A stretch of DNA of 42,304 bases, taken from positions 1-42,304 of the forward strand of contig JANXBW010000034.1 of NCBI GenBank assembly GCA_025060325.1, written 5' to 3'. This stretch comes from Thermoguttaceae bacterium (GTDB lineage Bacteria > Planctomycetota > Planctomycetia > Pirellulales > Thermoguttaceae). The position numbers were made by a program, and so were the translations under genes. The notes under the pieces were generated by a model. It did no database searches. It saw nothing but the letters and a program-made list of their open reading frames with translations, and was not told the origin of the DNA. Of this stretch, positions 1-42,304 are shown piece after piece; position 1 is the first letter of the stretch, and the number at the start of each line of letters is the position of its first letter.

Positions 1-277
1 ATACCACACCTCAACTTACATCTTCCGGAAAAGGTCCCCCCTTTTCCACCTATTTTCATCCTTCGCCAAAGGGGTTTTGATGCCACCATTTAGCGGGGTA
101 AACTCACACCATTTTCACGCCAATGGCAATCATTCCGTCCACTACCCAAATTTTCAAAGATCAATCGCCTCCTCGGTTGACGCTAAATATACCACAAACG
201 TGCTAGAAATCAAGCGGCCTCGGGGGCTTACTTGGCGATATCAACCAGGATCAACCAGCGTCTCCTCAATGGCCCTC
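1..277. other. Window edge without a supported gene
   Basis: No convincing coding frame on either strand. A perfect inverted repeat lies at 27-34/40-47 (8-bp stem, 5-nt loop) but lacks an adjacent T-run in either direction, so it is at best a weak terminator downstream of yidD. A short minus-strand frame running off the left edge has no recognisable similarity. Confidence 0.5.
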
Positions 278-556
278 CTAGGGCGGGTCATAGCCCCCAG
301 GGTGAAAAGGATTGCAGCGGAGGATTCGCCACAAACCCCGGAGGGTACCTCGCCAGGGGCCGTACTTCTTGACCGACTGAATGAAGTATTCGCTACAAGA
401 GGGGTAAAAACGACACCACCGACCCAGCAGCGGGCTAATCGTCCACTGATAGAGGCGAACGGCGGCTACCAATAGAACCGTTAGGCCGCCGGCGAGGATC
501 CGTCCCCACCAGCGGAACCATCCGGGCAGCTGGAGGGGGTTTCGGCAGGGGGACAT
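278..556 (-). CDS. yidD: Membrane protein insertion efficiency factor YidD
   Basis: Small membrane-associated protein that assists YidC-dependent insertion of inner-membrane proteins. The 92 residues hold a hydrophobic N-terminal segment (GGLTVLLVAAVRLYQ) followed by the family hallmark around ISPLLGRWCRFYPSCSEY, then KYGPWRG and RILRCNPFHPGG near the C-terminus, with the conserved cysteines present. The ATG at 556 is preferred because GAAGG lies 8 nt before it; a GTG at 583 in the same frame has no ribosome binding site. It overlaps the end of rnpA by 76 bp, the classic rnpA-yidD order, and is probably co-translated with it. yidC, the usual next gene, is not visible before the window ends. 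Confidence 0.93.
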   Translation of the reverse strand: MSPCRNPLQLPGWFRWWGRILAGGLTVLLVAAVRLYQWTISPLLGRWCRFYPSCSEYFIQSVKKYGPWRGTLRGLWRILRCNPFHPGGYDPP

Positions 557-906
557 GGTGCAAGCCTTCGCGCAAGTCGCCACGTCAACTGAATCAGGGA
601 GTGCTGAAGTTCCTTAAGATGGGGCATTGGCCCTGAGCGCGCCACCAAGAGGTAATCGAACCCCTGGGGTAAGCGGTGCCGCGACAGGCGAAAGGCCTCG
701 CGAAGAAGCCTCCGCCAGCGATTTCGGCGGACGGCCTTGCCGATTTTTCGCGGCACGGAAAAGGCGACGCGGGAATAGGGCAGGCCATTCTCACAGCCAT
801 ACACAACCAGCCGCTGGTCGGCAACGCTGACCCTCCGGGCAAACAGCCGGTCAAAGTCGCGCTGCAGGCGGATGCGAAGCTTCTTGGGGAAAGAAAAATC
901 GGGCAT
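481..906 (-). CDS. rnpA: Ribonuclease P protein component
   Basis: Protein subunit of RNase P, which binds the catalytic RNA and the 5' leader of precursor tRNAs. The 141-residue product starts MPDFSFPKKLRIRLQRDFD, contains the family beta-strand VAFSVPRKIGKAVRRNRWRR and the RNR signature with LLREAFR, and ends with a low-complexity tail rich in Pro, Ser and Gly that is longer than in E. coli. The ATG at 906 begins the conserved region; an open frame continuing upstream to 1443 is antisense noise inside the dnaJ-like gene. rpmH, normally next to rnpA, is absent from the 157 bp upstream, where a DnaJ-type gene sits instead. The 3' end overlaps yidD in another frame. Confidence 0.93.
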   Translation of the reverse strand: MPDFSFPKKLRIRLQRDFDRLFARRVSVADQRLVVYGCENGLPYSRVAFSVPRKIGKAVRRNRWRRLLREAFRLSRHRLPQGFDYLLVARSGPMPHLKELQHSLIQLTWRLARRLAPCPPAETPSSCPDGSAGGDGSSPAA

Positions 907-1063
907 AGGCCCCACCGTGGTCGCGGGATCGGTGGCCGGCTTGGCACCCCCCACGCAGCCGAGCCCCACTTGGGCCACAGGCACCCCAACAGGAAACTGG
1001 TTGAGCTGGCTCCCCGCCCCGTTGAGCGCCGGGCCGCCCGAGCGACCAACCGGCGGGCAGGTC

Positions 1064-2056
1064 CTACCAAAATAGCTCGCTGCGGATGTCCCGCGGATAG
1101 GCCGACTCCAGCCGTTTGATCGCCTCCTTGACGCTATCGTCCACGTGAGGGGGCAACTGGATTTCCACAACGGCGTACAGGTCGCCGGCAGTGCCGTCTT
1201 CTCGCTGAACCCCCAGGCCGCGAACCCGCAGCTTCGTGCCACTTGAAGTCCCCGGCGGGATGCGGACGGAGACCGTGCCCTTGGGGGTGGGGATGTCCAC
1301 TTTGGCACCGAAGAGGGCCTCCGGCAAAGTGACCGGGACTTTGACGTAGAGGTCGTCGCCCTTTCGCTCGAAGTAGCGGTGGGGGATGATCTTGACGCGG
1401 AGGTACAAGTCGCCAGGGGGCCCGCCGCTGGGAGAGGGGGCACCTTGTCCGCGAAGGCGAATCTTTTGGCCCTCCTCGATGCCGGCCGGGATGTTGATGC
1501 TCAGGGTAGCCGTGCCCCCTTGGGGCTTTTGGAACGTAAACTCGCATTTGCCGCCCATGACGGCCACAGGGAGGGGCACCTCCAGCACGCGTTCGATGTC
1601 GGCGCCTTTTTCGGGGGCCCGAGTGCGGGAGCGGTAGGTGCCGGTTCGCGCCCCAGCTGCACGGAGCTTTTCGAACAACTCGTCAAAACCGAAAGCAAAG
1701 TCTGCACCAGGACCAAACCGGTCCCTGAAAATCTCGGCGAAATCGAACCCCTCAAACCCGCGGGTACGAAAGTCGGTGTCTGGACCGGAGCTCCAGTAGA
1801 AAGTTTGCGTGTACGGACCCGTACCGGCTCCGGCGGTCTCAAAGGACGCGCCGTACCGATCGTACATCTCTCGCTTTTCGGGATCGTTCAGGACTTCGAA
1901 GGCCCGCTGGATTTGCTGGAATTTCTTTTTGGCGTCCGGATCATCCGGATGAAGGTCGGGGTGGTACTTCCGCGCAAGCTCCCGAAAGGCCTTCTGAATC
2001 TCGGCCTGGGTAGCGTTCCGCGGCACACCCAAGATCTTGTAGTAGTCCTCAGCCAT
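1064..2056 (-). CDS. DnaJ/CbpA-type co-chaperone lacking the zinc domain
   Basis: J-domain co-chaperone that stimulates the ATPase of DnaK and delivers substrates. The 330 residues begin with a J domain (about 1-70: [13 protein letters not shown], the HPD motif in KYHPDLHP, then [12 protein letters not shown]), followed by a G/F-poor linker rich in Phe, Gly and Asp (about 75-140), and two beta-rich substrate-binding domains plus C-terminal segment (about 148-330, including GGKCEFTF and [17 protein letters not shown]). No CxxCxGxG repeats are present, so this is a class B (CbpA-like) J protein, not canonical DnaJ. AGGAAAAGG lies just upstream of the ATG. It is on the same strand as rnpA and ends 157 bp before it, so linked transcription is possible. 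Confidence 0.92.
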
Positions 2057-2421
2057 CGGGGCCTTTTCCTGATGGAGGCCAAAGGAAATGGGTTGTGATT
2101 AATCCATGGGCTTGCGGTGGCCGGCAAGCTGCCTACCGGCACCGCACTGGGCAACGATTTGCCGGCCCAGGTGCCTTTAAAAGCATTTTCCGCGGCCAAA
2201 ACATCCACTAAATGAATTACGAAGCAGACAGACCCCGAGCAAACGGCCAATGACCGAACCGCCCAGGCCACTGCGGCTATTTTACTCGGTTTTGGCGGAG
2301 ATCTTCCGCCGGAGGATTCCCAACGAAAAAGACTTGGAGTAAATGCCTGTACGACCCCCGGAGGAGCCGGGCCCGGGCTAAGGCCCAACGGGTAGGGAAT
2401 CGACCGGCCGGTCCAACAACC
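2057..2421. other. Intergenic region upstream of the J-protein gene
   Basis: No supported gene. It separates the glycosyltransferase stop from the J-protein start, both on the minus strand, and must hold the promoter of the latter if it is not read through. I could not identify a convincing -35/-10 pair or a heat-shock CIRCE element (inverted TTAGCACTC/GAGTGCTAA). Confidence 0.4.
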
Positions 2422-3486
2422 CTAAGCCGCCGCTGACTGGGACTTGCGGGAAAGGATTTGATCGCACGCGGCGCAGACAGTGGGGACGTCAATGGCCAAC
2501 ATGAACTGTGGGGAGGCCTTGCGACGCACGTGGCTTGGTGCGTCGAGGCGCATCTTTTGGACCGATAGGTGCTGGGCTCCATAGGGGCCGCAGCGCTCCG
2601 CCGGCCAGGGACCATAAAGCCCCACACACGGGGTGCCAACAGCGGCCGCTAGATGCAGAGGACCGGTATCGGCGGAGAGGAAAAGCGCCGCCTGGCGGGC
2701 AAGCTCGACCAAATCCTCCAGCGAAGTGGGAGGGGCCACCGCAGCGGCGCCGGCGGAGTGAGCGACCACCTCCTCGGCTAGAGCGTGTTCGCTCGGACTG
2801 CCCCAAACCACCAGTGACGGCACAGCCCATTTGGCCGCCAGATATCGGGCCACCGCGCCAAAGCGTTCCGGCGGCCAGCGCTTGGAAGACCAAGCTGCCC
2901 CGGGGTTAATGATGGCAAACCGCTCCGGCCAACCGGCCTGCCCCCGCCAGGCGCGGATTCGCTCGGCCGATTGGGGAAACGCCGGCACGCGGAATTCCGG
3001 CGCCACCTCAGAGACGCCAAGGACCTGAAGCAACTGGAGGTTGCGCTCGACGATGTGGCTTGCGCGGGGATAAACCAGATCGGTGGCAAGGAGTGGGCTA
3101 AGCTCGCGGGCATCCCGGGTGGCAAAGGTCACTTGACGACAAGCGCCGGCCAGTCGACCGAGCAGAGCACTTTTCGTCAGCCCCTGGACGTCAATGGCCC
3201 ACTGAAATCGAACACGCCTGAGCTGGCCACAGAGCTTTGCGATGGCAAAGGGTCGCAACAGCCAGCGCTTGGGCACGATAATGAGCTGGTCCAGGTCCGG
3301 ATGGAGGCGAAGAAGTCGAGCCGGTGCCGGCTCGCATGCCCAGGCCAGCCAGGCCCGGGGAAAGGCCTTCCGCAACGCGCAAAGGACCGGCAGAGTTAGG
3401 ACCACATCGCCCAAAGAACTAAGGCGGAGGATGAGGATACGTGGGCTGCGGTCGGGGGGAGGGGATTGAGGCTGCGATCCGTCCAT
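2422..3486 (-). CDS. Family 9 glycosyltransferase (ADP-heptose:LPS heptosyltransferase-like)
   Basis: Predicted GT9 glycosyltransferase, the family of WaaC/WaaF enzymes that add heptose to the lipopolysaccharide core. The N-terminal half opens with ILILRLSSLGDVVLTLPVL, the GT9 Rossmann strand with the glycine-aspartate turn. The C-terminal half has INPGAAWSSKRWPPERF, VVWGSPSEHALAEEV, the donor-site stretch LSADTGPLHLAAAVGTPCVGLYGP, and ends near a Cys pair (VCAACDQIL). The product is 354 residues from the ATG at 3486, preceded by TGGAG at 9 nt; an ATG at 3501 is in frame but has no properly spaced site. The acceptor cannot be deduced. It implies an LPS-like outer-membrane glycan or another heptose-bearing polymer. 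Confidence 0.85.
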   Translation of the reverse strand: MDGSQPQSPPPDRSPRILILRLSSLGDVVLTLPVLCALRKAFPRAWLAWACEPAPARLLRLHPDLDQLIIVPKRWLLRPFAIAKLCGQLRRVRFQWAIDVQGLTKSALLGRLAGACRQVTFATRDARELSPLLATDLVYPRASHIVERNLQLLQVLGVSEVAPEFRVPAFPQSAERIRAWRGQAGWPERFAIINPGAAWSSKRWPPERFGAVARYLAAKWAVPSLVVWGSPSEHALAEEVVAHSAGAAAVAPPTSLEDLVELARQAALFLSADTGPLHLAAAVGTPCVGLYGPWPAERCGPYGAQHLSVQKMRLDAPSHVRRKASPQFMLAIDVPTVCAACDQILSRKSQSAAA

Positions 3487-3733
3487 AGGCCGGGTCTCCA
3501 TCCGCCGGAAAGGGTGCTTCCATGCGCACTGGCCGCACCGCTGGGCGAGGGTACAAGCCCACTGGCGCTAAGCTGTCGTAAAATGCCGGGAGTTTAGTGA
3601 GAAGGTCGCGTGCTAGCGAAGGGCAGTTTAATCGCCCGCCCACCTGCCGATATGGATCGGCAAGACCAACCAACCGAGGTTATCAAGCCGGGTGGCTTTA
3701 ACCGCCGGGTGGAGTTTGCCCGAACCGCCGCGG

Positions 3734-5659
3734 CTATTCGGCGTGACCCAACTCCAGATAGGTGTAGCCGTTGAGGGCGGCCTCGTAGAAGTTGAGCAGC
3801 CGGCCCGCTTGACGGTCGTCAATAGCCCCGGAGCGGATCGCCCGTTCTACATCCGCCCGCAGACGGGTGTACAGGTCCTGGGAATCAAACTGCACGTAGT
3901 GCAAGACCTCGTGGACGGTGTCGCCCTTGATGACGGCTTCGACCACGACCTCGCCATCGTCATCCAGGGAGATGTGAACAGCATTGGTGTCGCCAAAGAG
4001 GTTGTGCAAATCGCCCAGGATCTCCTGGTAAGCCCCCAGGAGGAACGCCCCCAAATAGTAAGGCCGACCGTCAAACTCGTGGACAGGCAAGGTCCGCTTC
4101 ACATCGCGGCGATCAATAAAGCGGTTAATTCGCCCGTCGGAATCGCAGGTGATGTCGGCCAAAACTGCCCGGTGGGTCGGCCGTTCGTCCAGCCGATGAA
4201 TCGGCATGATGGGGAAAAGCTGCTTGATGGCCCAGCTATCGGGCATGGACTGGAAGAGGGAGAAATTGCAGAAATAAGTCTCGGCCAAGAGGGCGTCCAG
4301 TCCTTGCAGCTCATCGGGCACATACTCCAGCTCGTGAACAAGCTGGGAGATCCTGCGGCAAATGGCCCAAAAGAGCCGCTCCGCTAGGCTTCGCTCTTCC
4401 AAGGTCAGGTAGCCACTGCCGAACAGTGTGATAGCCCGATCAAGCGACTCGACCGCGTCGTGATAGCTTTCCAGCAGGTTGCGGATGGTCAGACGGCGAT
4501 AAGTCTCAAACAGATCGCGAACGGGCGCTGGGCATTCGTCTGGCAGGCTGGTGGGAATGCAGTTGTCCCCGCGATCGGAGACACCCAGCACGTTGAACAC
4601 CAGTACACTGTGATAGGCGACAACGGCGCGGCCACTTTCGGAGAAGATGTTGGGGTGAGGAATTCCGGCCTCGTCGCAGACCTGCTGGATATGATAAACA
4701 ACGTCGTTGGCGTACTCCTGAAGGGTGTAATTGGCGCTAGATTCGAAATTGGACTGCGACCCGTCATAGTCGACGCCCAATCCGCCGCCGACGTCGAGGA
4801 TTTCCAGCCCGGCCCCGTGGCGAACAAGCTCGACATAAATGCGGGCGGCTTCGTTCAGGGCGTTTTTGATGTGGCGGATGTTCGTGATCTGGCTGCCCAG
4901 GTGGAAGTGGAGGAGCTTAAGGCAGTCGGCCATGCCGGCTTCCTTGAGCCGATCGATCGCCCGCAACAACTCGGTCGTCGTCAGGCCGAACTTCGAGCGG
5001 TAGCCGCCGGAAGACTGCCATCGGCCGGAGCCGGTAGCGGCCAACTTCACCCGGACACCAATCAGCGGCCGAACGCCCACCTCCGTGGCGTAGTGGATGA
5101 TAAGATCAAGCTCGGAAAACTTTTCCACTACCACGAAGATCTGCCGACCGATCTTCCGCGCCAGCATCGCCATTTCGATAAAGCGGGCATCCTTGAAGCC
5201 GTTACAAACGATGGGGATCTCGTTGCTGGCCAGGGCGATGACGGCCACAAGTTCCGGTTTGCTGCCGGCCTCCAGCCCGAAGCGGTATTGCCTTCCGTAA
5301 CGAAGCACCTCCTCCACGACATGACGCTGCTGGTTGACCTTGATCGGGTAAATCAGCTGGTATGTGCCGTGGTAGTCGTGCTCGGCAATGGCCGTGCGAA
5401 ATGCGTCGTGGATTTCCTGCACGCGGTGCTGCAAAATGTCGCCAAAACGGATGAGCACAGGCGTCTCGATCCCGCGGATCCGCAGGCGATCAACTAAGCG
5501 CTTCAAATCGATGGCACGGCGGGGATCTTTGGTGGGATGAACGAGCAGATGACCTTCGGGACTGACCGAGAAGTAACCTTTGCCCCAGTTGGCAACCTCG
5601 TAGAGCTCGGCAGCCTCGGCGACCGACCAGCGCTGCGTTTCCTGTTCGACCTGAAGCAT
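3734..5659 (-). CDS. speA: Biosynthetic arginine decarboxylase
   Basis: PLP-dependent fold III (alanine-racemase-like) enzyme converting arginine to agmatine, the first step of the agmatine route to putrescine and spermidine. The 641-residue length fits the SpeA family. Visible landmarks are the cofactor lysine K107 in IYPIKVNQQ, HFHLGSQITNIRHIK, the glycine-rich phosphate site DVGGGLGVDYDGS, ESGRAVVAYHSVLV, and the C-terminal catalytic-cysteine segment LADITCDSDGRI. The ATG at 5659 was chosen because GAGGAG stands 9 nt upstream and the family-typical start WSVAEAAELYEVANWGKGYF follows at once; the frame stays open to 5785 but that part is not conserved-looking. No other polyamine gene is nearby. 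Confidence 0.95.
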   Translation of the reverse strand: MLQVEQETQRWSVAEAAELYEVANWGKGYFSVSPEGHLLVHPTKDPRRAIDLKRLVDRLRIRGIETPVLIRFGDILQHRVQEIHDAFRTAIAEHDYHGTYQLIYPIKVNQQRHVVEEVLRYGRQYRFGLEAGSKPELVAVIALASNEIPIVCNGFKDARFIEMAMLARKIGRQIFVVVEKFSELDLIIHYATEVGVRPLIGVRVKLAATGSGRWQSSGGYRSKFGLTTTELLRAIDRLKEAGMADCLKLLHFHLGSQITNIRHIKNALNEAARIYVELVRHGAGLEILDVGGGLGVDYDGSQSNFESSANYTLQEYANDVVYHIQQVCDEAGIPHPNIFSESGRAVVAYHSVLVFNVLGVSDRGDNCIPTSLPDECPAPVRDLFETYRRLTIRNLLESYHDAVESLDRAITLFGSGYLTLEERSLAERLFWAICRRISQLVHELEYVPDELQGLDALLAETYFCNFSLFQSMPDSWAIKQLFPIMPIHRLDERPTHRAVLADITCDSDGRINRFIDRRDVKRTLPVHEFDGRPYYLGAFLLGAYQEILGDLHNLFGDTNAVHISLDDDGEVVVEAVIKGDTVHEVLHYVQFDSQDLYTRLRADVERAIRSGAIDDRQAGRLLNFYEAALNGYTYLELGHAE

Positions 5660-7120
5660 CCTTAGACTACTCCTCGCTGAGTCCCCGACCGGCCGGGGAG
5701 CTACCCACCTTGCGGCACCCTTGTCCCGCAGCCAATCCGCAACCCCATGGCTTCCTGGTTGCCCGCTGATCATCTCCTGTGCCAAAGCGATTCAAGAGAT
5801 AGTGGCTTACGTCCCTAATCCTTGCCGCGCTTGCCTTTCCCTCAGAAAAGGCCCGAATAGTCCCACCCGCTCCTTCGCTGGCAGGCGGCCGATGCCTCTC
5901 CGTAAGTGCCTCGCAGCGCGCGGTGCGTTTTCGAACCCCGCCGGAAGTACCGGCCGACCTAACTCGGCCAGGAATTGCCCAACGTCCACGCTGCTTTAGG
6001 CCGCTAGCTGCGAGGGGCAACTTCAGCGGCCGGCGGAAGAGGCCCGTTCACGGCACTTACCAGCTTCCCCACCTATGTGCAACAAGCACCCCATTACTTT
6101 AATCGTTACGAATTTTCTCAGACCAATGGCACAACATTTTTTTGGATTGGCCAAGGCTCATGAACGGCCAATGCCCAGACGCTTACCCGCCGCAATTGAT
6201 CGGCACCGCCACTAGCCTTATGACCGACCCGAACGTTTACTAGCTCTCCTACCTCTTGCGACCGGATTTCTCCCCCAAGCTGCCCACGGTTTGCGAGCAA
6301 CTACCCAGTGTCCGCGGACGCCCGCGCGGCCGGCTTTCCGCGCCGCTTTCACCGGTAGAGCATCCCCGCCAAGAGCAAACTCCCTTGCCAAACTAAACGG
6401 AATCAAAATCGCAACTAGGAAGGGCAAGAGTGTAGCGCTGCGCCGTGAGGATCGCCTAGGGGCCAGGGTTGCCTTCAGATATTTGACGCTCGGCTCGACG
6501 GCCCCTACTGCCAACCCCGGCACGCCCTCCCAGTCCTGCCGAGGGTGGTAGGCGGCAAGCAAGGCTTGAGCGATGCGGAACCAAGCAAACTTTTGACGCC
6601 GGAAATTTCGCCCGTGGCCTCCCCGGTATTAGGTTGCCGCAAACAGGCTAGGCGTCACTGCGCCCAAAAACAAAAAATACCCAGCAACTGCTTGACCGGG
6701 TACTTAGAACTCGTGGCGGATTTTTCGGTTGGAAAGTCGCAGCCCTCCCAACAAAAAGTCCGAAACGGCGGTGTAGCGTCCTTTTACGCCGTCGCCGACC
6801 CCGTGGAATAAGGTGACCGGCGAAATCCTCGCAGAAAGCGGTAGCTTCGGACGACTCCGGCGAAAAGTCTGGCCGCCTCGCCCCACATGCCGCCAACCAG
6901 GGTTGCGTGGGAGTCCACTCTATAGTTGCCGAGTGCTAAATACTAAATACTCTGGCTCCGAAGGAAAAGACCCTTCTGGGAAGATTGTCAGAGGCGGAAG
7001 CAAAGTTGTCGCCACCTTCAGGGGCGCCGGCCGCTCGTCGGTGCTCGAGGAGCTCTCGGCGCAACCCAGGTGGGAATCTTCGTACGCTGCCCACTAACTA
7101 TCTGGTGGTCGAAGGAACCC
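5660..7120. other. Long gene-free stretch upstream of speA
   Basis: About 1.46 kb with no convincing coding frame; every frame is short, lacks a ribosome binding site and translates to composition-driven Arg/Pro/Ser strings. It contains a T-rich patch near 6137-6143, a short tandem of TAAATAC around 6938-6951, and an inverted repeat GCGCCG/CGGCGC at 7024-7029/7057-7062. Motifs specific to RNase P RNA, SRP RNA or tmRNA were looked for and not found. Confidence 0.5.
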
Positions 7121-7379
7121 GCAGCGGTGGTGGCATCCCTGCCCACAAAGGTTGAGGCCCACGCTGCGAATAACTCTTTTCGCAAAAGTCGATGAGGCGT
7201 GGCGCCCCGCAGGGAAGCCGCCAGGTGGCAAATCGCAGGCCAGCTGATCGCCGAGGCGGAAGCAGCCGAGCTCTTTCGCCGTTAGATGGATTTCTCCTCA
7301 GCCGGCGAAAGTAAGCACACTTACGGAGAAAAGCACCGGCTCGTGTATACCCGCACGGTTCTCCAAGGCCGGTACGGCC
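7121..7379. other. Hairpin-dense patch, possible structured RNA
   Basis: Successive perfect or near-perfect inverted repeats tile this stretch: 7121-7130/7159-7167 (9 pairs with a bulged G), 7165-7170/7179-7184 (6 bp, competing with the previous one), 7273-7281/7303-7311 (9 bp), 7312-7315/7320-7323 (4 bp), 7325-7330/7359-7364 with an inner 4-bp stem at 7342-7345/7354-7357, and 7367-7371/7375-7379 (5 bp, 3-nt loop). The last four follow one another with almost no gap. No known RNA family was recognised, and the strand cannot be fixed by eye. In GC-rich DNA some short stems arise by chance. Confidence 0.3.
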
Positions 7380-7432
7380 ACTAATTTGTCAACAGCACAG
7401 CAAAGAGGACTCGGACCGGATGGAGGTTTCCC

Positions 7433-7473
7433 GCAAAAAGCCCACAAAGCCCGGCGGCTGATAGAGGGCTTTG
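7433..7473 (-). terminator. Probable rho-independent terminator of the FG-GAP lipoprotein gene
   Basis: Read on the minus strand, an 8-bp perfect stem (CAAAGCCC/GGGCTTTG at 7445-7452 and 7466-7473) is followed by TGGGC and a run of five T. It begins 9 bp after the stop codon of the lipoprotein gene. The T-run is interrupted and slightly distant, so termination may be partial. Confidence 0.45.
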
Positions 7474-7481
7474 GGCCGGAT

Positions 7482-9368
7482 TTAATCGCGGGACCACCGG
7501 GGCAAGCTACCCGTAGTTTGCCACGGGCCGGGCGGAGGGAAAACTTCCCCGGTTTGGGCGACGATGATCCACTGATTGGCGGGGAAGGGTCCTAAGCGAC
7601 TAACCTGGCCGCCAGGCCAACGGATAGTGATTTGCTCCACCGTCTTTGCCTTCCCCAGACCAAAATGCACCCGAAGTCCCCAGTGGCTTTGATAACCTCG
7701 GCCACTTATCACTTGGGCCACGGTGCGAAGCGCACCAGCCTCCACGGTTATCTCGGCGCCAATACCAAAGCGATTGATTCGTTGACTTAAAAGCGATATT
7801 TCCAGCCAGCTATTGCCAAGGGCCGTTTGGTTGGCAATCACTGTGGGTGGATCGCGGGAATTGAGCACGACAACATCAATCCGCCCGTCGTTATCGAGGT
7901 CTTCAAATGCTGCCCCCCGGCTGGCATAAACCGGGGCAAGTCCGTCGCCGCAGAGCCGGGAGACATCGGCGAACTTTCCCGTCCCCAAATTCCACAGCAA
8001 AGTGTTGGGGGCTTTATAAACGCCGGTGGGATCAAAAAATTCCACGTAATCGTCGGTGTGACCGTTGGCGATGAAGATGTCGCGGAAAGCGTCGTTGTCA
8101 AAGTCAGCAAAACCGACACCCCAGTTGACATATTGAAGGAGCGGTGGGCCGACGTTCGTGGCAGCCGTCACGTCCTCCAGGCGACCGTCGCCCATGTTTT
8201 TATAGAGCACGGGGAATTCGTCCTGATAGGAAGTCATAATAAAATCCAGCCGCCCATCGTTGTCGTAGTCGCCACAGTCGACCCCCATACTTGCATTTTC
8301 ATCCCCGTACCAGTTGTAAGCTGCCCCAAGGAGCATCCCCAGCTCCTCGAAGTGCCCTTTTCCATCGTTGACAAAAAGGAAATTAGCATCCACATCATTA
8401 CAGACGAAAACGTCGGCATCCCCGTCGCTATCGTAATCGGCGGCGACAATCCCCATTCCCGTTCCCGGACAACATCCGACACCAGAAGATTGGCTCACAT
8501 CGGTAAATGTGCCATCACCCTCGTTGCGGAATAACGTATCAGGCGTGCCGCCGAAATCGCGGGGCGAAGGATAAACAGGATAACCCTTCACCAGCCGCCG
8601 GACGTGCCTCTCCCACTGGAAGAAAACATAGTTGGCCACATAAATGTCCACATCGCCATCTTGCTCCATGTCGAAGAAGGCTACACCGGCACCGACCTTC
8701 TGCCCGTTGGCCACGCCGGCTTCCGCCGTCACGTCGGTAAATGTTCCGTCGCCATTGTTGCGGAAAAGGACATTTGGGCCGAAATTGTTGATGTAAATGT
8801 CCAAGAAACCATCGTTGTTATAATCGGCCACACCCACACCTAGCCCGAAGGAGGGATCACCTACCCCGGCCTGGTCGGTCACCTTCTGGAAGCGAAAGTG
8901 CCCAAGGTTGCGATAAAGGTGATTTGTCGGAGGGACGTCAACCTTGGTCCCCGGCAGGGGAGCACCGTTTAAAAAGTAAATGTCCTCCCAGCCATCGCCG
9001 TCGTAATCAAAGGTGGCTAGGCCGCCGGTCATCGCTTCCATAATGTAATGCTGCCCACTTGAGCCGTCCGTGTGACAAAAGTCGATCCCCGTCTCCGGCG
9101 TGATATCGCGGAGGCGAATAGGGCATGAGTCCACACGAACGGTGCTCTGCCGGAGTTCCTGCGGGACCGCTTTTCGCCCGGGGCGCATGCCATACCGGGC
9201 CACATAGGCGGAGACTTCTTCCTTTGCCGGATCGGCCTTCTGAGGAGCCGCTCGGCTTGCCGAGGCCACCGAAGACGAAGTCGCCGGCGGCCGGCTGCAA
9301 CTCCCTAAGCACACAGCTACATAGCAGCCGCAGGCTAACCAGAAGGAAACAAAAATGATCTTTTTCAT
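7482..9368 (-). CDS. FG-GAP/VCBS repeat lipoprotein with C-terminal ASPIC/UnbV domain
   Basis: Predicted exported, lipid-anchored seven-repeat beta-propeller. The 628 residues start with a lipoprotein signal (MKKIIFVSFW, lipobox L21-G22-S23 before C24). There are at least seven integrin-like FG-GAP/VCBS repeats with calcium-type loops: DYDGDGWEDIY, DYNNDGFLDIY, DMEQDGDVDIY, DYDSDGDADVF, DYDNDGRLDF, DFDNDAFRDIF, DLDNDGRIDVV. The last 100 residues form an ASPIC/UnbV (CRTAC1-like) domain around INRFGIGAEITVEAG and QITIRWPGGQVSRLG. This architecture is greatly expanded in Planctomycetes and Acidobacteria; substrate and role are unknown. An Ala/Ser-rich linker follows the lipid cysteine. The gene stands alone between two gaps. 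Confidence 0.92.
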   Translation of the reverse strand: MKKIIFVSFWLACGCYVAVCLGSCSRPPATSSSVASASRAAPQKADPAKEEVSAYVARYGMRPGRKAVPQELRQSTVRVDSCPIRLRDITPETGIDFCHTDGSSGQHYIMEAMTGGLATFDYDGDGWEDIYFLNGAPLPGTKVDVPPTNHLYRNLGHFRFQKVTDQAGVGDPSFGLGVGVADYNNDGFLDIYINNFGPNVLFRNNGDGTFTDVTAEAGVANGQKVGAGVAFFDMEQDGDVDIYVANYVFFQWERHVRRLVKGYPVYPSPRDFGGTPDTLFRNEGDGTFTDVSQSSGVGCCPGTGMGIVAADYDSDGDADVFVCNDVDANFLFVNDGKGHFEELGMLLGAAYNWYGDENASMGVDCGDYDNDGRLDFIMTSYQDEFPVLYKNMGDGRLEDVTAATNVGPPLLQYVNWGVGFADFDNDAFRDIFIANGHTDDYVEFFDPTGVYKAPNTLLWNLGTGKFADVSRLCGDGLAPVYASRGAAFEDLDNDGRIDVVVLNSRDPPTVIANQTALGNSWLEISLLSQRINRFGIGAEITVEAGALRTVAQVISGRGYQSHWGLRVHFGLGKAKTVEQITIRWPGGQVSRLGPFPANQWIIVAQTGEVFPPPGPWQTTGSLPRWSRD

Positions 9369-9843
9369 CGGTTTAGAGATGGTTAATTAGTCTCTGCGCT
9401 CGGCGGGGTTCGGGCGGGAGGCAAAAAGACGACTGTGTGGTAAAGGCGGGCCTTTCGGGGCAGGTAAGCGGGGAACTTCCCAGCCCCGGCGGGGTGGGAG
9501 CGGTCAATCGCCAAAGCGATTGGGGCCGTCGGAGCTCGGCAGCCGGAATCACCAAAGCGGCGGGAGATCGCAGCCGCCTGCCCCTTGGCCCAGATCGCCC
9601 CGAGGCACCTTGCTCATCCGCAGGTCGGAAGCATATGCCCTGAGCGACTCTCCCCGGAACAAAACTTAGCAGCAAAGAGGAAGTACACGCCGTACCAGCC
9701 AAACGCCCGCGGGGTTTTTCCCCTGGTCAATATAGCAAGCCAAGCCAGCCAGGCCCAAGGACCAGGAAGCTACGCCGGCACCCCCAACCGCAGGCCGGTA
9801 TCCCACCGGGGAAAGCATCGGGAGCGAGTTGCAAAGCCGGGCG
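9369..9843. other. Intergenic region between parB and the lipoprotein gene
   Basis: No supported gene, RNA or strong promoter seen. A GC-rich inverted repeat around 9478-9498 has no T-run. The opposite-strand frames here have no family features. Confidence 0.45.
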
Positions 9844-11088
9844 TCAGGAAGCCCGAGCTTGGGGAACAGCGGCCGACTCGCAGATAAGGCGGCGAATCCG
9901 CTCAAATTCCTCATGGGTGCGGAAATGGATGATCAGCCGACCTCGCCCCCGCCTATTATGGATAATCTGGACATTTGTCCCCAAGGCCAGGCGAAATTCC
10001 CGCTCCAGTGCAGCGATATGTTGACTCTGGCTGCGGGACGGCCGGGGCGGCGGCTCAGCCGAAAGCACCCGAAGGCTGACTTCTTCGCCTTCTTCCTGGC
10101 GGCTTTGCTCCTCCAAAGCTTTAGAGACCATCGCCTCGGTTTGCCGAACGGACCAGCCTTCCCGCTGAATCCGCTCGCAAAAGGCAATCTGAGTCCGCTC
10201 ATCATCAAGGGCAAGAAGCGCCCGGGCATGGCCTTGGGTGATGCGACCATCCCGCAAGGCTTGCTGCACGGGTGCGGGAAGTTCAAGGAGGCGAATCAAG
10301 TTCGCAATCGTCGAGCGGTCCATCTTGAGCCGGCTGGCCAGCTGCTCCTGCGTGCCGCCAAATTCCCGCAAATACCGCTGGAATGAGGCCGCCTTTTCCA
10401 GCGGATTAAGGTCTTTGCGATGGATATTTTCCACCAGGGCAAGCTCGGCCAACTGACGATCGTCGGCATCAATGATCTGTGCTGGCACCCGCGTCCAGCC
10501 GGCTTGGACGGCCGCCCGTAAACGCCGCTCTCCGGCCACCAGTTGATACTTTGCCCCGTGCCGGCGGACAAGCACCGGCTGAAGAAGGCCGTGAGCGCGA
10601 AGACTGTCGGCCAAGGCCTGAATTTCTGCGGGGGGAAATTCCCCTCTCGGCTGGAAAGGATTGCTTTCGATTTGGCTTATTTCGATTTCCACCAAGCGGG
10701 TACCCGCTTCGCTGCTGCCCGGCATTTCCTCCGGGGAGAGCTTTACCAGTTGGCTCTGCCGGTGAGTCCCCGCGGGGCGCGGTTCGGGGACGGTCCCGGT
10801 CTCCGGAGAAGCGGCCTGACCAAATTGGCCGTCGCCGGAGGACACAGGCTGCTCCACAAAAGCATTTGGCTCAAGGGATAGGGCTGGGTGGAAAGTTGCC
10901 ACGTGCCCTTCCGCCCGAGCCATCTCCACCCCGCCGCCATTCCCGATGCCAGGTCCAGCTTGGGGCGAAGGACCCGTCCAACTGGCCGGGGCAAGGTGGT
11001 CGCCCAACTGCCCGCCGACGGACTCAACATCTGAGATTCGGCCAAGCAGTGCCTCTAAGCCGCGTCCTAAGCGCCTTTCCTTAGCCAA
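9844..11088 (-). CDS. parB: Chromosome-partitioning protein ParB
   Basis: CTP-dependent DNA clamp that loads at parS and works with ParA in origin segregation. The 414-residue protein opens AKERRLGRGLEALLG, the family N-terminus that contacts ParA. A low-complexity, Pro/Gly-rich stretch of about 100 residues follows, longer than usual. The core then has IESNPFQPR, the nucleotide-binding motif GERRLRAAVQAG, ENIHRKDLNPLEKAASFQRY and a helix-turn-helix (EQLASRLKMDRSTIANLIRL). The C-terminal dimerisation region ends with a REFRLALG segment. The start is a TTG at 11088: GGGAGG lies 9 nt upstream and homology begins there. It overlaps parA by 8 bp, indicating translational coupling. Confidence 0.95.
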   Translation of the reverse strand: MAKERRLGRGLEALLGRISDVESVGGQLGDHLAPASWTGPSPQAGPGIGNGGGVEMARAEGHVATFHPALSLEPNAFVEQPVSSGDGQFGQAASPETGTVPEPRPAGTHRQSQLVKLSPEEMPGSSEAGTRLVEIEISQIESNPFQPRGEFPPAEIQALADSLRAHGLLQPVLVRRHGAKYQLVAGERRLRAAVQAGWTRVPAQIIDADDRQLAELALVENIHRKDLNPLEKAASFQRYLREFGGTQEQLASRLKMDRSTIANLIRLLELPAPVQQALRDGRITQGHARALLALDDERTQIAFCERIQREGWSVRQTEAMVSKALEEQSRQEEGEEVSLRVLSAEPPPRPSRSQSQHIAALEREFRLALGTNVQIIHNRRGRGRLIIHFRTHEEFERIRRLICESAAVPQARAS

Positions 11089-11824
11089 GTTCGCGTACCT
11101 CCCAAGATAGTTCCGCGTATGCCCTTGCTCCCCGCGAACGTGGTGCATAGTCGAGGATGGTTAGCCCATGACTTGGGGCCTCGGCCAAGGCCACGTCCCG
11201 GGGGATCACAGTGTGGAAGACAATCTCGCCGAAAAAATCCCGGACCTCTCGCTCCACTTCTAAGGTCAGTTCCAAAGTGTGGTCGTACATCGTCAGGAGG
11301 ATGCCGGCAAACTGGAGCTTGGGGGCCTCGGTGTGCATTACCTGGCGAATAACCTCGATCATCTGGGCCAACCCCTCCATAGCGAAGTACTCGCACTGGA
11401 TGGGCATGAGCACCTCGTCGGCGGAAGCCAGGGCGGTCCGGGTTAATTGACCAAGCGACGGAGGACAGTCGATTAGCACAAAATCGTAGCCGGCCACACC
11501 GAGGCGAAGCTGGTCACGGATTGCCGGGGTCAACGTGGGGTCGCGAGCCAGCCGTTCCACGTCCCGGAAACTCCGCGTGCCAGGCAGAAGATCAAGCCCC
11601 GCCACCGAGGTGCGCACGATTGCGTCCTGCACCGCCTGACCCCGCGCCAGGGGGTGATGCATTAGCGGCCGGCAACCCAGCCCACTTGTTGCGTTGCACT
11701 GCGGATCAAAGTCCACGACCAACGTTCGGCAGCCTGCCCGGGCCAGCGCAGCGGCCAAATTGATCGCCGTGGTGGTCTTCCCCACCCCGCCTTTTTGATT
11801 GGCAATACACAAAATGCGTCCCAT
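11081..11824 (-). CDS. parA: Chromosome-partitioning ATPase ParA (Soj-like)
   Basis: Deviant Walker-type ATPase that forms nucleoid-bound gradients to move ParB-parS complexes. The 247-residue product from the ATG at 11824 starts MGRILCIANQKGGVGKTTTA, carrying the deviant Walker A loop with its signature lysine, then VVDFDPQCNATSGLG (A' motif) and FVLIDCPPSLGQLTRTAL (Walker B). It lacks an N-terminal DNA-binding extension, so it is of the short chromosomal Soj type rather than plasmid P1 type. The frame is open upstream to 11983, but that portion is not ParA-like. It is first in a parA-parB operon, with two parS-like palindromes at 12174 and 13736. Confidence 0.95.
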   Translation of the reverse strand: MGRILCIANQKGGVGKTTTAINLAAALARAGCRTLVVDFDPQCNATSGLGCRPLMHHPLARGQAVQDAIVRTSVAGLDLLPGTRSFRDVERLARDPTLTPAIRDQLRLGVAGYDFVLIDCPPSLGQLTRTALASADEVLMPIQCEYFAMEGLAQMIEVIRQVMHTEAPKLQFAGILLTMYDHTLELTLEVEREVRDFFGEIVFHTVIPRDVALAEAPSHGLTILDYAPRSRGARAYAELSWEVRELG

Positions 11825-12264
11825 TTGCCCTGGCCTAACCCGGCAAGCGCTTAAATACCAGCAGGCGCGGGATTTTAGTGGCGCCGAATTTGGCCAGAGA
11901 ACGGCATTTTGCGCCGGAAAAACGCATCCTGGAGCGGGGACATTTGGCCTGCCGGGAGAAGTGTTGGATCCGGGAAGCGACAAGGCCGCCCGTCGGTAAG
12001 TTCGTTCCCGTGCAAGCTCGCAAAGAGCTTAGAGGCGGGGCGAAAAGGAGCAACTTTCCGCGGATCCCCGGCGGCGTTTCACGGGGGGCACCCATACACG
12101 CTGTGGCGGTGAGAACGTCCCGCAAGTGTCCGCGAGCACCTCTGGGCGAAAAGTTTTCCTCAACCGGCCAGCTTGTTTCATGGGAAACATAGGCCGTGCC
12201 GGCTAAGGAAATCCAAATTCATTGACTTGCGGCGGGGATTGCAAGGGGTATTGTCCCGAGGAGG
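11825..12264. other. parA upstream region
   Basis: Holds no supported gene. It carries a parS-like palindrome (12174-12189) and a weaker half-site at 12076-12083 (GTTTCACG). A plus-strand TTGACT at 12223 has no properly spaced -10 and no gene downstream, so it was not called a promoter. No clear minus-strand promoter for parAB could be picked. Confidence 0.5.
12174..12189. promoter_or_regulatory. parS-like ParB-binding site 1
   Basis: The 16-mer TGTTTCATGGGAAACA matches the widespread bacterial parS palindrome TGTTTCACGTGAAACA at 14 of 16 positions; both differences are in the central four bases and the two outer 6-bp arms are perfect. It lies 350 bp upstream of parA. Location near parAB and arm conservation support the call; the altered centre leaves doubt. 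Confidence 0.6.
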
Positions 12265-13566
12265 CTACTCCAAGGGATTAATGACAAGCCCAGCAAGCGG
12301 CTTGGGGAAGAAGTAGGTGCTTTTCTGAGGGAAGCGCTCACCCATCAGGCTTACATCGCGGAGTTGCTCCACTTGCACGGGGGGGACAAGGACGGCAATG
12401 TCATAGGGCTTTTTCCCCAGGGCAGCCACTAAGTCCTCAACCGTGTGGACGTAGTCCGGCGTGGGAGCCTCTTTCAGTTCAAGGAGCGTCTCCAGAACCA
12501 GGCGGTGAAGAATGCACACGGCTACCCGGCGCCACGGCTCGTGGTGGTCCTGGCTCACCTGATCCATCAGGCGTTCGCCCTGCGGAGTCAGCTCGGCAAT
12601 TGTCCAGGAGTCGTCGGCCGAGGTGTAAAACCCGAAGGCAGCCGGGGCAGCACTAGTGCTGACATCCTCCCAGACCTCATTGGCAAGCTGGAGTGCCTGG
12701 CCCAGGTAACGGACGGCAAACGGGCCTTCCAGGCGCTGGCGGAGCATTTCGGCCGTCCACGCCCCTACCCCGTGGAGCAACCGATGGGTTGGCAAGATCA
12801 CCAACCCAGGGTCTTCCATGGCCACGAAGTAAGTGAGGACAAAATTGGCCGGATGATCCGGCCGCCACAAGCCGCTGTCCCGAATTTGGTCCTGGTAATC
12901 GCAGGCCGTCTCGTACCGGTGGTGACCATCGGCGATGAAAACCGGCTTTGGTCCCATCAAGCTACTCACCTGCGTAATGGTGGGCACATCGGTAATAGGC
13001 CACATCCGATGGACCACGCCCAAGTGATCTACCACCTGGATAGGGGTGCTTTCGGCGATGGCACGATCCAGGACCGCCTCGACCTCGCCCTGAGGATCCG
13101 GATAAAGGACAAAGATCTGGCTGAAATTGGCCTTAGCTACTGCCATCAACATGAGGCGATCAATTTTTGGCGAACGAAAGGTATGCTCGTGGGGAAAGAC
13201 GCGTCCCTGGCCGAAGCGCTCCAGACGCATCCGCGCCATAAACCCCCGACGAAGATAGCGGCGGCCTTGGAGCTCGAATTCCTGATGATAAGCGTAAATG
13301 GCCGGGGCGGTTTCCGGCATCAACACGCCCTGAGCAAGCCAGGTCTTATAGAATCGGCCAGCGCGGATATAGGCGTTATTAGCCTCGTCATCGCCCGGTT
13401 CAGGACGGTTAAGCTCCAAGCGAACAACGTTGCAGGGGTGTTTTTGATAGAGCGCATCCTGCAACTCCGGCGTGATAACGTCATACGGGGGGGCAACGAC
13501 GTCGCTTAACGTGCCCACATGCCCCAAGTTGTAACGAATTCCGCGAAAAGCCTGAATCTCCGGCAT
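12265..13566 (-). CDS. DUF1015 family protein
   Basis: A 433-residue conserved bacterial protein of the DUF1015 family, molecular function not established. Family traits seen are the N-terminal IQAFRGIRYN and VAPPYDVITPELQDALYQ, an RxELNRPEPGD stretch, FPHEHTFRSPKIDRLMLM, and the most conserved block FIADGHHRYETACDYQDQ about two-fifths through. The start at 13566 is close to a GGGGTGAAGG ribosome-binding stretch. The protein has no signal peptide or membrane segment, so it is likely cytoplasmic. It lies between the two parS-like palindromes, which is probably positional only. Confidence 0.9.
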   Translation of the reverse strand: MPEIQAFRGIRYNLGHVGTLSDVVAPPYDVITPELQDALYQKHPCNVVRLELNRPEPGDDEANNAYIRAGRFYKTWLAQGVLMPETAPAIYAYHQEFELQGRRYLRRGFMARMRLERFGQGRVFPHEHTFRSPKIDRLMLMAVAKANFSQIFVLYPDPQGEVEAVLDRAIAESTPIQVVDHLGVVHRMWPITDVPTITQVSSLMGPKPVFIADGHHRYETACDYQDQIRDSGLWRPDHPANFVLTYFVAMEDPGLVILPTHRLLHGVGAWTAEMLRQRLEGPFAVRYLGQALQLANEVWEDVSTSAAPAAFGFYTSADDSWTIAELTPQGERLMDQVSQDHHEPWRRVAVCILHRLVLETLLELKEAPTPDYVHTVEDLVAALGKKPYDIAVLVPPVQVEQLRDVSLMGERFPQKSTYFFPKPLAGLVINPLE

Positions 13567-14113
13567 CCTTCACCCCAGTCGTCAGCCGATCTTTAAAGTT
13601 CGCTTTGCAAACGGCCGCCCCCAATCCGGCCCCACTTCGTCCACAAATTTGGCTAGGAGTTTACACCCTGCGATAAGGAGAAACTGTGATCAAACCGGAC
13701 GCAAAACCCGCGCTTTTTCCGCGGGAAGGACCAACCGTTTCCCACGAAACACTCGTCACTTCACAGTGGCCGCCAACGAACTAAACACGGCGTTCGCAAG
13801 GCTCGCTCGACCATATTGACTTACTGGTTGCCAAAAGGCTTGGCTTCCCAGTGCGACGGCCGTCAGCCGGCATGCAACTCTGGCCAACACCCTGCCCACA
13901 AGCAAGCCGAGCTTCCCAGCCGTCGCTGTTCCGCGCGAAAATCCCAAACCGTGCCAATAGTTTCGTGCACAGGCTTCCACTACTCGGCCCCAATTCCCGA
14001 GCGTTTGACGTGGAACTGCACTTCCCTGCCCGCTATCCCCTCAGACCAAGATTAATCAACAAATCGGCGGTTGCCCCGATCGCTTTGGCATATTGCGGCA
14101 ACTCTTGCCCGGG
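13567..14113. other. Intergenic region between ahcY and the DUF1015 gene
   Basis: No coding frame with family features. It contains the second parS-like palindrome (13736-13751) but no recognised RNA gene or terminator. Confidence 0.5.
13736..13751. promoter_or_regulatory. parS-like ParB-binding site 2
   Basis: CGTTTCCCACGAAACA keeps the GTTTC-N4-GAAAC arms of parS, 12 of 16 matches to the TGTTTCACGTGAAACA consensus. It lies 1.56 kb from site 1. The centre is degenerate and the match is weaker, so it may be chance; finding two arm-perfect sites within 2 kb of parAB raises the likelihood. Confidence 0.35.
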
Positions 14114-15430
14114 TTAGTATCGGTAGTGAGGCGGCTTGAACGGCCCGTCGACGGAGACCCCTAGGTATTCCGCTTGCTCCGGCGTCAGTCGCTCCAGCTT
14201 GCAACCCAGCTTGCCTAAATGGAGCCGGGCTACCTCTTCGTCTAGCTCTTTAGGCAGGGTGTGAACGCCGATCGGAAATTTCTCCGGCTGCGTCCACAAA
14301 GCAATCTGGGCGAGCACCTGGTTGCAGAAAGAGTTAGACATCACAAACGACGGATGGCCACTTGCGCAGCCCAAATTCACTAGCCGCCCTTCCGCCAGCA
14401 AAATGATCGAATGCCCGTCCGGGAAGGTGTACCGATCGACAAGCGGCTTAATCTGGGTCCGTTTAATTCCCGGATAGCGCTGCAAGCCGGCTACGTCAAT
14501 CTCCACATCGAAGTGCCCAATGTTGCACACGATAGCGTCGTTGGGCATCCGCTCCATGTGCTCCACGCGGATCACCTTGCAGCAGCCGGTGGCGGTGACG
14601 AAGATGTTCCCCCGGGGCGCTGCCTCGGCCATTGTGGTGACCTCGTACCCTTCCATGGCTGCCTGAAGGGCACAGATGGGGTCCACTTCCACCACAATAA
14701 CGCGAGCACCGTAAGCCCGCAGGGCCTGCGCACATCCCTTGCCCACGTCGCCGTAGCCGCAGACCACCGCCACTTTGCCGGCGATCATCACGTCAGTGGC
14801 CCGCTTAATCCCGTCGATCAGCGACTCTCGACAGCCGTACAGATTGTCGAATTTGCTCTTGGTGACCGAATCGTTGACATTAATCGCCGGCACACCCAGC
14901 TCGCCCCGCTGATGCATTTGGTAAAGCCGCCGCACGCCCGTGGTTGTTTCCTCCGAAATGCCGCGGATCCCAGGCAGCAGGTGGCGATACTTCGGGCTGT
15001 GGACCATCGCCGTCAGATCGCCCCCGTCGTCAATAATCATGTTGAGCGGCCGGCCATCGGGGAAATAAATGGTCTGTTCGATGCACCACTCGTACTCCTC
15101 GTCAGTCTCGCCTTTCCAGGCGTAAACGGGGATACCTCGGGCGGCAATGGCGGCGGCTGCATGATCCTGGGTGGAGAACTTGTTGCAGCTTGACCACTGC
15201 ACTTCTGCCCCCAATTCGATTAGGGTCTCGATAAGGACGGCCGTCTCGATCGTCATGTGAAGACAGCCGGCGATCCGCGCACCTCGCAACGGCTTCTGGG
15301 GGCCGTACTTCTCCCGCAAAGCCATGAGGCCGGGCATCTCGTTTTCTGCCAGCTCGATTTCCCGACGCCCCCACTCCGCAAGAGAAATGTCCGCGACTTT
15401 GTACGGCGGCTTGCTAATTGTCTGAGCCAC
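14114..15430 (-). CDS. ahcY: Adenosylhomocysteinase (S-adenosylhomocysteine hydrolase)
   Basis: NAD-dependent enzyme that splits S-adenosylhomocysteine into adenosine and homocysteine, recycling the by-product of methylation. The 438 residues include [20 protein letters not shown], the substrate-site lysine segment [19 protein letters not shown], the NAD-binding [13 protein letters not shown] with an acidic residue ending the next strand (VVEVDP), HFDVEID, and the family C-terminus KPPHYRY whose Lys/Tyr reach into the partner's cofactor site. The start is a GTG at 15430 with AGGAGG 6 nt upstream. Methionine-cycle partners are not adjacent. No SAH riboswitch was recognised upstream; a candidate promoter 600 bp away (16043-16071) could give a long leader. 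Confidence 0.97.
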
Positions 15431-15717
15431 TTCTTCCTCCTCAACTTGTGGTGGGAAAGGTCACTCCGCGCTACCTCAGCTGACTCCCAACAACGACACA
15501 CAGCGACCAGTAAACGGCTGCCGAAATCACCGACGGCCGGAAACCCATCCGAAAAACCGAGGGACCGTGTTATTCCTCTTCCACTTGTCCGCTTGCAAAC
15601 TGCCAGGGTTTTGTCCCCTGCAAATCCGGACAGGCAATTCCGAGAACCTATCTCCTTAAGGCCCTCGCTGCAACAATCCGTCCGTCCACCATCGCGGTTT
15701 ACGAAAATAACCCACTC

Positions 15718-16036
15718 GTTTCAAAAAAGGTTTTCACATGGCCTTGAATCGCTTGCGTGTCGCCACAAGGGGGGCCTGCTGCGTCTGGTCCGGCGGCGTA
15801 CCGTCGCAACCGGCACCGAAATTCCCCAATGCCTGGCGACAACCCACGCAATGACCGACGGGACCAATCCCCGCGGCCCCCGGGCCAAAGAATGCATGAA
15901 CATCCCGCCATGCCCAACGGCCTGCACGCTGCGTTCGGATGGAAGATTCAAAGCAGGTTCCGATGTCCCCGGGGGGAGTACTCAATGTGTTCCGGAAAGT
16001 CGAGCCGGGCACCCAAGCCCCGGACCCGTTAAGAGG
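15718..16036 (-). ncRNA. Possible non-coding transcript or long ahcY leader
   Basis: Defined by a strong minus-strand promoter (16043-16071) at one end and an AAGG-loop-CCTTTTTT sequence at about 15725-15745 at the other. No coding frame inside looks real. A 6-bp inverted repeat (15759-15764/15835-15840) encloses further short stems. Features of tmRNA (tRNA-like 3' end), RNase P RNA and SRP RNA are not convincing. It may instead be the 5' end of a 600-nt ahcY leader. No family was recognised. Confidence 0.3.
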
Positions 16037-16042
16037 GGTTTT

Positions 16043-16071
16043 AGTATAACGAGAGCCCCGGGGTGTGTCAG
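16043..16071 (-). promoter_or_regulatory. Sigma70-type promoter between trpF and ahcY
   Basis: On the minus strand CTGACA and TATACT are separated by 17 bp, each matching consensus at five of six positions. It starts within 25 bp of the trpF stop and reads away from it toward ahcY, whose start is 600 bp further. This is one of the best promoter matches in the window. Confidence 0.6.
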
Positions 16072-16093
16072 GGATGGCCGCCGGGAGAGGAAA

Positions 16094-16834
16094 TTACGCG
16101 CTAATACCAATTTGGCGAAAAGCTTCCCAAGCCGCCCGAACAAATGCGGCCACTTTTCCTGGATCTTTTCTCCCTGGGGAGCACTCCACTCCACTTGCCG
16201 TGTCGACAGCGTCCGGGCGAACCACCCGAATCGCTTCAGCCAAATTACTGGGGTCTAACCCCCCAGCAAGTGCTATGAGCGGTGCTCCCTGCGGGGGGAG
16301 GAAATTTCGGAGAACTGCAGCCAGCGACCAATTAGCCTTTTCGCCGGTTCCACCAAGCCCCCGGTTTGATCGGGCGTCAATAAGTAAGGCATCAAGTCCC
16401 CGATAAGTGTCGCAAAACTTCCGGCAGTTAGAGGCCACCTCTTCCACGATTTTTCCGATTTCATCCAGATCCCCCATGTCCCCAGGCCGAAACGCCCGGA
16501 TTATTCCCACCTCTTCACCCACGGCCTTTCGGGTGGCGGCGATATGGTCCGAATTTTCCTCCCCGTGAAGCTGGACCCAATCCAAACCAAGCTCCGCCAC
16601 GTAAGCGGCAATTTCTGAAGGTGCGCTGTTGACGAAAATCCCCACGAAGTTGACGGATACTCCGGGCCCAGCTCTAACCGCACCGACAACCTGCCGGGCT
16701 TGCTCGAATGTGACGAAGCGCGGGCTTCCCGGGTAAAAGTTTAGCCCGATGGCATCCGCCCCCGCCCTGGCAACCAACAAGGCGTCTTCCGGACAAGTTA
16801 CGCCGCAAATTTTCACGCGGAACATCCGCCGCAT
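16094..16834 (-). CDS. trpF: Phosphoribosylanthranilate isomerase
   Basis: TIM-barrel enzyme that isomerises N-(5-phosphoribosyl)anthranilate to CdRP in tryptophan synthesis. The 246 residues show FRVKICGVTCPEDA (catalytic cysteine in KICG), GADAIGLNFYPGSPRFV, VGIFVNSAPSEIAAYVAELGLDWVQLHGEE, the acid-base Asp in ALLIDARSNRGLGGTGEKANW, and the phosphate loop LAGGLDPSNLAEAIR with DTASGVECSPGRKD. The length is slightly above the usual 200-220 because of a short insertion near residues 120-140. An ATG at 16825 is an alternative start. It is not linked to other trp genes; trpE is 15 kb away, so the pathway is dispersed. Confidence 0.95.
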   Translation of the reverse strand: MRRMFRVKICGVTCPEDALLVARAGADAIGLNFYPGSPRFVTFEQARQVVGAVRAGPGVSVNFVGIFVNSAPSEIAAYVAELGLDWVQLHGEENSDHIAATRKAVGEEVGIIRAFRPGDMGDLDEIGKIVEEVASNCRKFCDTYRGLDALLIDARSNRGLGGTGEKANWSLAAVLRNFLPPQGAPLIALAGGLDPSNLAEAIRVVRPDAVDTASGVECSPGRKDPGKVAAFVRAAWEAFRQIGISA

Positions 16835-17511
16835 GAGGAACCCCCAATCATACTAACAAAGCCTGCGCCGCCCCCGGTGGGTTGGTGGTGCCTATCCGCT
16901 GGGAACCGGCCTCAGCGGCTTGCAATTTGGCAGCACCGCAACAATCCGGCTCCGTAACGGGAGTCACAGGAACTCCCTTGCCGCGTGGGGAAGTCATTCG
17001 GCCGATTTACCCCCGGTCCCATGTCTCGGGGAGTAAAGCCCAATCCGGCCTCCCGAATGCCCAGTCTTGGAGCAGACCGCTGAATGCGCAGCCAAGTTCG
17101 GTTGAATTCGCGGCCTATTTCAGTGCCGGCGAGGCCGGAAATTCCCGGGGCGAAGACCGTTTCCTCGAACTGGCCCCGCGACCTTCCGCGGGCTTCGATG
17201 CAAACGGTCGCAAGTCAGCTGCCGAGCGCCCTCAAATGCATGCTCCCGAGCGCGCACTTTGAGAGCCGCCACGTCCCGCCCAATAAGCCTAAATTGCCTC
17301 ATCTGGTCCGATCCGGCTAGAATTAACGCTTCCCGGTTCGGCCCGGCAACCCTCCGGCCATCGCTCAACCTATGGCTACCCACAATTTCCCGAAAGCGAG
17401 GCTCGTTTAACACCCGCTGTGGAGGGGAAGCTGCAGGGGCGGACGCGGGGAGGTTGTCCATCACAAACCTGTCTGCGAGCGGTCAGCCGTCAGCGTGTGA
17501 GGTGAATCTTT
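16835..17511. other. Divergent intergenic region trpF/uvrA
   Basis: No gene is supported. A minus-strand frame (17120-17461) reads somewhat protein-like but has no recognisable domain or ribosome binding site. It contains the probable uvrA promoter (17294-17323). No LexA/SOS-type operator was recognised. Confidence 0.45.
17294..17323 (+). promoter_or_regulatory. Candidate uvrA promoter
   Basis: TTGCCT and TAGAAT separated by 18 bp, about 190 bp upstream of the UvrA start. The -10 matches at five of six positions and the -35 at four of six. It is the only reasonable pair seen in this gap. Confidence 0.4.
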
Positions 17512-24918
<7,407 letters not shown>

Positions 24919-24946
24919 TGGACGAAGCTCCCCGCGCTGGCCGGCG

Positions 24947-25201
24947 TTACTTGCCAGCAGGCTTTTCCGACATGGTGAAGGAGTAAAGACACACCACAGC
25001 GCCCGTGGACATAAGGCTCCAGGGAGTCCAGGGAGCCGGGGTGATCGTCACCCGGGCGGAGGAATTGGCCGCCGGGGCGGTGGCTGCCGGTGGGTTGGCA
25101 GCTGGCGGCCGAGCGCGCAAGATAAACTTCTGTACACACAAACATTCCACCCCGAGAAAAAGCACGTAGAGGCCCACCGCAAAAAAGAATGCCCGGGACA
25201 T
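24947..25201 (-). CDS. Small two-helix membrane protein, function unknown
   Basis: An 84-residue protein with an N-terminal hydrophobic helix (RAFFFAVGLYVLFLGVECL), a Pro/Ala-rich linker (about 31-50), and a second hydrophobic stretch near the end (WSLMSTGAVVCLYSFTM). The coherent hydrophobic pattern and its fit between neighbours, convergent to uvrA with 28 bp between stops, argue that it is real. The ATG has only a weak AAGGG about 9 nt before it. I do not recognise a named family, and no function can be inferred beyond an inner-membrane location. Confidence 0.6.
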   Translation of the reverse strand: MSRAFFFAVGLYVLFLGVECLCVQKFILRARPPAANPPAATAPAANSSARVTITPAPWTPWSLMSTGAVVCLYSFTMSEKPAGK

Positions 25202-26523
25202 GCTCGTAGACCCTTGGCGGAGTTCTTCCGTCTAAGCTCCGGCAGGTGCGCTCTCAATTAATCGCCGATCGCGGGGTAGAAATACCCTGAGGCACCGGCG
25301 CCTTGGCCGGCTGTACTTGTTTATCGGCAAAACCCGGCCTATTGGGGCAAACGGCCTGCTACGACGGGCGATTATTCGGGAAGTGACGGTCTCCGCTTCG
25401 TTCCATCTGAGCCAAGAGTATCGATTTTGCTGGCCGATTCCCCGCCGGTAGCTTCCCCCGCTGGGCTGCTAGCTCTTGCGGATCATGGGGTTAGGGAGGG
25501 TGCGAAAGCCTGGGCGGAGCGAATGAGGGTTGTCTCCTGGGCTTTCGTGGCGTTGCATCGGAGTCTTGCAGGCTTTCGTGCGACTCCACCGCCTTTCGCC
25601 GATGACAAGCACGATCGAACGGTAAGCCGGAGGCTGCCGACTGCTTTCCCGGGCACCTCGGAAATCCTGAAATTTACTTTGCAGAAGCCGAGCCTCTTAA
25701 ACCCGTCCCTTCGCACACGGAAAGTGCTTTCTCCTCGCTCTTGTCCGGCCGAACTCCGGCTCTATCGCTCGCGGATTTAATCGGCCGATTTTTCCCGGCG
25801 ATGGCCATCGCCTTCTCCCCGCGGAGCCAAACAATCGATCGCGGGATCATAAATCGCTTGAACAAGGCCCCCTTGGGCAACAAGTAGCGGGCCGGCCGGC
25901 TCTGCTCAAATAGTCGTGGTGGCCCGTCAATGAGGCCGCCCGGAGTGCCTTCACTGAAAGCGTGCTCGGGCGCAGGCAGTGCACTTATCCGGGCCATTAG
26001 CGGCAAGCGCGCGGTGTTTGGATTTTCCCGGCGAATCGACAAACCAACGGACCCGCGGGCAATCAATCTCAGAAGCTTCGGTTCAACATCGGGCCGGAGT
26101 GTGGGCGATTGAATCTGGGGGGAAACCGTCCGTTTGCGAACGATTGGTTTAATAACAAACGTAGTGAATGCTTGGCCAGGTGACACTCTGGACTAGTTTT
26201 TCGAAAGTGTGCCGGAATCGTTCGTTTTCGGAAAAGATTTGTTGTTTCTCGACTTACCGGGAAAATCCGTATTGTTCCCGCCGTCGGCGAAGCTCGCGCA
26301 TTGTTGCGCCCCACCACAACGGGGTATAATTGCGCAAGAACGGATAGGTTATCAACTGAGTTATTGCCATGTTCCCTTTATGGCCAATGCGACCTCCGCT
26401 TAGCCCGAGTATGCTCAGGGCACCGAAGCAAGATTCGCTTGTCAGGGCCAGCTTATCCAGATTATCCTTCCGGCGACATTGTCCCACCTGTCGAACGAGC
26501 GATTTGTTAAAGGACCAGCGGCT
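25202..26523. other. Long gap upstream of the PAS-GAF regulator
   Basis: 1.3 kb without a supported gene. Open frames here (for example minus strand 25674-26186) have erratic composition and no family features. The last 350 bp are AT-richer than the rest and hold the regulator's promoter at 26301-26330. No RNA gene was recognised. Confidence 0.45.
26301..26330 (+). promoter_or_regulatory. Promoter of the PAS-GAF-receiver gene
   Basis: TTGTTG, an 18-bp spacer and a perfect TATAAT. The predicted start near 26337 leaves a leader of about 185 nt before the ATG at 26524. Confidence 0.6.
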
Positions 26524-28068
26524 ATGAACTGTATCGCTCCCCATTTGCAGACACTGACCATCGAAGATCTTTATAAGATTCTTGACCGGATTGATGCGGC
26601 AGTTGCAATTGTGGACGCGGACAAGCGCATTCAATGGGCCAATGCCCGGTTCCAGCAGTGGTTTAACCAAGGAGGCACCCTGGAAGGTGCCTCCTTCTAT
26701 TATGTGCTTGGCGATCCGCAGATTGAGGGACCGGTCTTTGCTCCGTTTCAAGAGGCAGCCAACTCAGAAGCTCCGGTTCGCTGCACCCTGCTCCTGCCCG
26801 ACCGTCGCCACGTCCAGCTTGATGTTGTCCGTTTTGATAGCAGTTCAGAGTCTGGGCCGCGGTTTCTCGTTACGCTGCAGGATGTGTCTGAGGAACGGGC
26901 GGTGGCGGAGCGAATCGAGAGAATCTATCGGGCGGGGGCAGAGCTGACGGCCATTCGGCCGGACTTCCTCGTCTCCATGACTTACGAAGAACGCTTGGCC
27001 TGGGTCGAGGCTTGCATTATTCAGCACCTGACGGGTCTTTTTAATTTCGATTCCGTGGAAATACGTCGGCTAGATCGGCGCACGGGAGAACTGGTCCGCA
27101 TTCTTTCGATCGGGATGACGCGGGAGGCGGAGGCCCGAAGGCTGCGGCCCAATTTGGAAGGAGCAGGCATTACCGGCTATGTGGCGGCCACGGGCAATAC
27201 GTACATTTGTGAGGACACCCTCCTTGATCCGCGCTATCTGCCCGGGGCCGAAGGCGCCCGAAGCTCGCTTACGGTGCCCCTCCTATTTGAAAACGAAGTG
27301 ATTGGCACGTTTAATGTGGAAAGTAAAAAGCGTGCCGCTTTTTCACAAGAGGATGCCCGCTTCCTCCAGATTTATTGCCGCGAGCTCGCCCGGGCCTTGG
27401 TAATGCTTGATCTTCTCGAAGCGCAGCGGCACCTGGCCGGCGCCTGTAAGGTGGAAGAAATCCACAGCCGGCTGGCCGATCCTGTGGATGAAATCTATTC
27501 GGAGCTGGTGAAGCTTCAGGAAATTGTTCGCACCAGCGGGACAGTATCCGCCGAGGTCCTCCACCAAAGTATCCAATTCCTTCTTGGCCATGCCCAGGGC
27601 CTAAAGAAGCTTGTCTGGGATATCGGCCAGGAGCTCCCGCCAATCCCGGCCACGCTTCAGGTGGCCCAACAAAAGGAGGCCTCCGTTCTTCACGGCAAAC
27701 ATGTGCTTGTGGTGGTCACTGATCCCAATTCCCGGATGCAAATCAGGCAAATTTTGGAGCGATTGGGCGGGGTGGTGACAACCGTGGGTACAGGGCGCGG
27801 TGGCCTCCTTATGCTGGATCACGAGGCCTTTGATGCGGTGGTGGTTGAGCTGCATTTGGCCGACATGGAGTCCAAGGAATTTATTCAGTCGGCTATCGAG
27901 CAAAAGGGCTTTTCGCCACACCGACTGGTGCTGATGTCAGAATACGGCTATGACCCGCATCATAACGTGGTGGCTGCTCGGACTCGTCAAGTAAACGCAA
28001 TCTTCCTCAAAGAAAAGCTCTCCGAACAGCTCGTCCCCAAATTCGTGGAAGTCCTGTCCGCACGTTAG
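26524..28068 (+). CDS. PAS-GAF-pseudoreceiver signalling protein
   Basis: A 514-residue cytoplasmic sensor/regulator. A PAS-like domain (about 12-125: ILDRIDAAVAIVDADKRIQWAN) leads into a GAF domain (about 155-295: GITGYVAATGNTYICED, SSLTVPLLFENEVIGTFNVES). A helical segment (about 300-370) lies where a kinase dimerisation helix would be but has no catalytic histidine and no ATPase domain follows. A receiver-like domain (about 392-512) ends the chain. In the receiver the usual phosphorylated Asp is Glu442 (FDAVVVELHLADM), only one N-terminal acidic residue remains (D400 in VVTDPN), while Ser472 and Lys496 are kept. The start is the ATG at 26524, with AGGA 9 nt upstream. The partner is unknown; it probably acts by phosphorylation-independent contacts. 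Confidence 0.85.
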   Translation: MNCIAPHLQTLTIEDLYKILDRIDAAVAIVDADKRIQWANARFQQWFNQGGTLEGASFYYVLGDPQIEGPVFAPFQEAANSEAPVRCTLLLPDRRHVQLDVVRFDSSSESGPRFLVTLQDVSEERAVAERIERIYRAGAELTAIRPDFLVSMTYEERLAWVEACIIQHLTGLFNFDSVEIRRLDRRTGELVRILSIGMTREAEARRLRPNLEGAGITGYVAATGNTYICEDTLLDPRYLPGAEGARSSLTVPLLFENEVIGTFNVESKKRAAFSQEDARFLQIYCRELARALVMLDLLEAQRHLAGACKVEEIHSRLADPVDEIYSELVKLQEIVRTSGTVSAEVLHQSIQFLLGHAQGLKKLVWDIGQELPPIPATLQVAQQKEASVLHGKHVLVVVTDPNSRMQIRQILERLGGVVTTVGTGRGGLLMLDHEAFDAVVVELHLADMESKEFIQSAIEQKGFSPHRLVLMSEYGYDPHHNVVAARTRQVNAIFLKEKLSEQLVPKFVEVLSAR

Positions 28069-28688
28069 CTCCTCCTTCTTAACGACAGTCCCGCTCATTC
28101 AACAAGAGCTCGGCGAAGGTTTATCAACTAATCAGGACAAGCTTGGGTACATTGAAACAGTTGTAAGATCGTTCCGTAATCTTGTTTGAAAAGCAAACAT
28201 CGGACAGCCAAGAGGCGATTTTTTATTTTTGTGTTTGGCCGCGATCTCATAAAAGAACACCACTCGCGTAGCGGTGCTTGGAGGGGGTAATCATCAACAT
28301 AACGGCTGTGATGTCAACAAGAGCTGAAGCTTAGCTCCTTTAGCAAGCTGCCGCTAGCACCAAGTTTGGTTTTGGCCAAAAGATCGCCGGCCTGCAGCAA
28401 GTAAACCAAGCGGCGTGCGTCGAAGAAGCCCTTTGGTCTTTCCATGAAGCGCAAGCAAAGTTTCCAGCCAAATTGGCGATCACTAGAGCGAGGCGGGCTC
28501 AAAAATCACGACGGACCGGGCGATAGCTTGGCCAGCCGAAGGCTAGGGAATTGCCCATGGCTTACCTGGTGCGTAGGAGAACCGGCTGAGCCTTGCCCCA
28601 CTTGACGGGACGGGAAAATTAGTAAGTTGGCTTCGTGGAAGAGGCGAAGTTTAGGTCCTTACTCAAACCATGTCAAAGGAGGCGGTGA
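28069..28688. other. Intergenic region with AT-rich T-tracts
   Basis: No supported gene. A 6-bp hairpin at 28183-28199 (TGTTTG/CAAACA) and a T-rich run at 28220-28233 may end the upstream transcript, but hairpin and run are about 20 nt apart, so this is not a standard terminator. A 62-codon minus-strand frame (28314-28502) was not accepted. Confidence 0.4.
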
Positions 28689-30053
28689 GTGGTCGTGTGG
28701 TTTCTGGTGCTATGGGTCTTATTTGGACATGTAGCCATTTGGGTAGCTGTTTATAATCGTCTGCATAGTTGGGGCATTCCCCGGGCGATGGTTTTGGCCG
28801 GAAGTGTGGTGGCGATTTTCCTCGTTGTGGCTGGCCCGTTGACCTTCGTTTGGGGGCTATACACTGGCCTTTGGGGCTGGCTGGACGAACAACTTAGCAC
28901 ATGGCCCCAGATTTCGTCAACACTTTTTGGGGCGGGATGGTTCCCTGTGGCCGCCCTTTACGCCCTGGCCTGTGTCGCCAAAGCCACTTCGGTGATCTAC
29001 TGGTGGGTAAAGGGCAAGCTTTCCCCGCCGCCTGCGGTCCTCCGGCACCATGTGTCGTGGCGGTACCAGCTGCCTCGGGAACATTTATTAGACCATCAAG
29101 CCTCCTGGGGCAATCGCCTCCTTTTACGTCTCCCGGGCAATGAGAGCCTTGACGTCGAGCTTGTTGACCTAGCCGTGGACATCCCCCACCTGCCAGCTGG
29201 CTTGGATCGCCTCCGGATTGTCCAGCTAAGCGACCTCCATCTTTCCGGGCGAGTGCCGCGGGCATTTTTCGAACGGGTTGTGGAGATAGTCAACGATCAG
29301 GACCCAGACTTTGTGTTGCTGACCGGTGATGTTGTGGAAAAGCCAGAGTGCCTCTCCTGGGTGCCGGAGATCTTGGGGGAACTTCGGGCAGAATATGGCC
29401 GATACTTTGTCCTGGGCAATCACGATGTCCTTCTTGACGTCAACAAATTGCGCCGGTCCCTGGAAGATGCCGGCCTTATTGACCTAGGAAACCGCGTGGT
29501 GGAGGTGCCCGTAAGCGTCACCTGGGGAAAGCGAGCCTCTCGGGTGTATCCTCGGCTCTTTGACAAAGAGTCAAGCGATGCTTGCCTCCCCGCCTGGCAA
29601 ACCTTGCCGCGTGTCGTCCTTGTCGGCAGCGAGCGCCCGTGGATCGGCGAAGCCCTCTCGCTAAGCGAGCTTGATGGCCGTCGAGATGGTGCTTTGTTAC
29701 TTGCGATCTCTCACACGCCCGATCAAATCGTCTGGGCACGAAAGGAGGGTATTCATCTTCTCCTTGCCGGGCATCTCCACGGGGGGCAGATTCGGATCCC
29801 TGTCATTGGCCCGATCGTTTCCCCAAGCCGGTTCGGCACCCGGTTGAATGCGGGTCTCTACTTTTGGCCGCCAACACTTCTTTATGTCAGTCGGGGACTG
29901 TCGGCACGGTTCCCGCTGCGCTGGCAAGCTCCACCAGAGGTGACCTGCCTGACACTTCGGGCACCGCAGGGGGCCTCCCATCCCCGCGTTGACTTTCCGG
30001 GAAAGGCTCCGGCCCTTGGAGCTTCAGGTTTCGGAGAGCACTTAGACCGCTAA
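28689..30053 (+). CDS. Membrane-anchored calcineurin-like metallophosphoesterase
   Basis: The 454 residues start with three or four hydrophobic helices (about 2-25, 32-56 and 75-100), followed from about 170 by a complete binuclear phosphoesterase domain: IVQLSDLHLSG (DxH), LLTGDVVE (GDxxE), VLGNHD (GNHD), ISHTPDQI, and LLAGHLHGGQIRIP (GHxH). All metal ligands are present, so it is predicted active, on the inner face of the membrane or the periplasm. The substrate is unknown; YkuE/LpxH-like phospholipid or sugar-nucleotide pyrophosphatases share this fold. The GTG start at 28689 has AAGGAGG six to seven nt upstream. It stands alone and converges on the MBL-fold gene. Confidence 0.9.
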   Translation: MVVWFLVLWVLFGHVAIWVAVYNRLHSWGIPRAMVLAGSVVAIFLVVAGPLTFVWGLYTGLWGWLDEQLSTWPQISSTLFGAGWFPVAALYALACVAKATSVIYWWVKGKLSPPPAVLRHHVSWRYQLPREHLLDHQASWGNRLLLRLPGNESLDVELVDLAVDIPHLPAGLDRLRIVQLSDLHLSGRVPRAFFERVVEIVNDQDPDFVLLTGDVVEKPECLSWVPEILGELRAEYGRYFVLGNHDVLLDVNKLRRSLEDAGLIDLGNRVVEVPVSVTWGKRASRVYPRLFDKESSDACLPAWQTLPRVVLVGSERPWIGEALSLSELDGRRDGALLLAISHTPDQIVWARKEGIHLLLAGHLHGGQIRIPVIGPIVSPSRFGTRLNAGLYFWPPTLLYVSRGLSARFPLRWQAPPEVTCLTLRAPQGASHPRVDFPGKAPALGASGFGEHLDR

Positions 30054-30319
30054 TTCGCCCCCTTAGGGCGACCGGACCCAGCGGGCGAATTTGCAAACAG
30101 CCCCTCGCCGCGACTGATCCCAGGGTTATCGAAGGCCTAGACCTACGGAAAGACCAGACGCCGGCTCGTCATCCCGTCCGCTTAATCACAAAGAGGAAAA
30201 GCCCGCGCGGAGAACCTCCGGGACACTGGCCAACAATCTCGGTTTCCTCATGGCCACCCGACGCCGCCCGTGGTCCCCCCGCGTACACATCGCCAAAAAC
30301 GCGCCGTCTTGAAAGGAAA

Positions 30320-31066
30320 CTAGAACTGGATCTCTGCCCAGTCCTCAGCCAGAATGGTCGGTGGCTCATAAGAAGCCGAGGGCTTAAATCCCAGCTTTTC
30401 AGGGCTATCCACAAGCGGATTGATGTGGATGAGGACAAGCCGTCTGGCCTTCAGTTCTTGTGCCACCTGAATAGCTTGCCCTAGGCACGTGTGACCTGTC
30501 TGCTGGGCCATCTCCTCGAATCCGTCGGGGAAGTAACACTCGTGGAGCAGTATGTCCACATTTTCCAAAACAGGGCGGTGGGCAAGGGAGCCGGCGGCAG
30601 TTGTATCGGTTAAGTAGGCAAGGCTTCGACCAAAGCAATCCAGCCGAAAATTGGCCGTCGCACCCCGATGTTCCGCCTCAAGTACCCGCACGCTTACCCC
30701 ACCCGAAATAGTCAACACCTCCCCGAAGCCAACGGGGCGCCAGTCGATCTGGGGAAGGACCGGGAAAAGAACCACCGAAAACAGATGTTCCCTCACCCCC
30801 ACCACAACCTCCGGCAAACCGTAAACGTCTACCGCACCAAGAAGCCCTCGCGCTTGAAAACCAAGTAGGTACGTTAGGCCCGCTACATGGTCTAGATGGC
30901 CATGGGAAAGAAGGATTGTTAGGCGGTCCCGCGGCAAAAATTTCTCTAAGCGGAAAGCGCCTGTGCCACAGTCGAGGACAACCCCCACTTCAGGAAGGAA
31001 ATAACAGGCGGTATGTCTCTGTTCGTTTGGATGATATCCGCCGCTTCCAAGAACAACGAGTTTCAT
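30320..31066 (-). CDS. MBL-fold hydrolase, RNase Z-like
   Basis: A 248-residue metallo-beta-lactamase-fold enzyme. It begins MKLVVLGSGGYHPNEQRHT, typical of the RNase Z/phosphodiesterase branch, followed by DCGTGAF, the metal motif LSHGHLDHVAGL (HxHxDH), EAEHRGATANFRLDCFGRSLAYLTDT with the bridging Asp, LLHECYF, and a C-terminal metal His in VLIHINPL. It lacks the long exosite arm expected of a true tRNA 3'-processing RNase Z, so a phosphodiesterase-like role is equally possible. It is last in a minus-strand run after trpE, menC and a possible small gene that ends 36 bp upstream. Confidence 0.88.
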   Translation of the reverse strand: MKLVVLGSGGYHPNEQRHTACYFLPEVGVVLDCGTGAFRLEKFLPRDRLTILLSHGHLDHVAGLTYLLGFQARGLLGAVDVYGLPEVVVGVREHLFSVVLFPVLPQIDWRPVGFGEVLTISGGVSVRVLEAEHRGATANFRLDCFGRSLAYLTDTTAAGSLAHRPVLENVDILLHECYFPDGFEEMAQQTGHTCLGQAIQVAQELKARRLVLIHINPLVDSPEKLGFKPSASYEPPTILAEDWAEIQF

Positions 31067-31102
31067 CGCCCGACGTTGACTCCCTAAAAGCCTTCGAACC
31101 GA

Positions 31103-31264
31103 TTAGGCCAAGAGTGCTCCGCGATCCAGGTGCCACACCGCCTCCCGCCTAAATTTTCGGTCGCCCAGCCGGTTCCGAATGATCACCTTGCCGGCACCCG
31201 AGGCTCCCACCGGCCCACGCTTGCTCATCCTGTCAACAAAACCAAGAGGATCATCGAAGATCAA
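31103..31264 (-). CDS. Possible 53-codon basic protein between menC and the MBL gene
   Basis: Unrecognised short frame with a plausible TTG start at 31264 after GAGAAAAGG, or an ATG at 31228. From that ATG the product begins MSKRGPVGASGAGKVIIR and is strongly basic, including NRLGDRKFRREAVWH. About three quarters of codons after the ATG end in G or C, in line with neighbouring real genes. It ends 36 bp before the MBL gene on the same strand. Against it: no known family, a non-ATG start, and short length. Confidence 0.35.
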   Translation of the reverse strand: MIFDDPLGFVDRMSKRGPVGASGAGKVIIRNRLGDRKFRREAVWHLDRGALLA

Positions 31265-31392
31265 AGCCTTTTCTCTTCGCGGGAATCCGGGGGTTGTCCA
31301 GCCACGGGTGGCAGACCGCAGCAACCCCGGTCGGCTTTAAAAACGGAAGGCCTCCCCAGGTAAGCCGTTTTAGCCCTTGGCGCGCTGGGAAG

Positions 31393-32514
31393 CTATGGTC
31401 GAATAGACGCCTGGGCCACACAGTAGCGGCATAACTCCTCAAGCTGAGGAGTTGCCCCAATACCGGGGTCATTCCACAGGCGGATAACTGCCGGCTGGTC
31501 AGGACTAGGGCGAGTCGGCTCGGGGATAGGCACCAGGCTGATGGCTGGGCGCTGCTCCGGCAGAAGATAGCCAGCGGGAAAGGCGCAATTGTTAAGTGCC
31601 GCCACCGCATAAGCAGCCCGCGTACCCACGCCGCTATCAGGCAAAGTGCCCACCCAGCAAGGCGTGGCCGCCTCCTCGCATGCGTCATGCACCTTAACGG
31701 CCGTGGTGATGCCTCCCAGCTGCCCCAACTTTAGCTGCACATAGCGACCGCTTTTGAGCTCGAGGGCAAGTTCGGCCTGGCGCAGGGAAAAGATCGCCTC
31801 ATCCAAGCCAAGGGGTGTGCGAATGGTATCCTGCACCATGGCCATGCCCACCAAATCTTCGGCCGGCAACGGCTGCTCAAGCATCGTTAGGAAAAAGTCA
31901 TCAAGCCGACACAGGAGCTCCATGTGCTGCAGTCCCAGCGCCCCTTCGACATCAGCGTGGATGTTTTCCGTAGGAAACTCCCGCCGCACCAAGTTGAGCA
32001 TCGACGCATCCCACCCCGGCCGAAGTTTCAGTTCCACCCGGCTGAAACCTGCCTCAAACGCCCCACCAATCGCCCGCAGAAGATCCTCGATCGTCGCCAT
32101 CCGATCGAAGCTCACCCCCAGGGTGATCTCTTCATGTTTGCCATCCAGCACGCGGTGGAGTGGCTCGTTTTGTCGACGCGCAAAGAGGTCCCACCAAGCG
32201 CAATCGAGGGCCGCCCGAGCGTGATTGTTGCCGACCACACCGCTTGTCAGCTCAAGCAGCTGGTCCGGATTCTGCACGTACTTGCCCACTACCCGGGGGG
32301 CCAAGTGGCAGCGAAGCACGTGAAACGCGGTGGCTGCGCTTTCCGAGTAGAAGGCCGGCGCATTGCCGGGTGAGGCCTCCCCCCATCCTTCGGCATCGCC
32401 GGAAAGCATCCGCACAAGCACCGTTTCCCATGTTTCCCACACGCCAAGCCTGGTCTCAAATGGCCGGGCAAGCGGTAATTCCACGTGGAAAAGTTCGATG
32501 GCGTCAATTTTCAT
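31393..32514 (-). CDS. menC: o-Succinylbenzoate synthase (enolase superfamily)
   Basis: Muconate-lactonising subgroup enzyme that dehydrates SHCHC to o-succinylbenzoate in menaquinone synthesis; some relatives are N-acylamino-acid racemases. The 373 residues show the capping start FHVELPLARPFETRLGVWE, the second-strand motif read as ExK (RVELKLRPGWD) rather than the usual KxK, with the catalytic lysine kept. The three metal acids lie in IHADVEGAL, TMLEQPL and PLGLDEAI, and the second base lysine in VQLKLGQLGGITTA. The ATG at 32514 is preferred over an in-frame TTG at 32523. It follows trpE by 61 bp, so the two are likely co-transcribed. Context with a chorismate enzyme favours the menaquinone role over racemase. 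Confidence 0.87.
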   Translation of the reverse strand: MKIDAIELFHVELPLARPFETRLGVWETWETVLVRMLSGDAEGWGEASPGNAPAFYSESAATAFHVLRCHLAPRVVGKYVQNPDQLLELTSGVVGNNHARAALDCAWWDLFARRQNEPLHRVLDGKHEEITLGVSFDRMATIEDLLRAIGGAFEAGFSRVELKLRPGWDASMLNLVRREFPTENIHADVEGALGLQHMELLCRLDDFFLTMLEQPLPAEDLVGMAMVQDTIRTPLGLDEAIFSLRQAELALELKSGRYVQLKLGQLGGITTAVKVHDACEEAATPCWVGTLPDSGVGTRAAYAVAALNNCAFPAGYLLPEQRPAISLVPIPEPTRPSPDQPAVIRLWNDPGIGATPQLEELCRYCVAQASIRP

Positions 32515-32575
32515 GAGTGGCAAATTTCCCCGAAGTGGATCGTGGCATCCTCAGTTCATCAGCGGCCTATCGCGG

Positions 32576-34150
32576 TTAGCTGCCCACCGTCGGAAGAACT
32601 GTCGCCGGCCAGTCGGCCGCTACCTGGGCCTCCGCTAGCTCGATGGCTTTTAGCATCCCTTGGGCCTTGTTGAGTGTCTCCTGCCACTCCCGCTCAGGGA
32701 TACTGTCGGCCACGATTCCTGCCCCGGCCTGAATATACGCTTTATTGCCCTGAATGACGATAGTCCGCAAAGCTATACAGGTGTCCATGTTACCATTAAA
32801 GTCAAAGTAGCCCACCGCCCCCGCATAAGGTCCGCGCCGATGCGGTTCAATTTCGTCGATGATCTGCATCGCCCGAACCTTCGGTGCCCCCGAGACGGTC
32901 CCTGCCGGCAAACATGCTTCAAGGGCGTCAAAGGCGGTTTTGCCCGGAGCCAGCTCTCCGGAGACATTGGACGTGATATGCATCACATGGCTATAGCGCT
33001 CGATCGTCATTACGTCGCTGAGGCGAATCGAGCCATAGCGGGCGACTTTGCCCACATCATTTCGGCCCAAATCAACAAGCATAACATGCTCGGCCCGTTC
33101 CTTGGGATCAGCAAGCAACTCCTGGGCAAGCCGCTCGTCTTCCTCTTCTGTTGCTCCCCGAGGCCTTGTGCCGGCAAGTGGTCGAGTGATCACCTGTCCA
33201 CCGACGACCCGCACCAGAATCTCCGGCGAGCTGCCCACCAAAATGACGCTAGGTGTTCGCAAGTAGAACATAAACGGACTGGGATTAATCACCCGAAGCA
33301 TTCGGTAGATCTGGAATGGATGCGCCCGGAGGGATACTTCCAGCCGTTGGCTAATCACCACCTGGAAGATATCGCCCGCGCGGATATACTCCACGCACTT
33401 CCGCACAGCCTCCTCGAATTGCTCCTTTGTAAAGTTGGACCGATAGGGAATGGTGGCCGGACCTTCCAGATGAATGTCGATGGGGGCCAGCTCACAGGGT
33501 CGCTCGGTCAACTGCTCGACAAGGGCGTCAACTTTTTGAGCCGCCCGGTCATAAGCCCGCTTCCAGCCGACCGCCTGAGCTTTCGAGCGATCGATGCGGG
33601 CCATGGCCACCACGATGATGGTCTTAGCCACATGGTCAAAGACCACCATGTGGTCGTAAAAGGCGAAGGCAAGATCGGGGACGTTGCGATCATCCGGCGG
33701 GGCGTTGGGGAGGTTCTCCCAATATCGCACTACGTCGTAGCCGGCATACCCCACCGCCCCGCTGCAAAATGGGGGAAGACCCGGTAACCGGGCTGCCTTG
33801 ATCGCTTCCACCCGCTGCCTTAGCTCCCGCAGTGGATTGGGGCTGTCAAAGTGCCTGGATTCCAAAATCGGAATTCCCGCGGCTGAGATCCCCGATAGCG
33901 AATTGAGGGTCACCCGGTGCTTGTAGGCCTCCACCTCGAAAAACGGATCGACGGCGACAAAGCTATACCGACCCACTTTCTCGCCGCCGATAACGCTCTC
34001 CCCTAGAAAGGCACAGCGGCCAGCGTCAATCTTGTGAAAAGCCGACACCGGGGTAAGCGAGTCGCTAAGCAATCGGCGATACACCGGGACGAGGTCATAG
34101 CCGGCTTCCGCCAACCGCCGAAAAGTTTCGAAGTCTGGATAGTGGCACAT
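32576..34150 (-). CDS. trpE: Anthranilate synthase component I
   Basis: Chorismate-using large subunit that makes anthranilate with ammonia supplied by TrpG. The 524-residue product has the TrpE-type N-terminal domain ([21 protein letters not shown]) that normally bears the Leu-Ser tryptophan feedback site, then the chorismate-binding core: [50 protein letters not shown], and [20 protein letters not shown]. The Gln in IFQVV, where isochorismate synthases have Lys, argues for anthranilate and against MenF despite the menC neighbour. The start is the ATG at 34150, where homology begins. No trpG is adjacent. Its leader contains two alternative hairpins (34187-34213). Confidence 0.95.
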
Positions 34151-34186
34151 CACACCGTTCCGAAGGAAAAGGCTCCCAATCTTTCC

Positions 34187-34213
34187 CCACCAGAGGGTGG
34201 CACGGCTGCCACC
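34187..34213 (-). promoter_or_regulatory. Mutually exclusive hairpins in the trpE leader
   Basis: Two perfect hairpins share one arm: 34196-34202/34207-34213 (GGTGGCA/TGCCACC, 4-nt loop) and 34187-34191/34196-34200 (CCACC/GGTGG, 4-nt loop). They end 37 nt before the trpE ATG. Only one can form at a time, the layout of an attenuator or translational switch. No Trp-codon leader peptide was found. Confidence 0.4.
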
Positions 34214-34392
34214 GCTCGCTTGCCCACGGCGACCGCAGGTCACCCGGAGGACTGCTCGCCCTCAGCGGCCCTCTTTCCCGGTTAATCCCAAGCGTTCCAC
34301 CTTAGACACAAAATTCTTGCCCGCTTCTCTGCCCCTCCAACGCGCCGTGTATGGAAAAAAGCCCCCGGAACTTCCCTTCCTAGCAAATACAA

Positions 34393-34438
34393 CTAGGTTG
34401 ATCTAGGTTGATCCAATTTGCGGTTTCACCGATCAACC
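34393..34438. repeat. Tandem 10-mer plus inverted repeat, operator-like
   Basis: CTAGGTTGAT occurs twice head-to-tail at 34393-34402 and 34403-34412. The segment GGTTGATC of the second copy is repeated inverted as GATCAACC at 34431-34438, giving an 8-bp stem with a 17-nt spacer. It lies about 250 bp upstream of trpE and 515 bp upstream of mcsA. It may be a protein-binding site for the trpE promoter; no factor is known. Confidence 0.35.
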
Positions 34439-34864
34439 CGGAAAAACCGGATCGCGGTAGCTAAAGCCCCCCTAGCTTCAGGCCGCCGGGGCGTATCTTT
34501 AGGAAATTCACCTGCACGAACCCTGCTTACCCCTTCGCGCTCAAAGTTTCCCCAAAGCATATCCTACCAAGCCGCCGATGCCTATCGACGAGCCAAAGGG
34601 GACGCGTTCCTCCCCGGTCGGCCAGTGCGGCTCCGTTGCGCTACCTAATCGGGGGTGCTGGCCTCACGAGCTCACGCGGCCGCTCAAAAGCGCAGCCGGC
34701 CGAACCCATCCCAATTGCCCCCGGACCTCCCGGCCATTTTACTGGGTGTTCTTCCTGCCCCGGCTTCCGCTAAGCTTGTGTCGCCACGAAGTGAGATACG
34801 CAACTTTACAAATCGGCCGTTTCTTGGGCCGGTACCGCCCGCCCTCGCCGATCGGTGGCTTACC

Positions 34865-34892
34865 TTGACAGGGTAGGGGGTGGGGCTAGAAT
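34865..34892 (+). promoter_or_regulatory. Promoter of mcsA-mcsB
   Basis: Perfect TTGACA, 16-bp spacer and TAGAAT (five of six). The predicted start near 34899 leaves a leader of about 55 nt before mcsA. No CtsR-type heptad repeat is visible around it. Confidence 0.7.
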
Positions 34893-34953
34893 CCACAGAG
34901 AGGTCGGACGGCTTTGGCTTTTTCTTCCTTGGCCTGAGAACCGGAATGCCATC

Positions 34954-35484
34954 ATGAAGTGTCAGCGATGCGACAAAGAAGCCCACTTCCATATCACTGA
35001 GCTCCTCGGGCCAAAACCGGTGGAGATCCACTTGTGCCAAGATTGTGTTCGGGAGTATCTCAGCGAAAGCCCGAATGAAGCGGTCGCAGCCGCGGGCGCT
35101 GCTGCCTCCTTAGCCCAGCAAATGCTTCAGCAGATGGCTGTCTCCCAGACAGCCGAGGAACTGGAAAAACTTGATAAACTCAGTTGCCCGGTCTGCGGCA
35201 TCACGTATTATCAATTCCGCACTCAAGGCCGGCTGGGCTGCGCGAATGATTACACCTGTTTCCGCAAAGAGCTGGAAAATCTGCTGATGCACATCCATGG
35301 GGAGACGCAGCACTGCGGGAAACGACCCTCGCGGCCGGCAAAGCACAGTGAGCTTCTGACTAGTCTCATTCGCCTCCGCCGGGAGATGCAGGAGGCGATC
35401 GCCGCCGAAAATTACGAGCGGGCCGGACAAATTCGCGACGAGATTCGCCGCATCGAAACTCAGGTCAAGCAGAATCGAAGTTAA
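34954..35484 (+). CDS. mcsA: McsA-like zinc and UVR-domain activator of McsB
   Basis: Adaptor/activator of the protein arginine kinase McsB. The 176-residue protein carries Cys pairs C3/C6, C28/C31, C78/C81 and C96/C102, matching two treble-clef-type zinc modules, then a C-terminal UVR motif (about 135-170) with MQEAIAAENYERAGQIRDEI, the helix hairpin also used by UvrB/UvrC and ClpC. An Ala-rich spacer (40-60) links the zinc modules. The ATG at 34954 was chosen because the first CxxC begins at residue 3; an upstream start at 34855 would precede the predicted promoter. mcsB follows after 72 bp, so the two form an operon. It is typically annotated only as a UvrB/UvrC motif protein. Confidence 0.9.
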   Translation: MKCQRCDKEAHFHITELLGPKPVEIHLCQDCVREYLSESPNEAVAAAGAAASLAQQMLQQMAVSQTAEELEKLDKLSCPVCGITYYQFRTQGRLGCANDYTCFRKELENLLMHIHGETQHCGKRPSRPAKHSELLTSLIRLRREMQEAIAAENYERAGQIRDEIRRIETQVKQNRS

Positions 35485-35556
35485 TCAGCTCCGGCCGCTT
35501 GGCTGGCTTAGAAGCACACAGCTGGCAGAGGCCGGAGATTTCTCTTAAGAGGTGCA

Positions 35557-36642
35557 ATGATTGTGACCATCGACGATCTGCTGCTCAAACGGGGAGAATG
35601 GCTTCGGGGTGAAGGGCCCGAGTCGGACATCGTTATCTCCACTCGCATTCGCTTGGCCCGCAATTTGGCCGAATTCCCCTTCGCTTCCCGGGCCAGCCAG
35701 CAAGATCGCGAACGAATTCAGGATATCATTCGCCAAGTCATCCGCCAGTCGCCCCTGTTCGAGGATGTGCTCTTTGTCGAAGTCGACAAGCTCTCCGAGC
35801 TGGATCGCCAGTTCCTGGTGGAGCGACAATTGATGAGCCGGGAACACGCCGAGGCCACTCATCCCCGGGCGCTGGTGATCCACCCCACGGAGCGCTTTAG
35901 CTTGATGATTAACGAGGAGGACCACCTTCGCATCCAGGCCGTGCAAAGCGGTCTCAATCTCGAGGCCTGTTGGCAACTGGTCAATCAAGTCGACAACGAG
36001 ATTGAAAAACACGTCGTTTACGCCTTCGACGAAAAACTTGGCTACCTTACGGCCTGCCCTACGAATGCCGGCACGGGAATGCGGGTGAGCGTGATGCTCC
36101 ACATGCCCGCCTTGGCGATCACCCGGCAGATCGAGAAGGTCTTTCGTAGCCTGCAAAAACTCAGCCTGGCTGTCCGGGGCCTCTATGGGGAAGGCTCGCA
36201 GGCCATGGGGGACTTTTACCAAATTAGTAATCAGATCACCCTTGGCCGAAGTGAGCAGGAAATTCTCAAGAACGTGGGCGATATTATCCCCACCATCCTC
36301 AACTACGAGCGTCAGGCCCGGCAGTTTCTCCTCAAGGAAAGCCACGATCAGCTCTACGACCGCATTAGCCGAGCCTACGGCATTCTCCGCACTGCCCAGG
36401 TGATTAGCTCCGAGGAGGCCATGCACCTCCTTAGCAGCGTGCGAATGGGAGTCTCCCTTGGGCTGATCGAAGACCTGGACATCCCCTTCATCAACGACCT
36501 TTTCCTACATACCCAGCCGGCCCACTTGCAAAAGCTGGTGGGAATGGAGCTAGACGGCAACGATCGCAATTTAGAGCGAGCCAAGTTCCTTCGCGAGCAG
36601 CTAGGGCGGCGAGCTTCTGCCGGTCAGCAAAAGCCGCAATGA
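35557..36642 (+). CDS. mcsB: Protein-arginine kinase McsB
   Basis: ATP:guanido phosphotransferase-family kinase that phosphorylates arginines in proteins, marking them for ClpCP in Firmicutes. The 361 residues show STRIRLARN (28-36), the INEEDHLRI acidic loop (118-126), and the active-site CPTNAGTGMR with C167. The helical C-terminal domain has the phosphoarginine-binding RDxxRA site at 337-342, here RNLERA, with Asn at position 338 instead of Asp. AGAGG precedes the ATG. It follows mcsA on one transcript; neither ctsR nor clpC is adjacent, unlike Bacillus. The kinase core looks intact; the allosteric site may be altered. Confidence 0.95.
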   Translation: MIVTIDDLLLKRGEWLRGEGPESDIVISTRIRLARNLAEFPFASRASQQDRERIQDIIRQVIRQSPLFEDVLFVEVDKLSELDRQFLVERQLMSREHAEATHPRALVIHPTERFSLMINEEDHLRIQAVQSGLNLEACWQLVNQVDNEIEKHVVYAFDEKLGYLTACPTNAGTGMRVSVMLHMPALAITRQIEKVFRSLQKLSLAVRGLYGEGSQAMGDFYQISNQITLGRSEQEILKNVGDIIPTILNYERQARQFLLKESHDQLYDRISRAYGILRTAQVISSEEAMHLLSSVRMGVSLGLIEDLDIPFINDLFLHTQPAHLQKLVGMELDGNDRNLERAKFLREQLGRRASAGQQKPQ

Positions 36643-36873
36643 ATCCCGCCAATTCTCAGAGAGGGGACTGCTCCGGCCGCCGGGTTTCTTGCATCCTGCT
36701 CCGTACGCACCCTTGCTCTTTGAAATTTGTGGAAGCATCCACCCCTGCTCAACTTGCTCTCCTTCTTTTGGGCGAAATGGTCGCGGAGGGGGCGTCCGGG
36801 ATTGGATGTCCCTTCCTGCCGAAGCACTCCCGCACCTCCAAAAGACCGTAGCATTCCACCGCCCGGGGGCTAC

Positions 36874-38109
36874 TCATTGGGGCAGATTGGTCGGCCAGCT
36901 AAGAATCCAGTGGAAAAGTATCTCCACTGCCCACTCAACTTGGTCCACAGCGATCCATTCGTCGGCAGTATGGGCCTGAGCAATCGAACCAGGCCCAAAT
37001 ACCACAGTTGGGATGTCAACAGCGGCAAAGAACGGGGCATCGGTAGCGAAATGGGCGGCCACCATCTGCCCTTGACCCGCCACCCGGCGTGCCCACGTAC
37101 TTAAGCGGACGGCCATCTCGGCTTGCGACTGATCGGGCAACGGCGGGCCTTCCATCCACGGAGGCTCATGCTCAATAGCATCACGCAGGCCCGTCTTTTC
37201 CTCAAGAAAGCACCGGAGGTCTACCCGGGCAAGTTCCACGGTCTCTCCCGGGATAAGTCGCCGGTCTAGCTCGATCGTGCATCGCTCGGGAACGGTGTTG
37301 ACGCCTGTGCCACCACTAATAAGCCCCACGCAAACCGAAGGCGTACCGCAGCGGGGATCTCGTGGGCCTGCTTGCAGCCGCCGGTTGTATTCCTCGATGG
37401 CAAGAAGCACCCTTGCCATGTGATAAATGGCGCTGACGCCAGCCTCGGGGGTAGCGCTATGGGCAGCCCGGCCACGGGTGTGAATCCGCCAGCGGACCAC
37501 ACCTTTGTGGGCAACAACCACCTGAAGCTCAGTGGGCTCCGCCACCACCACAGCCTGCGGGCGCCGAGGGAGAAGTCTTCCGTCCGGTTGACGAAAAAGC
37601 TCAGCCAAAGCCCTGGCACCCGTAAAGCCGCTTTCCTCGTTGACGGTAAAGGCAAGCACCACATCGGCCGGTGGTGCCTCCGGTTGAGCAAGAATGCGCT
37701 TGGCCACTTGTAAAATGGCCGCCATACCCCCTTTGACATCACAGGCTCCTAAGCCGTACACACGTCCTTCTTCCACTCGGGGCCGCCATGGATCATACAT
37801 TCCCGGGGCCGGGGCCACCGTATCCTGATGCGCAGAAAGCACAACCACCGGGCGACTGACGGCGGGTTCAACCGGCGGCCAATGCGGCGCTTGCAATCGG
37901 ACAATCAAATTCTCTCGACCTGGGTGGACAACTTGCCGTCCACAAGACTGGCCCCACTCGGCCAAAAGCGATTCCAGGAAATCCGTGAGGCGCGCTTCCC
38001 CAGTGGCCAGGTGATAGTCCGTCCAGGACAACTCTGCTGGTCGATACCATCCCGGGTTAACACTAGGGATAGATACAAGTTGACAAAGAAGCTCTTGGAG
38101 ATCGGACAT
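36874..38109 (-). CDS. M20-family metallopeptidase (ArgE/DapE-like)
   Basis: Di-zinc amidohydrolase/peptidase of the M20 family, 411 residues. Ligands and base are visible in order: LSAHQDTVAP (His and Asp), YGLGACDVKGGMAA (bridging Asp), VNEESGFTGA (catalytic Glu plus ligand Glu), VVVAEPTEL (acidic ligand), and FGPGSIAQAHTADEW (last His). The lid/dimerisation domain lies between about 195 and 310, with RGRAAHSATPEAGVSAI. Substrates of the family include N-acetylornithine, succinyl-diaminopimelate and dipeptides; sequence alone does not decide. The gene is isolated, convergent to mcsB, with 231 bp between stops. There is no signal peptide, so it is cytoplasmic. Confidence 0.9.
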   Translation of the reverse strand: MSDLQELLCQLVSIPSVNPGWYRPAELSWTDYHLATGEARLTDFLESLLAEWGQSCGRQVVHPGRENLIVRLQAPHWPPVEPAVSRPVVVLSAHQDTVAPAPGMYDPWRPRVEEGRVYGLGACDVKGGMAAILQVAKRILAQPEAPPADVVLAFTVNEESGFTGARALAELFRQPDGRLLPRRPQAVVVAEPTELQVVVAHKGVVRWRIHTRGRAAHSATPEAGVSAIYHMARVLLAIEEYNRRLQAGPRDPRCGTPSVCVGLISGGTGVNTVPERCTIELDRRLIPGETVELARVDLRCFLEEKTGLRDAIEHEPPWMEGPPLPDQSQAEMAVRLSTWARRVAGQGQMVAAHFATDAPFFAAVDIPTVVFGPGSIAQAHTADEWIAVDQVEWAVEILFHWILSWPTNLPQ

Positions 38110-38626
38110 GGCAGCTGGCCGATAACGACTGTGCCTTTTGCCAGGTAAGAAAGCGGGGAAAATGCCGGCTCAAGGCAAAAGCCACACTACGCGGCGATTT
38201 TGGGTTTCTCTCTTTTTGGCGGTCACAAAATAGGCAAATCACGGCCGGGACTGGAAATCGTGCTCGCAGAGGGCCTCCGGCCGGCGGTGCTGAGGCACCC
38301 CCCGGAACATCGCCCAAGCACTGGCCAAGAGCTTGCCTTCCGATTCTAGCGCCAGGCCGGCTTTAAACGCTAAGAGCCAAATTATGCCCCGACCGACCGA
38401 AGGGATCCACCGCCGAACCGGGCGGAAAGCCAGCTCCCTCCTCGACGGGTAAGAGGTAAGCCGATAAAGTGTGGCCAAAGTGCCCGGGCAGCCCGAATAA
38501 TCTTTATGGCCCGATCTTCTTCTGACCGCAATGTGTTAGCGCGTAACTGCTTCACTGCGGTCTTTAAAGTTCCAGGTTTGCCCGGGCTGCCGGAAGATTC
38601 CAGCAACCCCTTTAAGGCAAAGGTTT
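38110..38626. other. Divergent gap with structured leader of the propeller gene pair
   Basis: No supported gene. A minus-strand frame with a TTG start (38239-38478) lacks a ribosome binding site and was not called. The right part has the palindromic repeats and nested hairpin listed separately. Confidence 0.45.
38481..38591 (+). promoter_or_regulatory. Repeat-flanked nested hairpin upstream of the propeller genes
   Basis: TGCCCGGGC with following A/T-GCC occurs at 38481-38493 and 38579-38591 (12 of 13 identical; the first contains a perfect 10-bp palindrome). Between them, GACCGCA/TGCGGTC (38524-38530/38556-38562) encloses a GTTA/TAAC stem, followed by TTTAAA. It is 36-146 bp upstream of the GTG of the first propeller gene, suggesting an operator pair and/or leader RNA element. 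Confidence 0.35.
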
Positions 38627-40066
38627 GTGGACAAATTGGAAAGGTTATTTCAACAGCTGGAATACTTGCTGCCTCTTGCCACAGCCACTGTGGGGGTGGC
38701 TGCCATCGCAGTGTGGATAACTAGTGCCCGCGTGGACGATCTGGAACTCCGTCTCCCCGGCCAAGATGGCCGTCCAGCCTCAGGAAGCGCCGTTTCCGGC
38801 AAGGAGGTGCAAGCCGGCCAGCCGGTCGTGGGGCCCGGCCAACCGGCAGCTATCCCGGGCAATTGGCCGGGGTTTCGCGGCCCAGATCGAACGGGTGTTG
38901 TTCGCTCCGAGGTGCCCCTTGCGCGGCGGTGGCGCTCCGGTGGTCCACCCCTGTTGTGGCAAGTTACAGTTGGCCCCGGGCATGCTGGCCCAGCTGTGGC
39001 CGAAGGTCGCGTGTTCCTTCTTGATTACGATGTGGCCGCCCAAGCGGACACCGTGCGGGCCTTATCCCTTGCCGATGGGCAAGAGATCTGGCGCAATAGC
39101 TATCCGGTCGAAGTCCCAGAAAACCACGGCAGCTCGCGGACCGTGCCGGCCGTTTCGGGTAATTACGTCGTCACCCTGGGACCAAAGTGTCACCTGGCCT
39201 GCTGGGAGGCGACAACCGGCCGTTGCCTTTGGCTTGTGGACCTCGTGAAGCGCTACGGAACAGAGGTTCCGCCCTGGTACACCGGTCAGTGTCCCCTTGT
39301 GGACAATGGGGCGGTGATTGTCGCCCCGGCGGGGCGGGCGCTAATGGTGGCCCTGGATCTTGCCACCGGAAGTCCCCTCTGGGAAAGCCCCCCAGTTCCC
39401 GACTTTCAAATGAGTCATACCTCCATCACTCCAATCGAATTCAATGGTCGAAAAATGTACATCTATCTGGCCACCGGCGGCATCGCCGTCGTTGATGCCA
39501 AGACGGGGCAACTCCTTTGTGTGACGCGCGATTTTGTGGGAAAGATGGCCACCTGTCCGTCACCCGTGGCACTGACGGATGGGTACCTCTTTTTCTGCGG
39601 GGGCTACGGGGCTGGAAGCCTTCTGGCACAGCTAGAGTTAAAGGGCACGGAAGTGAGCTTTCGAGTCGTTCGCCGGCTATCGGCCCGCGATTACGGATCG
39701 GAGCATCAAACGCCCATCTTCTACGACGGGTATCTTTTTGGCTCGCGCTGCCCCCCAGGCGCACCACAATTTGTATGCCTTGCCCCAAGCGGACAGATCT
39801 TGTGGACAAGTGGCGCGGACCGCTTTATCAGGGGATCATATGTGGTCGGTGACGGACTCATTTACGCCTTGGATGAGAATGGCACACTTTTCCTCATCGA
39901 AGCTCGACCCGACGAGTACCGGGTACTGGACAAATTCACTATCTGGCCAGATGCTCAGGATACATGGGGTCCGATGGCACTAGTAGCTGGCAGGCTACTT
40001 CTGCGAGATTTCAGGCGACTGGCCTGCTTGGATGTTTCAGCCGAGGGGAACCGGGAAGGACCGTAG
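38627..40066 (+). CDS. Membrane-anchored PQQ-like beta-propeller protein
   Basis: A 479-residue protein with one N-terminal membrane helix (about 14-32, LLPLATATVGVAAIAVWI), a Gly/Pro-rich linker (45-85) and then a PQQ-binding-like propeller beginning at the planctomycete motif WPGFRGPDRTGV. Repeats include VRALSLADGQEIWRNSYP, CHLACWEATTGRCLWLVDL, LMVALDLATGSPLWES and AVVDAKTGQLLCV. PQQ ligands cannot be confirmed; most such planctomycete propellers bind no cofactor. The start is a GTG with AAAGG upstream. It lies 72 bp before a second propeller gene with the same topology, so the two are probably an operon and work together at the periplasmic face. Confidence 0.85.
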   Translation: MDKLERLFQQLEYLLPLATATVGVAAIAVWITSARVDDLELRLPGQDGRPASGSAVSGKEVQAGQPVVGPGQPAAIPGNWPGFRGPDRTGVVRSEVPLARRWRSGGPPLLWQVTVGPGHAGPAVAEGRVFLLDYDVAAQADTVRALSLADGQEIWRNSYPVEVPENHGSSRTVPAVSGNYVVTLGPKCHLACWEATTGRCLWLVDLVKRYGTEVPPWYTGQCPLVDNGAVIVAPAGRALMVALDLATGSPLWESPPVPDFQMSHTSITPIEFNGRKMYIYLATGGIAVVDAKTGQLLCVTRDFVGKMATCPSPVALTDGYLFFCGGYGAGSLLAQLELKGTEVSFRVVRRLSARDYGSEHQTPIFYDGYLFGSRCPPGAPQFVCLAPSGQILWTSGADRFIRGSYVVGDGLIYALDENGTLFLIEARPDEYRVLDKFTIWPDAQDTWGPMALVAGRLLLRDFRRLACLDVSAEGNREGP

Positions 40067-40138
40067 GCTTCCTCGCGAGGGCAAACCGCTTGACCAAGTT
40101 GTAGCTTCCCCCATTGAGCAAGAGAGGGTGAGGACCCA

Positions 40139-41281
40139 GTGGAACGAAAAGAAAACGCCTTTCTTGACCCCGCGCTCGGCGGCGATCTCCTGGGGAAGAG
40201 CCCAAGTGGAGAGGACAGGGCGACCGCACTTTCCCAAGGCGCTCGGCTCCGTTCGCTTCCGAGCTGGGCCTTGGTGGTAAGTGTGGTTCTGATTGCAGTG
40301 GTGGCCTTTTCCGCGGTGCAAATGGCCGGGAGCCGCCCAAAAAAGACCCTGCCGCCAAGCCCCTCGGGCATGTACGCGCAGACTTTGGCCCAAAGCGGTC
40401 AGGCACAGGCTTACCGAGTTGCCCGGCGACTCATCCTCCCCAACCCCGCCCCGGTTGCCATTGCGGTCGGGAAAAACGACCAGCTTTTCCTGGCCTGCCA
40501 AGATGAGCTTATTGTGCTCTCCCCGACAGGGTCCGTTGTCGCTCGGCAAACTTTGGAAGCGCCGCCCCAAGCCCTGGCCATTGGGCCGCCGGATTGCCCC
40601 TTTCCCCACCATGTCTTCGTCGTATCCGGAAAGCTAATCGAGGCCTTTACGCCCGAATTGACCAAGGTCACCGCGTGGACTGTGGCCGTCGAGCCCCTCC
40701 AAGTGGTGGCACTGGCCGTAGGGAGAGAGCACATCTATTTAGTCAACGCCGCCCTTGGGGAAGTCGCCCGTTTGAACTTTCGGGGGGAAGTAGTAGGGCG
40801 ATTTGGCGGCAGCGAGCAGGATCGCGGTTGGCCCGGATTAGTGCTCCCGTCCTTGCGAACGGATATCGTCATTGACAGCCAAGGACACGTGTTTCTAAGC
40901 AATCCGGGGCTTCGCCGGGTCGAGGTGTACACGGCCGAGGGAAAACTTGAACATTACTGGGGTGGAGAGGGAGCAGCCCCTACGGCGTTTTTCGGCTGTT
41001 GCAATCCGCAGCATTTGACAGTGCTACCCAACGGCAACGTGGTGACCTCGGAGAAGGGTCTGCTTCGGTTAAAGGAGATGTCGCCATTCGGGGAGTTTAT
41101 TGCCCTGGTGGCTGGCGAAGCGGAACTTGCGGACTTTGAACAGGCCCGGCACCGGAAAGGCGATTTTGGGGAACCAGTGGTAGTAGATGTCGCCGCCGAC
41201 AGCCGCGGTGGCATCTGGGCTTTATACCCGGGCCATCCCGTTCTTCTTTACTTCGAGCCGACCCAACCAGCGCCCCGCTGA
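40139..41281 (+). CDS. Membrane-anchored NHL-type beta-propeller protein
   Basis: 380 residues: a basic cytoplasmic N-terminus, one membrane helix (about 43-63, WALVVSVVLIAVVAFSAV), then blades of an NHL/SMP-30-like propeller (PVAIAVGKNDQLFLAC, IYLVNAALGEVARLNFRG, DIVIDSQGHVFLSNPGLRRV, HLTVLPNGNVVTSEKG, VVDVAADSRGGIWALYPG). A double-cysteine motif FFGCCNPQH stands before the fifth repeat and could bind metal or form a disulphide. It starts with GTG after GAGGA. It is second in a two-gene operon with the PQQ-like propeller. The function is unknown; the cysteine motif is the best handle. Confidence 0.82.
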   Translation: MERKENAFLDPALGGDLLGKSPSGEDRATALSQGARLRSLPSWALVVSVVLIAVVAFSAVQMAGSRPKKTLPPSPSGMYAQTLAQSGQAQAYRVARRLILPNPAPVAIAVGKNDQLFLACQDELIVLSPTGSVVARQTLEAPPQALAIGPPDCPFPHHVFVVSGKLIEAFTPELTKVTAWTVAVEPLQVVALAVGREHIYLVNAALGEVARLNFRGEVVGRFGGSEQDRGWPGLVLPSLRTDIVIDSQGHVFLSNPGLRRVEVYTAEGKLEHYWGGEGAAPTAFFGCCNPQHLTVLPNGNVVTSEKGLLRLKEMSPFGEFIALVAGEAELADFEQARHRKGDFGEPVVVDVAADSRGGIWALYPGHPVLLYFEPTQPAPR

Positions 41282-41405
41282 AGGCCTGGCAGTTCAACCT
41301 CCGGGTTAACCCTCCGACCACCGGCGGGGATCGCTTGCCGACGTGCGTTGGGGGGAACGAACGCTCCACGCGGCCACAAGGGGAAATCCCGCCCTTTCCC
41401 CAAAC

Positions 41406-41439
41406 AAAAAAGCCCCGATAAGCCACCGCCTACCGGGGC
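41406..41439 (-). terminator. Rho-independent terminator of tRNA-Gly
   Basis: Minus strand: GCCCCG (41434-41439) pairs with CGGGGC (41412-41417) around a 16-nt loop that can extend the stem, followed directly by six T. It starts 3 nt after the tRNA. Confidence 0.8.
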
Positions 41440-41442
41440 AAG

Positions 41443-41515
41443 AGCGGCAGACGGGAATCGAACCCGCGACAACCGGCTTGGGAAGCCGGTGCTCTGCCTG
41501 CTGAGCTACTGCCGC
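41443..41515 (-). tRNA. tRNA-Gly (anticodon CCC)
   Basis: Minus strand, 73 nt. The 7-bp acceptor stem GCGGCAG/CTGCCGC is perfect with discriminator T; the D arm contains AGCTCAGCAGGCAGAGC; the anticodon arm CCGGC-TTCCCAA-GCCGG gives anticodon CCC, reading GGG; the T arm contains GGGTTCGATTCCC. CCA is not encoded. It has its own promoter and terminator, so it is a single-gene transcript. Confidence 0.97.
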
Positions 41516-41543
41516 ACAAAAGCGCTACTCATCCTCGATTTGA

Positions 41544-41571
41544 ATTATACACCTCGGCCAACTACGCTCAA
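41544..41571 (-). promoter_or_regulatory. Promoter of tRNA-Gly
   Basis: Minus strand TTGAGC, 16-bp spacer and perfect TATAAT. The -10 ends 28 bp before the mature tRNA, leaving a 5' leader of about 20 nt for RNase P to remove. Confidence 0.7.
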
Positions 41572-41951
41572 CACGAAAGTTAGGGGCCAAAAGGAAGAAG
41601 GACCGACAAAGCTCTCCGCCCCGCCCGGGAAGCTCACGGAGCCGTTAACGCTTCCCACAACTCAAGCGGCTTAACCGGAGCAAACCAAGCTGTCGTCGGC
41701 CGCCTGAGATTCGGTGCGAGCAAAGGATCTGTGGGCTTAATCGGTCCCCGCTTGAAAAGACCCCTCATGACCGCGAGTAGATCGCCCTCGAATACTCCCC
41801 GGTAGCCCGGACCTCACCAAGGTTAAGGAGCAGGGCACTACCCAAAAAGGCTTACTCTTACTTTCTTTACGAAGAAAGTAGAGTCGTTCGCGCTTCAACC
41901 CTACATTGCCCTCTCTCCCCAGGTGATGGAGCCCTTTTGGGAGAACTTCAA
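41572..41951. other. Gap before the partial glycosidase-like gene, with a strong hairpin
   Basis: No gene is supported. A perfect 9-bp inverted repeat (TACTTTCTT/AAGAAAGTA, 41859-41867/41872-41880, 4-nt loop) extends by three pairs past a one-base bulge (41855-41883). In the minus direction five T lie about 9 nt beyond it, so it might end a transcript coming from the right; in the plus direction it would lie in the leader of the next gene. Confidence 0.45.
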
Positions 41952-42304
41952 GTGCACAGCCTTCTTCCCGTCAATCGGCGGCACTCCCTGAAACTCCTTG
42001 CCGTAGGGACGGTAGCGGGCGAGTTATTCGGAGGGCGGTGGTCCGGCGTGGCCGGGGAGCCGCTTTCCGCCGAGCCGAAGCCTATTAGTGTGGCGAAGGA
42101 CCTCCCCCTTTTGGGCCGGCTAAAGACCCGTCGTTCGGCAGAGATTCAGACATCACCTCTTTCGGTTGGATTCGAAGTGCTTGATAGGAGGCTTTTTGAC
42201 CCGGCTAAGACCTACCCCTATCTCGGGGAGCTTGGGGTCAAGTGGGCCCGGTGTCAAACCGGCTGGTGCCGCTGTGAGGAGCGGCCAGGCGAGTATCAAT
42301 TCGG
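41952..42304 (+). CDS. Tat-exported glycoside-hydrolase-like protein (3' truncated by window)
   Basis: The frame runs off the right edge; 117 codons are visible. The proposed GTG start has GGGAGAA 6 nt upstream. The N-terminus (VNRRHSLKLLAVGTVAG) fits a twin-arginine signal peptide: RR, a hydrophobic core, then small residues. The mature part reaches SVGFEVLDRRLFDP, LGELGVKWARCQTGW and CEERPGEYQF, a pattern like the first strands of clan-A TIM-barrel glycosidases in which a 'G.kW.R.q.gW...e...G.Y.F' motif opens the barrel. The catalytic acids would lie beyond the window, so family and activity cannot be fixed. The frame is open from 41781 but signal-like sequence begins only here. Confidence 0.7.
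   Translation, partial: MHSLLPVNRRHSLKLLAVGTVAGELFGGRWSGVAGEPLSAEPKPISVAKDLPLLGRLKTRRSAEIQTSPLSVGFEVLDRRLFDPAKTYPYLGELGVKWARCQTGWCRCEERPGEYQF

Follow-up and report, generated by a model that had tools for sequence, protein, structure and literature searches.

A planctomycete PAS-GAF protein with glutamate in the phosphoacceptor slot of its receiver-like domain

Pseudo-receivers are an already known kind of protein domain, and the evolution of a phospho-switch into something else is a known phenomenon. RitR, ChxR and HP1043 are DNA-binding regulators. DivL of Caulobacter is a PAS-bearing pseudokinase with a dimerisation helix that lacks the histidine; it retains an ATPase-like domain and is not known to contain a receiver. 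LvrB of Leptospira (8vc9) is a hybrid response regulator which, judged by its entry title, combines long kinase-type helices and a phosphorylated receiver in one chain. According to PMC4395418 and PMC12632262, RitR, ChxR, HP1043 and FrzS are aspartate-less or pseudo-receivers, which retain the receiver fold and the lysine, have lost the metal-binding acids and carry another residue in place of the acceptor, most commonly glutamate. A 2025 review (PMC12632262) describes the on and off switching of bacterial pseudo-receivers as a mystery.

The protein described here is encoded in a stretch of 42,304 nucleotides from a Thermoguttaceae bacterium, the whole of which is called the window. It shares with these pseudo-receivers the fold, the replaced acceptor, the lost metal acids and the kept lysine; unlike in RitR, ChxR and HP1043, however, the domain lies C-terminal to PAS-GAF and a kinase-like hairpin, and no output domain was matched. 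Like DivL, it has a PAS domain and a probable dimerisation helix without the histidine, but no ATPase domain was matched in it, and like LvrB it joins kinase-like helices with a receiver in a single chain, but this receiver has no acceptor. PMC12632262 also describes fungal Rim15, where related receivers have Asp or Glu depending on the lineage; Rim15 and the plant pseudo-response regulators treated there are, however, different proteins with other architectures, and the replacement in the present family is not uniformly Glu. A description of this protein or architecture was not found in the literature searched.

Domain layout and active-site residues

The domain order and the identity of the slot residues (Table 1) are established at the level of alignments and a predicted structure. 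The AlphaFold2 model, which was built from 81 sequences and run as a monomer (mean pLDDT 86, pTM 0.53), has the order PAS, GAF, helices and receiver fold, with the strands of the PAS region falling between residues 26 and 120, and with a long helix (275-338) and a second helix (343-370) between GAF and receiver. An in-frame TTG upstream at 26479 is an alternative start of the gene. PF01590 recognises the GAF sensor at 54.2 bits against a cut-off of 22.4, and Response_reg matches residues 394-497 with an E value of 1.5e-4. The latter match scores 22.4 bits, or 25.9 bits in the search of the own genome, and does not reach the curated PF00072 cut-off of 30.2 bits; at E<=1, PF00072 matches all 81 members of set A3, the window protein among them. 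The modelled receiver matched many receivers in VIA over about 120 residues, mostly with an rmsd of 1.6-2.2 A to the solved structures, whereas whole-protein Foldseek matches had a high rmsd and a low TM and were set aside. A preliminary description of this DNA had placed the receiver at 27805-28068, a span that covers only residues 428-514 and the stop codon.

Table 1. Features of the sensor gene and of two other genes in the window
Feature	Position	Strand	Evidence
PAS-GAF-helical hairpin-pseudo-receiver protein, 514 aa	26524..28065	+	ATG at 26524; stop codon 28066-28068
PAS domain, about residues 12-121	26557..26886	+	Pfam PAS_4, E 1.4e-7, residues 20-125
GAF domain, about residues 171-293	27034..27402	+	Pfam GAF, E 2.9e-14, residues 194-292
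Two-helix hairpin, residues 275-370	27346..27633	+	models; VIA; column counts
His314	27463-27465	+	
Ser315, in the phospho-His slot	27466-27468	+	Pro spacing; VIA ranges with HK853, first helix assumed gapless
Pro320	27481-27483	+	
Pseudo-receiver domain, residues 391-514	27694..28065	+	Pfam Response_reg; VIA Z about 18-19
Val398-Thr399, places of the two metal-binding acids in receivers	27715..27720	+	phmmer alignments
Glu442 (GAG), phosphoacceptor slot	27847..27849	+	phmmer alignments to solved receivers
Ser472 (usual Thr/Ser; codon 27937-27939) and Glu473 (Gly in 158/184 rows)	27937..27942	+	column counts
Family loop Gly475-Tyr476-Asp477-Pro478-His479-His480, after strand 4	27946..27963	+	column counts
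Lys496 (kept; codon 28009-28011), Glu497 and Lys498 in place of the usual Pro-Phe	28009..28017	+	column counts
Metallophosphoesterase, N-terminal hydrophobic stretch by eye	28689..30050	+	Pfam Metallophos, E 2.5e-11
ORF of 2468 aa	17512..24915	+	repeated UvrA signatures

Residues 436-448 of the protein read FDAVVVELHLADM. Within them, Glu442 lies under the acceptor Asp of 3crn and of RpfC 3m6m in phmmer alignments, and it ends strand 438-442, the third strand of the receiver in the model, so that the glutamate seen here by the preliminary description is indeed in the phosphoacceptor slot. Its further statements that Ser472 and Lys496 are kept also hold; the acidic pair, which it took to be reduced to Asp400, is gone altogether, since the same alignments put Val398 and Thr399 in the metal-ligand places and Asp400 (constant in 173 of 184 rows) in the position after the pair. 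Glu473, at T+1, crowds the pocket at a position that is normally small. Further departures are Ala at D+4 and Ser at D+8, where 167 of 184 rows have Pro and Gly, respectively, Glu at K+1 (Pro in 174 of 184) and Ile at K-3, the position of Y-T coupling, where only 13 of 184 rows have Tyr or Phe. T+1, D+4 and D+8 are reported to be altered in pseudo-receivers (PMC12632262). With whole-length homology to Asp-bearing relatives, Glu442 and neither metal acid, the domain is, by sequence, a real pseudo-receiver of the aspartate-less type. As far as can be told, Glu442 is not an assembly error, because the nearest relative, which comes from a separate genome (L002, identical to L081; 71% identity), also has Glu. 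On sequence grounds, the other losses (both metal acids, Gly473 to Glu and Pro497 to Glu) point to a general loss of phosphotransfer chemistry rather than to a tuned glutamate.

The hairpin between GAF and receiver most resembles the dimerisation domain of histidine kinases, judged from its model and alignment, with Ser315 in the place of the histidine. Modelled alone, it reached a pLDDT of 86, and the first seven VIA rows were exclusively histidine-kinase or hybrid-regulator entries (LvrB, HK853, DesK and PhoR), led by LvrB, with the DivL structure 4q20 at rank 13; the Z values of these best seven rows (8.4-9.5) are weak and not decisive for a helical hairpin. His260 of HK853 and its Pro presumably fall on Ser315 and Pro320, if the first helix is gapless, and Pro320 is kept in 182 of 184 rows. 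Neither a HATPase_c domain (no match at E<=10) nor a phospho-His in an H-box was found in the window protein, HisKA gave no match in it, and neither of the two domains is among the 25 of 58 families listed for the 81-member set A3. Of five relatives from outside the class, two match HisKA below its cut-off, with E values of 0.015 and 0.021. Five of the eight outside-class relatives (L280-L284) have a run that resembles an H-box but carries a residue other than His in the slot, and in L285-L287 the Pro of this run is also gone. The preliminary description is thus borne out in placing the helices like a kinase dimerisation domain and in finding no ATPase. Its claim that the kinase histidine is missing is right in effect, although His314 stands one residue before the slot. 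His314 is present in 131 of 184 rows, including the window; it was invariant in a first alignment of 26 rows and was considered as a phosphorelay residue, an idea that was dropped on its frequency in the wider set and its lack of coupling to Asp442.

Family spread and acceptor loss

The class is here taken to be Planctomycetia from taxonomy and record titles, which presumably also corresponds to the class code of the genome search. Of 60 genomes searched, that of the window among them, 58 gave matches, which extend over more than 400 residues in 51. Altogether 235 of 248 class genomes have the sensor family at E<=1e-20, nearly all of them in single copy, and 12 of the 13 genomes without a match belong to one taxonomic family, f23. 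The phylum sample gave 16 of 149 genomes at E<=1e-40, eight of which lie outside the class. Among named relatives, the nearest come from an uncultured Thermoguttaceae bacterium (71%) and from an uncultured Thermogutta species (44%). All 119 genomes of the window's own taxonomic family match at E<=1e-10, but this loose cut-off lets in unrelated receivers; the four genomes of its genus g22 have only weak matches (1e-11 to 1e-16), and the sensor gene itself may be missing there.

Orthologues were compared for conservation of Glu442, a check proposed in the preliminary description, and they gave the outcome, orthologues with Asp, that this description had named as refuting. A conserved glutamate that imitates phosphorylation is not supported: the acceptor is Asp in 155 of 184 distinct rows, with E in 10, A in 10, N in 3, Q and G in 2 each, and S and P in 1 each. 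In the window's family, whose loci, divergent ones included, were sought on purpose and are not a random sample, 27 of 66 rows are non-Asp; in the remainder of the class this holds for 2 of 78 coded rows, and among rows known by name only it holds for none of 40 (a named locus that repeats a coded one, as L143 does, goes under the code). Within the window's genus the residue is E in the window and in L002 and Q in L003, and all four rows of the sister genus g25 (L047, L260-L262) have A. A separate clade of the same family has Glu in seven of seven rows (L051, L053, L268, L269, L273-L275) and would be a better test ground for phosphomimicry than the window. Three rows of genus g9 (L270-L272), whose receivers are 92-93% identical to one another, have Asn, Ser and Asn, and L080 of the same genus has Asp.

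The two metal positions differ in their constancy. Position 398 is Asp in 178 of 184 rows, whereas position 399 is Ala in 94, Glu in 27, Ser in 22, Asp in 7 and another residue in the rest; it is acidic in 34 rows, and all five classical receiver residues are kept in only 28. Position 399 corresponds to the direct metal ligand according to PMC12632262, in whose true receivers both metal positions are always acidic; by this standard, most members of the family would be pseudo-receivers already, whether or not they have Asp442.

All eight relatives outside the class have both metal acids, Asp, Thr, Lys and a GYDPxHS loop, and the canonical receiver is therefore taken as ancestral; since most relatives have Asp, Glu at the acceptor is a derived state as judged from the alignment. 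On a careful mixture-model tree of 50 rows, from which the active-site columns were excluded, the acceptor changed between Asp and non-Asp at least nine times, twice outside the window's family (L252, L258) and seven times inside it. Nine changes were also counted on a quick tree of 69 rows and ten on a tree of 143 rows, the latter drawn with a simple model and with long branches pulled together near the root. The direction and the minimum number of the changes are shown for the rows sampled: the mixture-model trees omit the longest rows (L051-L055, L269, L276, L277 and others), whose losses lie outside the count of nine, and rows below 330 residues, like roughly two thirds of L081-L160, are absent from all trees. 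As the outside relatives are canonical, decay of the receiver appears to have been stepwise: within the class the second metal acid has for the most part gone, and the acceptor has changed repeatedly. The window's genus is joined with g25 at 98/94 support, mainly on the 50-row tree, where the rows read E, E, Q, A, A, A, and this grouping suggests that a single loss probably preceded both genera, with later drift of the residue between E, Q and A.

Conserved residues, selection and neighbourhood

The most constant residues of the receiver include His480 and Leu395 (182 of 184 rows each), Asp398 (178) and Asp477 (177), all of them above the acceptor. Of the 29 non-Asp rows, 23 retain Asp477 together with His480, and the loop motif is absent from the 19 other receivers of the own genome (of 23) that were aligned through the loop. 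Because of this constancy and this absence elsewhere in the genome, the Asp477/His480 loop is proposed as a candidate working surface. Tyr227 and Cys229 of the GAF domain (27202-27210) are nearly constant as well (183 and 173 of 184 rows) and possibly mark a ligand or redox site.

Comparison of the window protein with L002 shows GAF as the most conserved part (90% identity), with 62% for PAS, 65% for the hairpin and 70% for the receiver. The dN of the receiver is 0.22, with dS beyond saturation, and the receiver is still under purifying selection after the loss. Its identity compares with 74% for the rest of the protein, and the difference lies near the mean of 2637 Asp-Asp pairs (receiver minus rest -0.027, sd 0.063). 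Relative to GAF alone, the receiver (-0.205) falls just under the 5th percentile of these pairs (-0.199) and the hairpin (-0.256) under the 1st (-0.172), and both are somewhat relaxed. Being ordinary against the rest of the protein and relaxed against GAF, the receiver is maintained under a changed constraint. Five single losses were compared with an Asp sister (receiver minus rest: L143 -0.10, L017 -0.13, L038 -0.24, L258 +0.02, L252 +0.05; two of these pairs fall outside the 60-80% range of the null), and only L038 lies beyond the 1st percentile (-0.19).

A partner kinase or anti-sigma factor, for which the preliminary description had suggested searching the neighbourhoods, was recognised in none of the 15 further ORFs of the window that were scanned, and the commonest neighbour is a metallophosphoesterase. 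A first count placed it downstream of the sensor gene, on the strand of that gene, in 87 of 174 loci; after negative-gap overlaps, taken as shadow reading frames, had been dropped, it was found in 63 of 126 scorable tree rows (17 further rows have too little flank to score), which makes it the most widespread but not a constant neighbour. Two of the shadow frames, placed by position, overlie the sensor gene, and other neighbour clusters occur in up to 22 loci. Non-Asp rows are mostly without it (20 of 24 scorable). A functional partnership was considered and rejected, as seven independent pairs on the tree gave about two in the same direction, none in the opposite direction and five without a difference. 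The third member of the genus has only a short metallophosphoesterase match (L062:5028-5444), about 4 kb from the sensor gene. Further downstream genes in the window encode a beta-lactamase-fold hydrolase, an enolase-family enzyme and an anthranilate-synthase-like component I. The 2468-aa ORF, in which two stretches of the UvrA interaction domain occur, reads as a tandem UvrA fusion with a C-terminal extension.

The own genome has 21 HATPase_c matches, 18 of them above the cut-off and none on the window's contig. A PF00072 search gave 27 matches, which correspond to 26 receiver places, as two are pieces of one; the acceptor is Asp in 23, the exceptions being the window (Glu), L311 and L312. 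The last two (L311:1411-1704, L312:1501-1836) are weak, below-cut-off receiver-like domains that, read by eye, seem to lack the acceptor Asp, and L312 resembles the receiver part of CpaE-type proteins. The published rates, about 4% aspartate-less receivers and 6-13% pseudo-receivers (PMC12632262), are common enough to make a single acceptor loss unsurprising; repeated loss within one family stands out, that family having been sampled on purpose.

Possible function of the protein and meaning of the family

The best reading, which we regard as reasonably probable, is a sensor-gated scaffold with a phosphorylation-independent pseudo-receiver; the ligand-gated scaffold named in the preliminary description fits best. 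The protein would be a soluble and dimeric sensor-scaffold, whose GAF (and PAS) domain may bind a ligand or a redox or metabolic cue. The bound cue would alter the long helix together with a dimerisation hairpin that probably derives from a kinase, and the resulting change would reposition the C-terminal receiver fold, whose surface, including the conserved Gly-Tyr-Asp-Pro-x-His loop, may contact a partner. Phosphorylation of Asp may still tune the receiver in most relatives. No such tuning is expected in the window's lineage, since the acceptor and both metal acids are gone, and control in vivo would come from the upstream sensor domains or from partner binding.

Alternatively, Glu442 could be a true phosphomimic, with a longer side chain that contacts Ser472 and Lys496 and keeps the receiver in its active form, leaving the protein constitutively on. 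The two residues are kept, Glu is common to the window and its 71% relative as well as to the seven-row clade, and it accounts for 26% of aspartate-less receivers as the commonest replacement (PMC4395418). The Gln of the third genus member and the Ala of the sister genus mean that negative charge is not kept across the clade, which weakens this explanation despite the Glu shared with the nearest relative; the lost metal acids, the crowding by Glu473 and the Ile at K-3 argue in the same direction. Moreover, PMC4395418 states that exchange of Asp for Glu alone is often insufficient, and that ChxR with its Glu changed to Asp or Ala retained constitutive DNA binding. We consider a phosphomimic unlikely. 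We think it quite improbable that the receiver is a vestige which persists through inertia, or just for folding, and is disappearing from the window's family. Acceptor loss is concentrated in that purposively sampled family, the receiver and hairpin are relaxed relative to GAF, and g22 seems to lack the whole gene; yet dN is well below dS between the window and L002, and the loop pair outlasts the acceptor in most non-Asp rows. There is very little to recommend a role as phosphotransfer intermediate, in which a kinase in trans would phosphorylate His314 or Ser315 of the hairpin: His314 is widespread and kept by the window, but it is one residue off the slot with the conserved Pro at +6 instead of +5, it is absent from 43 Asp442 rows and present in 19 non-Asp rows and so is not coupled to the acceptor, and none of the eight relatives outside the class has it.

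Beyond the sensor-gated scaffold, a broader proposal can be made, which we hold only tentatively and with less than even confidence. Both two-component modules of one core planctomycete chain, the kinase dimerisation hairpin and the receiver, may have become non-catalytic step by step, through loss of the hairpin histidine, then of the second metal acid and finally of the acceptor, the last at least nine times independently, while the GAF signal would continue to reach a partner via an Asp477/His480 loop surface that predates and outlasts phosphorylation. The Glu itself is a lineage state, and more interest lies in the wider pattern, in which the receiver of a widespread gene decayed in steps and repeatedly. 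The spread of the family points to a conserved planctomycete sensor. If the proposal is true, the family would form a natural series in which receivers turn into pseudo-receivers and the intermediates are still alive, and in which canonical, half-decayed and fully decayed receivers stand in the same protein context, in a mostly single-copy gene across the class. Such a series would allow one to ask, by domain swaps between close relatives, what a receiver does without phosphorylation.
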